NCBI GenBank assembly: GCA_029213065.1
Contig: JARGPH010000023.1
Span: forward strand, 1-64,000
Reading direction: 5' to 3'
Length of the DNA stretch: 64,000 nt
Source: Verrucomicrobiales bacterium
GTDB taxonomy: Bacteria > Verrucomicrobiota > Verrucomicrobiia > Verrucomicrobiales > DEV007
Shown: positions 1 through 64,000 of the stretch, in pieces
How positions within the stretch are numbered: position 1 is the stretch's first letter
Layout: every line of letters starts with the position of its first letter
Position numbers and translations under genes: made by a program
The notes under the pieces: generated by a model
Told to the model about the DNA's origin: nothing
The model's input: only the letters and a program-made list of their open reading frames with translations
Database searches by the model: none

Positions 1-540
1 ATTGGGAGGAATACGCCGAATATGCCGCTTTCGTCTCTGACCCGCGGCTTGCGCCCGAAGCGGTCGAAGAGCTGACCGGCGTGCCGGCGCAAGACCTGCG
101 CGCGGCGGCGCGATTGTTCGCCACGGGCGGCAACGGCGCGATCTACTACGGGCTTGGCGTCACCGAACACAGCCAAGGATCGACCACGGTGATCGGCATC
201 GCCAACCTTGCGATGCTGACGGGCAATGTCGGGCGCAACGGCGTCGGCGTGAACCCTTTGCGCGGGCAGAACAACGTGCAAGGCTCATGCGATATGGGCA
301 GCTTCCCCCATGAATTGCCCGGCTATCGCCATGTGAAAAACGCCGATGTGCGCGCGATTTTCGAATCCGCTTGGGGCGTGCCGATCGACCCCGAACCGGG
401 GCTGCGCATTCCCAATATGCTCGACGCTGCGGTCGATGGCACCTTCAAGGGGCTCTATTGCCAAGGCGAGGACATCTTGCAATCGGACCCCGACACCAAA
501 CATGTGGCGGCGGGTCTGGCGGCGAGGGACTGTGTCATGC
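1..540 (+). CDS. Formate dehydrogenase alpha subunit, internal fragment (foreign to the rest of the window)
   Basis: Open from the left edge in the frame starting at base 3 and readable to about base 540. The peptide carries molybdopterin oxidoreductase hallmarks of NAD-dependent formate dehydrogenase alpha chains: YYGLGVTEHSQGS, the NLAMLTGN segment, the PLRGQNNVQGSCDMG segment and GLYCQGEDILQSDPDT. In the family this subunit oxidises formate to CO2 at a Mo/W-bis-MGD centre. Both ends are missing: the N-terminal Fe-S part lies outside the window, and after the AARDCV segment (usually followed by a dozen conserved residues such as the DLFLNET block) the reading becomes unrelated. Base composition is visibly richer in GC than the downstream genes and the peptide looks alphaproteobacterial. 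The formal reading frame runs on to base 593, but this tail is antisense to the adjoining SGNH hydrolase. Most likely a chimeric contig end. Confidence 0.85.
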
Positions 541-1441
541 TCGCGAGGGTGTCGCCCGGGTCTGACTTGTGGAGTTTGTCGTTGGTGCCGTAGTTGATCA
601 TGATGAGGGCGGGTTCCTGCCCTGTTTCCCCATACGCGCTGAGCTTGCCGTTGGCATCGAGAAGGGAGTGGCGATTCCCGTCGATCTTGTTCCAGCGGCT
701 CGCGTCGTCGTCGTAAACGCCTCCGGAGCCGTCGACGGAGCCGGTGATGACATAATAGCCGGGCACATCGCCGGGAGGGTTGTCGCCTTTGTTGATCCAA
801 CCGCTCCAGCCGCAGGCGCTGATCGCGTAGTCGTAGCCGCGGGTTTGCAGCGCCTGCCCCACGAGGTGAGAATAGCCCGACAACTCGGAAGCGCCGATGC
901 CCTCGGTGATGCTGTCGCCGACGATGAGGGCCCACTTTTTCGCGGGGCGGTCCGGAACCGGTTTGCTTCCGGCGTCGACTTTGAGGCCGAGAAAGCGCAC
1001 TACGTTGACGCCGCTTTCGCCTTCGCTTCCCCAGCGTTGCTCCTGACGTGAACTCTGAAAGTAGACAACCAGTTCGTGTTTCCCTGAGCCCTTCAGATTT
1101 TCGATCACGACTTCATCGGCGATGCCGACACTGGATTTCCAGTAGCCGTCGATGTTGTAGGCAATGCGGGGACGGCTGAAGCCCTCGGGGTAGCCGGAGG
1201 TGTCGAACAAAAGGGTCGCTTCCGGATTCTCATTCGATGTCTCCCAGCTCACGCGAAAGTAGGCGCCGGAATACCACGACTGTCGGAATTCGCTTCCTTC
1301 GCGGCCGTCATCGCCGGTCCAGTTCGCCGGTGAGAACACAAAAGCCGGAGAATCGACCGCGATCGTTTCGGTTTCGGCGGATTCGACCGTCAAGAGGGGA
1401 AGCAGTAGCGCTGCGGCGAGGAGAATGTGCGGTTTGATCAT
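541..1441 (-). CDS. Secreted SGNH/GDSL-type hydrolase, 3'-truncated
   Basis: The start chosen is the ATG at 1441, which gives a clean signal peptide (MIKPHILLAAALLLPLL...) instead of the longer in-frame extension to 1501. An N-terminal beta-rich part of about 130 residues precedes the hydrolase domain. Block I is GDSITEG (catalytic Ser), block II-like Gly lies in YAISACGWSG, and block III is NYGTND. Block V, with the catalytic DxxH, is missing because the frame runs into formate dehydrogenase sequence at about 536-547. The family comprises esterases acting on acetylated sugars or lipids in the periplasm or outside the cell. The last residues of the formal frame (from MTQS on) are antisense formate dehydrogenase and not genuine. 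Function as an ester hydrolase is likely; the substrate cannot be read. Confidence 0.75.
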
Positions 1442-1486
1442 GATTGCAAAGAAAGCGTCGTATCCAAATAGCATAGAGGAAGGACT

Positions 1487-1512
1487 CACGCAGAGGCGCA
1501 AAGGCGCAGAGT
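1487..1512. repeat. Short dispersed repeat of the acgcagaggcgcaaaggcgcagag type
   Basis: Two imperfect tandem units of GCAGAGGCGCA/AAGGCGCAGAG occur upstream of the SGNH hydrolase. Sequences of this type are common intergenic repeats in many bacterial genomes. No coding function is visible. Confidence 0.5.
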
Positions 1513-1550
1513 TTTTTCTTCAGTTCTCCGGGGTTCCACCGGACAGGAAT

Positions 1551-1639
1551 GTAGGACGGGTTTTCAACCCGTTTCGAAGCCTATCGGGGCGGAGGCTTTG
1601 GCTGATGGGCTCCGCACACGGGTTGGAAACCCATGCTAC
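1551..1639. repeat. GTAG...CTAC palindromic intergenic repeat, copy 1
   Basis: The element begins GTAGGACGGG and ends CATGCTAC. It contains the perfect hairpin ACGGGTT-ttc-AACCCGT (1556-1572) and a second arm pair GGGTT/AACCC near 1620-1632. Related copies with GTAG/CTAC ends and an inner palindrome just before the CTAC end are at 25378-25444 and, with a GTGG variant end, at 13217-13263. It lies between a lipoprotein gene and an SGNH hydrolase gene, both on the minus strand. Confidence 0.6.
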
Positions 1640-1671
1640 TTTTCTTTGGGTGAGAGCCACCTACCTGGATA

Positions 1672-2067
1672 TTACCTTCCGCCGATAATTTTCAGATCGG
1701 CCGGTGCTGCTTTGGTCACTTCCCCGTTTCGAATCGGAATTCCGACGGTTTCGGTCGTCAGGGTTCGGCTCACCGAAAGGGAGGTGCCGTCGGATGGTTT
1801 TCCGGGGTCGCTGTGACTCTCTGAAAAATGAGGACTCGCGGTGTCGGTGCTCCATTGCTCCTGCGAGGCTGAGTCCACAAATCGCTGAGCTTTGTAGAAC
1901 CAGGTTTCGCTGCCATCATCCGAGGCCTCTTTCCTGACAGGTTCTCCATACTTTTCGATGAGGCTTGATGTCGTCATGCCCGAATAGATCAGATTTTTCG
2001 GCTTCGATCCGCACGCGGTGAGAAACAGGATCGGCAGGAGAACGGCGAGGGTGGACTGTTTTTTCAT
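1672..2067 (-). CDS. Putative lipoprotein, possibly BamE/SmpA-like
   Basis: 131 residues. The N-terminus is a typical lipoprotein signal, MKKQSTLAVLLPILFLTAC, with lipobox LTAC and acylated Cys19. The segment that follows (IYSGMTTSSLIEKYGEPVR) has the GM-T-x-x-x-L-x-x-x-x-G-x-P shape of the small BamE/SmpA/OmlA fold, which in other proteins helps outer-membrane assembly; the similarity is only over this short stretch. The rest is Ser/Thr-rich with no recognised motif. It lies 43 bases downstream of the sulfatase at 2111-3688 on the same strand, so co-transcription is possible. Lipoprotein nature is well supported; the molecular role is not. Confidence 0.7.
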   Translation of the reverse strand: MKKQSTLAVLLPILFLTACGSKPKNLIYSGMTTSSLIEKYGEPVRKEASDDGSETWFYKAQRFVDSASQEQWSTDTASPHFSESHSDPGKPSDGTSLSVSRTLTTETVGIPIRNGEVTKAAPADLKIIGGR

Positions 2068-2110
2068 TCGGCTTTCGGGTTCATTGTTCCTTGTCGATTT
2101 TATGACCGGT

Positions 2111-3688
2111 TCACAAAACCGGAGGTGGTCCGCTGAGTTCGCCGGCTGCTTTTGTTTTCGGGTATTTTGGCTTCCAGGTAGGGTGTTCCTGCGTGAGCCA
2201 GGTGCGAATTTTCTTTGAAAGGGTCGAGGCGATTTCCGGTTGCTTCCTGAGCAGGTTCTTGGCCTCGGGCTGGTCGTCGGTGAGGCAGTAGAGTTCCCAG
2301 GTGTTGGCCTCGTATTCGTAGTAGAGCTTGTAACGTTTCCCTTCGATGTCGTCGATGACAGCGGCGCTGGGTTGGGCCCGGGTGTCCATGTAGCCGGGGA
2401 AAAAGTAGAAGATCGGTTCGCGGGGTTTGATGCTTTTCGAATTGGGATCGCGCAGGATGCTTGCGAAGGATTCGCCGTCGAGTGGGTGTGTGTCAGGATC
2501 GGGATTCCATTTCCCTCCGGCGAGATCGAGACAGGTGGGGTAGAAATCGAGGCAGTGGGTTTTGTGATCGGTCACGGTGCCTGCGGGGATGACGCCGGGC
2601 CAGCAGGCAATGAGAGGAACGCGAATCCCGCCTTCGGTGAGCATCCCTTTCTCGCCGCGAAGGGGCGTGTTCGCTGCGTGGGTGCCGCCGTTGTCGGAGG
2701 TGAAAAGAATGAGGGTGTTTTCGGCGATGCTGTCAGAGGTGTCCCCGTCACCGTCGGGATCCTCAATCAACTCGCGCATCCGCCGCAGGTTCTCGTCGAC
2801 GCTCGCGATGAAGCCGGAATACTCGGCTTTGGTCTCGGCGTATTTTTTTGCGGCAGCGAGGAGGTCGGGGCGTGCCTTGACGGGTCCATGAACCGCGTAG
2901 GTGTGGAACTGGAGGTAGAATGGGGTCTCTCCTTTTGCGAGAGTGGCAAGGGTGCTCTCAAGGGCATCGCCGACCGCGTCGCTGATATGTTTCGGGGAGC
3001 CGACGAGGGCTCCGGGTAGCTTGTGTCTTTTCACATAGGCATCGTTATAGGGGGCGGCCCATTGATCGAAATGCCCGAGGCCCACGTTTTTGAAGATCCA
3101 CTTTCCGTCTTTCTGCGAAGAGAAGCAGGTCGGCTGGTGCCCCTGGCTGAAGCCCCCGATGTTGATGTCAAAGCCGGAGTTCTCAGGCATGGTCGCAGCG
3201 CCCTCGTGGCCGCCAACGTGATACTTTCCAATATGGGCGGTGGTGTAGCCGTTCTTTTTCATCGCCTCGGCAATCGTGATGGCTTCGGGAGCGACGTCTT
3301 CGGTTTGCTTTTGGGGGACGAACCTTGCCGTCTTTTGCGTGAATCCTGCCTTCGCGTTCTTGTTGAAACGGCTCAGGCTTCTCACGACGTAGACGTCGTT
3401 GTGAATCCTCGCCGGATACTGGCCCGAAAGCATTGCGGCGCGGGTCGGGGCGCAGTTCGGTTGCGCGTAGGCGTGGGTGAAACTGAGTCCTTCACTCGCG
3501 AGCTTTTCGAGATTGGGGGTGCGGTACTGGCTGCCGTGTGTGCCCATCGTTGCGGCATTCGCGCTGATGTGATTCCACCCGAGATCGTCGACCATGTAGA
3601 TGATAATGTTAGGCTGTTCCGCAGCCCGGGTGACTTCAGAGTGAAGGCAAATCAGGCAGAGCAGCGGGATAAGGATGAGTGCTTTCAT
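2111..3688 (-). CDS. Secreted sulfatase (arylsulfatase A-like, type I)
   Basis: 525 residues with a signal peptide ending near residue 23. Family features in order: PNIIIYMVDDLG (two Asp of the metal site), the sulfatase signature C-A-P-T-R at Cys79-Arg83 followed by AAMLSGQYPAR, a GKYHVG block, and SDNGG with the following GEKGMLTEGGIRVP. Cys79 would be converted to formylglycine by a maturase, which is not in this window. The enzyme hydrolyses sulfate esters of carbohydrates or aromatic substrates in the periplasm or outside. Length is normal for the family. It is divergently oriented to the sulfatase at 3853, with about 160 bases between. The exact sulfatase subfamily and substrate cannot be stated. 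Confidence 0.93.
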   Translation of the reverse strand: MKALILIPLLCLICLHSEVTRAAEQPNIIIYMVDDLGWNHISANAATMGTHGSQYRTPNLEKLASEGLSFTHAYAQPNCAPTRAAMLSGQYPARIHNDVYVVRSLSRFNKNAKAGFTQKTARFVPQKQTEDVAPEAITIAEAMKKNGYTTAHIGKYHVGGHEGAATMPENSGFDINIGGFSQGHQPTCFSSQKDGKWIFKNVGLGHFDQWAAPYNDAYVKRHKLPGALVGSPKHISDAVGDALESTLATLAKGETPFYLQFHTYAVHGPVKARPDLLAAAKKYAETKAEYSGFIASVDENLRRMRELIEDPDGDGDTSDSIAENTLILFTSDNGGTHAANTPLRGEKGMLTEGGIRVPLIACWPGVIPAGTVTDHKTHCLDFYPTCLDLAGGKWNPDPDTHPLDGESFASILRDPNSKSIKPREPIFYFFPGYMDTRAQPSAAVIDDIEGKRYKLYYEYEANTWELYCLTDDQPEAKNLLRKQPEIASTLSKKIRTWLTQEHPTWKPKYPKTKAAGELSGPPPVL

Positions 3689-3852
3689 AGTGAAAATTTC
3701 GGGGAGTTATATGACAACACTTTGCCGACAATATTGCAATGCCATCATCATGCTTCGGCTGTGAGTTTCAGAGAGTCGGGCATGATGAGTTTCTAAAGGT
3801 GCCTGATTTCGCTCTTTTAACTTCAATGCATAGCGGCAATGCTGTCGGGATG

Positions 3853-5274
3853 ATGCGGTTTTCATTTTTGGTGTTTCTTTTCGCAGCGATTAGTATCGCT
3901 TTCTCCCGGGCAGAGGAGCGAAAGCCGAATGTATTGCTGCTCATGGCGGATGATCTCAACACTGCTCTGAGTGGGTATGGTCATCCCCAGTGCAAAACCC
4001 CGAGACTCGACGAGCTTGCCGCGCGAGGAGTGCGTTTTGAAAGTATGCACTGCCAGTATCCGGTGTGTGGAGCGTCCCGCGCGTCGATGCTTACAGGGCT
4101 CTATCCTTATACGAACGGCATGCTCGGGAATGAAGGGAACCTCCGTGAGAACCTGCCCGATGTCGTGACGCTGCCGCAACTCTTCCGCAATAATGGATAC
4201 CGCGTCGGGCGTGTCAGTAAAATGTATCATGTCGGGATTCCTCATGAAATCATCGCCGGAACTTCTGAGCATGATGACGCCGAATCATGGGATGAGGTCG
4301 TGAACGTCACGGCTCCTGAACAGAATGCTCCCGGGGTTCGGACGGAGTGGTCGCCGGAGGATACGGGGTCTCAGACTTTTACCGGAGTTGAAGCTACGAC
4401 CGGGGATCTTGAACACGCTGACGGGATGGCGGCGGATGCGGCGATCAAATTTTTGAAGCGGAACAAGGATAAGCCGTTTTTCCTGGGGTGTGGATTTGTT
4501 CGTCCTCATGTGCCGCTCGTGGCACCGTCGAAGTATTTTGATCTCTATGACAGGGACGCCATGATCGCACCTGTCGTTCCCGAGGATGATCTTGATGATG
4601 TTCCGGGAGTGATACGTCAGTACAAGGCTAAATCCCGCTACGGTGTCACGCCGGAGCTGCACAAGGGACTCCTCGAGGCGTATTACTCCAGCATTTCCTA
4701 CATGGACGCGCAGGTCGGTCGGGTTCTCGATGCGCTTGATGAGTTGGGGCTCAGAGAAAACACCATCGTGATTTTCTCGAGCGATCATGGTTATTTGTTA
4801 GGCGAGCACAACAAGTTTCAAAAGCAGCATCTTTTTGAGGAGGCAACGCGGGTGCCTTTTATTCTCAGTGCGCCGTGGATGAAGGCTTCACATGGGAAGG
4901 CGTGTGGGAGGATCACCGAGTTGGTTGATCTTTATCCAACGGTGGCGCGGCTCGCCGAGTTGAACCCGCCGCCTGAACTGCAGGGGCGGAGTTTCGTTTC
5001 CCTGCTGGAGAATGTTGATGCCGGAAGCTGGGACAAAGATCTCGCCTTTTCGATCAGTCGCAACGGAGGGGAGTCAATTCGCACGGAAGACTGGCGCTAC
5101 ACCCATTGGGGCTATGGGAAAAAGGGAGGCGAGCTGTATGACCGGAAGAACGATCCGGGAGAGTTCAAAAATCTCGCCTCAGATCCTCAGTTCGCCGGCC
5201 AGTTGGAGGTGATGAAAGCCCGCCTGATCGAGAAACGTCTCGCCGCTGGATACGACCCGAAACGCTACCGGTAA
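3853..5274 (+). CDS. Secreted sulfatase, iduronate-2-sulfatase-like
   Basis: 473 residues from the ATG at 3853 (an ATG also sits at 3850); upstream in-frame codons would place residues before the signal peptide MRFSFLVFLFAAISIAFSRA and are not used. Motifs: PNVLLLMADDLN, then C-G-A-S-R at Cys72-Arg76 followed by ASMLTGLYPYTNG; GCGFVRPHVPLVAPSKY and SSDHGYLLGEHNKFQKQ are the metal and substrate-pocket blocks typical of the iduronate-2-sulfatase-like branch. In that branch Ala replaces Pro in the C-x-P/A-S-R signature. Likely desulfates a polysaccharide. It starts the plus-strand run sulfatase, esterase, sulfatase. Substrate specificity is inference. Confidence 0.92.
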   Translation: MRFSFLVFLFAAISIAFSRAEERKPNVLLLMADDLNTALSGYGHPQCKTPRLDELAARGVRFESMHCQYPVCGASRASMLTGLYPYTNGMLGNEGNLRENLPDVVTLPQLFRNNGYRVGRVSKMYHVGIPHEIIAGTSEHDDAESWDEVVNVTAPEQNAPGVRTEWSPEDTGSQTFTGVEATTGDLEHADGMAADAAIKFLKRNKDKPFFLGCGFVRPHVPLVAPSKYFDLYDRDAMIAPVVPEDDLDDVPGVIRQYKAKSRYGVTPELHKGLLEAYYSSISYMDAQVGRVLDALDELGLRENTIVIFSSDHGYLLGEHNKFQKQHLFEEATRVPFILSAPWMKASHGKACGRITELVDLYPTVARLAELNPPPELQGRSFVSLLENVDAGSWDKDLAFSISRNGGESIRTEDWRYTHWGYGKKGGELYDRKNDPGEFKNLASDPQFAGQLEVMKARLIEKRLAAGYDPKRYR

Positions 5275-5356
5275 ACTCCTGGCTGTTCCCTTACGGGGAG
5301 AAAGGGGCAAAAGGAAAGCTGGATATCAATGGGCTGTCCTGATAGATATATCGTTC

Positions 5357-6244
5357 ATGAAGTTGCTAGCTTTTGGATTCGTTGCCTGCGTTTTCTCTTC
5401 CTTTTTCCATGTGGAGGCGGAGGACAGCGAGACGCTTCCGAAAGGTAAGGTTTACACGTATAAGGAAGCGAAAGGCGGTGCGAGGGAGATAGAGATTTTC
5501 TTTCCCGAAGGTCATCAGGTGTCCGGCGAAGCGAAGCCGGGAATTATTCTTTTTCACGGTGGTGGCTGGGGTGGTGGAAAGCGCGAGGCTTTCAGTTATC
5601 AGTGCGACTATTTCGCGAGTCGTGGTCTTGTCGCCGCGACGGTTACCTATCGTCTCGCGACAAAAGAGGCTGCTGCGAAAATGAAGAAAGGGCGGTCGCG
5701 GAAGCGTCTCTGTATTCCCGACGCCAAGAGTGCGATCCGATGGTTCAAAGAGAATGCCGGAGAGCTCGGTGTCGATCCGAAGCGCATCATCGCCGGTGGT
5801 GGCTCGGCAGGCGGGCATATCAGTCTGATCGCCACGACCAGTCCCTGCATGGATCATCGCACTGATTCGAAGGAGGTTGATACTGCGGTGGCTGCGTATG
5901 TTCTCTTCAATCCGGCTCTCAGTGAGGCGGATGCCGAAGACCCGATGATTGATGTTCTTCCTCACCTCTGTGTCGGCTTTCCGCCGGCAATTGCATTTTT
6001 CGGGAGTGATGATACCTGGCTGAAAGGCTGGACTCCCGCCTACGAAAAGTTGAAGGCGCTTGGCAATACCTCGGTGGAATTCCATATCGCGGAGGGGGAA
6101 AAGCACGCGTTCTTCAATCGCCAACCCTGGAGGGATATCACACTTGCAGCCGCGGACCGGTTTTTAGTGAAACACGGCTATCTCGAGGGTGAGCCTACTC
6201 TACCTGAGCCGGAGAGCGGGGAAGTTCTTGTGAAGCAGCCATAG
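5357..6244 (+). CDS. Secreted alpha/beta hydrolase (acetyl-esterase/carboxylesterase type)
   Basis: 295 residues with an N-terminal signal peptide (cleavage near VEA/ED). The oxyanion-hole motif HGGGW is at about residues 67-71, the nucleophile elbow G-G-S-A-G-G has Ser150, and candidate acid and base are Asp219/220 (GSDDTW) and His251 (EKHAFF). The lid and core resemble the HSL/Aes branch of carbohydrate and short-chain esterases. It sits between two sulfatases on the same strand, with 82 and 25 bases of spacing, which suggests deacetylation of a sulfated and acetylated polysaccharide. The link to that substrate is an inference from context. No Shine-Dalgarno is obvious before the ATG. Confidence 0.88.
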   Translation: MKLLAFGFVACVFSSFFHVEAEDSETLPKGKVYTYKEAKGGAREIEIFFPEGHQVSGEAKPGIILFHGGGWGGGKREAFSYQCDYFASRGLVAATVTYRLATKEAAAKMKKGRSRKRLCIPDAKSAIRWFKENAGELGVDPKRIIAGGGSAGGHISLIATTSPCMDHRTDSKEVDTAVAAYVLFNPALSEADAEDPMIDVLPHLCVGFPPAIAFFGSDDTWLKGWTPAYEKLKALGNTSVEFHIAEGEKHAFFNRQPWRDITLAAADRFLVKHGYLEGEPTLPEPESGEVLVKQP

Positions 6245-6269
6245 TGGAATCTTGTTTTCGGAGATTGAT

Positions 6270-7752
6270 ATGAAATTGAGCCTTCTGGTTTTGACCCTGT
6301 TCTTTGGCGTCGTCTTTTCCGCAGGAGCGGACGATCGTCCTAATATTCTACTTTTTACAGCCGATGACCTTCATGCTGAATCACTCGGCGTCTATGGTGG
6401 TAGACCGCCGGGCCTGACGCCGAACCTCGATGCCTTTGCCGCTGAGAGTATGCTTTTCAACCGCGCGCACGTGAACACCGCGATCTGCGCTCCCTGTCGT
6501 GCCATCATTGCGACGGGACGATACAGTCATCGCTCAGGCGCGATGGGGTTCATGCCTGCGCGCGAGGATGTGCCTGACATTGTCACCACATTGAAGGCGG
6601 GCGGCTATCGCGCGGGGATTCTCGGGAAGGTCGGCCATTCCACTCCGAAGACGTCGATGAAGTGGGACTTCGAGGTGGATCAGAGCGGTCTCGGAAACGG
6701 TCGCGATCCGGCGATGTATGCCCGACAAAGTGAGACCTTTTTTCAGCAGTGCAAAGAGGCGGGAAAGCCGTTCTATTTCATGGTGAATTCTCATGATCCG
6801 CATCGGCCTTATTGTGATCCGGAAAAATTGTTGAGAGGCGCGGCGATGCCCTCCCGCGTCTATGATCCTGCCGAAGTGGATGTCCCGGGGTTTCTTCCCG
6901 ATCTACCCGGCGTTCGTAAAGAGTTGGCTCAGTATTTGAATTCGACCCGTCGACTCGATGATACGTTTGGCAGTGTTATGAAAGCGTTGGAGGATTCGGG
7001 GTTTGCCGGCAAGACTCTGGTTCTTTTTATCACTGACAACGGAATCGCGGTTCCCTTTGCGAAATGTAATGCGTGGTTTCACAGCACGCGGACTCCGCTT
7101 CTCGCGCGCTGGCCCGGAACGATTGAGGCGGGAGCGCGAGACGATGTGCATTTCGTTTCCGTGGTCGATTTCTTTCCAACGTTTCTCGAGGTGACCGGCG
7201 TTCAGGGTCCGGCGGGACTGGATGGGCGCTCGTTTACCGCTGCTCAAAGGTGAAAGTCAGGGGGAACGGGAATTCGTTTTTACGCAGATCGATTCGAAGG
7301 CCGGAGGTGCTGCCGTGCCGATGCGGGCGGTTCAAAATGCGAAGTATGGCTACATCTACAACCCCTTCAGCGATGGCGAATACTATTACCGAAACAACAA
7401 CGAGGGAGCGACGATGGCGGCGATGAATAAGGCGGCGAAGACGGACCCTGCGATTGCCGCCCGGGTTGATGTCTTTCGCTACCGGGTTCCTGAGGAATTT
7501 TATGATTTGGAAGCAGATCCCAACTGCCTTGAGAATTTGATCGATGAGCCGGAGCTTGTGGAGGTGATAAAGTCTTTTCAGGAGAATCTCTTCGCTCAGA
7601 TGGAGAAGACTGATGATCCGATGTTGATGGCGTTCATAAACAGAGAGAATCGGGCCGTCGTCGACGCGGTCATTACCAAGACCTATGGCCCGCAAAAATC
7701 AGTCAAGTCCAAGCAGCAGAAAATGCGCCCCGGTAAGAAGTCGAAGAAGTGA
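6270..7752 (+). pseudogene. Secreted sulfatase interrupted by a frameshift
   Basis: Starts at ATG 6270, preceded by GGAG, with signal peptide MKLSLLVLTLFFGVVFSAGA. Sulfatase motifs: PNILLFTADDL, C-A-P-C-R at Cys73-Arg77 followed by AIIATGRYSHRSG, GKVGH, and ITDNG. The first reading frame runs into a stop at 7251-7253 just after LDGRSF. The typical C-terminal part (PLLKGE, later PEEFYDLEADPNCLENL) continues in the frame of 7222-7752. Restoring the usual GRSF(L)PLLKG joins the two at about 7233-7237. Two lost T residues in the run TTTA, or one extra base, would explain it. The intact protein would have about 494 residues. Either a genuine inactivating mutation or an assembly/base-call error; both halves otherwise look well conserved. 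Confidence 0.85.
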
Positions 7753-7830
7753 TTCAAAGGGGATGTTCCGGTGACTGCCCGCCGTAATCCCTTGTCGATT
7801 AGGCGAAAATGCTCTTAACTGTCAGTAGCG

Positions 7831-8334
7831 ATGGAAACACAGAATCGAGGTAAGAGAAGAGATTCGAGTCAGGACGACGTTATCAATCTGAATGAGGTTA
7901 TTGCTCTGCTCGCGAAATTGGTCGTGGTCTTTGTGCTCCTTGTCGTGAGTCTTCGTTTTCCGCTCGTCTGGATTAAATTCCCTCTCTCGTTTGTCATCCT
8001 CGCCTTTGGTTGGCGCTGGATTTTCAGAGCGAAGAAGAAGCAAAAAGTTTCCACGAGCCGCCCGGGCGTTCCCCGTGAGGTGACGGTGATGGAGGTGGGC
8101 GGTGGTGGGCTTTCAGGGGTGAAGACGGTCAAGGCTCAGGATCACGAGACGGTTCGTAAGCTCATCGCGCTCGATGCGGCGGGGGAGTTTGGAAAAGCAA
8201 AAACGCTTATCCAGCGACTCGATGGTGAAGAGTTTTCCGGGCCGGTGGGTAGGGAACTCGCGACGGTCGCAGGGAACTACTTTCCGATCGAGCTTGAGCC
8301 GACCGAAAACGGGGTTCGCTTCAAGCTCGCCTGA
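7831..8334 (+). CDS. Hypothetical protein with two membrane segments
   Basis: 167 residues, not recognised. After a charged N-terminus of about 20 residues there are two adjacent hydrophobic stretches (VIALLAKLVVVFVLLVVSL and FPLVWIKFPLSFVILAFGW), giving a short hairpin in the membrane. A basic patch (RAKKKQK) follows. The C-terminal ~110 residues are soluble and include a helical stretch, VRKLIALDAAGEFGKAKTL, reminiscent of a TPR-like helix pair. It stands between the frameshifted sulfatase and the flavoprotein on the same strand, with 78 and 74 bases of spacing. No function assigned. Confidence 0.6.
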   Translation: METQNRGKRRDSSQDDVINLNEVIALLAKLVVVFVLLVVSLRFPLVWIKFPLSFVILAFGWRWIFRAKKKQKVSTSRPGVPREVTVMEVGGGGLSGVKTVKAQDHETVRKLIALDAAGEFGKAKTLIQRLDGEEFSGPVGRELATVAGNYFPIELEPTENGVRFKLA

Positions 8335-8408
8335 GCGGGGGAATCACGGGCTTGAAAACTCTTCCACTCGTGAATGGACGAGAGTCGTGCCTGCGCTAGA
8401 GTTGGGCT

Positions 8409-9638
8409 TTGAAAACGTCGGGAAATATTGCGGTCGTCGGAGGCGGTCCTGCCGGTCTGAGGGCTGCTGAAGTCGCCGCTGCCGCAGGAGCGCAGGTGAC
8501 GGTCTATGATGCGATGCGTTCGGTCGGACGAAAGTTTCTCGTTGCCGGGAAGAGCGGGCTGAATCTTACGAATGGCGAAGATTGGGAATCGTTTTTGGCT
8601 CGATACAGCGGCTCTGAATTTCCGGCGACTTTGTGGAGGCAGATTCTTTCGGACTTTGATAATGAGGCCCTTCGGCAATGGGCTTCCAATCTCGGGATTG
8701 AGACCTTTGTCGCGAGTAGCGGAAAGGTGTTCCCTGTTCCCATCAGCGGGACGATCAAGGCGGCTCCGTTGTTGCGCCGTTGGGTCGAGCGACTGCGGGC
8801 ACTCGGTGTCACTTTTCAAACCGGACATCACTGGGCGGGATTTGATTCGGCGGGAAATCTCAGTTTCCAGCACGGGGCTGAGATGATCCGTCTGCAGCAC
8901 GATGCGACGATTCTCGCGCTGGGCGGAGCGTCCTGGCCGCAGACGGGTTCGACGGGGACCTGGGCTGAGATTTTGGAATCAACGGGAATAGGCGTCACCC
9001 CGTTGTCATCGGCGAATTGCGGGTGGGAAGTGAATTGGCCGAAGGAGCTTCTGGCGGAAGCGGAGGGTTTGCCGTTGAAGAATCTCAAACTGTTCGCAGG
9101 TGATGTGAGTCGCCGCGGGGAAATGGTGATCACTGGATACGGATTGGAAGGCGGACCGGTTTATCATCTGGGGCCGGCGCTCCGGGCGCTCCCCGATCCG
9201 GCGTTGATTGTCGATTTTAAGCCTGATCTCACGGTTGAGGAGCTCACGGAACGACTTGGACCGGTGAAGCGTAATTTTGTCCGCGAGGCCGGTCGGCGAT
9301 GGAAGCTCGACCCCGCGGCCTGTGCTTTGCTTAAGTATCTTCCCGATCGAGGCCCCTGGAAATCAGCGGAGCAACTTGCCCGTGAAGTGAAGCGGTGCCG
9401 TATCCCGCTGACCGGGCCGCGCCCGATAGCAGAGGCGATTTCTTCGGCGGGGGGAGTGCGCTGGAACGAGCTCAATGAAGGGCTCATGTTGAAGAAAATC
9501 CCCGGTGTTTTTATCGCCGGAGAGATGATTGATTGGGATGCTCCCACGGGTGGCTATCTCATGCAGGGGTGCTTTGCGACGGGGACTTGGGCGGGAAAGT
9601 CGGCGCTGGGTTGGGTAAACAGATCTGTGTCAATCTGA
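8409..9638 (+). CDS. FAD-binding flavoprotein, HI0933/BaiN-like family (PP_4765-type)
   Basis: 409 residues from a TTG start at 8409; the Rossmann motif VVGGGPAGLRAAE begins at residue 9, so little could be added upstream. The N-terminal FAD domain is followed by GRKFLVAGKSGLNLTN, a diagnostic block of the HI0933 (NAD(P)/FAD-dependent oxidoreductase) family, and ALGGASWPQTGSTG. The C-terminus has GVFIAGEMIDWDAPTGGYLMQGC, the final FAD-contact block. The physiological reaction of this branch is unknown to me. Convergent to the lactonase gene, with a 12-bp inverted repeat between them. Confidence 0.88.
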   Translation: MKTSGNIAVVGGGPAGLRAAEVAAAAGAQVTVYDAMRSVGRKFLVAGKSGLNLTNGEDWESFLARYSGSEFPATLWRQILSDFDNEALRQWASNLGIETFVASSGKVFPVPISGTIKAAPLLRRWVERLRALGVTFQTGHHWAGFDSAGNLSFQHGAEMIRLQHDATILALGGASWPQTGSTGTWAEILESTGIGVTPLSSANCGWEVNWPKELLAEAEGLPLKNLKLFAGDVSRRGEMVITGYGLEGGPVYHLGPALRALPDPALIVDFKPDLTVEELTERLGPVKRNFVREAGRRWKLDPAACALLKYLPDRGPWKSAEQLAREVKRCRIPLTGPRPIAEAISSAGGVRWNELNEGLMLKKIPGVFIAGEMIDWDAPTGGYLMQGCFATGTWAGKSALGWVNRSVSI

Positions 9639-9662
9639 GTCCATCTGCGAAAGCGATGCCAA

Positions 9663-9706
9663 ATCTGTGTAAGAGAAAATGAATTGATCTGATTTCTTAC
9701 ACAGAT
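9663..9706. repeat. Inverted repeat between convergent genes (cacagat-type repeat)
   Basis: ATCTGTGTAAGA (9663-9674) and TCTTACACAGAT (9695-9706) form a perfect 12-bp stem with a 20-base loop. More CACAGATG words lie to about 9737. The element may terminate transcription from either side but has no flanking U-run. The cacagat/atctgtg type is seen as a dispersed repeat in other genomes. Confidence 0.55.
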
Positions 9707-9793
9707 GAGACACCGATGTTAAGGATTGGCACAGATGGAGTCTATCGACGGGCGGCTTCTCACCTGCGAGTTGGGTCTGGGAGGAGCCGACAC

Positions 9794-11035
9794 TTACTCT
9801 CCCGAAAAATCGCGGAAGACGATGATGGAGGGATTCCCCACCGGTGTGTAGTGACCGGTGAAATCGAGAGTGCCTTTCTCGCGGTTCACGCGGAAGGCTG
9901 CGATATGGTCAGCTCGTTGATTGCAGGAATAAAGAAATTTTCCGGTGGGGTCAAAGTTGAAACTGCGCGGGTAGTTGCCGCGAGTCCATTCATCGGCGAC
10001 GGAGCTGAGTTCCCCGCTTTCACCGACTGCGAAAATACCAATGCTGTCATGGAGGCGGTTGCCGACATAGACGAAGCGCCCGTCTTCGGAAAGCATGATT
10101 CCCGAGCAGAAGTTGCTCCCTGCGTAGCCGGTCGGCAGGCTGGAGATGGTCTCACGTGGGGTGAGGTGTCCGTTCTCCGAATCGTAGTCGAAGCGGGCAA
10201 TGGTCGAACCCTCCTCCTGGAGTGAGTAAAGCCATTTCCCGTTGGGGTGAAAATGAAAGTGGCGCGGGCCGTCACCCGGGGGGAGCGAGACGAAGGGCTC
10301 ATCGTTGGGTGAGAGAGTTCCGTTATCCTCGTCGAACCTCCAGAGGTAAATTCTATCCTGACCGAGATCGACATGGAGAACGAATTTTCCCGAGGGGTCG
10401 GACTCTATCATGTGTGCATGAGCCTGGTCGTGTCCGCTGAAGGCAAAGCTTCCGGGAGGGGCGTTTGTAGCTTTGGCAGGGCCAACATCCCCGATGTCTT
10501 CTTTGACGTCGCTGGCTTCGCCGAGGCTGCCGTCAGGTTGAATCGGCAGAACTGCGACGGACCCGCCGAAGTAGTTGGCGACGAGGACGTATTTACCTGA
10601 AGGGTGGAGACTGAGATGGGCGGGGCCTTTCCCTTCCGAGCTGACCGAGTTGATCAGTGTGAGTTGGCCGTCGCCCGGATTGATGGCAAAGGCGCTTACG
10701 GAACCGGCTTCCTTTTCGCCGATTCTTTCCGTTTCGTTGACTGAATAAAGAATTGTTTTGTCAGCGTTGAAAGCCAACGCGCTCGGGCTGGTGCCCATTT
10801 CGTGAACGCCTGCCGGAGTCATCGCCCCGGTAGTGCGGTCGACGTGGAAGAGGTGAATGCCCCGACCGTTGCCCGGCGGCAGATCCACTTGCGTATCGAG
10901 CATGTTCTTGAGTGGCGACGTGTAGGTGCCGACGTAGGCGATCAGGGGCGGTGCTTTATCATCTGCAAGGGCAGTGAAAAGCGAAAGTGAGACGACGGTG
11001 AGAAGCGTGACGAGGAATCCGGTGATTGGTTTCAT
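9794..11035 (-). CDS. Secreted lactonase-family beta-propeller protein (6-phosphogluconolactonase-like)
   Basis: 413 residues with a signal peptide ending near ALA/DD. The body is a seven-bladed propeller of the COG2706 lactonase family: AYVGTYTS at the start, repeated strands such as PSALAFNADKTILYSVNE, PAHLSLHPSGKYVLVANY, PRHFHFHPNGKWLYSLQE and PRSFNFDPTGKFLYSCNQ, ending with PSIIVFRD. Members include the E. coli 6-phosphogluconolactonase and fungal muconate-lactonising enzymes. Since this one is exported, a cytosolic pentose-phosphate role is unlikely and the substrate is open. It is 27 bases downstream of the Tat-exported hydrolase on the same strand and probably co-transcribed with it. 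Confidence 0.88.
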   Translation of the reverse strand: MKPITGFLVTLLTVVSLSLFTALADDKAPPLIAYVGTYTSPLKNMLDTQVDLPPGNGRGIHLFHVDRTTGAMTPAGVHEMGTSPSALAFNADKTILYSVNETERIGEKEAGSVSAFAINPGDGQLTLINSVSSEGKGPAHLSLHPSGKYVLVANYFGGSVAVLPIQPDGSLGEASDVKEDIGDVGPAKATNAPPGSFAFSGHDQAHAHMIESDPSGKFVLHVDLGQDRIYLWRFDEDNGTLSPNDEPFVSLPPGDGPRHFHFHPNGKWLYSLQEEGSTIARFDYDSENGHLTPRETISSLPTGYAGSNFCSGIMLSEDGRFVYVGNRLHDSIGIFAVGESGELSSVADEWTRGNYPRSFNFDPTGKFLYSCNQRADHIAAFRVNREKGTLDFTGHYTPVGNPSIIVFRDFSGE

Positions 11036-11062
11036 GAGCTGATAAGCGATTGGAAAGTGGTT

Positions 11063-13156
11063 TTATACCGGCTTCTCTGTCGGGCCGAAGGGTTCGACTT
11101 GAGTGAGGTGTTTCGACTCGAGCGCTTTGTAGCACTGAGGGAGGTCGAAGGTCTTGAGCACTCCGGGAATGAAGATGGAGTTCGGCCAGCCGTAGAGTTC
11201 CGTCGTGGCGATGTCTTCATAGCTGGAGAGTGAATTTTTGAGGGTCACCTCTTTCACCGCCGGGGAGAGCAGTGCCGCGAAAGTAGCGGGGACGGTTCCC
11301 CAGCCCTTGGCGACAAGGTGGACCTCGTTGTAGCCGAATGCACCGAGCCAGTCGATGACGCGTAGCACGTCGAGGGTTTTGCCTCCGATATAGGGTTTGC
11401 CTAACATGTTGGCAAAAACGGTGTAGAAATAGTCGGGGCCGTAGTAGCTGAGAGGGGCGCTCGTGGTCGTGCCGGGGAGCGATTCGCCAACACCGCGCAC
11501 GTCGACTGCGAAAATTCCCGTGTCCTCTTCGGCGGCTTCAATCGTCTCGCGCAGTGTTTGATCGTCTCGAAGATCGGCGTCCGCTGAGTGATGGGAAACG
11601 TGCAGAATCGCGCGCCCTTTCCCTGCCGCCTGCGGTGGACGTGAATTCCATCGTTCCTGCGTCAACATGGTCACGAGCGCCTGGATCCCCGGTTCGGTCT
11701 CGATGGCATAGTTCATGAAATAGGGCGCAGGGTAGCCGCGCTTCAGCGAGGAGGGTCGGAGGTTCCGGAAATGGGGCGTACTGTCTTCGACTTCGCTCAT
11801 CTTGAGTGAGGTTCGAACCGCCTCTTTGAGCTGGTCGCCGTCGAGCGGCTGGCGGGTTGCTGCGAGGCGCTTTGCTTCCGCTGAAGTGAAATCGAAGACG
11901 GTGCGACTCCCGAGTTTAGCCGCCTGGCCGTCGGGGCAGCACCAGAGCGTTTCGTCTTTTTCGATCGTGATTTCAGGTTCGGCTTCGACGTTTGGCCCCT
12001 CGGTGGCCTCATTGAACCAGCGATACATGGACTCGCGATTTTCCTGTGAAAAACCGTGGGGCGTCGGGCCGGCTTTGAGCGCGATATTATCCTCCGATCC
12101 GAGAAGTTTGTAGAGCTTCTTGAGGCGGGAAAGGGCCTCGAAGGATCCTCTGATATCGAAGTAGTCTTTCTCTTTGGGAAGGATCATGACCGGTTTCGGT
12201 GCCATTGCGGCGAGGAAGTCGTCGTGATCTAGATCGTTCGCGAGCGCCAGCGGTGGGCATTGTTCGCTGTCCTGAGGGAGTTCGTTCTCCATGTTGTGAC
12301 GCCAGGTCGTGACGAAACACGAAGGCGCTGCCATCGACCAGCGGTGCTCGACTCCGCAAAGCCAGGTGGTCATGGTTCCGCCACCGGAGTTTCCGGTGAC
12401 CCCGATCTGGTCGGGATCGACATCGGGACGTGTCAGGAGATAGTCGAGGGCGCAGATACCGTCCCACGCTCGCCAGGTCCCGAAGAATTCACCGAGAAGG
12501 GTTTGCTGGTTCCCAATGAGGTTGTGTTGGCGGGTGCCCACGGCAATGGCGTCCTTCCCGTCCTCTTTGATGTACTGTGAGCGTTCGCCCTGACCGATCG
12601 GATCGTAGATCAGGCAAACGTAGCCGAGGCGGGCGAGTCCCTGCGCGAAGGCCTGGTAGGATTCGGCGGCTTTTCCGTTAGACGAGTGGCCGCAGGTGCC
12701 GACAACTGCGGGCATGGGAAGATCTCTGCCTTTTGGAACGTAGAGGTTCGCTGTGACGAGAAACCCGGGGCGACTTTCGAAAATGAGGTTCTCTATGTTG
12801 TAGCTTTCCCGCTCGACAACGCTGGTGACTCTGGCGTTGAGCGGAGTCTTCTCTGCCGGAAAGGGGGCAAAGCAGGATTGAATCCTTTCGCGGACATCGG
12901 CGACGTAGGCTTCCGCGTCGGCTTTCGTCTCGATGGCTGCTTTGCGGGCGGCGCCGCGGCGCTCAGATTCGATGACCTGATCGAGGTAGTAATTGTGCAC
13001 CATCCGCGGGAAGCGGTTGAGCGGTTGCAGCTCGTCCCCTGAGGAAGTGGCTGCGAGAGCATCGAAGCGGCTCAGCTGATGCGCAGCGGCGGTTACACCG
13101 GCAAGTTGAAGGAATCGGCGACGGGCGGTTGTGTTTTGACTATGGCTCTCTTTCAT
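11063..13156 (-). CDS. Tat-exported alpha/beta hydrolase, prolyl-oligopeptidase/acetyl-xylan-esterase type
   Basis: 697 residues from ATG 13156 (a GTG at 13159 is also in frame). The N-terminus has a twin-arginine signal, ARRRFLQLAG. The first half is an alpha/beta hydrolase: a TCGHSSNGKA oxyanion region, YDPIGQGERS, nucleophile elbow G-N-S-G-G-G, and acid/base candidates around MAPKPVMILPKEKDYFD and TPHGFSQENRE. The second half (from about residue 450) repeats a weaker hydrolase-like fold with AVDVRGVGES and HLVAKGWGTVPATFAAL, where a Gly-x-Gly replaces the serine elbow and is probably inactive. Such two-domain exported hydrolases occur beside carbohydrate genes in planctomycetes and Verrucomicrobia. 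Substrate unknown. Confidence 0.85.
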   Translation of the reverse strand: MKESHSQNTTARRRFLQLAGVTAAAHQLSRFDALAATSSGDELQPLNRFPRMVHNYYLDQVIESERRGAARKAAIETKADAEAYVADVRERIQSCFAPFPAEKTPLNARVTSVVERESYNIENLIFESRPGFLVTANLYVPKGRDLPMPAVVGTCGHSSNGKAAESYQAFAQGLARLGYVCLIYDPIGQGERSQYIKEDGKDAIAVGTRQHNLIGNQQTLLGEFFGTWRAWDGICALDYLLTRPDVDPDQIGVTGNSGGGTMTTWLCGVEHRWSMAAPSCFVTTWRHNMENELPQDSEQCPPLALANDLDHDDFLAAMAPKPVMILPKEKDYFDIRGSFEALSRLKKLYKLLGSEDNIALKAGPTPHGFSQENRESMYRWFNEATEGPNVEAEPEITIEKDETLWCCPDGQAAKLGSRTVFDFTSAEAKRLAATRQPLDGDQLKEAVRTSLKMSEVEDSTPHFRNLRPSSLKRGYPAPYFMNYAIETEPGIQALVTMLTQERWNSRPPQAAGKGRAILHVSHHSADADLRDDQTLRETIEAAEEDTGIFAVDVRGVGESLPGTTTSAPLSYYGPDYFYTVFANMLGKPYIGGKTLDVLRVIDWLGAFGYNEVHLVAKGWGTVPATFAALLSPAVKEVTLKNSLSSYEDIATTELYGWPNSIFIPGVLKTFDLPQCYKALESKHLTQVEPFGPTEKPV

Positions 13157-13184
13157 CACGGAAAGAGAGCGTATTCAATTCGGG

Positions 13185-13263
13185 CACGAAGGGGAGTCAA
13201 TTCGCCTCCCCTCTTCGTGGGACTCCGGAGCTGTCTCACCGGAGGCGGTTTCGCCTGTTCTAC
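13185..13263. repeat. Palindromic cluster, including GTAG/CTAC-type repeat copy 2
   Basis: Three hairpins in a row: CACGAAGGGGAG (13185 on) against a bulged CTCCCCTCTTCGTG ending at 13219; CTCCGG against CCGGAG; and AGGCG-gttt-CGCCT. The right end, CGCCTGTTCTAC, matches the end of the repeat at 25378-25444. It overlaps the stop codon of the small membrane protein gene and could act as its terminator, though no U-run follows. Confidence 0.55.
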
Positions 13264-13565
13264 TCCTTGATTTTCTTCGAAAAGTCCTTTTTAGCAGACT
13301 CAATCGTATCCTCGATTGCCTGATTGGCGGAGTTCGTCACTTTGTTGACCTGCTTCGATACGGTCTTCTTGATCGAGTCCGTATTGGCGGGGAACTCCTG
13401 TCCGGTGAAGTGCAGATACGCGGCAAACGCGACGAGGGCGATTGCAAGGATGACGATCAATTTCATGATCTTTTTGAAAATTCCGACTACGAGAATGATC
13501 GCGAGGACGGCGGCGATGACGAGATGCAGTGGATTCGATGATAGTTGGTTAAAGAGGTCTTGCAT
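13260..13565 (-). CDS. Small membrane protein, function unknown
   Basis: 101 residues. Two hydrophobic segments, HLVIAAVLAIILVVGIF and MKLIVILAIALVAFAAYL, are separated by a KKI turn. A charged C-terminal half follows, rich in Lys, Ser and Asn with an amphipathic helical look (SIKKTVSKQVNKVTNSANQ). Proteins of this design are often called DUF-type or phage-shock-like small membrane proteins, but no family is recognised. Its stop overlaps a palindromic repeat. It is divergent to the FAD oxidoreductase that starts the catabolic cluster, with a 182-base intergenic region in which no further feature was seen. Confidence 0.65.
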   Translation of the reverse strand: MQDLFNQLSSNPLHLVIAAVLAIILVVGIFKKIMKLIVILAIALVAFAAYLHFTGQEFPANTDSIKKTVSKQVNKVTNSANQAIEDTIESAKKDFSKKIKE

Positions 13566-13747
13566 AAGGGGTTAGAGGATTGGATTGCCGACTTATTCAC
13601 TAACGTGGTTGTTGATCGATGCAAATTGAAAGGTGCTTGGGTTTCTCGCGATTCTGAATACATGATTACGGATCGCACAACCGGTTCGAAACTTGACCTT
13701 GAGGCCCCTATCACCTGGACTAACAGAACGTCCGCATTTGAGAGCCC

Positions 13748-15607
13748 ATGCCAGTTACCGATCATGAATTGAGTTGCGATATACTCGTCGCAGGAGGAGG
13801 ACCTGCGGGGGTGCCGTGTGCGCTCGCGGCGGCCCGAAGCGGTGCAAAAGTGATTCTTTGTCAGGATCGGCCGGTCCTCGGGGGGAATGCCTCCAGCGAG
13901 GTTCGGATGCACATCGTCGGTGCGAACGGGACGGGCAGGTTTGACCGGGGAGAGGAACTGGTTACCGAGGCAAGGGAAGGTGGCATTATAGAGGAAATCC
14001 GGTTGGAGAATGCGGTGCAGAACCCCCAGCGTTCCGCCTCGGTCTTTGACCTGATCCTCTACGACAAATGCCGGGTGGAGCCGAATCTTGAACTGATGCT
14101 GAACACCGCTGTAGTTGGTTGTGAGATGGAGGGCTCAACGATTGTCGCTGCTTTGGCGGAGCGACAATCGACGGAAGACCGTTTCCGGATCACGGCGTCG
14201 GCTTTCGTGGATTGCACTGGAGACGGTCGTCTCGGAGTTGAGGCCGGAGCTGCATTTATGGAGGGGAGGGAGGGCCGTGAGTCATTTGGTGAAACTCTTG
14301 CAGAGGAGAAGGGCGATAACCAACGCCTCGGGTCCACGATTTTACTTCAGGCACGAAAGCACCCCATGGCGATGCCTTTTCTCGCTCCGTCGTGGGCGCG
14401 CCCTTTTTCGAAAGAAGATCTCAAGCTTCGGCTCTATGCCAATCCGGGTGAGGAAGAGCCGACTCATGAGTATGGATACTGGTGGGCGGAGTGGGGCGGC
14501 ACTCGCGACACGATCAAGGACAATGAGGAGATTCGCGATGAGCTCCTCGCGATTTCCTTGGGGATCTGGGACCACATTAAAAACGGTCCCGGAGAAGAAC
14601 GCTTTCAGGCTGATAATTGGGCACTCGACTGGATCGGGTTCCTTCCCGGAAAACGCGAGAGTCGTCGATTTGTCGGTCAGCATATCCTGACGGAACACGA
14701 TTTACTCTCTTCGAGATCCTTTCCCGATGCGATCGCCTACGGCGGCTGGTCACTCGATCTTCATCCCCCGGAGGGCGTCGATGCTCCTGATATTGAGCCC
14801 TGCGTGCAGCATCCGGTTCCGGAGTTGTACGACATTCCCCTGCGGGCCTGTGTTGCCCGCGATGTCGAGAACTTGATGTTTGCGGGGAGGAATCTTTCCG
14901 CAACTCACATCGCATTTTCCTCCACCCGCGTCATGGCGACTTGCGCCACTGTCGGTCAGGGCGTGGGGACCGCTGCGGCAGTGGCAGTGGCGAAAGGTAA
15001 AACAATTTCTGAAGTCGCGGAGGATCCCGAGTGTATCGATGCGATCCAGCGCCATCTGCTTGATGACGATAGCTTTCTGATAGGGTTGGATCAGATTGCT
15101 GAAACGGATCCGGTTCGTTCCGCCCGGATTACAGCGTCGAGCGAGCTACCTGACGGGGCTGCTGCAAATGTCGCATCGGTACAAACCCGAAGCGTTCACG
15201 GGCCTTCCGGTTCCAGCCGGAGTCCGGCAGGGTCCCATCGCTGGATCTCGGATCCTCAAGCCGGGTTCCCGGCCTGGATTCAATTCGAGTGGCCCGAGCC
15301 AATCTCTCTGAATCGGATCCAATTGATTTTCGATACCGGGCTTCACCGTCACCTCACCTTGAGTCATCACGACGGCTACACTTCGAAGATGCAGTGGGGA
15401 CGTCCTCAGGAGGAGACGGTTCGTGATTATGAAATAAAGATCAGGGTCGGTGGTGAGTGGCGCTGCGCAAAAGAAGTCAGTGGAAATTACCAGCGGCTCA
15501 ACCGGCATGAATTGGGACTCAGCCCCGGAACTGAAGCTGTCCGAATTACGGTCCGGAAAACGAACGGGCTCGATCATGTCCGCATAGCCGCCGTACAAAT
15601 AGGCTAG
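13748..15607 (+). CDS. FAD-dependent oxidoreductase with C-terminal discoidin-like domain
   Basis: 619 residues. The Rossmann motif DILVAGGGPAGVPCALAAAR starts at residue 11, then RPVLGGNASSEVRM and the VDCTGDGRLG block, as in the FAD_oxidored (PF12831) family. A second FAD block, NLMFAGRNLSATHIAFSSTRVM, is at about residues 375-395. After about residue 460 comes a beta-rich region of ~150 residues (WISDPQ, WIQFEW, IQLIFDTGL, RITVRKTNGLDHVRIAAVQI) that resembles an F5/8 type C (discoidin) fold. No signal peptide is seen. It is the first gene of the 13.7-23.3 kb cluster, 39 bases before the symporter. The family oxidises carbohydrates or hydroxy acids; the actual substrate is unknown. Confidence 0.88.
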   Translation: MPVTDHELSCDILVAGGGPAGVPCALAAARSGAKVILCQDRPVLGGNASSEVRMHIVGANGTGRFDRGEELVTEAREGGIIEEIRLENAVQNPQRSASVFDLILYDKCRVEPNLELMLNTAVVGCEMEGSTIVAALAERQSTEDRFRITASAFVDCTGDGRLGVEAGAAFMEGREGRESFGETLAEEKGDNQRLGSTILLQARKHPMAMPFLAPSWARPFSKEDLKLRLYANPGEEEPTHEYGYWWAEWGGTRDTIKDNEEIRDELLAISLGIWDHIKNGPGEERFQADNWALDWIGFLPGKRESRRFVGQHILTEHDLLSSRSFPDAIAYGGWSLDLHPPEGVDAPDIEPCVQHPVPELYDIPLRACVARDVENLMFAGRNLSATHIAFSSTRVMATCATVGQGVGTAAAVAVAKGKTISEVAEDPECIDAIQRHLLDDDSFLIGLDQIAETDPVRSARITASSELPDGAAANVASVQTRSVHGPSGSSRSPAGSHRWISDPQAGFPAWIQFEWPEPISLNRIQLIFDTGLHRHLTLSHHDGYTSKMQWGRPQEETVRDYEIKIRVGGEWRCAKEVSGNYQRLNRHELGLSPGTEAVRITVRKTNGLDHVRIAAVQIG

Positions 15608-15646
15608 ACAGGGCCGGTCACGCTTCGCACACTTCCCTTTTTTATC

Positions 15647-17179
15647 ATGGCACCGGTTGATTGGATTATTCTTTGTCTCTACGCGATTTCCACGGTTGGG
15701 CTTGGCTGGTATTTCGGTCGCAAGCAATCCGACACCAGCGAGTATTTTGTGGGATCGGGGAACATGAATCCACTCCTCATAGGGGTTTCACTTTTTGCGA
15801 CGCTTCTCAGCACGATCACCTACCTCGCGCTCCCGGGAGAGACTCTTGGAAAAGGCCCCATCTATTTAACCAACTACCTCGCGTACCCATTTATCTATCT
15901 GGTGATCGGCTTTGTGATTCTGCCAGTCTACATGCGACTGCGCGTTACCAGTGCATACGAATTGCTGGAAAACCGTCTTGGCCTCAGCATCCGGGTTCTC
16001 GGGGCGGCATTGTTTCTTCTGCTTCGTCTCGTCTGGATGTCCCTCCTCGTTTATCTGACCGCAAAGGCGATTGCGATTATGATAGGAGCGGGGGAGGAAA
16101 TGGTTCCCTGGATAATCGTTGTGACGGGAATTTTTGCGATCACCTACACCTCGCTTGGCGGGTTGAAAGCCGTCGTCATCACCGACTTGATGCAGACGAT
16201 TCTGCTCTATGGCGGTGCCTTACTGGTCATCGGAACGATCAGCTGGAAGATGGGGGGCTTCGGATGGTTCCCCACTGAGTGGCAGGGGGAGGTTTGGGAC
16301 AGTCAGCCGATTTTCAGTCTCGATCCCTCGACCCGCGTCACCGTGATCGGATCGATACTCTCGGTGTTTCTCTGGGTCGTTGCCACCTCGGCTGGAGATC
16401 AGGTTTCGGTGCAGCGCTTCATGGCAACGAAGGATGCAAAGACAGCGCGCAGGGCAACGGCGATGCAGTTGATCATCGGCATGGTTGTGGGGCTCACCCT
16501 CGGCGTGGTGGGGATGGCCCTGCTCGGCTACTTTCAGGCGTATCCGGATCTGCTCCCGGGCGAGGGAAGTATCGGAAGTCAGGCGGATAAGATTTTCCCC
16601 CACTTTATCGCTTTCCATCTTCCTCCGGTGGTTACGGGGCTGGTTGTCTCAGGTCTCTTTGCCGCCGCGATGTCGAGTATTGATTCGGGCGTCAATTCGA
16701 TCACCGCTGTCGTCATGACGGACTTCCTTGATCGTTTCGGGATGAAGCCTGATACCGAGAAAAAGCACATTCGGTTTGCGCGTATTTTGGCCATCGCGAT
16801 TGGTGTGGTCGTGGTTCTTCTGAGTGCGATCGTGAAATACATTCCCGGTAATTTTATGGCAGTGACTAACAAAACGGTAAATTTACTGACCGTTCCGATT
16901 GCCCTTCTCTTTTTCTTTGCTTTGTGGGTGCCGTTCTCCAATGCTCGAGGTGTCTGGGTCGGAACGATTGCCAGTGTCAGTTCGGCGCTTCTCGTAGCTT
17001 TCTCCGGTAGCTTTTTCGGAGTGAACCCGGCGACGGGGTGGTTCGCCTTCTCCTTCGGCGCTGAAGGAATCGATCTCGCTCCGGTCAGCTTTCAATGGAT
17101 TGCTCCGGTCGCACTTGTCGTTGGCGTCAGTGTGGGGCTCGTTGCCTGCAAGGTATTCTCTCCAAAAGCACCGGCATGA
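15647..17179 (+). CDS. Sodium:solute symporter (SSS family)
   Basis: 510 residues with about 13 hydrophobic segments. It begins with the N-terminal helix IILCLYAISTVGLGWYFGRK and the DTSEYFVGSG motif, then LLSTITYLALPGE, and the family signature near residues 340-355: GLFAAAMSSIDSGVNSIT. These place it in the SSS group that couples Na+ entry to uptake of sugars, sialic acid, organic acids or similar solutes. It probably imports the substrate of the surrounding enzymes. The stop overlaps the start of the next gene by 4 bases (ATGA), so translational coupling is likely. No Shine-Dalgarno sequence stands out before the start. Confidence 0.93.
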   Translation: MAPVDWIILCLYAISTVGLGWYFGRKQSDTSEYFVGSGNMNPLLIGVSLFATLLSTITYLALPGETLGKGPIYLTNYLAYPFIYLVIGFVILPVYMRLRVTSAYELLENRLGLSIRVLGAALFLLLRLVWMSLLVYLTAKAIAIMIGAGEEMVPWIIVVTGIFAITYTSLGGLKAVVITDLMQTILLYGGALLVIGTISWKMGGFGWFPTEWQGEVWDSQPIFSLDPSTRVTVIGSILSVFLWVVATSAGDQVSVQRFMATKDAKTARRATAMQLIIGMVVGLTLGVVGMALLGYFQAYPDLLPGEGSIGSQADKIFPHFIAFHLPPVVTGLVVSGLFAAAMSSIDSGVNSITAVVMTDFLDRFGMKPDTEKKHIRFARILAIAIGVVVVLLSAIVKYIPGNFMAVTNKTVNLLTVPIALLFFFALWVPFSNARGVWVGTIASVSSALLVAFSGSFFGVNPATGWFAFSFGAEGIDLAPVSFQWIAPVALVVGVSVGLVACKVFSPKAPA

Positions 17180-18045
17180 TATTGAAACGAATCGTTCTCC
17201 TTGCCGTGCTTGTCGCCTTCTTTTCGATGGGGCAGGGTAAAGATGATTGGCAGCTTGATCCCGAAGTGCGGGCGAAGTGTCTATCTGTTCTTCGTGAAGG
17301 ATTGGCCTCCGGTGAATTCTGGCCATCGATGCATGCGGCGGAGGCACTCACCGTAGCGGGCTTCGGGAAAGAAGTGCAGGATTTCCTCGTCCCGAAACTT
17401 GAAACCGAGGACGACGATCAACGCAGGTGCGGGCTTGCGCGGGAGTTGGTTCGTTCCGGTGATATGGCGAAGAGTGCTGTGATGATGAAGATATTGCAAA
17501 AGGAGGATCCCCACGGTCATGTGCATGCGGCGGAGAGTCTTTACAAAGTGGGCTGGATGGGAGGCTTCGAGCCGCTGAAGACGGTATTTTCTGAGACGGA
17601 TCAGATGCCTTTGAAAATCATGGCTGCGTCAGCTCTCGCCAAATACGATCGAGACGAATCCGGAGAAGAGGCGATCGCTTTTCTTCGGAGCACCCTGAAG
17701 GAGGAAAAGGATCCCGCCATCTTCCGGCTCCCTGCCTGGGTCCTCTCTCGAATCGGGGATAAGAGCGACCGCGAACTGATTCGTTTGAGACTGAAGGATG
17801 CCGACGATCCGCTCGTTCATGCTTTCCTTGAGCACGCCCTCGCTGCCCTCGGCGATCCCGATGGAAAAGAGGCACTCCTGGAGAACCTTAAGTCTGACGA
17901 CCCTGTCATTCGCACCTATGCTGCTGTATTCGCGGGGGAGTCCGGAATTTTTGAAGCAGTGCCCGATCTGATTGGACAACTGGAAGATGAAAATCTCGAT
18001 GCCCGGATTCGCGCGGCTCAGGCTCTTTTGACCCTCGATTTGTAA
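17176..18045 (+). CDS. Secreted HEAT-repeat-like protein
   Basis: 289 residues from the ATG at 17176, which overlaps the symporter stop (ATGA). The N-terminus MILKRIVLLAVLVAFFSMGQG is a signal peptide. The rest consists of helical HEAT/PBS-lyase-like repeats of ~30 residues, for example GHVHAAESLYKVG, KIMAASALAKYDRDES, LVHAFLEHALAALGDPDGKE and DARIRAAQALLTLDL. These proteins usually mediate protein contacts. Position inside the operon points to a role linked to the catabolic cluster, such as scaffolding or regulation of export, but that is a guess. It could also be a PBS-lyase HEAT protein with no enzymatic activity. Confidence 0.85.
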   Translation: MILKRIVLLAVLVAFFSMGQGKDDWQLDPEVRAKCLSVLREGLASGEFWPSMHAAEALTVAGFGKEVQDFLVPKLETEDDDQRRCGLARELVRSGDMAKSAVMMKILQKEDPHGHVHAAESLYKVGWMGGFEPLKTVFSETDQMPLKIMAASALAKYDRDESGEEAIAFLRSTLKEEKDPAIFRLPAWVLSRIGDKSDRELIRLRLKDADDPLVHAFLEHALAALGDPDGKEALLENLKSDDPVIRTYAAVFAGESGIFEAVPDLIGQLEDENLDARIRAAQALLTLDL

Positions 18046-18058
18046 CCATTTAATATCT

Positions 18059-18820
18059 ATGAGAAAAAGTAAAACACTCGCCCGGATTCGGGCCGGAGAA
18101 GTCATTCGAACCTGTGTTCTCGGCCACTTTGTTCCCGCCTACGTTTTTCAAGCGGCCCGTGCCGGCTACGACTGCATCTGGCTCGATCTTGAGCATCGCG
18201 CGCTCACGATCCGTGAGATTCAGGTATTGCTGACCTACTCCCATTTGTACGACATCGATATCATGCTGAGACCTCCCACTTTGGAGAAAACGGGGCTCTA
18301 CCGCTACCTTGAAGAGGGCGCTGCGGGATTACTCATCCCGCATGTCTCGACCGCAGAAAAGGCGGCCATGTTAGTTGATGCGGTGAAGTTTCCCCCGATC
18401 GGTGATCGCGGGATCGACAACGCGGGAATCGATTCCGATTTCAATACTCACAGTGTCGATGATTACGTGAAGTGGGCGAACAGTGAGACCTTTCTCGCGG
18501 TTCAAATAGAAACCCCTGAAGGAGTTAGGAACGCGGACGCGATTGCGGCGACGAAAGGCGTCGACGTTCTCTTCGTCGGTCCCGGTGATCTGGGCCTGCG
18601 TCTCAGCCAGACCGGCGAAATGACTTTGGATGAAGCCTGGGAGCTTGTCGCGGCTGCCTGTAAGAAGCACGGCAAAGCGTTCGGTGGTCCTACCCTTCCG
18701 ATGGCGGAGATGCAGAAGCGGAAAGATCAGGGGGCTCAGCTTTTGATTAACAACAGCGAGTTTCAGGCGATCCGGGCAGGGCTCGCGGAAAATATAGGCA
18801 AGTTCGATGAGCTTAGCTGA
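18059..18820 (+). CDS. HpcH/HpaI-type aldolase
   Basis: 253 residues. Characteristic blocks of the HpcH/HpaI aldolase/citrate-lyase family are visible: WLDLEHRALTIREIQVLL (aldolase Glu/His), LRPPTLEKTGLYRYLEEGAAGLLIPHVST, VQIETPEGVRNADAI (metal Glu) and VDVLFVGPGDLGLRL (metal Asp). This family cleaves or forms 2-keto-3-deoxy acids with a divalent metal, releasing pyruvate and an aldehyde. In this cluster it would be the retro-aldol step for a sugar-acid-derived 2-keto-3-deoxy compound. It overlaps the next SDR gene by 14 bases. Substrate not assigned. Confidence 0.92.
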   Translation: MRKSKTLARIRAGEVIRTCVLGHFVPAYVFQAARAGYDCIWLDLEHRALTIREIQVLLTYSHLYDIDIMLRPPTLEKTGLYRYLEEGAAGLLIPHVSTAEKAAMLVDAVKFPPIGDRGIDNAGIDSDFNTHSVDDYVKWANSETFLAVQIETPEGVRNADAIAATKGVDVLFVGPGDLGLRLSQTGEMTLDEAWELVAAACKKHGKAFGGPTLPMAEMQKRKDQGAQLLINNSEFQAIRAGLAENIGKFDELS

Positions 18821-19619
18821 ACTGATTCGACTCGACGGAAAACGGGCTCTTGTCACCGGCGGGACAAACGGGATCGGGAAAGGCTGTGTTCTAGAGCTCG
18901 CCGGCGCCGGGGCCGATATCATTTTAAATGACAGGCCGGGAAGCATCCTTCTGGATGAGGTCGCCGATGAGATTCGCGCGCTCGGTCGACAATGCTGGAC
19001 CGTCGAGGAGGATGCCTTTACGCGGGAGGGATGTGAGTCACTCGTTGAGAAGGCGATTGAGGCGGCGGGACGCATCGATATTCTTGTGAGCAATCCCGCT
19101 TACGGAAAGCGATGTGAGTTTGTCGAGTTTCCGGCGGACGAATTTGACAAGGTGATCGATGCGACTTTTAAAGCCGGGTTTCATCTCAGTCGTGCCGTTG
19201 CCCGTCACATGATTGAGTCGAAGATCGAGGGGAGCATCCTGTTCATCAGCAGCGTTCAGGCTGAAATGCCGATCGCTCGCTGTGCACCGTATGGCGCGGC
19301 GAAAGCGGCGTTGAATCATCTTACGCAAAGCATCGCTGTGGAGATGTTTTCCCATCGAATCAACGTCAATGCGATCGAGCCCGGTTGGATTGACACGCCG
19401 AATGAGCGACGTGAATTTACCGAAGAGACAATTCAGAGCGAAGGGAGGAAGCTTCCCTGGGGTCGTCTCGGATTGCCATCTGATATCGGGAGGGCCGCGG
19501 CCTTCCTGGCTTCAGAGGCCGCTGATTATATCACTGGAACGATACTCCCGGTTGACGGCGGTTTTCGCTTCAAAAGCATGCAGGCAGATTCGGTAAAAGA
19601 TATCCGGGATCAGGAATAG
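18807..19619 (+). CDS. Short-chain dehydrogenase/reductase
   Basis: 270 residues of the classical SDR type: TGxxxGIG motif in VTGGTNGIGKG near residues 16-26, NNP-like SNPAYG (usually NNAG), catalytic Ser in LFISSVQAE, and Y-x-x-x-K in YGAAKAA. A C-terminal IDTPNERREF and TGTILPVDGGF tail matches the family. It is probably a NAD(P)-dependent sugar or sugar-acid dehydrogenase. The start at 18807 overlaps the end of the aldolase gene by 14 bases, so the two are co-translated. It ends 3 bases before the end of the convergent amidohydrolase gene. The exact reaction is not known. Confidence 0.92.
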   Translation: MSLAELIRLDGKRALVTGGTNGIGKGCVLELAGAGADIILNDRPGSILLDEVADEIRALGRQCWTVEEDAFTREGCESLVEKAIEAAGRIDILVSNPAYGKRCEFVEFPADEFDKVIDATFKAGFHLSRAVARHMIESKIEGSILFISSVQAEMPIARCAPYGAAKAALNHLTQSIAVEMFSHRINVNAIEPGWIDTPNERREFTEETIQSEGRKLPWGRLGLPSDIGRAAAFLASEAADYITGTILPVDGGFRFKSMQADSVKDIRDQE

Positions 19620-19622
19620 CGA

Positions 19623-20468
19623 TCAGGAAATCCCCAGAATCTCGAACGCGTCGCGGTGGATGAGTTTTTCGATCTCGTCTTCGTTGAGCCGCGGAAGCGC
19701 GGTTCCTTCGAGTTGGCTGTTGAGATTCCGCAGCCCGTCGACCGATTCATTAACGGTCGTAAACGGGTAGTCAGATCCAAAAAGCAGTTTGTTCCAGACG
19801 CCGTATTCCTGCACTAACATGAGACTGTTGTAGAGCTGCCACGGACGGTAGTGGAGCGCGCTGATATCGGCGTAGACATTCGGGTGCTTCCGGATCGTGG
19901 CGACGCATTCGCCTTCGTAGGGATGGCTCAGGTGGGCGAGGATAAATCGGATCTCGGGGTATCGTGTTGCGACCGGTTCGATCAAGCGGGGCAGGGTGCA
20001 GGCGAGCGGTGCCTGTCTCACAAAGGTTGTCCCGGTGTGGAGGAGAACGGGGAGATTGTGTTTGTCGCAATACTTCCACAGCGGTTCGAGGCGGGAATCG
20101 TCGACTCCGAATCCGGCATACATCGGGAGAAGCTTCACGCCGCGAAGTCCGAGTTCCTCGTGGCCGTGACGCATTTCCTCTTCCCAGCTTTCCTGAGTGG
20201 GATCGACCGAAAGAAAGCCGACGAGATGTTCGGGATCGCGGGCGACGTAGGAGGCGACATATTCGTCATCAACCCACATCCCGCTGAGTTTCGCTTTTCC
20301 GCCGAAGACGGCGGCTCTCGTTCCGGCAGGGGCGGAGTTTTGATAGTCTTCGAGTCGAATCGTGAGATCGACCTTTGCCCCGGCTCTCGCTGCAGTTGCC
20401 TGTTTGATAAAGTCGTCGTTGAACGCTTCGGGAAAGGGCCAGGTGTGACTGTGTATGTCGGTGATCAT
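19623..20468 (-). CDS. Amidohydrolase-family metal-dependent hydrolase (lactonase-like)
   Basis: 281 residues. The metal-binding HxH is DIHSHTWPFP at residues 5-7. Later blocks are GLRGVKLLPMYAGFG, LPVLLHTGTTF, IRFILAHLSHPYEGE and LLFGSDYPFTTV with the catalytic Asp. This is the amidohydrolase-2 (COG2159/COG3618) type. Members hydrolyse lactones or decarboxylate cyclic acids; a sugar lactonase step would fit the neighbouring SDR and dehydrogenase genes. It lies 2 bases downstream of the DapA-type gene, almost certainly in one transcript with it. The lactonase role is inferred from context only. Confidence 0.9.
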   Translation of the reverse strand: MITDIHSHTWPFPEAFNDDFIKQATAARAGAKVDLTIRLEDYQNSAPAGTRAAVFGGKAKLSGMWVDDEYVASYVARDPEHLVGFLSVDPTQESWEEEMRHGHEELGLRGVKLLPMYAGFGVDDSRLEPLWKYCDKHNLPVLLHTGTTFVRQAPLACTLPRLIEPVATRYPEIRFILAHLSHPYEGECVATIRKHPNVYADISALHYRPWQLYNSLMLVQEYGVWNKLLFGSDYPFTTVNESVDGLRNLNSQLEGTALPRLNEDEIEKLIHRDAFEILGIS

Positions 20469-20470
20469 GT

Positions 20471-21388
20471 CTAATCTTCGAGAGTTGCTTCTATCATTAA
20501 ATCGAAAAGGCGGTCCACTTCGTTTCGCGTTTCCCCGTCAATCACGAAACTTCTCGGCCCCCGCACCACTTCATTCGTGAAGATGCCCTGACGAACCAAC
20601 AAATGTTTCTCGACCGCGAGGAAGCCATCGAGGCTGGTCTGCAGACTGATGAGCGAACTGAGTGGGCCGTGGATCCAGCTGGCGCGTTTCATGTCGCCTT
20701 TTTCAAGGGCTTTCCAGAGCGGGACAATTCCCCGAATGAGATCGGCACCGGGCATGGTCCCGGAGATGCCGCGTTGGTAGGAATCGACGAGAGCGATTCC
20801 ACCGGTGCCTTCGAAAATGCGGGCTGTTGAATCCGTGGCATCACGCAGTGCGGAAAGCCTCGGCCCAATCGGAACGGCCTCCGGTTTGAACCAGACGCGA
20901 TCCGCTCCGAAGGAATCGAGCAGTCCGGCTTGAAATTCAATCGACATGGGGAGACCGACGTAGCCACTCGCATCCTGAACCACGATGGGGATCTCAACCG
21001 CGTTGAAGAGTCGCTCGTAGTATCCAGCGAGTTCATCGCTTGTCGCTCCGGTGGCGACCGGTGGGATTGCCATGAGAGCGGTCGCTCCGGCTGACTCGGC
21101 CTGTTTAGCGAAGGCTTCTGCCTGACGGGATGATTCAGCGCCCACACTGATAATGGCGGCGCCCCGGCCATGGGCGAGTTCGCAGGATTTCTCGGTGAGT
21201 GCGTGTCGTTCGCGGTCCGAGAGTCGCAACACTTCGGAGACCATTGCGAGGACGATGCCGTCGGCACCTTCGTTAAAAAGCCAGTCGATTTCGCGGGCCA
21301 GTGTCTCGAAATCGATACTCTCGTCCAGATGAAAAGGGGTCTGAAATACGGGGAGCACGCCCGTGACAGTTTTTGATTTGTCGTTCAT
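20471..21388 (-). CDS. DapA/NanA-family lyase or dehydratase (DHDPS superfamily)
   Basis: 305 residues in the TIM-barrel class I aldolase superfamily. Recognisable blocks are PVFQTPFHLDESIDFETLA, GADGIVLAMVSEVLRLSD, AIISVGAESS and the Schiff-base region VWFKPEAVPIG with the candidate Lys. The usual YNxP motif is replaced by VVQDASGYVGLP, which is not the dihydrodipicolinate synthase motif and suggests a divergent function such as a keto-deoxy-sugar-acid dehydratase or aldolase. It is transcribed with the amidohydrolase (2-base gap) and is divergent from the Gfo/Idh/MocA gene. A biosynthetic DapA role is unlikely given the neighbours. Confidence 0.88.
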   Translation of the reverse strand: MNDKSKTVTGVLPVFQTPFHLDESIDFETLAREIDWLFNEGADGIVLAMVSEVLRLSDRERHALTEKSCELAHGRGAAIISVGAESSRQAEAFAKQAESAGATALMAIPPVATGATSDELAGYYERLFNAVEIPIVVQDASGYVGLPMSIEFQAGLLDSFGADRVWFKPEAVPIGPRLSALRDATDSTARIFEGTGGIALVDSYQRGISGTMPGADLIRGIVPLWKALEKGDMKRASWIHGPLSSLISLQTSLDGFLAVEKHLLVRQGIFTNEVVRGPRSFVIDGETRNEVDRLFDLMIEATLED

Positions 21389-21435
21389 GGTGGATCCCGA
21401 TTATCTCTATCGAACTTATTTGAATTGGAAAAGAA

Positions 21436-22446
21436 ATGAATTCTCCTATGTCCGGCTCTAACCGCATTTTGATTATTGGCGTAGGTTCCATCGGAGAGCG
21501 GCATCTGCGTTGTTTCAAGGCAACGCAGCGATGTGAGGTCGCCTTTTGCGAGCCGAATGAGGAACGCCGGAACGAGATCGCGGCACGGTATGAGGTGGAT
21601 GGATACGACTCATGGGAAAGCGCTCTCAAAGCGGAGACGTTTTCGGCTGCGGTGATAGCTTCACCGGCGCCCTACCACATTCCCACAGCGCAGGTGCTTG
21701 CGGAACGGGGGATCGATTTGCTGATCGAGAAACCACTGAGTCTCAACACCGACGGGATTGCTGGTTTGATGAAAACCGCAGAGAAAAATAAGACGCGCAT
21801 CGCGGTCGGGTATGTTTACCGGGCACTTCCCGCGCTTCAAAAGATGCGGGCGGCTGTCCTCTCGGGACGTTTCGGGAAGATCGTTCAGGTTCAGGTTCAA
21901 GCCGGTCAGAATTTCCCGTTCTATCGCCCTGCTTATAAAGATATTTACTACGCGGTTCCCGAGTTGGGAGGCGGTCTCATCCAGGATATGTTGCCCCATT
22001 CACTCAACGCGGTCGAGTGGATCGCAGGGCCGGCGACCAGAGTCGTGGTCGATGCCGGGCACAAGGTTCTTGAGGGCGTAACCGTCGAAGACACTCTCAA
22101 TCTTATCGCCCGGCACGGGGAGGTCATGTCCAATTTCACGGTCAATCAGCACCAGCCCGTGAACGAATTCGTGATGACGGTGGTTTGCGAAAAAGGGGCC
22201 GCCCGTTGGGAGCTTTCCGGACAGCGGTGGCTTTCCGCCTCTGAAAATGGAGGTGACTGGACCGAGGAGGAGGCTTTCGTTCACGAGCGCGATGACTACT
22301 ACATTCTGCAGGCCAATGCCTTTCTCGATCTCCTTGAAGGCAAAGCGGATTCACTCTGCCCGCTCGAGGATGGGATCAAGACACTTCACAGCATTCTCGC
22401 GATCCTCGAGTCTCGGAAAAACGGTGCCTGGGTCGATGTTTCTTAA
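21436..22446 (+). CDS. Gfo/Idh/MocA-family oxidoreductase
   Basis: 336 residues. N-terminal NAD(P)-binding motif ILIIGVGSIGERHLRCF, followed by ASPAPYHIP and the family hallmark LLIEKPLS. The C-terminal GFO_IDH_MocA_C part has GGGLIQDMLPHSLNAVEWI, where His208 of the PHSLN block is in the position of the catalytic or substrate-binding His. This family oxidises or reduces sugars, inositols and related compounds. It is followed after 15 bases by a second SDR and is divergent from the DapA-type gene. Substrate not assigned. Confidence 0.92.
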   Translation: MNSPMSGSNRILIIGVGSIGERHLRCFKATQRCEVAFCEPNEERRNEIAARYEVDGYDSWESALKAETFSAAVIASPAPYHIPTAQVLAERGIDLLIEKPLSLNTDGIAGLMKTAEKNKTRIAVGYVYRALPALQKMRAAVLSGRFGKIVQVQVQAGQNFPFYRPAYKDIYYAVPELGGGLIQDMLPHSLNAVEWIAGPATRVVVDAGHKVLEGVTVEDTLNLIARHGEVMSNFTVNQHQPVNEFVMTVVCEKGAARWELSGQRWLSASENGGDWTEEEAFVHERDDYYILQANAFLDLLEGKADSLCPLEDGIKTLHSILAILESRKNGAWVDVS

Positions 22447-22461
22447 TTCAATCTAATCACA

Positions 22462-23256
22462 ATGAGCAACCCCACCGTTCACGAACTTTTTGATCTCTCA
22501 GGGCGTGTCGCGCTGATTTCCGGCGCGTCCGGCTGGCTCGGCAGCGCGATGGCAGCAGCACTGGCAGAGGCCGGGGCCAATGTCGTCGTCGCAAGCCGCG
22601 ATGCTGCCTCGGGAAAGGCTGCGGCGGAGGCGCTCAGCACTGAAAAAGGGAATCGTCATTTCGCAGTTGTGCTCGATCAGCTCGACGAAGATTCAATTGC
22701 GGACGGGTTTGCCTCGGCCGTCGCTTTGGCCGGTAAGGTCGATATTCTAATCAACAATGGCCACGCCGCCGACGGACATGATTTGTCCGACGTCACCGGC
22801 GAGCAGTTCAACCGGGTCCTTTCCAATTCGACGGGCTGGTTTCTGCTTTCCCGTTGCTTGCGGGATCATCTCGTCGAGCGGAAAGCCTCTGGAAATATTG
22901 TCATGATAGGATCGATGTATGGTCAGGTCGCTTCGTATCCCGATGCCTACGAGGATATTTGTGCGGGTAGCCCTGTCTCCTACCATGCTCTCAAAGGAGG
23001 GATTATCCACATGACGCGTCATCTCGCGGTCTACTGGGCGCGTGACAATGTCAGGGTGAACTGCCTCAGTCCCGGGCCCTTTCCGGGAACCGGTGTTCCG
23101 GAAGCGCTCAAGGAACGACTTGAGTCAAAATCGCCAATGGGCCGGATGGGGACACCGCACGAACTCAAGGGTGCTCTTCTACTTCTCGCGAGTGATGCAG
23201 GCAGCTACATCACGGGGCAGAACCTCACGGTCGACGGTGGTTGGACGGCGTGGTAG
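22462..23256 (+). CDS. Short-chain dehydrogenase/reductase, second copy
   Basis: 264 residues. NAD(P)-binding motif is ISGASGWLGSAMAAALAEAG; then INNGHAADG, VMIGSMYG with the catalytic Ser and Y-H-A-L-K for Tyr-x-x-x-Lys; it ends in ITGQNLTVDGGWTAW, the usual SDR tail. The TGxxxGIG motif is altered to SGASGWLG. Likely another carbohydrate or hydroxy-acid dehydrogenase and the last gene of the cluster. It ends 5 bases before the stop of the convergent folP, leaving no room for a separate terminator. Gluconate 5-dehydrogenase-like enzymes are a plausible match but unverified. Confidence 0.92.
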   Translation: MSNPTVHELFDLSGRVALISGASGWLGSAMAAALAEAGANVVVASRDAASGKAAAEALSTEKGNRHFAVVLDQLDEDSIADGFASAVALAGKVDILINNGHAADGHDLSDVTGEQFNRVLSNSTGWFLLSRCLRDHLVERKASGNIVMIGSMYGQVASYPDAYEDICAGSPVSYHALKGGIIHMTRHLAVYWARDNVRVNCLSPGPFPGTGVPEALKERLESKSPMGRMGTPHELKGALLLLASDAGSYITGQNLTVDGGWTAW

Positions 23257-23261
23257 TGGCA

Positions 23262-24095
23262 TTACTTCATCATCGCTTCGGTCATCCGGAGCGCTTCGAA
23301 GTTCGGCTTCACGCGGTGAACGCGATGGAGGGGGACTCCGAGCTCCCGTGCGTGGGAAGTGATCGCCACGGTGGGCCATTCGCGGTCTTCGATTGAATCG
23401 GAACCGATCGCTTTTCCGATAAAGGATTTCCGCGAAACACCGAGAAGGAGCGGACGGCCTTCGACCACGAGTTGATCGAGGTGTTTGAGAAGCGCGAGGT
23501 TGTGTTCCTGCGTCTTTCCGAAACCGATGCCGGGGTCATAGACAATCGTTTCGGGATCAATTCCGGCTTCAACAAAGGAAGCGTGGCGCTCTGTGAAAAA
23601 CTGACGAATTTCCCCGACGACATCTTCATAGGCGGGGGCGGCCTGCATCGTTCGCGGGGTTCCCTGCATGTGCATGACGACGAGTCCGGGACCCGTTTTT
23701 GCGGCGAGTGCGATCATCCCGGGATCACGAAACCCGGTCACGTCGTTGATGATTTTCGCTCCGGCAGCGATGGCCTTTTCGGCGACCTCCGGTTTTGAAG
23801 TGTCGATCGAAATGACGACTTCAGGATTCGAGCGGGTCAGCGCTTCGATCACGGGAATGACGCGCTCGCACTCGTCTCCGGTTGAGACTTCAGGTGCTCC
23901 GGGACGGGTCGATTCCCCGCCGATATCGATGATGGCGGCGCCCTCGCTGATGAGGGTCAGGGCCTGTTCGACGGCGGCGGCTACCGAGTCATAGCGACCA
24001 CCATCCGAAAAGGAGTCCGGGGTGACGTTGAGAATGCCCATGATCTCACCCTGCTTCGAAAAGTCGAAGGTGTGATCTGCGCAACGCCACTTCAT
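23262..24095 (-). CDS. folP: Dihydropteroate synthase
   Basis: 277 residues, normal length. Signature blocks: MGILNVTPDSFSDGG (residues ~19-33), IIDIGGESTRPGAP, VISIDTSKPEVA, IINDVTGF, YDPGIGFGKT, and the Lys/Arg block LLGVSRKSFIGK. The enzyme condenses 6-hydroxymethyl-7,8-dihydropterin pyrophosphate with p-aminobenzoate in folate synthesis in the cytosol. The C-terminus ends VHRVKPNFEALRMTEA, close to the usual VHDVKPN form with Asp replaced by Arg. It sits upstream of bioB on the same strand, with 39 bases between. Assignment is firm. Confidence 0.97.
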   Translation of the reverse strand: MKWRCADHTFDFSKQGEIMGILNVTPDSFSDGGRYDSVAAAVEQALTLISEGAAIIDIGGESTRPGAPEVSTGDECERVIPVIEALTRSNPEVVISIDTSKPEVAEKAIAAGAKIINDVTGFRDPGMIALAAKTGPGLVVMHMQGTPRTMQAAPAYEDVVGEIRQFFTERHASFVEAGIDPETIVYDPGIGFGKTQEHNLALLKHLDQLVVEGRPLLLGVSRKSFIGKAIGSDSIEDREWPTVAITSHARELGVPLHRVHRVKPNFEALRMTEAMMK

Positions 24096-24134
24096 GAGAG
24101 ATCAGACGTTTGAACTTTCGGTTGCTCCGCCAAT

Positions 24135-25130
24135 CTAGGCGAGAGCAGGCTCGCGAGGGCGGGTGTCTTCCGCTTCCGGTGAATCCTGTCCGCGGTTTGG
24201 CTTCTGAGGCTCGAGGCCGAGCTTTTTGAGGAGATTCAAATCCGCCTGTGACTGAGGGTTCCCCGTCGTAAGGAGTTTGTCACCGTAGAAAATGGAGTTC
24301 GCTCCGGCAAAGAAGCAAAGCGTCTGGAGCTCTTCGCTCATTTGCTTGCGACCGGCGGAAAGACGAACTTTCGCTTTGGGAATCGCGATACGGGCGATCG
24401 CGATCATGCGAACGACTTCGAAGGAATCAACGCCCTGGGATTCCGCGAGCGGCGTGCCGGGAATCGGAACGAGCGAGTTGATCGGAACGCTCTCCGGCTG
24501 CGGATTGAAATTGCTGAGAATCTCCAGCATTTTGATGCGGTCATCGGTGGTTTCGCCGAGACCGAGAATTCCGCCGGAGCAGACTGACATCCCCGCGTCC
24601 TGAACGTGACGGAGGGTATTGAGTCGATCCTGAAAAGTGTGCGTCGAAACGATGTTCTTGTAATGCTCAGGAGAAGTGTCGATATTGTGATTATAGGCGG
24701 TCACACCGGCCTCTTTCAGCTTTTGTGCCTCGACTTCACCGAGCTCGCCGAGCGTGGTGCAGACCTCCATGCCGAGCTCGCTTACGCTTTCAACGATGTC
24801 GAGAACCTGATCGAAACGTTTCGTGCCATCGCGAACGCCCTTCCAGGCAGCTCCCATGCAGAAGCGGGTCGAACCGTTGTCGAGAGCCTCTTTGGCGCGC
24901 TCCATGATATCGCATTTCTCCATGAGTCGCTCGGCACCCACTTCGGTGGTGTAGCGGGCTGACTGGGCGCAATAGGAGCAATCCTCGGAGCAACCGCCTG
25001 TCTTGATGCTGAGAAGGGTGCAAAGTTGAACTTCATTCTCGGGCCAGTTGGCCTCGTGAACTTTTCGTGATCGTTGGATCAGGTCGAAAAAAGGAAGATC
25101 GTAAAGCTTTTTGAGTTCGTCGAACTGCAT
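24135..25130 (-). CDS. bioB: Biotin synthase
   Basis: 331 residues from ATG 25130, chosen because MQFDELKKLYDLPF starts the conserved part; the frame is open to 25241 with residues of no similarity. The radical-SAM cluster cysteines are C47-x3-C51-x2-C54 in GGCSEDCSYCAQS. Other conserved parts: GSTRFCMGAAWKG, YNHNIDTSPEHYKN, GGILGLGET, VPINSLVPIPGTPL and LSAGRKQMS, which contributes to the 2Fe-2S site. BioB inserts sulfur into dethiobiotin. The last ~20 residues, rich in Pro/Glu/Arg, are a non-conserved tail. No other bio gene is in this window. Confidence 0.97.
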   Translation of the reverse strand: MQFDELKKLYDLPFFDLIQRSRKVHEANWPENEVQLCTLLSIKTGGCSEDCSYCAQSARYTTEVGAERLMEKCDIMERAKEALDNGSTRFCMGAAWKGVRDGTKRFDQVLDIVESVSELGMEVCTTLGELGEVEAQKLKEAGVTAYNHNIDTSPEHYKNIVSTHTFQDRLNTLRHVQDAGMSVCSGGILGLGETTDDRIKMLEILSNFNPQPESVPINSLVPIPGTPLAESQGVDSFEVVRMIAIARIAIPKAKVRLSAGRKQMSEELQTLCFFAGANSIFYGDKLLTTGNPQSQADLNLLKKLGLEPQKPNRGQDSPEAEDTRPREPALA

Positions 25131-25320
25131 GATGTCAGGGCCGTAGCCGGTGGGTTTCGAATTACCGGCAAGATCACCGATTATCGACAAAATGAGACCA
25201 CGAAATTGGCAAAAATCACCCTTTTGTTGCAAAAAAGACACCCGTTTGGGGGCTCGTCGGGTGTTTTGCGGCGGAATGGGGGAGATGGAGGGAGTGAGAG
25301 ATTGGGCGAGTGGGAGACCT

Positions 25321-25356
25321 AAGAGGGTTGAATGGGAGAGCTAACCCTGTTGGGTT
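25321..25356. repeat. Paired AACCCTSTTG motif, locus 1
   Basis: AAGAGGGTTG (25321-25330, reverse of CAACCCTCTT) is followed 22 bases on by AACCCTGTTG (25343-25352) within AACCCTGTTGGGTT. The two arms can pair over 8 of 9 bases. The same pairing recurs at 37654, 50773 and 59417. Confidence 0.55.
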
Positions 25357-25377
25357 CGAGTCGGGTGGAGGGAACTC

Positions 25378-25444
25378 GTAGCACTGTGGGCGCTGGCAGG
25401 GCGTTGAGACAGGGGCTTTGAAAACAGGTAGAAAACCTGTTCTA
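25378..25444. repeat. GTAG...CTAC palindromic intergenic repeat, copy 3
   Basis: Starts GTAGCACTG and ends CTGTTCTAC. The right part contains the hairpin AACAGGT-agaa-ACCTGTT at about 25422-25440. Same terminal GTAG/CTAC and inner palindrome arrangement as at 1551-1639. Confidence 0.6.
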
Positions 25445-25543
25445 CTTTTTTGCGTGGCGGCGGATTGGCCCTTCTATCCGCAGAGATCCAGGTTGAAATC
25501 GGGCTCCCTATTGAAGAAGCTCCCGACAACACATTTGATCGAC

Positions 25544-26392
25544 ATGAAACTATCGCTACTGCTTTCCCTTGTTCTGATTTTCACGGCTTCGGCCTCACTC
25601 AAGGGGGCTGATACTCCTCCGGCGATTCCTCTCTGGGAGGCTGGTGCACCGGGTTCGGAGGCGCGGAAAGATGAAGCGGAAAAGATTGAGGGGACGAATA
25701 TCACGAATGTTCACAATCCGTCTCTGACGCCTTATTTGCCTGACGCGGATAAGGCGACGGGCACGGCGGTGATCGTCTGCCCGGGTGGTGGTCATAAGAA
25801 GCTGTGCGTGGGGCACGAGGGCTATGCCTTGTGCGAATGGTTTCGTGATCAGGGGATTGCGGCTTTTCTTTTCAAATACCGTCTTTCCAATGAGGAAGAC
25901 ACTCCCTACACCCTCGAAGGGGATGCGATGGACGATACCCGAAGGGCGATCCGGACGGTGCGAAGCCGCGCGAAAGAATGGAATATCAACCCCGACCGGA
26001 TCGGAATCCTCGGATTTTCCGCCGGAGGAGAGCTTGCGGCCTACGCCGCGATGTGGCCGGAGGCGGGCGATCCGAAAGCGACTGACCCGATTGAGAAAGT
26101 GAGCAGCCGTCCCGACTTTCAGGGTCTGATTTATCCGGGGAAATCCGATACCTTTACCGTCGAAGAGGGAATGCCTCCGGTGTTTATCGCCTGCGGATAC
26201 GGGGATCGTCCTGACATCGCCAAAGGGATGGCTTCGGTTTATTTGGAATACAAAGAAGCCGGCGTGAAAGCAGAGCTCCACATTTACTCGAATGCCGGTC
26301 ACGGATTCGGGTATCGTCACGATTCAACGAGCGCGGCGGGCAAGTGGGTCGACCGGTTTCAAGAATGGCTCGTCGACAGTGATCTGCTCTGA
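25544..26392 (+). CDS. Secreted alpha/beta hydrolase (acetyl-xylan-esterase-like)
   Basis: 282 residues from ATG 25544, which opens a signal peptide (MKLSLLLSLVLIFTASASLKGA); the frame is open upstream to 25418 but without signal character. Motifs are the oxyanion block CPGGGHKKL, nucleophile elbow GFSAGG with Ser159, and base His in NAGHGFG. An Asp near GDRPD is a candidate acid. This resembles the BD-FAE/endo-xylanase-associated esterases that remove acetyl groups from plant or algal polysaccharides. It is followed by the sialate-O-acetylesterase-type gene. The substrate is inferred. Confidence 0.88.
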   Translation: MKLSLLLSLVLIFTASASLKGADTPPAIPLWEAGAPGSEARKDEAEKIEGTNITNVHNPSLTPYLPDADKATGTAVIVCPGGGHKKLCVGHEGYALCEWFRDQGIAAFLFKYRLSNEEDTPYTLEGDAMDDTRRAIRTVRSRAKEWNINPDRIGILGFSAGGELAAYAAMWPEAGDPKATDPIEKVSSRPDFQGLIYPGKSDTFTVEEGMPPVFIACGYGDRPDIAKGMASVYLEYKEAGVKAELHIYSNAGHGFGYRHDSTSAAGKWVDRFQEWLVDSDLL

Positions 26393-26482
26393 GCGTGCTC
26401 CTTTCCGCATGTAGTCACCTTGACCGCGGAAGCGCTGCCTTATACGGTCGCGCTTGTGAAATTTTCTATGCTTTTCAATCCA

Positions 26483-28720
26483 ATGAAACTCTCCGGTATC
26501 AAACCACTCGTTCTCTTATTCGCTCTTTCTGTCGTCGGTCAGGCGAAAGCCGATGTCACGGTTGGCAAGATTTTCGCCAGCAACATGGTGGTTCAGCGTG
26601 ACACCGAAGCGCCGTTCTGGGGAACCGCAGACGCCGGAGAGAAAGTGGCGCTCTCGGCCTCGTGGGGTGCTGAAGCGGAAACCACTGCCGATGCCGACGG
26701 ACGCTGGCGGGTGAAGCTCGAGACGCCTCCCGCGGGAGGTCCGTTTACGATTACAATTCAGGGCAGGAATAAGGTCGAATTGACCAATGTGTTGTCAGGT
26801 GAAGTTTGGCTCTGTTCGGGGCAGTCGAACATGCAGTGGAGTGTGGCCAATTCGGACAACGCGAAGGAGGAAATCGCGAATGCGAATCATCCTGAGATTC
26901 GACTCTTCACGGTGCAGAACGACGCCCGAAACGAAGCGGTTGAGGAGCTGGTGCGGGTCACGAGTTGGGTGCCCTGTTCTCCGGAGAGTGTGCCGGGTTT
27001 CAGCGCGGCGGGCTATTATTTTGGCCGCAAGCTGCAAGAGGATCTGAACGTGCCGATCGGTCTGATCAATTCCTCCTGGGGTGGCACCGGTGTGGAGGCG
27101 TGGACGCCTTCGTGGGGGCAGGAGGATGATGAGGTGGCTCAGCGCATCAAGGAGAGCTGGGACAAGCGGGATGCAGACTACACCCCTGAAAAGGAGCAGG
27201 CTCTCTTCGAAAAGCAGACTGAGGAATATAAGGTCAAATACGAGGAATGGGTCAAAGGAGGCAAGGAAGGGAATGCTCCCCGCAAGCCGCGCAAGGAAGG
27301 TCAGCCTCATGACAACCGGAACTATCCCTCCAACCTCTACAACTCGATGATCCATCCCATCCGCACCTTCGCGATCCGCGGTGCGATCTGGTATCAGGGC
27401 GAACACAATGCGGGGCAGGGGGCTCACTACGAAGTGATGTTGACCAATCTCATTGAATCGTGGCGCAAAGACTGGGGCTACGATTTTCCTTTTTACGCGG
27501 TTCAGTTGCCTAATTTTATGGGGGCGTGGAAATCCCCGGTCGAGGACAGTGGCTGGGCGCAGACCCGGGAAGCCTTCATTCGCGTAGGGGAGAACGTGCC
27601 GAATACCGGCATCGCGATCACGATTGATATCGGGGAAGCCGAAAATATTCACCCTTCCAACAAGCAGGATGTCGGTGACCGCCTCGGCCGCCTAGCCCTG
27701 CGTAAGACCTATGGGAAAGAGGGATTTGCCTGGTCCGGTCCGATTCCTGAAACCTGTGATTTCAGCGATGGTAAAGCGGTCGTGACATTTGAAACCGGCG
27801 GCGCGCCTTTGGGTATCCGTGACGGCGAGACTCTGGAAGGCTTTGCTCTCACGGGCGATGACGGCGTTGCCTACCCTGCCAAAGCAATCATTGAGGGGGA
27901 AAACAAGGTCGTCGTGAGTTGTGAAGAGGTCCCTGAACCTTTCATGATTCATTACGCGTGGGCTAACAATCCGATCGATCCCGGTGGACCGATTGGCGCA
28001 GCGAACCTCGTGAATAAGGGCGGTTTGCCGGCGACGCCGTTCCGCTTCGGCTCGATTCCACCTTTCGATACCTTCGCCAAAACGCTCCCCGAAGAGGCCG
28101 GGAAATACGAGCTTCTTTACGCCTTTGACCCTCTGCAAGCTAAGCTCACGGGAGGCAATGATTTTGTCTATGAGGTCGATAACTCCGCGACCCTTCAGGG
28201 CCCCGTCAAGAAAGTCGCCTACTATCTGGCGCTTCAGGATATGGAGGGAAAAACCACCTACGCCTTCGTGAGCATGGACCCGTTTGATTCCGATCTGAAA
28301 AAGTTGGGGGTGCCAGCGAAGAGCAGCGGGGCGCGTTTCCAGCAGAAAGTGACCGGGGCGCTTATCAAGTCCAATGCCGCTAATGTGAAAGCGGGTGAAT
28401 TCCCCGAAGGCTGCAACATCGAGTTCTGGGACTGCAACTATGGTCCCGGCAACCAGACCGGGATTGAGGGTGGTGACAACGCGACGTTCGACTTCGGAGA
28501 TCAGATCAACACGGAGGTGTCACCGGGCTACAGTTGCATGCAGATACACAACTGGCAGCACAAGCAGACCGTGATCGCTTTTAACAAATTCGGTTCCGGC
28601 AAGAACTGTGATCTCGGGGTTGGAAACTGTGAGATACCCGGGGAGAACCCGGACTGGACCTTCACTTCGAGCGGTAATCAGACTGCCCGGGCGGAATTCA
28701 AAGTGCTGATTCTCCGGTAG
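26483..28720 (+). CDS. Secreted sialate O-acetylesterase-type SGNH hydrolase with extra C-terminal domain
   Basis: 745 residues from the ATG at 26483; an ATG at 26468 is also in frame. Signal peptide MKLSGIKPLVLLFALSVVGQAKA. The N-terminal beta domain (residues ~25-105) leads to the SASA catalytic part: SGEVWLCSGQSNMQW with Ser115, GLINSSWGGTGVEAW, and GAIWYQGEHNAG. A DxxH block is in IGEAENIHPSNKQDVG (Asp is in the preceding TIDIG). From about residue 520 a second all-beta domain of ~225 residues with several Cys and Asn/Gly-rich turns follows (for example FWDCNYGPGNQTG). It probably de-acetylates sialic acids or other acetylated sugars outside the cell. The role of the extra domain is not known. 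Confidence 0.88.
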   Translation: MKLSGIKPLVLLFALSVVGQAKADVTVGKIFASNMVVQRDTEAPFWGTADAGEKVALSASWGAEAETTADADGRWRVKLETPPAGGPFTITIQGRNKVELTNVLSGEVWLCSGQSNMQWSVANSDNAKEEIANANHPEIRLFTVQNDARNEAVEELVRVTSWVPCSPESVPGFSAAGYYFGRKLQEDLNVPIGLINSSWGGTGVEAWTPSWGQEDDEVAQRIKESWDKRDADYTPEKEQALFEKQTEEYKVKYEEWVKGGKEGNAPRKPRKEGQPHDNRNYPSNLYNSMIHPIRTFAIRGAIWYQGEHNAGQGAHYEVMLTNLIESWRKDWGYDFPFYAVQLPNFMGAWKSPVEDSGWAQTREAFIRVGENVPNTGIAITIDIGEAENIHPSNKQDVGDRLGRLALRKTYGKEGFAWSGPIPETCDFSDGKAVVTFETGGAPLGIRDGETLEGFALTGDDGVAYPAKAIIEGENKVVVSCEEVPEPFMIHYAWANNPIDPGGPIGAANLVNKGGLPATPFRFGSIPPFDTFAKTLPEEAGKYELLYAFDPLQAKLTGGNDFVYEVDNSATLQGPVKKVAYYLALQDMEGKTTYAFVSMDPFDSDLKKLGVPAKSSGARFQQKVTGALIKSNAANVKAGEFPEGCNIEFWDCNYGPGNQTGIEGGDNATFDFGDQINTEVSPGYSCMQIHNWQHKQTVIAFNKFGSGKNCDLGVGNCEIPGENPDWTFTSSGNQTARAEFKVLILR

Positions 28721-28750
28721 AGTGACAGGGGCACCGGGGAGTAGGCGTGG

Positions 28751-30268
28751 TCAGGTAGTTTCTTTCGCCAACTCCTTCTCCAATCCGTCACAAATCGTCT
28801 CGAGCACTTTGATGCGGGCGTAGCGTTTGTCGTTGGCCTCGACGAGAGTCCAGCGGGCGCGGTAGGTGCTGGTGCGTTCGACCATTTCGTTGACGGCTGC
28901 TTCGTAGGCATCCCATTTTTCACGGTTCCGCCAGTCCTCCTCGGTGAGTTTCCACTTCTTGTGAGGGAGCTGCTTGCGTCGCTCGAATCGCTGGCCCTGC
29001 TCTTCTTTGGTGATGTTCATCCAGAACTTGCAGACGACGGTGCGATTGCTGACGAGCTGTGCTTCGAAGTCATTGATCTCGGCGTAGGCGCGCCTCCACT
29101 CATCTTCGGTCGCAAAGCCCTCGACGCGTTCGACGAGAACGCGGCCATACCACGAGCGGTCAAAAATGGTGACACGACCGGCGAGGGGAATATGACGCCA
29201 GAACCTCCAGAGGTAGTGGTAGGAAAATTCCTCGGCTGTCGGGGCCATGATAGGAATGACCTGGGAAAGTCGTGAATCGAGACCGGGGATGATTCTGCGA
29301 ATCGCGCCGCCTTTTCCGGCGGCGTCCCAACCTTCGAAGGCGATGACGGTGGAGATCCCGGCATCCTGGGCCTGACGGGAAAGCAGGTTGAGGCGGCCCT
29401 GCAATTCCTCGAGCCGCTCGGCATACTCCGCTTTGGCCAAACTCAGGGTCATGTCGAGCTGGCTCAAGATCGTAACGCCCGGGGTGGGATTGTAGGAGAG
29501 GTCGGAAATGGCCTCGGTCTCGACTTTGGCTGCTTTTGCTTCGCCGCCGGATGGCATTGCCTGCTGAATGTGGCGGCGAATGCGCTCGAGGAGAGTCCCC
29601 GCGACGGAGAGAGTCCGGTAGCGTTCATCGGCTCCCTCGACGATATGCCATGGGGACTGGCCGCGGCTCGTTTTGGTGATGGCTCGCTCGCTCGCCTCGG
29701 TGAAATCGTCGAACTTCTCCCAGTTCTCCCAGTCTTTTTCTTTTACCCGCCAGCTCGTGAGGGGATCCTCTTCAAGCTGTTGGAAGCGTTCCTTTTGCGC
29801 ATCGCGGCCCAGGTGCATCCAGAATTTCACGATGAGGACCCCGTCGTCGGTGAGCGCTTTCTCGAAGTTTAAAATCTGGTCGAGTTCCTCGTCGAATTCC
29901 GCGTCAGATGTCTTGTTGTAGACCCGGTTGAGAATGGGATCTGAGTACCAGGCGCTGAGAAAGAAGCCGATACGACCGAATGCGGGGAGGTCTCTCCAGT
30001 AGCGCCAGAAGGTCGGGCGCTGCGCCGTTTCCTCGGTCGGCGTTCCATAGGCCCTTGCGATGAGTCCGCGAGGGTCGAGCCATTCGTGGAGGAGGTTGAT
30101 CGTTTCGCTTTTTCCCGCTCCATCGACTCCGCCGAAAAGGACGATGACGGGGAAGGGGGCCTTCCTCAGGGCGGTCTGAGTTTCGAGAAGTTGCTGTCTC
30201 AAAGGAGGGGCCTTTTCGGCGTAGTCTTCTTTTGAAACTTTTCGATCAAGCTCGGCGGTATCAAACAT
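28751..30268 (-). CDS. pap: Polyphosphate:AMP phosphotransferase, tandem PPK2 domains
   Basis: 505 residues containing two PPK2 domains. The first has Walker A GGVDGAGKSE at about residues 46-55 and a YGTPTEETAQRPTFWRYW segment. The second has GWDAAGKGG at about residue 312 and FDRSWYGRVLVERVEGF. The second domain has the intact Walker B-type DRSWY block; in the first it reads FLSAWYSDP, so the first may be a non-catalytic copy. The family makes ADP from AMP with polyphosphate. A 9-bp hairpin lies directly upstream of the start. Divergent from a GNAT acetyltransferase. Confidence 0.93.
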   Translation of the reverse strand: MFDTAELDRKVSKEDYAEKAPPLRQQLLETQTALRKAPFPVIVLFGGVDGAGKSETINLLHEWLDPRGLIARAYGTPTEETAQRPTFWRYWRDLPAFGRIGFFLSAWYSDPILNRVYNKTSDAEFDEELDQILNFEKALTDDGVLIVKFWMHLGRDAQKERFQQLEEDPLTSWRVKEKDWENWEKFDDFTEASERAITKTSRGQSPWHIVEGADERYRTLSVAGTLLERIRRHIQQAMPSGGEAKAAKVETEAISDLSYNPTPGVTILSQLDMTLSLAKAEYAERLEELQGRLNLLSRQAQDAGISTVIAFEGWDAAGKGGAIRRIIPGLDSRLSQVIPIMAPTAEEFSYHYLWRFWRHIPLAGRVTIFDRSWYGRVLVERVEGFATEDEWRRAYAEINDFEAQLVSNRTVVCKFWMNITKEEQGQRFERRKQLPHKKWKLTEEDWRNREKWDAYEAAVNEMVERTSTYRARWTLVEANDKRYARIKVLETICDGLEKELAKETT

Positions 30269-30297
30269 AATAAGGTCGGATGGTAAGAGACCTTATT
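30269..30297 (-). promoter_or_regulatory. Inverted repeat next to the pap start codon
   Basis: AATAAGGTC (30269-30277) and GACCTTATT (30289-30297) form a perfect 9-bp inverted repeat around an 11-base loop. It lies directly in front of the pap ATG at 30268. In mRNA it would be a hairpin at the ribosome-binding region; as DNA it could be an operator. No Shine-Dalgarno motif is otherwise visible. Confidence 0.45.
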
Positions 30298-30398
30298 CCG
30301 ATTGAGCGGCACAGACATCTGAAAATGTGAAAAATTGGGTTTTCCACGGTTCGGGCGAAAGGTATTCTCAACGGGACGTGATGACCTGATGTCCGGTT

Positions 30399-30434
30399 CC
30401 GGAGTGCCTTGAGTATCAGGGAACTCCGGTTTTT
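30399..30434 (+). terminator. Intrinsic terminator-like hairpin in the leader of the GNAT gene
   Basis: CCGGAGT pairs with ACTCCGG (30399-30405 / 30423-30429). An inner stem CCTTGA/TCAGGG has one G-T pair, with a one-base mismatch between the stems. TTTTT follows at 30430-30434. There is no upstream plus-strand gene for it to end: pap is divergent. It lies 14 bases before the GNAT ATG, so it may be an attenuator or the 3' end of a small RNA from 30298 on. Confidence 0.6.
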
Positions 30435-30448
30435 CTATGAGGTGCTGA

Positions 30449-31066
30449 ATGGACAAATCCTTTACAAAAATGACGATACGATGTGCGACGGCCAATGATG
30501 AAGCGGCGATTCGTGAGCTTGTTTTCGGTATTCTCGGGGCCTACGGGCTGGAACCTTCCCCTGAAGATACCGATGCGGATCTCTACGATCTGAAGGGGCA
30601 TTATTTCGACTGCGGGGGAGATTTCTCGGTCATGCTCGATCTGGACCAGATCATCGGAACGGTTGCGATTCACAACATGGGAAGTGGCCTCTGTGAACTG
30701 AGAAAGATGTATCTCGACCCTGACTATCGCCGCCGCGGCCTCGGTCGGCAGCTGTTGGATTACAGCCTCGGGAGGGCCCGTGAACTCGGGTTTCGGCGAA
30801 TCACGCTTGAGACAGCGTCGGCGCTGAAAGAGGCAATCGCTCTATACGAAAGCTATGGCTTCAAGCGAATCGACCCGGAGCATCTCGCGCCACGATGTGA
30901 TATCGCGATGGCTCTGGACCTCAAGGTGAGGCCGGGCGGGGCTAGCTGCTCCAGCGTCCGCCGGGAGAGACGAAGGGAAGCATTTGGCGCCAGGTCTCGG
31001 AGTAGTCCGTTTTTCCGATCGCGCCGATCATTTTCTGACCGGTCTGCCGTTTCCACTCTTTGGTGA
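30449..31066 (+). CDS. GNAT-family N-acetyltransferase with anomalous C-terminal tail
   Basis: 205 residues from ATG 30449, preceded by GAGGTG at good spacing. The GNAT domain spans about residues 9-160: IRCATANDEAAIRELVF, the acetyl-CoA motif A in YRRRGLGRQLLDYSLGRAR (R/Q-x-x-G-x-G/A pattern), and motif B LYESYGFKRID. The last ~45 residues after MALDLKV are rich in Arg/Ser and unlike the family, and they overlap the end of the secreted His/Cys protein gene on the other strand by 125 bases. A stop codon lies in a neighbouring frame just after the domain end, so a small frameshift near 30900-30930 could have removed the natural stop. Substrate unknown. Confidence 0.85.
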   Translation: MDKSFTKMTIRCATANDEAAIRELVFGILGAYGLEPSPEDTDADLYDLKGHYFDCGGDFSVMLDLDQIIGTVAIHNMGSGLCELRKMYLDPDYRRRGLGRQLLDYSLGRARELGFRRITLETASALKEAIALYESYGFKRIDPEHLAPRCDIAMALDLKVRPGGASCSSVRRERRREAFGARSRSSPFFRSRRSFSDRSAVSTLW

Positions 31067-31679
31067 AAGACTCGGCACTGTGGCAGCCCCAGCTCTTGCA
31101 GTAGGCACCTTTGGCGAAAATTTTGCGATCGATTTTCCGGATGTCACGCTGGTGCAGAAACACTTTAGATGCACCGAGGATGTGGTTGCTGTAGTCGAGG
31201 ACGAAGCAGTACTTATTGGAATGACCGAAATATTCGAAGCCTGAAACCTTGACCTGCTTGCGGTTCTGGCCGGCGTTGAGATAATTGATGAGCTGTTCGG
31301 TGGTGTCGTACCAGACCAGCTTGATTTTGTATTTGTCGCGGACGCTCTCGATGTTGGCGATGAGGGGATCACCGTCCTCTTTTTCGCGTGAAACATAACC
31401 GGGACGATAGACGAGCCAGGTGATGTTGATCTGGTCGTTGGTTGCTTTTTGAAGCTGTTGCACGCGAATGCGGGCAGTGCGGATGAAATTGCCCCACCAC
31501 TGATCGTGTCTGTGTGCTTCGCGACGGTAGTTCTCCCAGTAGCGCAGTGCCGGTCCGCCCGATACGAGGATGTATTCGTCGTTCGGGTCGAGTGCGGCCT
31601 CGGCGGATTGGTCGAAACTGCAGAAGAGGAGCAATGCCGCGAGAAAAACGGTGAAGAAGCTGGAAGATTTCAGAAACAT
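30942..31679 (-). CDS. Secreted protein with candidate His/Cys catalytic pair
   Basis: 245 residues. Signal peptide MFLKSSSFFTVFLAALLLFC..., cleavage near AEA/AL. The rest does not match a family I recognise with confidence. A hydrophobic strand ends in FEYFGHSN (His153), and 46 residues later KGAYCKSWGCHSAES has Cys199 after a second strand. His then Cys in this order and spacing recalls clan CD (caspase/gingipain-like) cysteine peptidases; this is inference. It is 84 bases downstream of the PGRP-type amidase lipoprotein on the same strand. It shares its last 125 coding bases with the convergent GNAT gene. Confidence 0.65.
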   Translation of the reverse strand: MFLKSSSFFTVFLAALLLFCSFDQSAEAALDPNDEYILVSGGPALRYWENYRREAHRHDQWWGNFIRTARIRVQQLQKATNDQINITWLVYRPGYVSREKEDGDPLIANIESVRDKYKIKLVWYDTTEQLINYLNAGQNRKQVKVSGFEYFGHSNKYCFVLDYSNHILGASKVFLHQRDIRKIDRKIFAKGAYCKSWGCHSAESFTKEWKRQTGQKMIGAIGKTDYSETWRQMLPFVSPGGRWSS

Positions 31680-31763
31680 GATCCCTCGGTGGGTGGTTGT
31701 TTAAATTTTCGGCAGGTGCCAATAATACGGTCTCCTATCGCAAACGCAACCGGCGCAAAAGAA

Positions 31764-32591
31764 TCAGCTTAAGCCGATCCATTGAGTGACGCGATTTCCG
31801 ATACGGTCGATGAATTGATAGACCATACGTTTGCGTCGCTCTTCTTCTTTCCGTTTTTCCTCCTGCTCGCGAATCTGAGCGTCATATTTCACGAGTTTTT
31901 GATGGTGACGATTGATGCGTCCGACAAACCAGCGCCAGGTGCCTCCGGGTTGACCGTTTTCCATGAGGAAATGCGGGCAGTTTTTGTTGGGAGTATCATA
32001 GCCCTCACGCGGCCAGTGGTAATGAGCGCGGATGTTCTCAATCGGAATATTGTGATGATACATCAATGATGCGGCCAGTTTCGCGGTGCGATCCATTGTC
32101 GCGAGCTGGTTGTTTCCCTTGTGCTCGCACATTTCGATTCCGATTGAATAGGTGTTTCCGGGGCCGTCGAAATCGGCGTGCTCGCCACGTTCGTCCGTGG
32201 GAATGTGCTGAATTACGGTGTCGTCCTGAACCGTGAAGTGCCAGCAAAGATAACCGCAAACCCCGCCGCGGAGGGCTCCCCGTTTCAGGGCTTTGGCATG
32301 GGCGTAGGCATCACCGGTGTAGTTCTGGGTGCTGTGAATTGTGATGAACTTGGGATCCAGTTTCCGGAAGAGACGACGACCGTATTTTCCTTTCTCAATG
32401 AGATCCACTTTCAGGTTCAGCTCCTTGTTTGCCTCGTTTGGATTCACGGCAACGTCAGCGATTGCTCCCATTTCGCGTTCCCAGAGTTGGCTCTTGGAAC
32501 TCGATGAAGAGGAGGTGGTATTGCAGGCGGGAAGCGCAATGAAAACACAGAGAAGACAGGCTGCCGTGAGGGCGTGAACAAGTTTTTTCAT
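31764..32591 (-). CDS. N-acetylmuramoyl-L-alanine amidase, lipoprotein of the Amidase_2/PGRP type
   Basis: 275 residues from ATG 32591; the frame extends to 32633 without signal character. Lipobox is LPAC with Cys23. Zinc ligands of the Amidase_2 fold: His86 in ITIHSTQN, a His in AHYHWPREG and Cys in KNCPHF (Cys in the usual Asp/Cys position). The fold blocks CWHFTVQDD and YSIGIEMCEH are as in AmpD/PGRP enzymes. It should cleave the amide between MurNAc and L-Ala in periplasmic peptidoglycan. The C-terminus has a charged coiled-coil-like stretch (REQEEKRKEEERRKR). Probably in one operon with the His/Cys protein. Confidence 0.92.
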   Translation of the reverse strand: MKKLVHALTAACLLCVFIALPACNTTSSSSSSKSQLWEREMGAIADVAVNPNEANKELNLKVDLIEKGKYGRRLFRKLDPKFITIHSTQNYTGDAYAHAKALKRGALRGGVCGYLCWHFTVQDDTVIQHIPTDERGEHADFDGPGNTYSIGIEMCEHKGNNQLATMDRTAKLAASLMYHHNIPIENIRAHYHWPREGYDTPNKNCPHFLMENGQPGGTWRWFVGRINRHHQKLVKYDAQIREQEEKRKEEERRKRMVYQFIDRIGNRVTQWIGLS

Positions 32592-32700
32592 GAAGTGGGA
32601 TGATTCAAGAACGGAGCAGTAACTTACGATCACAGGGATAAATTCGCAAATTTATTTAACAAAATTTAAAAACTTATTAGCATTGATAGTCAATGTTGGT

Positions 32701-32732
32701 ATAAAACAGGCGTGAGTCGCCTGTAATTTTAT
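32701..32732 (-). terminator. Intrinsic terminator downstream of the glyoxalase gene
   Basis: ACAGGCG-tgagt-CGCCTGT (32706-32724) forms a 7-bp stem with a 5-base loop. It is flanked by an A-rich run on the left (U-rich on the minus strand), consistent with minus-strand termination after the gene ending at 32745; a T-rich run on the right could make it bidirectional. Confidence 0.7.
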
Positions 32733-32744
32733 AAAAGTAACGTT

Positions 32745-33125
32745 CTAGCGCTCCAGGATCTCGACTTCGTAGCCGTCGGGATCGGTCACGAACGCCATTT
32801 TCGACTTGGCGCCGGAAGGGAATGCTTCGCGCCAGTCTTCGGGCCAGATTTCGATGCCGTCTTTTTCGACTTTGTCGCAATACTCCATGATATCCTCGAC
32901 ACCGACAGCGGTGTGCATGAGGTCTTCGGGGAATTCGACTTTGAAGTCAGGCGAGTAGCAAAGTTCGAGAAAGTGATCATTTCCCTCGAGTTCGAGGAAG
33001 GCCAGTTCGTTCCCGGCAGGGGATTTATCGGTGCGGCGGGTGAGCTTGAACCCCAGCTTTTCGTAGAACTTGGTCGTTGCATCGATGTTGCTGACCCGGA
33101 TTCGTGTGTGGAGAAATTTGATCAT
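32745..33125 (-). CDS. Glyoxalase/VOC superfamily protein (lactoylglutathione lyase-like)
   Basis: 126 residues from ATG 33125; upstream in-frame residues are not conserved. Metal ligands of glyoxalase I fit: His6 in FLHTRIRV, Glu in FLELCYS, His in LMHTAVGV and Glu in YEVEILE. Other typical blocks are KFYEKLGFKLTRR and FVTDPDGYEVEI. Length equals the usual 125-140 residues. Glyoxalase I converts the methylglyoxal-glutathione hemithioacetal to S-lactoylglutathione; many family members have other substrates, so this is a likely but not certain call. Downstream is a clear terminator. Confidence 0.9.
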   Translation of the reverse strand: MIKFLHTRIRVSNIDATTKFYEKLGFKLTRRTDKSPAGNELAFLELEGNDHFLELCYSPDFKVEFPEDLMHTAVGVEDIMEYCDKVEKDGIEIWPEDWREAFPSGAKSKMAFVTDPDGYEVEILER

Positions 33126-33267
33126 GCGAAACGATGCGGTGAAACCGGAAAATCGCAAGTGAGCATAGAGGGGCGTTGACGCCATTTTTGCGTGGTAATA
33201 CGGTAAACTGAGACGACGATTCACACGAATCAAAGGCGCTTGCCCGTACTGGCGCGATCAGGAAATT

Positions 33268-34422
33268 ATGAGAGTGTGGAAGATGCTTCGCTTCTTTGTG
33301 AAAGGTGGATTGATCACTTTTACTCTCGCTGTTTTGAATCTCCCCGTAACAGGTCTCTCTCAGCTCGCGTCGAGTTCGATCGAGGCCGCGCAGAAATATT
33401 CAGCGTCCCACAACGGAATCGGGATGATCGTTCAGGAGCGTGGGCAGTTGCGTTACGAAAACTACTACAACGGGTATTCCGGCGCTCCCTTGCATATTTA
33501 CTCGGGGACGAAGTCCTTTTTCGGAGTGCTCGCGGTGATGGCGCAGGAGGACGGGCTTTTCAAACTCGACGACAAGGCTTCCGACACGCTTGAGGAGTGG
33601 CGCGGCGACCCGAGGAAGAGCGAGATCCGAATCCGCGATCTCCTGAATTTTACCTCGGGTCTCGAAACGGGATTCGAAGAAATCTACGGACGGTCGTCGG
33701 CGGACAGAATCACCCTCGCGGTCTCGCTCGACGCGACTCGTGACCGCGGACAGAGTTTTGTTTACGGCCCCGGCCACATCAACGCATTTTGTGAGATCCT
33801 GCGGCGGAAACTGAAACCGAAGCGAATGAGCTACGAGCAGTATATGGAGAAGAAACTGCTCGGTCCGCTCGGAATTAAGATGAGTCGGTGGCGGGAGGAC
33901 CCGGCGGGGAATCCGATTCCGTCGGCGGGAATGTATATGTCAGGGAAAGAGTGGCTCAAGTTCGGCGAATTCATCAATGCAGGCGGGGTGGCCAGAGGCC
34001 GGACTCTTGTGAAGACGGACAGTCTCGCCGAGTGTTTTCGCGGCACTTCTATCAACCCCGCGTTCGGGTTGTGCTTCTGGCTGAACGGCTACGCCCCCCG
34101 AAGCGATTCCCGCGAAGTGGATGTCGAAGAGGACCTTGAGCTCGATCCGATGCCGGAGGACTGGAGCGATGCCTGTCTCGCGAAGGGGGCTCCGGCGGAT
34201 TTGGTGGTCTCCCTCGGTTCGACCTTTCAACGACTTTACCTCGTGCCGTCGATGGACCTGATCGTGGTTCATCATGGAAAGCCGGGACACGAATTCAGAG
34301 ACTTCGATTTTCTGCAGATCCTTTTTGCTGATGCCGCGGCGGCGCCTGAGCCGGAGCCGCAAAAGCGAAAAATAAAGCCACTCTTTCCCGGTTTGTTCAA
34401 AGGGCGGAAGCAGGCTCAGTAG
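33268..34422 (+). CDS. Secreted serine hydrolase of the beta-lactamase family
   Basis: 384 residues with a hydrophobic N-terminus (LRFFVKGGLITFTLAVLNL) that serves as signal or anchor. AGGA sits before ATG 33268. The SxxK motif is Ser79-G-T-K82 in IYSGTKSFFG. Tyr in FVYGPGHINAF is in the place of the second catalytic motif, and HHGKPG is the third, KTG-like motif. This is the class C beta-lactamase/DD-peptidase/esterase fold (COG1680); most such proteins are esterases or peptidases and do not give drug resistance. A Lys/Arg/Pro-rich tail ends the protein. It overlaps the convergent gene by 26 bases. Confidence 0.88.
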   Translation: MRVWKMLRFFVKGGLITFTLAVLNLPVTGLSQLASSSIEAAQKYSASHNGIGMIVQERGQLRYENYYNGYSGAPLHIYSGTKSFFGVLAVMAQEDGLFKLDDKASDTLEEWRGDPRKSEIRIRDLLNFTSGLETGFEEIYGRSSADRITLAVSLDATRDRGQSFVYGPGHINAFCEILRRKLKPKRMSYEQYMEKKLLGPLGIKMSRWREDPAGNPIPSAGMYMSGKEWLKFGEFINAGGVARGRTLVKTDSLAECFRGTSINPAFGLCFWLNGYAPRSDSREVDVEEDLELDPMPEDWSDACLAKGAPADLVVSLGSTFQRLYLVPSMDLIVVHHGKPGHEFRDFDFLQILFADAAAAPEPEPQKRKIKPLFPGLFKGRKQAQ

Positions 34423-35680
34423 GTTCCACTTTGGCAGGGGGATCCGTTTCTGCGGCAGGTTCCGCTGCCTCAACCGGGGATGCGGCGTCAGCAGATGTTT
34501 CGGGCGTTTCGGGCGTGGGAGCCGTTCCGGTTTCCGGTTTCACTTCGGGAGATTCTTTCGCCTTCTCCTCAATTTCAGCGAGCGCGTCCTGTCTCACAAA
34601 TCGCATCAGATTGGACTCTCCTTTTCTCCATTTGTAACCGGTTCCGAAGGCAAGGGGGCGCTGGCGGGATCGGTAGGCAGCGCGAAGGTCCGATTGATAG
34701 TGTTCGGAAAAAAGGTCAATCGGACCGGTGTAGCTTCCGAAAAGGTCAGCATACCAGAGGTCGGCTTTGAAGTGACGAAAGGGGATGCCCGAATCGTCTT
34801 CCACGATCTGAACGCTGTGATCGAGGAGATGGTTCCGGATCTCTTTGAAATAACTTTCGTGCATGAGGAAGGAGGCCGCTTTGAGATAGGCATTCCCTTT
34901 CGGCAGGCTTTCGAGCCAGGTTTTGAATCCACTTTTCGGGAAGCCCCCGTCGGAGAGGTCCGATGAAAAATAGTAGAGTGTTTTCCTCTTCTCGAACCGG
35001 AGCGGGGAGAACTCGATTTTAACTCCGTCAGCTCCTTTGGCATCGAGGCCCTTCGAAGTGAGAGTGCCGTCTTCGTTCAGTTTGAGGAAGTCGACTCCTT
35101 TGATGTACTGCCCGGAACGGGTCAGGAAGATCATCATGATGGGTGTGGTCCCGTGGAAGGTGGAGAACTGGAGATCGTCCTTCATGTCCTTGGTCCGGAA
35201 GAAACTGAAATTGATGATTTCACCGAGTGCATTTCGAACCTCCCCGAGAGCGCGTCCCGCGTTTCCCGTTGAGAGTTCGCTCAGTTTGGGGATCTCACCG
35301 ACCGGTTCGAGTCCGCAGAGAACGAAGGTGTCAGCGGAAGGGAACATGTGAAAAGCGTGCAGGATATCCGGTCCGCTGAACATGTAGCGAACTGTCGAGC
35401 CAAGTGTCAGCTCAGAGGGGAGTTCTGTATTGGACCATTCGCTCATGGGAAACAAAACCCGTTCGCGGTGGCTTTCGAATTCGGCGTCGAGTGTCTTGAC
35501 GTGAGTGGCCCATGAATTCGTTTGCGTGAGTGGATGATCTGTCTGATGGGGCAACTCAGTTCCCGCGAGGAAAGCGACGGCGTCGTTGATGAGGTCGAGT
35601 GAGATCGCGGCCTCTTCACTTTTGCCTTCGTGCGGGATGATCAGAGAGAGGAGAAGCAGGAAAAGAGAAGCGATTTTCAT
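34397..35680 (-). CDS. Hypothetical secreted protein with Pro/Glu-rich tail
   Basis: 427 residues, no family recognised. N-terminal signal peptide MKIASLFLLLLSLIIPHEGKS. The body (residues ~25-350) is a mixed alpha/beta domain with Trp, Tyr and Phe-rich strands and motifs such as FSGPDILHAFHMFP, NFSFFRTKDMKDD, TPIMMIFLTRSG and GTGYKWRKGESN. The last ~60 residues are a low-complexity tail of Pro, Glu, Ala and Thr, likely disordered. The 3' end overlaps the convergent beta-lactamase-type gene by 26 bases. Periplasmic or surface location is expected; function unknown. Confidence 0.7.
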   Translation of the reverse strand: MKIASLFLLLLSLIIPHEGKSEEAAISLDLINDAVAFLAGTELPHQTDHPLTQTNSWATHVKTLDAEFESHRERVLFPMSEWSNTELPSELTLGSTVRYMFSGPDILHAFHMFPSADTFVLCGLEPVGEIPKLSELSTGNAGRALGEVRNALGEIINFSFFRTKDMKDDLQFSTFHGTTPIMMIFLTRSGQYIKGVDFLKLNEDGTLTSKGLDAKGADGVKIEFSPLRFEKRKTLYYFSSDLSDGGFPKSGFKTWLESLPKGNAYLKAASFLMHESYFKEIRNHLLDHSVQIVEDDSGIPFRHFKADLWYADLFGSYTGPIDLFSEHYQSDLRAAYRSRQRPLAFGTGYKWRKGESNLMRFVRQDALAEIEEKAKESPEVKPETGTAPTPETPETSADAASPVEAAEPAAETDPPAKVEPTEPASAL

Positions 35681-35776
35681 TCTGAGCAGTCAGGTTCGGT
35701 GTCAATCTATCGGTCGAGAGAGAATTAAGCAATGAGGCAGACGAAGCAATGTGTGACGAACCGGTCACTGCTGTAT

Positions 35777-36808
35777 TCAATTCAATGGTGCAGGATAGCC
35801 AATGATGCGAATGTCGGGGCCTGACATGGTCACATCGACATCGTCGAGTCGGGCCGCAAAGTCCTGAACCGGAATCGTTTTGCTGCCTCCTCCCCCGATG
35901 ATGGGTGCGAGGTAGAGGACGAGTTCGTCGATCAGGCCTGCCTCAAGAGCGTGAGCAAGAAGCCGGCCGCCGGATTCGAGAAGGACGGAAGTGACTCCCT
36001 CCGACCCCAGTTTCGTGAGAGATTCCAGCAGGGTGACGCCGGCGTGCACGGTGGTGCGATCGCGAAACTCGTCAGCGAAAAGATGATGGGTTTGAACCAG
36101 TTGGGAATCAGAGGAGAGAACGATGCGGCGGGGCTGGTCCCGGCCTTCGGCCCATTTGCCGCGCAAGGTCAGAGACGGGTTGTCGATCCGGAATGTCTCT
36201 CCGCCGATGAGGATCGCGTCGCACTGACGGCGGATGCGCTGCACATCCTCTCTCGAGGTGGGGGAGGAGATCCATTGCCCCTCGCCTTGCGGCAGGGTGG
36301 TGTGTCCACTCAGGGTTGCGGCGGTTTTCCCGATGACCCAGGGGCGACCTGTCGTGATGTGTTTGCGAAAAAAACGGAGGAGGTGATCGGCTTCCTTTTC
36401 GGCGATGCCGGTGACAACTTCTATCCCGGCGCTTCGCAGAAGGGCAAAGCCGCCGCCAACGTGATCGGGATTCGGATCGGTCGAGCCGACCACGATCCGG
36501 GAGATGCCTGCCTCCTGAATAGCCGAAGTGCAGGGCGGGGTTCGTCCGTGAGTCGAGCAGGGTTCGAGGGTGACGTAGATCGTCGCGCCCCGGGTGCTTT
36601 CAGGACCGTGCTTTTCGTGCGCGTCGCGAATGGCGTGGACCTCGGCATGAGGTCCGCCCGCTTTGTGGTGCCAGCCTTCGCCGATAACGACTCCGTCGCG
36701 AACGACGATGGCTCCGACAGCGGGGTTCGGACTCGTCATCCCGAGGCCGCGAAACCCGAGATCGATTGCGAGTCGCATGAACGGTTCATCCGTGTCGGGA
36801 ATGTTCAT
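35777..36808 (-). CDS. ribD: Bifunctional riboflavin biosynthesis deaminase/reductase
   Basis: 343 residues from ATG 36808 (the frame extends 18 codons further upstream without homology). The N-terminal deaminase has His54-A-Glu56 in GGPHAEVHAI and the zinc Cys pair Cys84/Cys93 in EPCSTHGRTPPC. The C-terminal reductase has RPWVIGKTAATLSG and a DAILIGGETFRIDNPSLT block. It carries out the second and third steps of riboflavin synthesis on GTP-derived pyrimidines using NADPH. No FMN riboswitch pattern was seen upstream. No other rib gene is in the window. Assignment is firm. Confidence 0.96.
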   Translation of the reverse strand: MNIPDTDEPFMRLAIDLGFRGLGMTSPNPAVGAIVVRDGVVIGEGWHHKAGGPHAEVHAIRDAHEKHGPESTRGATIYVTLEPCSTHGRTPPCTSAIQEAGISRIVVGSTDPNPDHVGGGFALLRSAGIEVVTGIAEKEADHLLRFFRKHITTGRPWVIGKTAATLSGHTTLPQGEGQWISSPTSREDVQRIRRQCDAILIGGETFRIDNPSLTLRGKWAEGRDQPRRIVLSSDSQLVQTHHLFADEFRDRTTVHAGVTLLESLTKLGSEGVTSVLLESGGRLLAHALEAGLIDELVLYLAPIIGGGGSKTIPVQDFAARLDDVDVTMSGPDIRIIGYPAPLN

Positions 36809-36911
36809 TTCTTTCTCTTTGTCCTCGTTTCCTCGAAGGGGCACTCGAAGAGATCGTTTCACAGGCGGCTTTTCAGGGCAAGGCTGTAATCGGTGTCTGA
36901 TGCGAAACTCC

Positions 36912-37556
36912 CTAAATCCGGGAGATCATCTGATCTTTGGAAAATCTCACTTTGGGGAGTTGTGCGTATTTATCTTCGTCGGCGCGATAGCCGGCGGGAC
37001 AGAGAACGGATGCGGTGAGGTTCCGCTCTGTCAGACCCAGAATCTCATCGTATTTGGCGGGCACAAATCCCTCCATCGGACAGGCGTCGATTTCCATGAG
37101 AGCGGCGCAGGTCATGAACTGACCGAGAGCAATATAGGTCTGTTGTTTGGCCCACTGCTTCCGGCCCTCTTCGTCCAGGTTGGTGATGAAACCGGCCATC
37201 ATATCGCGGTAGCCGGTGAAGGAACCCTGATCGCCGCGAATTTCTTCGATGCGGCCTACGAACTGGTCGACCCAGCTCTCGTCGATGTCGGTGCGGATCG
37301 CGATGATGAGGAGATGCGATGCATCGGCGACCTGACGTTGGTTCCAGGAAAATTCGACGAGCTGCTCCCTGATTTCAGGATTCTCAACGATGATGAATTC
37401 CCAGGGTTGGAGGCCGAAGGACGACGGTGTCAACACGAGGGACTCTTCGAGAGCGCTCCAGTCTTCGTCGGTGATTTTCTTTTCGGGATCGAAAACCTTC
37501 GTCGCGTATCGCCAGTTGAGTGAGTCGAGGATTTGTTGTGAGGGAATCGTTGCCAT
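36912..37556 (-). CDS. Nitroreductase-family NAD(P)H oxidoreductase
   Basis: 214 residues from ATG 37556, where the conserved part starts; an in-frame extension to 37673 carries no homology. NfsB-like blocks: the RYATKVFDPEKKI N-terminus with Arg contact to FMN, TPSSFGLQPWEFIIVE, AIRTDID, IALGQFMTCAALMEIDACPMEGF and the LCPAGYRADEDKYAQL end. Proteins of this type are FMN flavoenzymes that use NAD(P)H to reduce quinones or nitro compounds. No signal peptide. Divergent from the small double-STN protein with a repeat-bearing spacer between. The physiological substrate is unknown. Confidence 0.92.
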   Translation of the reverse strand: MATIPSQQILDSLNWRYATKVFDPEKKITDEDWSALEESLVLTPSSFGLQPWEFIIVENPEIREQLVEFSWNQRQVADASHLLIIAIRTDIDESWVDQFVGRIEEIRGDQGSFTGYRDMMAGFITNLDEEGRKQWAKQQTYIALGQFMTCAALMEIDACPMEGFVPAKYDEILGLTERNLTASVLCPAGYRADEDKYAQLPKVRFSKDQMISRI

Positions 37557-37653
37557 AAAGGGGGACTTTACCCGTGAATGCCCGAAGTGAAACCTCCGGC
37601 CCCGGAATTTTGAAGGGGGTGGTAGGGGGTGTTCTTGAGGAAAAAGGAAATTG

Positions 37654-37688
37654 AACCCTGTTGAATGCATCACCTAACCCTGTTGGGT
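37654..37688. repeat. Paired AACCCTSTTG motif, locus 2
   Basis: AACCCTGTTG occurs at 37654-37663 and again at 37676-37685, here as direct repeats with 22-base spacing. It lies in the divergent spacer between the nitroreductase and the secreted STN-like protein. Confidence 0.5.
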
Positions 37689-37746
37689 GGGATTCAGAGC
37701 GCGTTCGGACTTGTAAAAGGGAGATGATGTATGGTTCTCTGGAGGC

Positions 37747-38451
37747 ATGCGATTCCGGTGGCTCTTCCTCATACTCTTGATTTCCTCTGCGACCTTTTGT
37801 GATGCGCAGAGTCCCGCGCAAAAGCTTCAGTCGATCATTTTTCCATCCATTGAATTCAATGACGCGGCCCTGCACGAGGTCCTGGATTTTCTACAGGCGG
37901 GAAGCGCTGAGATTTCCGGAAGTCCCTCGGGAGGGGTGAATTTTATTCTGAACGGTGACGACGAGCTTCGAAATCTTCCGATCGCCCTGAAGCTGCAGAA
38001 TGTTTCGCTGGGGCAGGCGCTTTGGTTTCTTTCGGAAATGGCAAGGCTGGACATCAAAATCGACCAGCACGCTGTCATGCTCAGTGAGGCGGAAGAATGG
38101 ACGAGGAGGCCGACGAAGCCTTCCGCTGCCGATAAAGCGGTTGCTCAAAAGTTGCGTGGGATTGTGGTCCCCGGGGTGGAATTTTCCAGTGTCCCTTTAA
38201 GTGATGCGGTCGACCTGATGCGGGCTTATTCCAGCCAGCTGGATACGAGTGAGCCGGATCCGACAAAGCGCGGGATCAATTTTGTCTACATTCCGGATTC
38301 TGCCGGTGGGGAGGAGCCCGCGATCACTTTTACCCTGACTCAAGTGCCCTTGATGGAGGTGCTTCGTTATACCACTGAGCTCTCCGGGTTCGAAGCAAGG
38401 ATTGAGAAGGGAGTTGTCGTTATTGCTCCGAAAGTCGTTGCTTCTCAATAG
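37747..38451 (+). CDS. Secreted protein with two STN-like domains
   Basis: 234 residues. Signal peptide MRFRWLFLILLISSATFCDA. Two internal repeats of ~95 residues start IIFPSIEFNDAALHEVLDFLQ and IVVPGVEFSSVPLSDAVDLM; each continues through GGVNFIL or GINFVYI and ends in a sheet such as LPIALKLQNVSLGQAL or ITFTLTQVPLMEVLRYT. This is the beta-alpha-beta-beta look of secretin/TonB short N-terminal (STN) domains. The same module ends the protein at 43599-45302. It may be a periplasmic partner of a secretin or transporter. GGAGG lies only one base before the ATG, which is tight for a ribosome-binding site. Confidence 0.75.
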   Translation: MRFRWLFLILLISSATFCDAQSPAQKLQSIIFPSIEFNDAALHEVLDFLQAGSAEISGSPSGGVNFILNGDDELRNLPIALKLQNVSLGQALWFLSEMARLDIKIDQHAVMLSEAEEWTRRPTKPSAADKAVAQKLRGIVVPGVEFSSVPLSDAVDLMRAYSSQLDTSEPDPTKRGINFVYIPDSAGGEEPAITFTLTQVPLMEVLRYTTELSGFEARIEKGVVVIAPKVVASQ

Positions 38452-38564
38452 GGGCAAGGGCTGGTCGATATGGGGCTGCAGGGAGAGCGCTGGGCTTATA
38501 GCTCGGTAAGTAGTCTTCACGGAATCGTCGGTTGCTCTGGCACGAAAAGTGCCTAAGCATCGGT

Positions 38565-40247
38565 ATGATGATTCCAGAGATGGCAGAAACCTGGCAGGTT
38601 TGGCGCGAGGCGCACCCGGTGGCACTTGATTTGCTGCTCTTGAGTGTTGTCGCTCTGGTCGGCATCGGGATCGGACGAATTTCGATTCGCGGAATTCGGC
38701 CGGGAATCGCCGGGGTCCTCTTTTCCGGACTGATCATTTCCCATTTTGGCTTTCGTCCCGATCCTCACGTGGCGCACTTTATCAAGGAATTCGGTCTCAT
38801 TCTCTTCGTCTTCTCGCTGGGGCTGCAGATGGGAGGGGGCTTTTTTGCCTCGCTGCGCAAAGTGGGGCTCAAGCTGAACCTCTACGCGGCCGCGATTATC
38901 GTTCTCGGCGCCGTCATTACCATGATCGGAGCCAGAGCCATGGGGCTCTCGATGGCAGCTGCAGCAGGCGTCTTCTCAGGTGGAACTACGAATACGCCTT
39001 CACTCGGGGCGGCGCAGCAGGCGCTTGCGGCGGTGGAAGGTGGCAGACCGGAATTGGCTGCGATGGCTTATGCGGCGGCCTACCCTCTCGCGGTCGTCGG
39101 CATTATCGGAAGTCTCCTTCTTCTGAAGCGTTTCTTTAAGGTGAATGTCGAGGCCGAGGCGGAAGCTTTTCGTTCTGAGCAGATGGCAGGAGTTGAGGCG
39201 CTGGAGCGCATGAGTCTGGTGATGGAAAATCCCAATCTCGACGGCTTGCGAGTCGAGGAGATTCCGGGGCTGCACGAGACCGAGGTGATCGTTTCCCGGG
39301 TGCGGCGAAAAGATGCGACCGAGACGCTCACGGCGGGATTGGCGACTGAACTTTACATGGGGGATCAAATTATGGCGGTGGGGACACACGATCACCTTGA
39401 GCAGTTTCGCCGTGTCGTTGGAAGTGTCTCGGAAGTCGATTTGATGAAGGCACCGGGTGAGGTTTCATTCAGCCGTGTCGTCGTCACGAATGAGAAGGTG
39501 GTTGGGAAATCGCTCAAGGAGCTCGGTCTTGATCCGCTTTACGGGGTCACCGTGACGCGGATCACGCGTCAGGATCATGCCTTTACCGCGCTGCCCGATT
39601 TGCGTCTTCAGTTCGGGGACCGGCTCCAGATTGTGGGTCCGAAGTCGAGTCTCGATGAGGTGACAAAGCTGCTCGGAAACCAGGTCCACCGATTGAATGA
39701 GACCAGTTTTGCGACCATTTTTCTGGGGATTGCGCTGGGAATCCTCCTCGGTCTTTTGCCTGCGAGAGTGGATTGGCTTCCCGCTCCTCTGCGGTTGGGC
39801 CTCGCGGGCGGACCTCTTCTCATTGCAATTTTGTTGAGCCGTCTCGGACGGATCGGTCCGCTCGTGGTCAACATGCCGGAGAATACGAACCGGGCTCTCC
39901 GCGAGCTCGGCATCATTCTGTTTCTCGCCTGCGTTGGCCTGGCTGCAGGGGAGAACTTTTTTGCTACGGTTTTTACCGCCGAAGGCCTCAAATGGGTGGG
40001 GCTCGGGGTGGTCGTGACGCTGGCACCGCTCTTGATCATCGGCACGATTTGCCGGAAAGTTCATGGAATGAATTTCATGACTCTGTCGGGGTTGCTCTCC
40101 GGATCGATGACGGATCCCCCGGCCCTTGCATTTGCCACCGGGATGGCGGGGAGTGATTCTCCGGCCGTTTCCTATGCGACGGTTTATCCTCTCACGATGA
40201 TTTTGCGGATTGTGATTGCCCAACTGATCGCTTTGATGGTTTGGTAG
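38565..40247 (+). CDS. Transporter of the aspartate:alanine exchanger (AspT/YidE) family with central TrkA_C-like domains
   Basis: 560 residues from ATG 38565 (an ATG follows at 38568). Five to six membrane segments at each end, for example LLLLSVVALVGIGIGRI and GPLLIAILLSRLGRIG. They surround a central cytosolic part of about 170 residues with two TrkA_C/RCK-like modules (TEVIVSRVRRKDAT and VTVTRITRQDHAF with GDRLQIVG). Membrane motifs GVFSGGTTNTPSLGAAQQAL and LSGLLSGSMTDPPALAFAT are family hallmarks. The family exchanges or transports amino acids or other anions; substrate here is not known. Followed directly by a truncated globin gene. Confidence 0.9.
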   Translation: MMIPEMAETWQVWREAHPVALDLLLLSVVALVGIGIGRISIRGIRPGIAGVLFSGLIISHFGFRPDPHVAHFIKEFGLILFVFSLGLQMGGGFFASLRKVGLKLNLYAAAIIVLGAVITMIGARAMGLSMAAAAGVFSGGTTNTPSLGAAQQALAAVEGGRPELAAMAYAAAYPLAVVGIIGSLLLLKRFFKVNVEAEAEAFRSEQMAGVEALERMSLVMENPNLDGLRVEEIPGLHETEVIVSRVRRKDATETLTAGLATELYMGDQIMAVGTHDHLEQFRRVVGSVSEVDLMKAPGEVSFSRVVVTNEKVVGKSLKELGLDPLYGVTVTRITRQDHAFTALPDLRLQFGDRLQIVGPKSSLDEVTKLLGNQVHRLNETSFATIFLGIALGILLGLLPARVDWLPAPLRLGLAGGPLLIAILLSRLGRIGPLVVNMPENTNRALRELGIILFLACVGLAAGENFFATVFTAEGLKWVGLGVVVTLAPLLIIGTICRKVHGMNFMTLSGLLSGSMTDPPALAFATGMAGSDSPAVSYATVYPLTMILRIVIAQLIALMVW

Positions 40248-40273
40248 GGCGTAACCGAAAAGAACCCGGAATT

Positions 40274-40660
40274 ATGAAAAAAGAAGACGGCAGTATTTAT
40301 GATCGAATCGGCGGTGAGGAGGGGATTGAAAAGCTCATCAATTCGTTTTACGAACGAGTCCTCAAAGACCCCGTGCTGGCCCCTTATTTCGAGGGAGTGC
40401 CGATGGACAAACTGGCGCGGATGCAGCGTGAATTTTTTGCGATGGCGACTGGTGGTCCTGCCGAATACACAGGGCGTCCTCTCGCTCATGTTCATCAGCA
40501 CTTGAAGATCAAAAAGCCCGTCTTTCAGCGTTTCACCGAACATCTTCTCACGACGCTGGAGGAGACGACCGAATTGTCCAAAGACGACATTATGAATCTG
40601 ATCTCGAGAGTGAATGTCGAGATCGATGAAATCTCTGTCGAGGTCGGTGGCGCTGAATAG
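40274..40660 (+). CDS. Group 1 truncated hemoglobin
   Basis: 128 residues from ATG 40274; a short upstream extension is unlikely. Truncated-globin features: YDRIGGEEGIEKLINSFYERV, the PVLAPYFEGV turn with Phe-Glu pattern, FFAMATGGPAEYTGRPL, and the HVHQHLKI segment where His74 fits the proximal heme-ligand pattern H-x-x-L-x-I. Tyr26 fits B10. Group 1 (HbN) globins bind O2 or NO and often take part in NO detoxification. It starts 27 bases after the transporter stop and precedes a two-component pair, perhaps in one transcription unit. The physiological role is not shown by the sequence. Confidence 0.92.
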   Translation: MKKEDGSIYDRIGGEEGIEKLINSFYERVLKDPVLAPYFEGVPMDKLARMQREFFAMATGGPAEYTGRPLAHVHQHLKIKKPVFQRFTEHLLTTLEETTELSKDDIMNLISRVNVEIDEISVEVGGAE

Positions 40661-40761
40661 GAATCCGGCGCTCCCGAGGGAGGTTGCAGGCAGGCGATGG
40701 CTCAAAAGAGCCAAAAGCGATCCTGTCGCGCGGGACGGTTTTCGTGATACCTTCGTGGTGA

Positions 40762-42789
40762 ATGAATTTCACCGGTCATGGTCCGTTTTGGATGGTCTCC
40801 TTATTTGTCGCTTTCCTGGCGGCAAACGGGTGGGCGGCGGATGGTCCGGAATCGGTGCGCCCGCTGAGGAGTATCGATGCGATTCGAAAGCTCAGCTATG
40901 AGGAGGCCCGGATGGCTCCCCCGGTGATTTTGCGAGTCACCGTAACCTCTCATTTATCCGGTGGGTTTGATGGACAGGACAGCTCGGGGGGGATGTTTTT
41001 TGAGGTTCCTCCCGATCAGATTCCGCGGCTTTCGGATTCCGTTGAAATCTACGGGAATGTCACGGGAGGCTTCTACGGTCCCTATGTCGTTGTCGATGAA
41101 ATCAAAAGGCATGGAGGTTCCGGGATGCCGCGGCCGTTGAATTTTCGCCCTGACTTTATTCAAACCGGCATCGGAGATAATCGCTGGATCGAGATCGAAG
41201 GTCTTTTGGTATCCGTTGAATTTGATGAGGACTCCAAATCGTCGGGGGAGGGGTTGCTCGTGACAGGGGAAAATGATCTCACGATCCGCTTTCGAAACCA
41301 GCAGGGTGAGTTTGATGTGCGGCGGCTGGAGAAAATGGTGGGTTCCTGGGTGAAGTTACGTGGCACAGGGGCTCCGCTTTTCAATGACCGGAGGCAACGG
41401 ATCGGTTCCGATATCGTATGTTCGAGTCATAAGAATGTGGAGCTTGTCGAGCAGCAGAAGCAGATCCCCGAGGTGACCCTCGATGAGATCGGACGTTGGG
41501 ATTCGAAACGTACCAAACCGGGGCTGGTTCAGACGGTTGCGAAGGTGACTTTGATCGAAGATGCGCAAACCCTGGTGGCTCAGTCAGGTGAGTTCGGTGC
41601 GAGAGTGCGAACGCTCCAGCCGCACGAGGCTGGAACGGGAGATCAAATGATCTTCACGGGGTTGCCGAAAACAGAAGGTTTCTTTGTGGGGCTTCGTTAT
41701 GCCTCGCTGTCACAGGCCGAGGAGCAGACCGGCGAGGTCGAGGCGATTGCGGATACGGATCCTTTTTCCAGAAGTCAGGCGATGCGTCTTGTGAAAGTGA
41801 AAGGGCGACTCATCGAGCAGCAGGGGCGGTTGTTAAGCTTGCAGCTCGAAGAGCAGATTCTGCCAGTGCGCCTGCCCAAGGAACTCGATGCGGAAATGCT
41901 GCCCACGGTCGGGAGCGAGATTGAGGTGACCGGCGTGAAGCTCGTCGATGCTGACGAGCGGGGGCAGCTGCGCTCGGTGACCCTTGCGGTCCGCTCAGGG
42001 GCGGATATCAATGTTCTTCAAGTGCCTTCCTGGTGGACCCCGCAGCGCTATTTTATCGCGATCCTCACCTTGCTCGCGGTCTTTATCTTTTCGCTTTTTT
42101 GGACCCTGGCATTGAAGCGCCGGGTCGAGAAACAGACGGCCCTGATTGAGAGCCAGCTCGTTTCCAATGCGGCACTTGAGGAGCGGAATCGCATCGCCCG
42201 TGAATTGCACGATACTTTGTCGCAGGGCTTTTCAGGAGTTGGCTATCAGCTCGCTTCTGTGAAGAATCACATCGAATCCGATCCCGGGAAAGCAAAGGAG
42301 AAGCTCGACCTCGCACGTCAGATGGTGGAGCACAGTCTCGCCGAGGCCCGGGATTCGCTGAGCGGATTGCGCATTCCTGCGGCAGCGGATTCGTTGGTTT
42401 TTCCTGAAACGACGATTGCGATTGCCCGTGAACGTTGTGAAGAGGCTGAGCTTCGCCTCATTGTTCATCATACCCTGGAAACGGAGCATCTTGCTCTCGA
42501 TGCCGAGACGGCCTACGCCTGTCATCGCATTCTTCTTGAAGCTGTCATGAACGCGATTCGCCACAGTGGCGGGGACAGCATCGGAATCGCGACGGGTAAG
42601 ACCGACGAGGAGTTCGTATTCTGCGTGAGCGATAATGGCCACGGTTTCGACCCGGAGATCAAGCCTGCGGGGCACTTCGGGATTCAGGGTATGCAGGAGC
42701 GCGCCAAACAAATCGAAGCGGCTCTGTCCGTCGAAACGTCTCACGAGGGGACCCGACTCAATCTCACTTTACCACTTCCCATTTTATGA
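40762..42789 (+). CDS. Membrane sensor histidine kinase with large beta-rich periplasmic region
   Basis: 675 residues. Signal/TM segment at residues ~5-25, then a periplasmic part (to ~430) with four beta-rich stretches of OB-fold character, each with an IxGxV/LxxxV pattern (VEIYGNVTGGFYG, EIEGLLVSVEF, KVTLIEDAQT, VKVKGRLIEQQ). A TM helix (FIAILTLLAVFIFSLFW) follows an SWWTPQRY motif. The HisKA_3 region has ERNRIARELHDTLS with His483; the ATPase has LLEAVMNAIRHSG and DNGHGFDPE. It is a NarL-type kinase; its cognate regulator is the next gene, overlapping 4 bases. Signal unknown. Confidence 0.93.
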   Translation: MNFTGHGPFWMVSLFVAFLAANGWAADGPESVRPLRSIDAIRKLSYEEARMAPPVILRVTVTSHLSGGFDGQDSSGGMFFEVPPDQIPRLSDSVEIYGNVTGGFYGPYVVVDEIKRHGGSGMPRPLNFRPDFIQTGIGDNRWIEIEGLLVSVEFDEDSKSSGEGLLVTGENDLTIRFRNQQGEFDVRRLEKMVGSWVKLRGTGAPLFNDRRQRIGSDIVCSSHKNVELVEQQKQIPEVTLDEIGRWDSKRTKPGLVQTVAKVTLIEDAQTLVAQSGEFGARVRTLQPHEAGTGDQMIFTGLPKTEGFFVGLRYASLSQAEEQTGEVEAIADTDPFSRSQAMRLVKVKGRLIEQQGRLLSLQLEEQILPVRLPKELDAEMLPTVGSEIEVTGVKLVDADERGQLRSVTLAVRSGADINVLQVPSWWTPQRYFIAILTLLAVFIFSLFWTLALKRRVEKQTALIESQLVSNAALEERNRIARELHDTLSQGFSGVGYQLASVKNHIESDPGKAKEKLDLARQMVEHSLAEARDSLSGLRIPAAADSLVFPETTIAIARERCEEAELRLIVHHTLETEHLALDAETAYACHRILLEAVMNAIRHSGGDSIGIATGKTDEEFVFCVSDNGHGFDPEIKPAGHFGIQGMQERAKQIEAALSVETSHEGTRLNLTLPLPIL

Positions 42790-43415
42790 CCGATGCATCC
42801 AAAAATCTCCGCCTTCTCCTCGTCGACGATCACATTATTGTCCGCCGTGGCCTCGCGAGCCTTCTCGATGACGAAAGTGATCTCACCGTCGTCGCGGAAG
42901 CGGGAAGCGGGGAAGAGGCCATCGCGATGGCTGCCGAGCACAAGCCGAATGTGATCATTCTCGATCTGCGCCTGCGCGACATGAGCGGGATCGAAGTCGC
43001 CGCCGAGCTGAAAGGATTTCGCATTTTGATGCTCTCCAGTTTCATGCAGGAAGAGGACGTGCGCCGGGCATTTGAGGCCGGGATTCTCGGCTACATGTCG
43101 AAGGACAAAAACAGTGACGAATTGCTCAAGGCCATTAGGGAAGTGGGGGCGGGGCGTCAGTATTTACCGCCTGAGATTTCACTGCTCCTCGCGAAGAGCG
43201 AGTGGAGCGCGCATCTCACCGATCGCGAGCTGGAGATTTTGCAGTGGATTGCCCGGGGTAAAGCGAACAAGGAAATCGGGACCGAGCTGACCCTTTCCGA
43301 AAACACGGTGAAGAATCACGTGAAGTCGATTCTTTCGAAGCTCAACGCGAAAGATCGAACCCACGCGGTGACCGAGGCTCTTAAACGCGGACTGTTTCAA
43401 TTGGGGCATTCGTAG
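42786..43415 (+). CDS. LuxR/NarL-family response regulator
   Basis: 209 residues, starting with the ATGA overlap to the kinase stop. Receiver: LLVDDHIIVRRG at the start, phospho-acceptor Asp60 in VIILDLRLRD, conserved Ser/Thr in MLSSFM and Lys in YMSKDK. C-terminal LuxR HTH (about residues 142-205): LTDRELEILQWIARG, ANKEIGTELTLSENTVKNHVKSILSKL. It would bind DNA after phosphorylation by the kinase. The target genes cannot be named; the secretin-like/LysM gene 180 bases downstream is one candidate by position only. Confidence 0.96.
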   Translation: MTDASKNLRLLLVDDHIIVRRGLASLLDDESDLTVVAEAGSGEEAIAMAAEHKPNVIILDLRLRDMSGIEVAAELKGFRILMLSSFMQEEDVRRAFEAGILGYMSKDKNSDELLKAIREVGAGRQYLPPEISLLLAKSEWSAHLTDRELEILQWIARGKANKEIGTELTLSENTVKNHVKSILSKLNAKDRTHAVTEALKRGLFQLGHS

Positions 43416-43598
43416 GACAATCCCTCGAATACTCCCGTAGTGGATTGGTGTGGGGAGACAATTACCTCACGCACCCCCTTTTCCGATGTGCATGGCCATG
43501 TCGTGAAAGATATTCCGGCGTAGAGGAATCCGTGAGGAATTCTGTATCAGTCTCTTATCGCAAATCACTGATTGACGCCCGTGGTAGTATGCAGAGAA

Positions 43599-45302
43599 AT
43601 GAGACCGATTTTTCTCTGCCTGATCCTCGTGATGAGTGCGCCTTTTGCAGTGGCCGCTGACGACGAACTATATACAAACGTCTACGTGGTTCCGCCCACT
43701 TTTCTGAGTATGGGAGAAGTTGTTCCGGCTGATCCGTTCAGGTTCGTTAGACCACCCGCTCCGCGTAAAACGGCAAAGGAGATTCTGAGCAATGCGGGGA
43801 TCACATTCGGGGAAGGGGCTTCAGCGATTTATAACCCGGCGTCGTCTCAGCTCATCGTGAGGAACACGCAGGATCAGATGGGACTGGTCGAAGCGTATAT
43901 TGAATCGATCACTCAAAAGGTGGAGAAGCAGATTTATGTCACGATCCGGGAAGTGCAGATCGGTGAGGAGTTTTTGAAGGGGAGATCGCCGGGAGAGTTT
44001 AAACTGAAAGGAGGCAAGAGTAAGTTAGAGGGGCAAATTTCAGAGGTATTGTCGCTTCCGCCTTTAATCACCTCTTCAGTAAAAAGTCGTGCCTTAATCT
44101 TTGAGTCACCGGAACAGTTCAGGAAGGAATTTTCCAGACCTCCCTCCACTCCTGAAAAACCACGTGAGGGAGTCGGGCAGAAGATCACCGGCGTATTGAC
44201 TGATCCGCAGTTCCAACTTCTGATTCGAGAGCTCAACCGGCAAAAGGGAATCGATATATTGAGCCCTCCCTCTGTGATGTGTCGTTCCGGTCAACTCGCG
44301 ATGTCGCAGCATGATGAAAAACGCTACGGGGTGCAGGTGGTTATCGGGGCTGATGAGTCCACCGTTGACTTGAAAATCTTTCTTCCGCTGCACGGCGAGC
44401 CGCTTTTCGATGAATTCGATACCGTTTCGACCCCTCATCAAGTCACGATATCGGATGGGCAGACGGTTGTTATTGCAGAACGTCGAGAGAAGGGAGCATG
44501 CCGTTTTGTATTCGTGAAAGCGCAGATCATGGATCCGGCGGGAATGCCTTTTCACCGCAAGGATGAGAAAAAGGAAGGTGAGGACAGTGAGAAAAAAGAG
44601 ACCGGCTTCGTGCCGAACTCACACCCGGATTCGGAGCTTGTAGCGAAAGTCAGAAAGGCTGATGAGGCCGCCCTGCGTGGCTCCCAACTGATGGCTGATG
44701 GCGAGTACATGAAAGCGGCCAAAGAGTATGCGAAGGCGCTCAAGACTCTGCCGAAGCATGACGCGACAGTTCCGCGGCGGGAGGCATATGAGAAGCAGTT
44801 GGCCGGGGCGAAGGAGCGTTTCAGGGATGACGATATTTTCGGTCCGGGCTGGTATGAAATCTACGTCGTGAAAAAAGGGGATACCCTCTACCAAATTTCG
44901 AAGGAGATGAATGTGAGTGTTGAAGCGATCAAGTCTGCCAATGGGCTCGAAGGGGAGGCTCTCAAGGTGGGGCATGAGATTATTATTCCCCGAAAGGAAC
45001 GTGGATTTGCCGAGGCTCTGGAGTCCATCATCATTCCGGCGATTGATTTCCGCGACGTTCCTCTGGAGGACGCCCTCGGGCAGATGCTCGTCCTCGTGCA
45101 CAAGCATGCGGACCGTGGGCTCTTTCCGAACTTCAAGCCCAGAGTTTCCCTGACAGATGCTGAGAAGATCGGAAATCCGGGTATCACCCTTCGCTTGCGC
45201 AATGTCCCCGTTTCGGAGGCGCTTCGATACGTGACCTCACTCGGCCAGTGCAATTTCGAGGTTGAAGGCGATGTCATCGTCGTCGCTCCCCTGGACAAAT
45301 AG
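43599..45302 (+). CDS. Secreted secretin-like/LysM/STN-like multidomain protein
   Basis: 567 residues from ATG 43599 with signal peptide MRPIFLCLILVMSAPFAVAADD. Domains by eye: an N-terminal beta segment with secretin N-domain look (NPASSQLIVRNTQDQMGLVE, ~residues 80-100); a secretin-like sheet region (DILSPPSVMCRSGQLAMS, VTISDGQTVVIAERR); a charged linker with a TPR-like stretch; a LysM (WYEIYVVKKGDTLYQISKEM ... ANGL, GHEIIIPRKE, ~residues 415-470); and a final STN-like domain that begins SIIIPAIDFRDVPLEDAL and ends CNFEVEGDVIVVAPL. The barrel part of a true secretin seems incomplete. It probably sits on or through the peptidoglycan; function unknown. Confidence 0.75.
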   Translation: MRPIFLCLILVMSAPFAVAADDELYTNVYVVPPTFLSMGEVVPADPFRFVRPPAPRKTAKEILSNAGITFGEGASAIYNPASSQLIVRNTQDQMGLVEAYIESITQKVEKQIYVTIREVQIGEEFLKGRSPGEFKLKGGKSKLEGQISEVLSLPPLITSSVKSRALIFESPEQFRKEFSRPPSTPEKPREGVGQKITGVLTDPQFQLLIRELNRQKGIDILSPPSVMCRSGQLAMSQHDEKRYGVQVVIGADESTVDLKIFLPLHGEPLFDEFDTVSTPHQVTISDGQTVVIAERREKGACRFVFVKAQIMDPAGMPFHRKDEKKEGEDSEKKETGFVPNSHPDSELVAKVRKADEAALRGSQLMADGEYMKAAKEYAKALKTLPKHDATVPRREAYEKQLAGAKERFRDDDIFGPGWYEIYVVKKGDTLYQISKEMNVSVEAIKSANGLEGEALKVGHEIIIPRKERGFAEALESIIIPAIDFRDVPLEDALGQMLVLVHKHADRGLFPNFKPRVSLTDAEKIGNPGITLRLRNVPVSEALRYVTSLGQCNFEVEGDVIVVAPLDK

Positions 45303-45702
45303 GTGTGCGCGCAATGAAACGGGGTTGGAAGGAACTCTCCTTATATGCATGAGGGTAATGCCGGTTGAAATGGGCTGAAGGCCCCTACCACCCATAGCCT
45401 GGGACTTCAGTCCCAGGTGAGATCGACTGGAGTTATGCGCCCTGACGGGGCGCCCGGAAATCCTGGCTGTTGATACCAATCGCGAGCAACCTTTCAGGTC
45501 GCATTGTCGGGATACGCTATCCCCCGGGCTGAAGCCCGGGGCTCTGTGCGATCAGGCTTTCAGCCTGTTCATGTAATTTCTTAACCTGACGCGAGTGAAG
45601 AATTCTCTTTTCTTTACGAAAACACACGACGGTAGAAGAACGGGAAATCCTTCCCTCTTTGAAGTGCAAGCGCGACCGAACGCGGGAAACCGTAATGGAC
45701 AC
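45303..45702. repeat. Palindromic repeat cluster in a gene-free stretch
   Basis: About 400 bases between the LysM protein gene and the L,D-transpeptidase terminator. Perfect hairpins: CCTGGGACT-tc-AGTCCCAGG (45398-45417), GCGCCC/GGGCGC (45437-45453), CCCCGGGCT-ga-AGCCCGGGG (45522-45541) and CAGGCT-ttc-AGCCTG (45553-45567), plus GGGCTGAAGGCCC at 45372-45384. This is the REP-like type with GGCTGAAGCC cores seen scattered in Verrucomicrobia and Planctomycetes genomes. No gene is seen in the rest of the stretch. Confidence 0.75.
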
Positions 45703-45737
45703 AAAAAAGCCGGGGGCCTTGCGACCTCCGGCTGTTT
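45703..45737 (-). terminator. Intrinsic terminator for the L,D-transpeptidase gene
   Basis: AGCCGGGGG (45708-45716) pairs with CCTCCGGCT (45725-45733), one wobble pair, 8-base loop. An A-run at 45703-45708 gives the U-tract on the minus strand, downstream of the gene ending at 45774. TTTT on the right could make it work in both directions. Confidence 0.8.
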
Positions 45738-45773
45738 TCCGACAAACCTACTTTTTACTGAGGTAACGAGTGA

Positions 45774-46343
45774 TCAGGCTCCACCCCAGCTGCTGTAGAT
45801 GTTGACCCGAGTCCCGTAGGTCGTGTTGTCAAAAATCATCTGCGCCGAACTCGGGGGCATTCGGATACAGCCTGCTGAGGCCGGGTATCCGGGAAGGTGG
45901 CCCGCGTGCATGCCGTAGGCACTGCCGCTGAGACGCATCCAGTAGGGCATTTCAACCCCGTAGATCGTGGAAATTTTTCCGGTGCGAACCTTTTGCGAAA
46001 TGTTGAAACTCCCGCGTGGTGTCCACTTACCCGGACGGGCTGTGGAAACGGGGGTATCAATCGCAACCTTGCCATCGACCAGGAGGTATCCGCGTTGATC
46101 CGCCACATCAATAACAACACGAGTGTTCTTGCTGTTACTTTGTGAAAGGATCATGGGATTGACCCGGGCTCCGCTTTCATGGCGTTCAATCGACGGCTTC
46201 GAGCGGAAGCTGCTTTGGAACATGTTGCCATTGCGTGTGCTGACGGCAGAGGTTCCGTTGCCGGAACTAGTGCACGAGGTCGCTGCCGCAGCCCCTAAAA
46301 TAAGGGATAGCGCGAGACCATACGAGAGGACTCTTCTCTTCAT
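45774..46343 (-). CDS. L,D-transpeptidase (YkuD family), lipoprotein
   Basis: 189 residues from ATG 46343; the frame is open to 46415 without signal character. Lipoprotein-type N-terminus, MKRRVLSYGLALSLILG followed by ATSC with Cys24. The YkuD catalytic motif is GMHAGHLPGYPASAGCIRMP with His146/149 and nucleophile Cys159. N-terminal beta strands VVIDVADQRGYLLVDGKV are the usual start of the domain. It should form 3-3 cross-links or attach lipoprotein to peptidoglycan on the periplasmic side. A strong terminator follows. The region before its start (46344-46474) is AT-rich with no feature recognised beyond short palindromic AATTAT words. Confidence 0.92.
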   Translation of the reverse strand: MKRRVLSYGLALSLILGAAAATSCTSSGNGTSAVSTRNGNMFQSSFRSKPSIERHESGARVNPMILSQSNSKNTRVVIDVADQRGYLLVDGKVAIDTPVSTARPGKWTPRGSFNISQKVRTGKISTIYGVEMPYWMRLSGSAYGMHAGHLPGYPASAGCIRMPPSSAQMIFDNTTYGTRVNIYSSWGGA

Positions 46344-46474
46344 AACTGTCTGTATTTGGTGTTTGTGTAGGTGTGATCTGCAGCAAGCCGCAGGTCGGGT
46401 GTTTGTGTAAAACAACCCTAACCTAAATTATAACAAATACAAATAATTATGATAATTATATAGCTATTCTTCCG

Positions 46475-47662
46475 TTATGATTCGGAAGGAAGAGGTCTTT
46501 CAGGGTTGGTCTCCGCCTCGTAATCGACCGATTCGAGCCCGAAGCCGAACAGTTTGAGAAATTCTGTCTGGTAGCCGGAAAAGTCGGAAAGCTCATTGAG
46601 GTTCTCGGTCGTGACGGCTTCCCAGGCGCTTGCGACAGCGGCCTGAACGTCGTCTTCCATCTCCCAGTCGTCGATGCGGATACGTCCTTTTTCGTCGAGT
46701 CCTTTCGCGGTATCGGCGGCCATGTAATCACCGAAGAGGCGCTGAATCTGCTCGATGCAGCCTTCGTGATTTCCCTTCTCTTTCATGACCTTATAAAGGA
46801 GCGAGATATAAAGGGGAACCACAGGAATCGCGGAGCTGGCCTGAGTCACGAGTGCTTTGTTAACCGAAACGACCGCGGAATTGGCACCGAATTTTTCGTT
46901 CATGCGAATCGCTGACTCTTCGACATGCTCTTTGGCTTTGCCGATCGTTCCGTTCGTGTAGATCGGGTAGGTCAGTTCCGGTCCGATATAGGAATAGGCA
47001 ACGGTTTGGAATCCGTCCGCGAGAACACCAGCTTCACTGAGAGCATTGATCCAGAGTTCCCAGTCTTCTCCACCCATTACTTTGACGGTGTGGGCGATCT
47101 CGTCTCCTTCTGCCGGCTCAATGCTGATTGGAGAAATAACCCCGGTGTCGGTGTTGATGTTTTTCTGGGTGTACGGGGCGCCGATCGGCTTGAGAACGGA
47201 ACGGTAGGTTTCCCCGTCGGTGGGATCAGTTCTGCGTGGAGACGCGAGACTGTAAACGACGCAGTCGATCTGTCCGAGGTCCGCTTTGATCGTCTCGATG
47301 ACCTGGTCTTTGATCTCGTTGGAGAAGGCATCGCCGTTGAAGCTTTTCGCGTAGAGACCTTCTTTCTGTGCTGCGTTTTCGAATGCGACAGAGTTATACC
47401 AACCAGCGCTTCCTGTTTTGCGCTCCGTGCCGGGCTTTTCGAAAAAGACGCCGATGGTGGAAGCTCCCCCACCGAAAGCGGGAACGATTCGTGAGGCGAG
47501 CCCGTAGCCGGTCGAGGAGCCGATCACGAGAACGTTCTTCGGCGGGTTCGCGAGAGGCGGCTGAGATTTTACGTAATCGATCTGCGATTGGACATGAGCG
47601 GCACAGCCTTCGGGATGCGCGGTGGTGCAGATAAAGCCTCGAGTTTTGGGAGCAATGATCAT
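46475..47662 (-). CDS. fabV: Enoyl-[ACP]/trans-2-enoyl-CoA reductase, FabV type
   Basis: 395 residues from ATG 47662; the ATG is chosen because [20 protein letters not shown] is the typical FabV N-terminus, and the extension to 47764 is unconserved. Cofactor motif [30 protein letters not shown], and the active-site Y-x8-[11 protein letters not shown]. Length matches FabV at ~395-400. It reduces enoyl-ACP or enoyl-CoA with NADH in the last step of fatty-acid elongation and in other organisms is an alternative to FabI. Assignment is firm from several family-specific blocks; whether FabI is also present elsewhere is unknown. Confidence 0.95.
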
Positions 47663-47764
47663 AGTAAGGTCAAAAAATGAATGATTGAGCGATAACAGGA
47701 CCGCAGGAGGAAAACAACCGCTTTGTGAACGGTTTGAAAAGCCTTTGTTTAGGGAAAAGGGCAC

Positions 47765-47800
47765 AAAAAACCCGCTTGCGGCGCGAGTCCGAAGCGGGTC
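47765..47800 (-). terminator. Intrinsic terminator for the DUF5069 gene
   Basis: ACCCGCTT (47770-47777) pairs with AAGCGGGT (47792-47799), a perfect 8-bp stem. The A-run at 47765-47770 provides the U-tract on the minus strand. It lies 31 bases beyond the stop of the gene that starts at 48272. Confidence 0.85.
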
Positions 47801-47831
47801 TTGAAAGTTCAGGAATGAATTCCTGCAGCGA

Positions 47832-48272
47832 TTACTTGAGCTCCTGTCCGTGGAAGATAGCCCAGTCGTCGAGGTTGTTGAGATTGACGGCGTCTTTGAC
47901 GGTTCCGTCGTCGTCGCGCCCTGCTGCTTCGAGGATCTCAGCGCGGGTGCCGTCGTCGTGGATGTAGCCTTTGATCGCGGCGTTCAGTTTATCAACGGCG
48001 TCCTGGTCGAGTGAGCCGCCTTTTTGCTGCAGCACCCAGTTTTCGAGCTCGATGTAGCTTGGCTTGGAGTCGCTGATGTAGCTTTCGAAGTCACCTTTGT
48101 CGATGCCGAGACCGTCGAGAACCATCTGGTCGTAGCCCGCTCCGATAGCAGGGTAGTCGGAATGAAGTTTTCCTGCTGCACCGAGTGACGCTTTGAGCCA
48201 GAGGCGTGGAAGATGGAGAACGCCGAGAGGACCGGCTGTGCCGGAGCTGATAAGTGGAACAATATTGCTCAT
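47832..48272 (-). CDS. DUF5069 domain protein
   Basis: 146 residues from ATG 48272; an open frame upstream to 48374 carries no conserved residues. The pattern [35 protein letters not shown] with FDSY-type acidic parts and DDWAIFHG end resembles DUF5069, a family of small cytosolic proteins common in Verrucomicrobia. No catalytic residues are evident. The 5' UTR carries a 17-bp tandem duplication next to the start codon, and a terminator follows. Function unknown. Confidence 0.8.
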
Positions 48273-48306
48273 AGTAATTTGAATCAGGAAGTAATTTGAA
48301 TCAGGA
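48273..48306. repeat. 17-bp tandem duplication in the leader of the DUF5069 gene
   Basis: AGTAATTTGAATCAGGA occurs twice, head to tail and without mismatch, at 48273-48289 and 48290-48306. It abuts the start codon, so the duplication places a second copy of the initiation context upstream. Confidence 0.75.
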
Positions 48307-48471
48307 TTTTTGACAGAGCGCGTGCCCGGTCTTGTGTAGGAAGGGAGAATACGGGGAGCGCCAATCGACTTCAATGCTTTTCCGCACCTGATCCCGTGCC
48401 GGAATTATCACTTTTTTAGCGTAAGGCGCGCTTGAGGTGGGGGAGCTGTTCGTCGTATCATCCTGCTCTAT

Positions 48472-49230
48472 ATGAAAATCGATTTCGCCGCTTCGTTTAA
48501 GGATCTCTTTTCCACGGAAAAGAAATGGATGACCGTCCTCGGTCTCTCCGTCAGTATGTTAATTCCCGTTGTCGGGCCGCTCGTTGCGATCGGTTATCTG
48601 ATGCGGAGGTTTGCGAGAGTTCGAAACGGCAAGTCAGCTGAAGATTTCGATTTCAATAATTTCGGAGAGTATCTTCAGATCGGTCTCTGGCCGTTTCTCT
48701 GTTCGATTGTCGCCACCGTCGTTCTCCTGCCGGTCATTTTTATTTGTGCCGTTCCGATGTCGGTGGGGCCAATGCTGGCGCAGGATAATCAAGGTCTCGG
48801 GATTGCCATTATGGTCGTCGGGTTTGTCCTTTACCTCGCCGCCCTGCTCCTGCTCATGCTGGTGACGTATCCCATCATGCTGCGATCCGGATTGATGATG
48901 GATTTCAAGAGTGGGTTCTCGAAGTCATTCACCCTCAGTTTCATCAAGAAGGTCGGAATGAGCCTGATCGGTTACCTGGTGCTGGTTTCCATCATCGCGA
49001 TTCCTCTCGTTCTGATCGGCTATGTGGCGTTGTTTGTGGGAGCGATTGTGGTAGCGGCAGGACTTCAGTTCGTGATGCTGCACCTTATCTTCCAGCACTA
49101 CGATCTCTATCTTGAGCGGGGCGGGGAAGCGATCGAAGTGAACCCGGAACTGATTAAGGAGTATGGCAATCCTCCGCTTCCCAATGCGAATACGCCTCCA
49201 CCGGTTGATCAGCCCGGTGTCGGTGAGTAG
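48472..49230 (+). CDS. Multipass membrane protein (DUF4013-like)
   Basis: 252 residues with about five hydrophobic stretches: VLGLSVSMLIPVVGPLVAIG, WPFLCSIVATVVLLPVIFICAV, LGIAIMVVGFVLYLAALLLLMLV, MSLIGYLVLVSIIAIPLVLIG and LFVGAIVVAAGLQF. The N-terminus KWMTVLGLSVSMLIPVVGPLVAIGYLMRR... fits the DUF4013 type. Its long hydrophilic tail ends in PPPVDQPGVGE. Divergent from DUF5069. Such proteins are uncharacterised membrane proteins in many bacteria. No function assigned. Confidence 0.8.
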   Translation: MKIDFAASFKDLFSTEKKWMTVLGLSVSMLIPVVGPLVAIGYLMRRFARVRNGKSAEDFDFNNFGEYLQIGLWPFLCSIVATVVLLPVIFICAVPMSVGPMLAQDNQGLGIAIMVVGFVLYLAALLLLMLVTYPIMLRSGLMMDFKSGFSKSFTLSFIKKVGMSLIGYLVLVSIIAIPLVLIGYVALFVGAIVVAAGLQFVMLHLIFQHYDLYLERGGEAIEVNPELIKEYGNPPLPNANTPPPVDQPGVGE

Positions 49231-49311
49231 TTCACGGGCAGGGTTCAGGGCCTGCGATTTTCCCGGTGAAACTCCGGGGGAAACGACCTGACCAAACTCA
49301 GGAAAGCACGA

Positions 49312-49704
49312 TCACTCTTCGGAGACGTCGGTGGGCTTTCCGGCGCTGATCCAGCCGGAAATGCCGGCGGGCAGGTGCTTCACGTTGGTGTAGCCCAGCT
49401 GTCGCACCGCAGTGGCGGCGGCGAGGTAGGCTTCGCATGAGGGGCTCCCGCAATACACGACGATGAGCTTTTCTTTGTCCTCGCCGAGGACGGCGGCGAG
49501 GTTTTCTTCGTTGGCGCGGAAGTCGATTGCGCCGGGGAGGTGGCCTTTCTTGAAATACTTCGAACCGTTCACGTCGAGCAGGATCGCGCCTTTGTTCTCG
49601 ATGATGGATTCCATTTCGGGGATGCTGACTTCGGGGATTTTCTCATCAGCACTGAGAACGGTGAAAGTGCCTAGAAAGAGGAAAACAAGAGCGGGAATCT
49701 TCAT
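49312..49704 (-). CDS. Secreted rhodanese-like protein
   Basis: 130 residues with a signal peptide (MKIPALVFLFLGTFTVLSA). The single rhodanese domain has LLDVNGSKYFKKGHLPGAIDF (family CH2A), active loop VVYCGSPSCEAY with Cys85, and PAGISGWISAG at the end. Rhodaneses move sulfane sulfur; periplasmic single-domain forms have varied roles. It follows the small secreted protein gene on the same strand after a terminator, so it is probably a separate unit. The sequence gives no clue to its acceptor. Confidence 0.92.
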   Translation of the reverse strand: MKIPALVFLFLGTFTVLSADEKIPEVSIPEMESIIENKGAILLDVNGSKYFKKGHLPGAIDFRANEENLAAVLGEDKEKLIVVYCGSPSCEAYLAAATAVRQLGYTNVKHLPAGISGWISAGKPTDVSEE

Positions 49705-49724
49705 TGGTATAGAGAGGTAGATAC

Positions 49725-49757
49725 AAAAACACCCAACGGTTTCCCGCCGGGTGTTTT
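49725..49757 (-). terminator. Intrinsic terminator for the small secreted protein gene
   Basis: AAAACACCC (49726-49734) pairs with GGGTGTTTT (49749-49757), a 9-bp stem. It ends in A and T runs, so it could act on both strands. It lies between the stop at 49797 and the start of the rhodanese gene at 49704. Confidence 0.85.
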
Positions 49758-49796
49758 CGAAATTGTTAACAGCAGGTCATGCTGTCGACGAAAGGG

Positions 49797-50081
49797 TTAG
49801 CTTGCTTTCGCGATCGTGACTGAGTCAGCCTTGTTGTGCTCGTGCACCACTTCGATTTTCTTGCCGTCGAGATCGTCGATGGAAGCTTCTTTGCCTTCGG
49901 CATCAGTGATCTTGGTGGTCGCCTGGAGTTTGATTCCTTTGTCGACGCCTTCCACAGTGAGAACTTTATCGTCCTCGTTGTATTCGAAGGTACCGGTGAC
50001 GGTCGTCTTTTTACCGCAGCCTGCGTAGACTGAGCCTGCCGCGAATACGATCGCGACCATGATTGCGATGAATTGTTTCAT
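49797..50081 (-). CDS. Small secreted protein, function unknown
   Basis: 94 residues. Signal peptide MKQFIAIMVAIVFAAGSVYAG with Cys22 and no lipobox. The mature part has a beta-sandwich look: TTVTGTFEYNEDDKVLTVEG, IKLQATTKITDAEGKEA, KIEVVHEHNKADSVTI. It resembles short exported beta proteins of the DUF5666/OB type, but no family can be named. A strong terminator follows. It is divergent from the gene starting at 50182, whose frame reaches into this one upstream. Confidence 0.65.
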   Translation of the reverse strand: MKQFIAIMVAIVFAAGSVYAGCGKKTTVTGTFEYNEDDKVLTVEGVDKGIKLQATTKITDAEGKEASIDDLDGKKIEVVHEHNKADSVTIAKAS

Positions 50082-50181
50082 AGTATTGTTTTGGTGTAAT
50101 TTCGTAATCTCAAAGGAAGCCTTTGAAACTGATACTATTAAACTGGATTTTCTGATACGAATGCAAGAGAATTATCGACCG

Positions 50182-50796
50182 ATGAACGCCGTAAAATGGA
50201 ATCTGTTTTTTTCAGCGGAGAGAGTACTGCTTCTCTGCGGGGTGGTGTTGCTCACTTCTTTCTCCCATGCCCACCCTCTCCCGGAGATTCCGGTGTGGGC
50301 TTTCTTTGAGGAGGATGGAACCACTCGTATCGAGATCGAAGTCGATCCCCGGTGTTTTGAGAAAGATCCCGAAAAGGAACTCTACATGCTGAATTGGTAT
50401 CTGCAGCGCTGTGACGGAGAGGAAAAAAAGGAGATGCTGGAGAAGGCAAAAGCGTTTATTCCCACGCGGATCGCGATGCTCTTTGATTCTGCGGAGGGAA
50501 TTCCCGAACCGGTCTATACCTGTTCCTTTACGAAGCTGGGCGGGGAGCCGCTTAAGAAAATGGACGATCCCGTCGTGATTCGTGCGGTATGGAAAACGAG
50601 GATTCCCGAATCGGCGAAGACTTATCAGGTGAAGGCAAAAGGGGTTGGGATTTTCAGTGTTATCTTTCTGAATCACATCAATGACAGAGCGGTGCCCCGA
50701 ATTCAGACGCTCTTTCCGGGGGAGGAGAGTTATGTCCTCGATTTGCCTCCGCTCGCGGCAGGAGCAGAGACTCAACAGGGTAAGGTGGCAGAGTGA
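50182..50796 (+). CDS. Hypothetical secreted protein
   Basis: 204 residues from ATG 50182, chosen because MNAVKWNLFFSAERVLLLCGVVLLTSFSHA is a signal peptide; the frame is open to 50059. The mature part has strands WAFFEEDGTTRIEIEVDPRCF and VKAKGVGIFSVIFLNHINDRAVPRIQTLFPGEE, suggesting an all-beta domain with a helical insertion (DPEKELYMLNWYLQRCDG). No family recognised. The last codons overlap the paired AACCCTSTTG motif. Precedes a small lipoprotein gene. Confidence 0.7.
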   Translation: MNAVKWNLFFSAERVLLLCGVVLLTSFSHAHPLPEIPVWAFFEEDGTTRIEIEVDPRCFEKDPEKELYMLNWYLQRCDGEEKKEMLEKAKAFIPTRIAMLFDSAEGIPEPVYTCSFTKLGGEPLKKMDDPVVIRAVWKTRIPESAKTYQVKAKGVGIFSVIFLNHINDRAVPRIQTLFPGEESYVLDLPPLAAGAETQQGKVAE

Positions 50797-50809
50797 ACCC
50801 TGTTGGGTT
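50773..50809. repeat. Paired AACCCTSTTG motif, locus 3
   Basis: CAACAGGGT (50773-50781) pairs with ACCCTGTTG (50797-50805), a 9-bp inverted repeat with 15-base loop. It overlaps the end of the preceding gene. Spacing between the motif units is 23 bases, as at the other loci. Confidence 0.55.
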
Positions 50810-50857
50810 TCGGAATCTTTCGATTGCCTTTGAATTCGTTTTCTCCAAAGTCACTCA

Positions 50858-51097
50858 ATGAATCGTCTCCTCCTTATTTCCGGTATCGTAGCAGTATCTC
50901 TTTCGGCTCCGGGCTGTGCCTTTTCGAATAAAGAAGACACGCTCGAAGGGGCATTGCAGAGTCAGGATGCCTGGCTCGAAAAACAGATAAAGAAATCGGA
51001 ACGGCGTGGTGCCTCCTTCGACGAAAAGTGGGAAAATTACACGAAGAAGCAGGATGAGAAGTATCACGCCTGGATGAACAAAGTAATGGACGATTGA
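50858..51097 (+). CDS. Small lipoprotein
   Basis: 79 residues. Signal peptide MNRLLLISGIVAVSLSAPGC with lipobox APGC and Cys20. The mature part is a charged, probably helical 59-residue chain rich in Lys, Glu, Asp and Trp (DAWLEKQIKKSERRG, KWENYTKKQDEKYHAW). The heptad-like spacing suggests a coiled coil. It has no homology I recognise. It sits between the secreted protein at 50182 and the convergent metalloprotease-like gene. Confidence 0.7.
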   Translation: MNRLLLISGIVAVSLSAPGCAFSNKEDTLEGALQSQDAWLEKQIKKSERRGASFDEKWENYTKKQDEKYHAWMNKVMDD

Positions 51098-51120
51098 TCA
51101 GGTCGGTTGTCCCGCGTGAG

Positions 51121-52464
51121 TTAGAGTTCCAATCGCTTACCGGCAATGTGGTAGCACTGGAATACAGCCGTATCAGGTGCTTTGGATGGAAAAGCGATTT
51201 TCACCTCGCTTGAGCTTCCTGTGGCGACAAAGAAGAAGAGGGTTCCGCTCACGGGGGTGAGATTTTCCCCTTCATACTGGACGATAATCTGTTCGGGTGT
51301 TTCTTCTTCGGCGAGTTGGCCGACTGGCCAGCTCACCGCGTAGCGTTTCCCTTTCTCTGTCGGAAAGCGCAGGCTCAAGGCCCGTTCGTTAATCGGTGCG
51401 ACGGTCGCTGAGATCTTCTCCGGGGCCGGTGCAATCCAGAAGCGGTTCCCCGGTGGTTTTGGATTGTACCCGATAATTCGGCCGGGAATTATCGCAAAAT
51501 GGTTGTCCTCGATTTTGCGGGCTGCGACCTGAGCGGCTGCGAACGGGCTGCGACCGTCGAATCGAATCAGAATGTCAGCCTTGTCGTTCACGCCGATGTA
51601 TTCAAGCTCGAGGGTGTAGTCGTCGGCAGAGCCCTGAATCTCGTCGAGACCGCTCATCGCGAAGCGGATTCCCGCAACGTCGTCTGCGCCGAGAGCGCGT
51701 CTCACCTGACCGGGCTTCAAGCTGCCGCCGGTGACCATGAGTGCTTCAATATTCTCCAATCGGTATTCGTCGGAGACCGCAACGATTCGATCCCCCATGG
51801 CGGAAAAGGTGGAGCCGGAGGGAAGGTCGGCGGGCTCGAGGCTGTAGGTAGTGGAGTCGTAGACGCCGTCTTCCGGAAGGGTGAAGGGATTGTTGTCGGC
51901 CCGTTTGAAGTAGCTCAGGTTTTCGTCATCCCCCCGTATGTCATCGCGGGTCCCGCCGACGCCGTCGGGCCCCGGATCGAGATCGAATTTCCCGTTCGGA
52001 CCGGGAGTGGAGGCGGTGTATTTTTTTCCTCTCGTCGGGGTTCCCGGCGGAGGCGAGAGGGCGGGGTGCGCAAGGCCGAGGCAATGCCCCATTTCATGGA
52101 CCATGGTTCCGAAGATATCCGTGCCGCCCTGCGCGGGGACTTCGATGGATGGGCTCAGTGAGCTGGATGCGACGAGGAGATCATTCCAGATTTGGACTGC
52201 CTGCGTCAGCGTGAAATTCAGATCCGGCTCGAGATCTTCAAAGTCCGAGTGCAGCGCGACGGTGATTTTCAGGGTGCTTTCTTTTCCGGTGTAGCCGGCG
52301 GGATGGACGATGGTATCCGCCGGTTGTCGCTTTCCGGCCATGACGTAAGTGAAGGCAAATGCCGTTACCGGTTGCAGGAAAAGTGCGATGATCAGGCTGA
52401 CGGCTGTGAAGAGTTGAGTTCGCTTCTGATAATCAGGCAGGGGAAGGTCTTCGGGGCGCGTCAT
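51121..52464 (-). CDS. Metzincin-type zinc metalloprotease-like secreted protein
   Basis: 447 residues from ATG 52464, giving MTRPEDLPLPDYQKRTQLFTAV... with hydrophobic segment AVSLIIALFLQPVTAFAFTYV as signal or anchor. Zinc motif H123-E-M-G-H127-C-L-G-L-A-H133, the HExxHxxGxxH of matrixin-like M10 enzymes; a Met-turn candidate is FSAMGD. Asp/Gly-rich NGKFDLDPGPDGVGGTRDD is a likely Ca-binding loop. The C-terminal ~150 residues are beta-rich with no catalytic motif. The gene is convergent with the small lipoprotein at 50858 and separated by 23 bases. Substrate unknown. Confidence 0.85.
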   Translation of the reverse strand: MTRPEDLPLPDYQKRTQLFTAVSLIIALFLQPVTAFAFTYVMAGKRQPADTIVHPAGYTGKESTLKITVALHSDFEDLEPDLNFTLTQAVQIWNDLLVASSSLSPSIEVPAQGGTDIFGTMVHEMGHCLGLAHPALSPPPGTPTRGKKYTASTPGPNGKFDLDPGPDGVGGTRDDIRGDDENLSYFKRADNNPFTLPEDGVYDSTTYSLEPADLPSGSTFSAMGDRIVAVSDEYRLENIEALMVTGGSLKPGQVRRALGADDVAGIRFAMSGLDEIQGSADDYTLELEYIGVNDKADILIRFDGRSPFAAAQVAARKIEDNHFAIIPGRIIGYNPKPPGNRFWIAPAPEKISATVAPINERALSLRFPTEKGKRYAVSWPVGQLAEEETPEQIIVQYEGENLTPVSGTLFFFVATGSSSEVKIAFPSKAPDTAVFQCYHIAGKRLEL

Positions 52465-52571
52465 GAGTGATTTCGGGTTGGTGGCGGATTGTGTGTTTGT
52501 GATAGTGAAGGGGAAGAAAGGGCTTCGTTCAATCTTCGAAATCTTTAAATAGGAAGCGATCAACCGGGTAC

Positions 52572-52603
52572 AAAAAAACGACACCCGGTAAGGAGTGTCG
52601 TTT
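52572..52603 (-). terminator. Intrinsic terminator for the RRM protein gene
   Basis: AAACGACAC (52576-52584) pairs with GTGTCGTTT (52595-52603), a perfect 9-bp stem. The A-run 52572-52578 is the U-tract on the minus strand. It lies 47 bases beyond the RRM gene stop. Confidence 0.85.
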
Positions 52604-52650
52604 CCGTGTAAAAGAATATTTCCGGGGAAACTCTTTTGTGAACGAGCAGA

Positions 52651-52893
52651 CTAGCGTGGCTGTGCTTCGTTCACCTTGAGGGTGCGACCTCCGAAATCCT
52701 TGCCGTGGATGGCCTCAATCGCTGAGTTCATCGCCTCGTTGGAATCCATCGTTACGAATGCAAATCCGCGGACACGTCCTGTGTCACGATCGGTCGGCAT
52801 GTGCACATCAGTCACCTGACCGTGCTCGCTGAAGAGGGTTTCGAGTTCTTGTTTAGTCGTGTCGAACGACAGGTTACCTACGTACATTTTCAT
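52651..52893 (-). CDS. RNA-binding protein with a single RRM domain
   Basis: 80 residues from ATG 52893. RNP2 is MYVGNLSF at the N-terminus and RNP1 is RGFAFVTM at about residues 41-48; conserved [13 protein letters not shown] ends the fold. Such small RRM proteins in bacteria bind single-stranded RNA and are often cold-induced. The gene has a ~120-base leader containing a terminator-like hairpin (52942-52970), and a strong terminator follows. This makes cis-regulation of its own mRNA plausible. It is on the same strand as the sugar isomerase-like gene upstream, from which it is separated by ~275 bases. Confidence 0.92.
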
Positions 52894-53168
52894 AATAATC
52901 AATCGGCTCAGGCAAAGCGTTTCTTCGAGAACGTGTTCCTCAAAAAAGGGTTTTCGGAGAGCGTCCGAAACATAAGAGACGGGCTGGCAATCTTAAGACC
53001 TGTTTGTTGCCAAGCTTTGAACCACCGTAGTTATCGGCTTCTTTAGACGGAATAGCGAATCCTATTTCGATTGATTTGCGGCGAGGGCTTTTGCGGTATT
53101 GGCCGCAAAGAGGCGCAAATCCCGCAAAAACACGGGCTGCGAAATCGCTTTCAGCACTGAAAACTGAA
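52894..53168 (-). promoter_or_regulatory. Structured leader of the RRM gene with a possible attenuator
   Basis: On the minus strand the leader holds the hairpin TTTCGGA-CGCTC-TCCGAAA (52952-52970) followed after three bases by TTTTTT (52942-52947). This is the shape of an intrinsic terminator placed ~50 bases before the ATG. Further up, TGGCAA and TTGCCA (52985-52990 / 53007-53012) can pair, and TTTGCGG/CCGCAAA (53090-53109) may belong to the end of the isomerase transcript. No gene is seen here. Confidence 0.5.
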
Positions 53169-53990
53169 TCAAACTCTCCCCTCGACTTCCCGCATGTAGC
53201 TGAGGCTGCTTTCGCAGATGTGCTCAATGCCGGGTTTGTAGTCGAAGACTTCAACGCTGACCCAGTCCTGATAGTCAATCTCCTTGAGGGCAGCGAAGAT
53301 GGGATCGAATTCGATCTCGCCCATGCCGGGACCGAGAAGGTTGGCGTCGTTCGCGTGAAAGTGGGCGACCCAGTCTTTGCTTTCGCGGATGATCTGAGCG
53401 AACGGCCTCTCTTCACTGGACATCGCTTTGACGTCGAGGTGGAGGCGGCAGTTCGGTGAGTCCACCATTTGCGCGAGTTCGATGCCGCTGGCTGCGGTGT
53501 TGAGAAAATCACCTTCTCCGGGACCGAGAGGTTCGAGGGCGAGGGTTACTCCGCAATCTTCGAGGACCGGCATCGCGGAGCGAATCGCTTCGGCGGCAAA
53601 GGCCATGCCCTGCTCGTGCGAGATCCCCGGGAGGAGATTTCGCTGCTGCGGTGAACCGAGGACCATGATGGATCCGTCGAGATCCCGGCAGAGACGGGCG
53701 AGTTCGGCGAGGTATTCGCCGGTGGATTTGCGAACGGCGTCGTCGGGTGTGGTGAGGTAGTAGCCTTCGGTCTTGGCGAGAAGCCAGTGAAGTCCCACGC
53801 ACTCAAGGCCGGCGTCTTTAATCTGCTGTTTGACGGTCGTCCTCTGTTCCGCGCTGACGTCGCGGGCATCGGAAGCCATCGTGAAAGGCGCGATCTCGAT
53901 GCCGGTGTATCCGACTTCGCGGGCATACTGAAATGCCTTTTCGAAAGGCCAGTCCTGAAATGTCTCGTTGCAGATGGCGTATTTCATCAT
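53169..53990 (-). CDS. Sugar phosphate isomerase/epimerase-type TIM-barrel protein
   Basis: 273 residues. Matches the xylose-isomerase-like TIM-barrel/AP-endonuclease-2 family: MKYAICNETFQDWPFEKAFQ, YTGIEIAPFTM with a metal-ligand Glu, VGLHWLLAKTEGYYL, VTLALEPLGPGEGDFLNT, LHLDVKAMS, HFHANDANLLGPGMGEIEF and WVSVEVFDYKPG. These form the metal-binding residues of the family. Members isomerise or epimerise sugars and cyclitols. It is not in a larger pathway cluster here, so the substrate is open. Downstream lies the long leader of the RRM gene. Confidence 0.9.
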   Translation of the reverse strand: MMKYAICNETFQDWPFEKAFQYAREVGYTGIEIAPFTMASDARDVSAEQRTTVKQQIKDAGLECVGLHWLLAKTEGYYLTTPDDAVRKSTGEYLAELARLCRDLDGSIMVLGSPQQRNLLPGISHEQGMAFAAEAIRSAMPVLEDCGVTLALEPLGPGEGDFLNTAASGIELAQMVDSPNCRLHLDVKAMSSEERPFAQIIRESKDWVAHFHANDANLLGPGMGEIEFDPIFAALKEIDYQDWVSVEVFDYKPGIEHICESSLSYMREVEGRV

Positions 53991-54018
53991 CGTGAAAATT
54001 AGCGGTTAAGACTGACTC

Positions 54019-55215
54019 TTAGCGGCGCTTACGACCCGGTGGGCGTTTGCGACGAAGCGGTGCGGCAGGACTGTCGTCGAGGAGCGCTGTGTAGTTGTAG
54101 TCAAAGCCCTCGAGCTTGCGACGCTCGATCTTCTGTTCGACGAAGTGCTCAACCGCTGCGGCGTTTTCGAGTTCGTCGGCGGTGAGGATCGTGAAAGCGT
54201 CACCTTCCTGCTGGGCACGACCGGTTCGGCCGATACGGTGAACGTAATCCTCAGGGTTTTCAGGGACCCGGTAGTTGATGACGTGGGTGACGCCTGAGAC
54301 ATCCAGTCCACGGGCGGCGATGTCGGTTGCGACGATGATGTTGAAGGTGCCGTCGCGGAATCCCTGGAGCGCTTTGGTTCGGTCGCTTTGTTTGATGTCC
54401 GAGTGCAGGGCGACCGGGTTGGTTCCGTCGATGTCCTTGAGGCGGGCGAGGAGCTGGTCGGCTTCTTTCTTCGTCCGCGTGAAAATCATGATGCTCTCGA
54501 ATTTGGTTTTGTCGACGAGAGCGAGGATGAGGTCGTCGCGCTGATCCATGCCCACGGGGTAGAAGGCGTGGCTCACGGTTTCAGCCGGTGAACGGCGCCC
54601 CCCCACTTCGATGGAGATAGGATCGTTGAGTGCCCACTGTGCGAGCGTCTGGATCGCGGCAGGCATCGTCGCGGAGAAAAAGAGCGTCTGGCGTCCTTTC
54701 GGGCACTGATCGATGATCTTCTTCACGTCGGGAAGGAATCCCATGTCGAGCATGCGATCGACTTCGTCGAGAACGAGATACTTCAGTTCGCTGAGATCGA
54801 GGTTGCCCTTTTCGAGATGATCTAAAAGGCGTCCGGGAGTGGCGAGAATAACGTCCGGTTTCGTTTCAAGGGCTTCAATCTGGTGGCCGTATCCGACACC
54901 GCCGTGAATGAGAACCACGTTCATTGGCTTGTAGTAGCCGAACACGTTCATCTGATCTTCGACCTGCGCGGCAAGCTCACGGGTGGGCTCGAGGACGAGC
55001 ACCTGTGGTTTTGTCGAGGGTCCCAGATTGCTGACGATGGGAAGAGAGAATGCGGCTGTTTTACCGGTTCCGGTCTGAGAAGCGCCGATGATATCGCGGC
55101 CGTTCAGGGCTTCGGGAATGGCCTGAGCCTGAATGGGAGTGGGTTCTTCGTATCCTGCACGGGTGACCGCGCGGAGAACCGGGCCTGATAGACCTAAATC
55201 TGCAAATGATGGCAT
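54019..55215 (-). CDS. DEAD-box-type ATP-dependent RNA helicase
   Basis: 398 residues. Helicase motifs in order: Q motif GYEEPTPIQAQAIP, motif I ASQTGTGKTAAF, Ia PTRELAAQ, Ib TPGRLLDHL, II VLDEVDRM, III FSATMP, V ARGLDV and VI HRIGRTGRA. Motif II reads D-E-V-D and not D-E-A-D. The C-terminus is short and basic (RRKRPPGRKRR). This is the RhlE-like group that remodels RNA in ribosome assembly or decay. It is 29 bases upstream of the isomerase-like gene on the same strand. The unusual DEVD leaves the ATPase site intact as far as can be judged. Confidence 0.95.
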   Translation of the reverse strand: MPSFADLGLSGPVLRAVTRAGYEEPTPIQAQAIPEALNGRDIIGASQTGTGKTAAFSLPIVSNLGPSTKPQVLVLEPTRELAAQVEDQMNVFGYYKPMNVVLIHGGVGYGHQIEALETKPDVILATPGRLLDHLEKGNLDLSELKYLVLDEVDRMLDMGFLPDVKKIIDQCPKGRQTLFFSATMPAAIQTLAQWALNDPISIEVGGRRSPAETVSHAFYPVGMDQRDDLILALVDKTKFESIMIFTRTKKEADQLLARLKDIDGTNPVALHSDIKQSDRTKALQGFRDGTFNIIVATDIAARGLDVSGVTHVINYRVPENPEDYVHRIGRTGRAQQEGDAFTILTADELENAAAVEHFVEQKIERRKLEGFDYNYTALLDDSPAAPLRRKRPPGRKRR

Positions 55216-55300
55216 CCCCGATCAACGCGGCTTAGAGCCTCGGTTTCAAGGGGAAATCACGATGATTGAGATGATTTTATCGTGATTCCGGTAAAGGAGC

Positions 55301-55768
55301 TCAATTTTTCCGCTTCGCTTTGCGACCGGCGAGGTGATAATCGAGCGAAACCTTCCCTGCTCCGCCGAGGGTGATTCCGATAAAAACAGCGAGGTAAAGC
55401 ACCAGTGCCTGCGGGTGCAGGAGGGGTGACAGATCGATCGGAGCCAGAAGAACAAAGCCGGTGACGGCGGTGGCGATCAGTCCGTTAATACGGGAGAAAA
55501 TGCCGAGAGCGATAGCGACAAGGGCAATTGCCATGAGGGCAACAACCACCACGGTGAGGACATGGGGAAAAGGGAGACCTTTGTCGGCCAGCTGTGTTAC
55601 GAGGTCCCATTCCGTTTTGCTCCAGACAAAGTCAATGGCGTGACGAATCTGCTCGTAGAACTGGTAGTAGAAAAAAGTCAGCGCGGCAATGAAGCGGATC
55701 ACGAAAAGTCCCACATCGGGAGAGTGGGGTTTTTCGGGACCGGTATCGGGCAGAGGTTGAAACGACAT
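55301..55768 (-). CDS. DoxX-like membrane protein
   Basis: 155 residues from ATG 55768 (an open frame to 55804 is not homologous). Four hydrophobic segments: FVIRFIAALTFFYYQFYEQI, HVLTVVVVALMAIALVAIALGIF, GLIATAVTGFVLLAPI and ALVLYLAVFIGITLGGAG, followed by VSLDYHLAGRKAKRK. The topology and the end GAGKVSLDYHLAGR match the DoxX/DUF417-like family. Function in the membrane is unclear. The gene lies between the helicase and the protein kinase on the same strand. Confidence 0.75.
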   Translation of the reverse strand: MSFQPLPDTGPEKPHSPDVGLFVIRFIAALTFFYYQFYEQIRHAIDFVWSKTEWDLVTQLADKGLPFPHVLTVVVVALMAIALVAIALGIFSRINGLIATAVTGFVLLAPIDLSPLLHPQALVLYLAVFIGITLGGAGKVSLDYHLAGRKAKRKN

Positions 55769-55873
55769 GGTGTAGGAGACGCGCGGGAATGCTGACTGAA
55801 ACACGATGACGCACTTTTTCGCAATGGAAAAGGTGGAACGGGGCGTGAAACCGAAATAGGAGAAAAGCCGATT

Positions 55874-57937
<2,064 letters not shown>

Positions 57938-58086
57938 TCAAAATGAATTTATTAGTATATTCCATAATTACTGATAATTCAATTCTTATTGAGAAGCGGG
58001 ATGGGAGGATGAACTCATTGCCTACAGGGGCCTCCTTGGTAGGTTGTCGGAGAGGGAGCATTCAGTTCATTCTTTTCAGTCAGGAC

Positions 58087-59361
58087 ATGCAAAACAAATT
58101 TTACGAATCTTTTGATACCGAACGCATCGAAACGGCTAAAACCGGAGGGGGCGGAGATTACCGTACTTCATTTCAGGTCGATCGGGATCGCATTATTCAT
58201 ACGTCTGCTTTCCGGCGTCTGCAGAATAAAACGCAGGTCTTTTTCAGTGGGGAATATGATTTCTATCGCACCCGTCTCACCCATTCAATCGAGGTGGCTC
58301 AGATCGGGCGCAGTATCTGCAACCGTCTCAACAGCACTTCGGACCTGCTGGGGGAGGACTACCGGATCGATGCGGATCTCGTCGAGGCGGCCTGTCTTTC
58401 TCATGACATCGGTCACCCCCCGTTCGGGCACACCGGTGAGCGAACCCTGCATCGGCTCATGCAGGAATACGGTGGATTTGAGGGCAATGCTCAAACTCTG
58501 CGCATTTTAACGAAGCTCCTTTTCGGTCCGGGGCGGGGGATGAATCCGTCACGTGCGCTCATGGACGGGGTTCTGAAATACAAAACGCTCTACGGCGAAG
58601 TTCCGGATCAGAAAAACCATTTTATCTACGCGGAGCAGAAGCCGATTCTCGATTTCGTCGTCGGTGGCGAGACGTTTCCCGAGTCACTTTCCGCGGGAAA
58701 GCCCCGCAACGGGTTCAAGTCGATTGAGTGTCAGATCATGGACTGGGCTGATGACACCGCCTACTCGCTCAATGACATCGCCGACGGAATTCACGCCGCT
58801 TTTATCACCGTGGAAAAGGTCCACCAGTGGGCGGAGGCGCAGGACGACCTTACGAGTGCGGATGAAGCTTTGATTGAGGAGTTGATTGAGGCGATGCGGC
58901 GCGGGCGGGTTGAGTCGGCGATTGGGAAAAAGATCGGGGCCTTCATCAATTCCGCTCAGCTGGAAACGTCGGAGGGATTTCTCAGCGGTGCTTCGGCGCG
59001 CCATCGCTACCGTCTCTCGATTGATCCGGTGACCGATGCGGCCTGCTCGCTGTATAAGCGGATTTCGCTGGGGCTTGTCTTTAAAAGCCGGCAGCTTCAG
59101 CAGCTTGATCGAAAGTCCGACTACATCTTGAGCCGCCTTTTTGAGGTCTTTGCTGAACAGTATGTTAATCCGGCTCCCGGAGTGATGAAGTTCACCTTAC
59201 TCAGTGAGGAAGAGGAAAGCCTCATTCAAGCTGAAGAAACTGAGTCCGGTCGCGCCCGCATTATTTGCGACGTCCTCGCGAAAATGACCGACGGCATCGC
59301 AACCCGGACCTACAAGCGACTTTTCGACGCCGACTTCGGATCGATTGTCGACCTGGTTTGA
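58087..59361 (+). CDS. dgt: Deoxyguanosinetriphosphate triphosphohydrolase
   Basis: 424 residues from ATG 58087; the frame extends to 57931 without homology. HD-domain motifs are RTRLTHSIEVAQIGR, then ACLSHDIGHPPFGHTGE with the metal HD, and QIMDWADDTAYSLND with the second Asp. The TSAFRRLQNKTQVF segment is the Dgt/SAMHD1 signature. It hydrolyses dGTP to deoxyguanosine and triphosphate. The upstream 160 bases hold an AT-rich stretch that can contain promoters for both divergent genes; no consensus was assigned. Length is slightly shorter than E. coli Dgt (505). Confidence 0.93.
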   Translation: MQNKFYESFDTERIETAKTGGGGDYRTSFQVDRDRIIHTSAFRRLQNKTQVFFSGEYDFYRTRLTHSIEVAQIGRSICNRLNSTSDLLGEDYRIDADLVEAACLSHDIGHPPFGHTGERTLHRLMQEYGGFEGNAQTLRILTKLLFGPGRGMNPSRALMDGVLKYKTLYGEVPDQKNHFIYAEQKPILDFVVGGETFPESLSAGKPRNGFKSIECQIMDWADDTAYSLNDIADGIHAAFITVEKVHQWAEAQDDLTSADEALIEELIEAMRRGRVESAIGKKIGAFINSAQLETSEGFLSGASARHRYRLSIDPVTDAACSLYKRISLGLVFKSRQLQQLDRKSDYILSRLFEVFAEQYVNPAPGVMKFTLLSEEEESLIQAEETESGRARIICDVLAKMTDGIATRTYKRLFDADFGSIVDLV

Positions 59362-59413
59362 GAAGAGGGACAGCCCGGACGCGAGCCTCGAAAAGCATCG
59401 GTCAGGCGCGGGT

Positions 59414-59452
59414 ATTCAACCCTCTTGAGTCAGGCAGCTAAGAGGGTTGAAT
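59414..59452. repeat. Paired AACCCTSTTG motif, locus 4, perfect inverted repeat
   Basis: ATTCAACCCTCTT (59414-59426) and AAGAGGGTTGAAT (59440-59452) are a perfect 13-bp inverted repeat with a 13-base loop, between dgt and the next gene. It could also serve as the dgt terminator, but no U-run follows. Confidence 0.7.
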
Positions 59453-59482
59453 CTGCTCTTGTGATACGCTTTACTGCGGGAC

Positions 59483-59920
59483 ATGAAATTGGAACCAGGC
59501 GGACAACCGGGCGGAGAGATCAAGTTTTTGATCGGGGCAGTGCTTGCTGTGGTCGGCGTGTGGCTCTTTTTTGATTCGGTTCGATTCACGACCGGGCATG
59601 GCGGGCTCATCTCCAACTCAATCGGCCGCGGTCGTGGTGGTGGAGGCGGCGGGCTCATGGAAACCACTTCGATGGGGATTGTCCTCGTTCCGCTTTTTAT
59701 CGGAATCATCGCGCTGTTTTTCAATGCCCGTCAGAAATGGGGATGGATCCTGACGGGACTGGGTCTCGTCATCCTCGGAGTTGAGGTGGTGAGTCGATTC
59801 CGCCCCGTCATTGCAATCAAGGGCACGCACCTTTTTCTGCTCATTATTCTCATTGCCGGCGGGATTGGTCTTATGCTGCGAGGCTACGTGGAGGACAGAA
59901 AACGCGGCGACAAGTCGTAA
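59483..59920 (+). CDS. Small membrane protein with Gly/Arg-rich loop
   Basis: 145 residues, not recognised. Four hydrophobic segments: IKFLIGAVLAVVGVWLFF, GIVLVPLFIGIIALFF, WGWILTGLGLVILGVEVV and LFLLIILIAGGIGLMLRGY. The loop between first and second is rich in Gly and Arg (IGRGRGGGGGGLM). It starts 121 bases after dgt and ends 6 bases before the AEC transporter gene, so co-transcription with the latter is likely. No function assigned. Confidence 0.7.
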   Translation: MKLEPGGQPGGEIKFLIGAVLAVVGVWLFFDSVRFTTGHGGLISNSIGRGRGGGGGGLMETTSMGIVLVPLFIGIIALFFNARQKWGWILTGLGLVILGVEVVSRFRPVIAIKGTHLFLLIILIAGGIGLMLRGYVEDRKRGDKS

Positions 59921-59926
59921 ACGGGC

Positions 59927-60871
59927 ATGCCTTCATACTTGACGATTTTTTCGGCCACGCTGCCGATCTTTCTGATTATCGCGATCGGATTCTTCTTCAA
60001 TCGCCGCGGCTGGCTGAATGAGGAAACGGAGGTCGGGGTCATGAAGCTCGGGCTGAATTTGCTCGTGCCCTGTCTGATTCTGAATCTTATTCCAGGTAAT
60101 CCGGCTCTGGAAAAGTTGAGTTCCGCGGGCTGGGCGATCGGGCTCGGTTTCGTGCTCATCGTTCTCGGGTTCGGGGTCGCATGGGTCGTGGCGCGACTTT
60201 CGGGACTTCACCGGGGTGAAGGTTTGCGGACCTTCACAATTTCGACGGGGATTCAAAATTACGGTTACCTCCCCTTGCCGATTCTGGTGGAGCTGTTTCC
60301 TGACAATCCCGGGCCGGCCGGTCTCGTCTTCGTCCACGGGGTCGGGGTTGAGCTCGCGATGTGGACGATAGGACTCGCGATTCTGACGAAGAAATCGGGG
60401 CTGAGGTCGCTCGTGAACGGCCCGTTTCTCGCCGTGGTCGGATCCTTGATTCTCAATTTCACGGGAGGACATCACTACATCCCCGGCATCGTCACGACGA
60501 TCACCGAAATGTTGGGCCGTTGCGCGATCCCCATGGCCATCTTCATGATCGGCGCGACGATGAGCAAATTTTTCACGAAAGGGATTCTTGAGGATGCCTT
60601 GCGGGTTGCCTTCGCGAGCAGCTTTGCGCGGATTGTTCTGCTCGCTGCGCTGATGCTGGTCGTGGCAAAATACGCCCCCATCGGCGATGACCTGAAACGG
60701 CTTCTCGTGGTCCAAGCGGCAATGCCGGCGGCGGTTTATCCCATCGTGCTGTCGCGGCTCTTCGGCGGGCAGCCCGAGGTGGCGATCAAAGTGGTCCTCG
60801 CGACGTCGTTTGTGAGTTTGATCACCTCACCACTTGTGATCGCGTGGGGTTTGACCTGGCTGGGTGTTTGA
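59927..60871 (+). CDS. AEC-family (auxin efflux carrier-like) transporter
   Basis: 314 residues with about ten membrane segments in two similar halves. First half: TIFSATLPIFLIIAIGFFF, WAIGLGFVLIVLGFGVAWVV; conserved Asn/Gly block TGIQNYGYLPLPI near residue 110. Second half: CAIPMAIFMIGATMSKFF and VVQAAMPAAVYPIVLSRLFGG, as in AEC (malonate/malate or auxin) permeases. The family exports or imports small organic acids. A 6-base gap separates it from the preceding membrane protein gene. Substrate unknown. Confidence 0.9.
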   Translation: MPSYLTIFSATLPIFLIIAIGFFFNRRGWLNEETEVGVMKLGLNLLVPCLILNLIPGNPALEKLSSAGWAIGLGFVLIVLGFGVAWVVARLSGLHRGEGLRTFTISTGIQNYGYLPLPILVELFPDNPGPAGLVFVHGVGVELAMWTIGLAILTKKSGLRSLVNGPFLAVVGSLILNFTGGHHYIPGIVTTITEMLGRCAIPMAIFMIGATMSKFFTKGILEDALRVAFASSFARIVLLAALMLVVAKYAPIGDDLKRLLVVQAAMPAAVYPIVLSRLFGGQPEVAIKVVLATSFVSLITSPLVIAWGLTWLGV

Positions 60872-61087
60872 GATTGTGGCTTTCGAAAGTGGCGGAGAGT
60901 GCCGACGAGAGGCTCGCGCTGCCAACGGGACCAACTTCGATGCTACGAACGCCCTAACTGACAGGCTATGAGGTCCACTCGCTTGGCGCTCGCCGCCACA
61001 TTGCGTCAGGGTGCACGCTATACGTGGATTCGGACCTGCCGCCTCCTTGACCGCGAGGCGGTTGATCCCCGATGGTAGGTGAGCGCT
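60872..61087. other. Gene-free stretch with imperfect palindromes
   Basis: 216 bases before the last gene. TGGCGGAGAGTGCC...GGCTCGCGCTGCCA (60890-60924) is an imperfect palindrome of a type seen as dispersed repeats. CCGCCTC (61039-61045) pairs with GAGGCGG (61055-61061). AGGTGA before ATG 61088 is the likely ribosome-binding site. No gene is seen. Confidence 0.55.
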
Positions 61088-64000
61088 ATGTACAGAATTT
61101 TCTTCATATTCCCCGCCGTGTTTTTTCTGCTTTCTTCGGCAGGGGCAGCGGAACCTTCGACTTTTGAAAAGGCGGTTCTCGATTCCGAGCCGGTCGCGCA
61201 CTGGTCTTTTTCCAGTGACGGAGATCTCAAGGTGAAGAAAACGAAAAACAAAGAGATCACCGACAAGGGGCCGATGGCTCCTGAGTATCCTCTCTTCGGG
61301 AAAAGCAATGAGGCTCTGCGTCTCGATGGAGGGGAGCGCGTTGTCATTCCCGACGAAGGTGAAAATTCCCGTTTCGATTTCGATAACGGTGATGCGATCA
61401 CGTTGGAGGCGATGATCAACCCCACGAAATTCAACGGGCAGGCCGCGATTATTTCAAAAGGACGCACTCACAACGCAGGGTTTCCGAATAATAATCAGAA
61501 CTGGGCTTTGCGCCTCAAATCGGTCGCGGGTCAGGCGGGTGTGAATTTTCTCTTCCGAAGTCGGGATCAGAAAGACAAGCGGGGTGACTGGCATCGCTGG
61601 ACCACGGTTTCGGGAATCGGGGTGAATACCGGCTGGCACCATGTCGCAGTGAGCTACGAGTTCGGTAAGCCGGAATCGATTCGTGCCTACATTGACGGGA
61701 AAGAGATTAAGGGCACTTGGGATATGGGAGGCCCGACCACGGCACCTCCGGTGATCGATAATGATGAGATCTGGATTGGTTCCTCGACTGCGGGAAGCCT
61801 CGGAAATTCATTTATTGGCAACCTCGATGAAATCGCGGTCTATCGGAAAACGATTCCGGCGGAGACTTTCATGACTCGTTACGAGCGGGTCGAGCCCCCC
61901 ATGGTGTTGCCCGAAGCTGAGAAAGGTGTCGTGAAGCTTCACATGTACGGACCCGTTGAGAGCAATGTAAAATTCCCCAATGATCCCGGCAAGCCGCTCA
62001 TTTCATGGGACCAGAAGGCGATGGGCTTCATCCGGATTCCGCGGAAGTTCGACGATTGGGGGGTGCGCGAAGACTGGGGAACCGGGGTCATCGTTCGCGC
62101 TGTCACCGAGATCGAGCTCGAGCCCGGTGAATACGAATTTCTGGGTCGTTCGCGGACGGTTTCGCAACTTTTTGTCGACGGGAAAAAGATTCTCGACTTC
62201 CCCAAGGTGGGTCGGGGCGGAGGTGCGCACAACCATGTGCAACCGGTGCCGGATGTGCCGCGTCCGGGGATGCGTCCTCATGCGATGGACGACGTCGAGA
62301 AGATTGTGAAATTCACCAGCCCCGGCGGAACTCACACGGTCGTGTTTGATGTCATGGTGGGCGGACCGAAGATCCGTCTCGAGTTTGGCGAAACCTGTCT
62401 CGCGATCGCGAAAGGGGATGAGATTTTTCAGATCGTTGCCCCCGGAGCAGAGCAGGGGCCGAAATTAACAGACGAGGGCTGGGGCGCCTTCGCTGCCGAA
62501 ACCGGCGAGATGCTCGATCATTTCGATCGTGACAATCGCCGGGCGGCCGACAGGCAGGCGGGGTATTGGAAAAAGCGTCACGAGCTTGCCGTGAAGCACC
62601 TCGCGGGGGAGTCGCGCGGCAACAGTATCGATGGTCTCATTCTCGCCCGCCTTGAGGAGGCGCGTAAAAACTCAGGTGATGCGGATTCTTTCTTTAATAA
62701 AGAGGTCCGGCCCATTTTTGCGGAGCACTGCTACCGGTGTCATGGGGAAAAGGAAAAGGGTGAGTTGAATTTGCAGGAGCAGGCGAGTCTTCTCGCCGGT
62801 GGCGAATCCGGAATCCCCGCGATCGTTCCCGGCGATCCTCATCAAAGTTTTCTGATTGAAGTGGTCGGACCTGAGGCGGGCGATGACAAGATGCCTCCGA
62901 AGGGGGACGGGCTGTCGGAGAAGGAGGTCGCGATTCTGAAAAAATGGGTCAAAGACGAGGGTGGAAAAATTCAGAATGCCGCGCTGGAAATCGCAGACCA
63001 GACTCCGGTGGTCGACGATCTCACCTTTCTCCGGAGAGTCTGGATCGACACGGTCGGGGTTTCCCCTCCGGTGAAGGATATCCGTGCCTTTCAAGCCGAT
63101 CCCTCTCCCGACAAGCGCGAGAAAATGATCGACAGGCTTCTCGCCGATGATCGATGGGCTGACAATCAGGTTGGCTACTGGCAGGATGTCCTCGCGGAAA
63201 ACCCGAATCTTCTCAAACCGATGTTGAACAACACGGGGCCGTTTCGTTTCTGGATTCTCGAAGCGCTTCGAGACAATAAGCCGATGGACCGATTTGCGAC
63301 GGAGCTGATCACAATGCGGGGAAGCACCTGGGGCGGAGGAGCCGGCGGTTTCGGCGTTGCGACTCAGAATGATGTCCCCATGGCGGCGAAGGCTCATATC
63401 GTGGGAACGGCCTTTCTCGGTGTTGATATGAAATGTGCCCGCTGTCACGATGCGCCTTATCACGAAACGACGCAGGAGGATCTTTTCAAAATGGCTGCGA
63501 TGCTGGAGCAGAAAGAAATCCAGGTGCCGAAAACGAGCAGTGTTCCCGCTGCCTTTTTTGATCATGTTGAGAAAGGCGGTCGCGAATCGCTGATCGAGGT
63601 GACGCTTCCGATTGGGGCGAAAGTTCAAGCGGAGTGGCCTTTTGATGAGTTTACTTCCGAAATTCCGGACGGGATCATCAACGATCCGAATGACACCCGT
63701 GAGCGGATCGCGGCAGATGTGACCTTTTCGCGGAGGTTTGCCGAGGTGCTTGTGAACCGGATGTGGAGCCGCTACCTCGGTGCGGGAATTGTAGAGCCGG
63801 TCGATGACTGGGAAGGGCATGCTCCGGTCGATGCCGACCTGCTCGCCCACCTCACTGATGAATTTATTCGCGGCGGCTACGACCTGAAAAGTCTCGTGCG
63901 AATGATCATGAATTCGAGGCTCTACCAGCAGGAGGCTCAGGATCTTCCCGCGAACATCGTCGACGCTGACCGCTTTTTTGAAGCTCCCTACCGTCGCCGG
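61088..64000 (+). CDS. Secreted LamG / c-type cytochrome / DUF1549-DUF1553 protein, open at the right edge
   Basis: At least 971 residues, start ATG 61088 after a good AGGTGA site; no in-frame stop before the window ends. Signal peptide MYRIFFIFPAVFFLLSSAGA. Then a LamG/concanavalin-like domain of ~240 residues (EPVAHWSFS, WHHVAVSYE, YIDGKEI, IGNLDEIAVY). A second beta-rich part follows (to ~residue 480), then a PSCyt1-type heme site: Cys548-Y-R-Cys551-His552 in AEHCYRCHGE. DUF1549 begins near residue 641 (DDLTFLRRVWIDTVGV) and includes a second CxxCH, KCARCHDAP. DUF1553 is beginning at the edge (RFAEVLVNRMWSRYLG). Typical of planctomycete/verrucomicrobial cell-surface proteins. Redox partner unknown. 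Confidence 0.93.
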   Translation, partial: MYRIFFIFPAVFFLLSSAGAAEPSTFEKAVLDSEPVAHWSFSSDGDLKVKKTKNKEITDKGPMAPEYPLFGKSNEALRLDGGERVVIPDEGENSRFDFDNGDAITLEAMINPTKFNGQAAIISKGRTHNAGFPNNNQNWALRLKSVAGQAGVNFLFRSRDQKDKRGDWHRWTTVSGIGVNTGWHHVAVSYEFGKPESIRAYIDGKEIKGTWDMGGPTTAPPVIDNDEIWIGSSTAGSLGNSFIGNLDEIAVYRKTIPAETFMTRYERVEPPMVLPEAEKGVVKLHMYGPVESNVKFPNDPGKPLISWDQKAMGFIRIPRKFDDWGVREDWGTGVIVRAVTEIELEPGEYEFLGRSRTVSQLFVDGKKILDFPKVGRGGGAHNHVQPVPDVPRPGMRPHAMDDVEKIVKFTSPGGTHTVVFDVMVGGPKIRLEFGETCLAIAKGDEIFQIVAPGAEQGPKLTDEGWGAFAAETGEMLDHFDRDNRRAADRQAGYWKKRHELAVKHLAGESRGNSIDGLILARLEEARKNSGDADSFFNKEVRPIFAEHCYRCHGEKEKGELNLQEQASLLAGGESGIPAIVPGDPHQSFLIEVVGPEAGDDKMPPKGDGLSEKEVAILKKWVKDEGGKIQNAALEIADQTPVVDDLTFLRRVWIDTVGVSPPVKDIRAFQADPSPDKREKMIDRLLADDRWADNQVGYWQDVLAENPNLLKPMLNNTGPFRFWILEALRDNKPMDRFATELITMRGSTWGGGAGGFGVATQNDVPMAAKAHIVGTAFLGVDMKCARCHDAPYHETTQEDLFKMAAMLEQKEIQVPKTSSVPAAFFDHVEKGGRESLIEVTLPIGAKVQAEWPFDEFTSEIPDGIINDPNDTRERIAADVTFSRRFAEVLVNRMWSRYLGAGIVEPVDDWEGHAPVDADLLAHLTDEFIRGGYDLKSLVRMIMNSRLYQQEAQDLPANIVDADRFFEAPYRRR

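Follow-up and report, generated by a model that had tools for sequence, protein, structure and literature searches.

A conserved structured RNA leader restricted to RRM protein genes across Verrucomicrobiota

The RRM gene and its leader

The window analyzed here (the whole stretch of 64,000 nucleotides, positions 1 to 64,000 of contig JARGPH010000023.1 from the Verrucomicrobiales assembly GCA_029213065.1) carries on its minus strand a gene for an 80-aa protein (52651-52893, start ATGAAAATG, stop TAG, ATG at 52893-52891) that comprises little beyond a single RNA-binding domain (RRM_1, Pfam PF00076, E 9.4e-23); an earlier sequence-only reading of this locus had already called it an RRM gene. Upstream of it on the same strand are a gene for a xylose-isomerase-like TIM-barrel protein (53169-53990) and one for a DEAD-box RNA helicase (54019-55215), the latter of which could have RNA-related control in common with the RRM gene. 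An ORF located downstream (51121-52584, minus strand) features HEMGHCLGLAHP, a zinc-protease-like motif, and Pfam gives no match to it at E 0.001. Elsewhere in the same genome (locus L002, contig C69), another short RRM gene encodes a protein whose RRM domain is 49% identical to that of the window protein and whose tail is Gly/Arg-rich; the leader models described below give no match at this locus.

The region preceding the RRM gene of the window is matched end to end by covariance models of a structured leader (60.2 bits with model R1, 41.5 bits with R2 and 46.3 bits with R3, the latter at E 5.3e-10 for the whole genome), and no other site of that genome is matched at the E thresholds applied. 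The sequence-only reading had confined its proposal, a possible transcription attenuator, to a 71-nt segment (52942-53012); the conserved leader extends well beyond that segment, and its parts are collected in Table 1.

Table 1. Features of the leader region upstream of the RRM gene in the window (P1, P2, P3, P4 and PA are helices discussed in the text)
Feature	Positions	Strand	Remarks
Structured leader of the RRM gene	52904-53025	-	Covariance-model match, end to end
P1 5' arm TGGTTC, outer helix	53019-53024	-	Partner 52904-52909; arm-swap test
P1 3' arm GAGCCG	52904-52909	-	10 nt upstream of the ATG
TGGCAA, P2 5' arm (upstream pairing of the earlier reading)	53007-53012	-	Partner TTGCCA
TTGCCA, P2 3' arm	52985-52990	-	Homologous segment is the 5' arm of PA in relatives
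P3, hairpin TTTCGGA-CGCTC-TCCGAAA of the earlier reading	52952-52970	-	Perfect in the window alone; competes with PA
PA remnant, AGC/GCT and CCG/CGG possible	52961-52987	-	Degenerate in the window
11-bp hairpin TTTTTTGAGGA-ACACG-TTCTCGAAGAA, in place of P4	52921-52947	-	-8.8 kcal/mol, z -2.4
T6 run, supposed terminator tail of the earlier reading	52942-52947	-	5' strand of the 11-bp hairpin
Candidate promoter TTCGCT, 18 nt, GATAAC	53030-53059	-	Read by eye; just 5' of P1; weak for the window

Distribution of the leader and its gene specificity

Comparison of the upstream regions of RRM genes in relatives revealed a common leader of ~120 nt. A covariance model built from 27 of these leaders (R1), which ends before the start codon and includes no coding sequence, gave matches in 88 of the 387 Verrucomicrobiales genomes searched, between one and three per genome; an RRM gene was the next gene downstream in 84 of 91 matches (the misses being cut contigs or matches with E >= 5e-4), and in nearly all R1 matches its start lay 4-22 nt past the end of the model. 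The second model, R2, traced the element across the class and into other classes, with an RRM gene downstream of 48 of its 57 matches and exceptions that were either weak or located at contig ends. The third model, R3, expanded this coverage to 188 of 384 genomes and 105 of 171 genera of the class, and its application to a phylum-wide sample yielded matches in 67 of 387 genomes, 12 of which belong to other classes of Verrucomicrobiota.

The specificity of R3 was checked on 57 matches, strong as well as weak, none of which had been used for model building; all 56 distinct matches among them, down to E 2e-5, are directly followed by an RRM gene. Among the R1, R2 and R3 matches examined, those at genes other than RRM genes do not rise clearly above noise. 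A search of 26 genomes for both the leader and the RRM gene separated the clear leader matches (E <= 3e-8), all of them next to short RRM genes, from noise, which sets in at E 0.003; genomes with two or three such genes contain two or three copies of the leader. The same co-occurrence is observed within the genus of the window, where two genomes with the leader have a copy of the RRM protein at 74% identity, and seven genomes without the leader also have no close copy of this protein (best identity 45-51%). Other RRM paralogs and some RRM-bearing genomes (e.g., group f2 g19) are devoid of the element; therefore, an RRM protein can do without it. Overall, the leader is well supported as a conserved structured element restricted to RRM genes, and the lack of leader conservation that the earlier reading had named as counter-evidence is clearly not observed.

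Closely related RRM genes in other Verrucomicrobiales (loci L025, L026, L029, L032, L033, L037-L039, L043, L044, L046 and L051) have a second, different type of leader in the ~110 nt upstream of the ATG. It is characterized by a helix (GGYTCGTGC/GCACGAGCC and variants) that closes a hairpin and ends ~9 nt before the ATG, and by a conserved GTGGTA farther upstream of this helix; R1 gives no match to this type at E up to 1.

Consensus structure, covariation and the window copy

The consensus structure of the leader consists of an outer helix, P1, enclosing a long and strongly conserved hairpin, PA, followed by AAA and by a second hairpin, P4 (CCCG/CGGG). The arms of P1 are GGTTC/GAACC or variants of these; the helix closes the leader as a whole and ends at a median distance of 11 nt from the ATG (IQR 10-13, 125 leaders). 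PA is composed of an outer stem of ~7-9 pairs, a GG/G internal loop and an inner stem (UGAGU/AUUCG and variants), and the unpaired letters between PA and P4 are conserved. The outer stem of PA emerged when all 5-bp helices were scanned without bias: the segment around TTGCCA was found to pair downstream with TGGTGAT, besides its pairing with the upstream TGGCAA; in single-sequence folding of the PA segment the PA hairpin was obtained for most of the non-redundant leaders folded. The interior of the first structure (P1, P2, P3 and P4), on which R1 and R2 were based, proved partly wrong, and R3 was rebuilt because the helix scan favored PA, which pairs better, and because P3 showed no covariation.

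Several lines of comparative evidence support this consensus. Over 94 non-redundant leaders, 86.7% of the cells pair, and 230 two-sided changes are observed vs. 59.9 in shuffles. Using alignments that had been fitted to P1, the 56 leaders outside R3 building gave a covariation score of 0.380 (vs. 0.166 +/- 0.009 for shuffled and <= 0.081 for slid controls), and the six highest-ranking among 7021 column pairs under a tree-aware null were four pairs of P1, one of PA and one of P4. With 50 leaders aligned by MAFFT alone, the tree-aware scan yielded no significant structural pair; thus, the covariation claims rest on structure-guided alignments and their controls. Because P1 pairs belonged to the model behind the tree-aware alignment, P1 was also tested by swapping arms. 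RNAduplex and longest-helix swap tests across all families were uninformative, since the conserved arms GGTTC/GAACC can pair with whatever partner they are given and distant families differ in register. In an anchored swap of the 3' arms among close relatives, 31 non-redundant leaders gave 231 Watson-Crick pairs vs. 202.2 +/- 6.9 (z 4.2), a value reached in none of 10000 permutations. In distant families an alignment-free test gave no confirmation of P1.

The covariation search in other RRM leaders, which the sequence-only reading had suggested, thus brought P1, PA and P4 to the top of the ranking and nothing for P3, the hairpin at the center of that reading (p 0.1-0.6 in relatives under the tree-aware null). 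Both pairings of that reading, P2 (TGGCAA/TTGCCA) and P3, compete with PA. P2 can form: when 94 relatives are aligned so as to fit it, about 72% of its cells are paired. Under the tree-aware null, one weak pair of P2 is significant and the rest are not.

The window copy is an outlier of the element, with an intact P1, a degenerate PA, and P4 replaced by a long hairpin of 11 bp. The inner stem of PA (CCGATTC/GAATTGG) is intact in the nearest relative (L005/L134). Equivalents of the 11-bp hairpin with changed pairs are recognizable in four relatives read by eye (L005, L006, L007 and L015), where they fold with z from -1.6 to -3.3 and contain the counterpart of the T-run in their 5' strand.

Regulatory interpretation and relation to known systems

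A promoter-like pair of boxes is present in 17 of 93 leaders (vs. 4.1 +/- 2.0 in shuffles) and mostly ends 3-9 nt before the motif. Since such boxes are found just upstream above chance, the element probably represents nearly the whole 5' untranslated region. No excess of Shine-Dalgarno sequences is observed in the leaders (7 of 125) or, for Shine-Dalgarno-like letters, in window ORFs of at least 200 aa (6 of 50, 12%, vs. a background of 12.2%), which suggests that initiation in this organism is mainly Shine-Dalgarno-independent and rules out sequestration of such a site as the mechanism. Occlusion of the ribosome is not obvious either, because the start codon is mostly unpaired in predicted folds (0.5-0.7) and P1 spans 5-10 bp.

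The sequence-only reading had proposed a transcription attenuator, in which a terminator-shaped hairpin with its T-run ends transcription unless the upstream pairing prevents it. Its description of the letters proved accurate: TTTCGGA (52970-52964), CGCTC (52963-52959) and TCCGAAA (52958-52952) are all present on the minus strand, TGGCAA and TTGCCA lie where it had placed them, and the T-run said to lie about 50 bases before the start codon ends 48 nt from the ATG. P3 alone folds at -6.4 kcal/mol (z -2.9 vs. shuffles) and is followed by A (52951), CCC (52950-52948) and the six T residues, an order of elements that speaks for the proposal. The terminator shape itself did not withstand a closer look, as the stem includes three G-C pairs, the four intervening bases ACCC are unlike the usual terminator arrangement, and the U-run is predicted to be paired within the covarying 11-bp hairpin. 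Taken as a whole, the 71-nt stretch has no folding advantage over its shuffles (z -0.13), and a pattern scan for terminator-like sites nearby gave a chance-level count (9 vs. 7.0 +/- 2.5 in shuffles). A T-run of at least five occurs in the 3' half of 7 of 125 leaders and at this particular site in the window alone, none of the other 124 leaders having it; the nearest relative, L005, whose protein is 99% identical, has CCCTCTTCGAGG in its place. The perfect TTTCGGA/TCCGAAA hairpin is likewise absent even from the closest relative, and the homologous segment in relatives folds as the longer, conserved PA. P2 and PA do compete for one segment, the PA side being no terminator. An intrinsic terminator was rejected (a stem that is not G+C-rich, a U-run that is neither immediate nor predicted to be single-stranded, no conservation in orthologous leaders), and attenuation is the most improbable of the mechanisms considered. 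The leader of the RRM gene is not a transcription terminator, and the hairpin noticed earlier is a local peculiarity of the window, even though it pointed to the right place.

Among the remaining alternatives, an RNA thermosensor that refolds with temperature in the manner of cspA-type leaders, so that more RRM protein is made in the cold, appears rather unlikely, although many relatives can form either P2 or PA, two pairings that share a segment and exclude each other, and small RRM proteins of cyanobacteria are cold-induced. Its two folds would be P2 with the earlier hairpin vs. PA; however, P2 alone covaries weakly, modeled folding of the window leader at three temperatures from 37 to 10 C produced a gradual loss of access at -20 to -1 and no switch, and among the matches examined the element was found at RRM genes and at no other cold-shock genes. 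A riboswitch, or a leader controlled by an sRNA, sensing a metabolite, an ion or another RNA or protein rather than the RRM protein, would account for the conserved unpaired letters around a multi-helix junction and for the alternative pairings, which are riboswitch features. Ligand-sensing elements usually control other genes as well, and the lack of any clear match at a non-RRM gene makes this alternative still less probable. Hardly any weight is given to translation-coupled control via a minimal upstream ORF (a start, one codon and a stop): 59 of 125 leaders contain the pattern RTG-NNN-TGA (e.g., ATG ATT TGA or GTG ATC TGA) within the 3' strand of PA, but more than half of the leaders do without it and keep the pairing, so that its most plausible origin is as a by-product of the stem, which is conserved.

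The leader probably controls the amount of RRM protein made, and the mechanism that we consider likeliest, with somewhat better than even chances, is autogenous control, with the RRM protein acting through the cis-acting leader to restrain its own production post-transcriptionally. The RRM protein is proposed as the regulator because the element is confined to RRM genes, among them several paralogs in one genome, a restriction that fits binding by the RRM protein itself. We infer this binding, the direction of the effect and its translational level from gene specificity and from the precedent of RbpB described below. In the proposed mechanism, transcription would start with the 5' arm of P1 or a little upstream of it, and P1 would close a multi-hairpin RNA and end ~11 nt before the ATG, within the landing site of the ribosome. 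When abundant, the RRM protein would bind its own leader at conserved letters that are unpaired or lie in the internal loop, and hold P1 and the core folded; the folded leader may then slow ribosome loading or alter the decay of the mRNA.

This type of control has parallels in other systems. In ribosomal-protein leaders, the regulator is the encoded protein itself; the autogenous L1 and S15 leaders are likewise folded, located by the start codon and each confined to the gene for a single RNA-binding protein, whereas here the presumed partner is an RRM protein. The cspA-type cold-shock leaders are also long folded leaders of a small RNA-binding protein gene, yet they have no Rfam sequence relation to the Verrucomicrobiota leader, which was not found at cold-shock genes among the matches examined. 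We know of one Rfam family named for RRM genes, Chlorobi-RRM. This motif (RF01697) was described as a likely structured and likely cis-regulatory RNA (Weinberg et al., 2010; PMC2864571) and represents a comparable candidate from another phylum, but its sequence and model differ from those of the leader described here; at its gathering score, the RF01697 model gave no match in 37 genomes of relatives, in the window or in the analyzed loci. In the control genome of Bacteroides ihuae a Chlorobi-RRM match below the cut-off was noticed, a possible lead to RRM leaders of Bacteroidota. RbpB of Bacteroides thetaiotaomicron, likewise a single-RRM protein encoded in a different phylum, crosslinks to its own mRNA, which has an RbpB binding site, and this was noted as potential autoregulation (PMC11697453).

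Rfam 15 provided no credible match for the window or for 28 loci at gathering as well as permissive thresholds, and a search of the literature (mostly freely accessible papers) found no description of the element. The leader is an undescribed phylum-wide cis-acting RNA element of Verrucomicrobiota, of the kind of a gene-specific structured leader, and it adds a structured RNA family to a phylum poorly covered by Rfam. This case also illustrates that an attenuator call made on a single sequence can prove to be a different kind of element upon comparison. To our knowledge, little has been established outside Bacteroidota and cyanobacteria about what bacterial RRM proteins do and what they target; a leader found only before RRM genes is a candidate ligand, and it provides a defined RNA for testing RRM binding and control. 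More tentatively, and with the odds rather against it, the leader may act as a two-state switch (P2 and the earlier hairpin vs. PA) that the RRM protein reads to set its own level, within a new phylum-wide Verrucomicrobiota RNA family dedicated to single-RRM genes. If true, this would imply, together with Chlorobi-RRM and rbpB, that bacterial RRM proteins have repeatedly evolved structured autogenous leaders.
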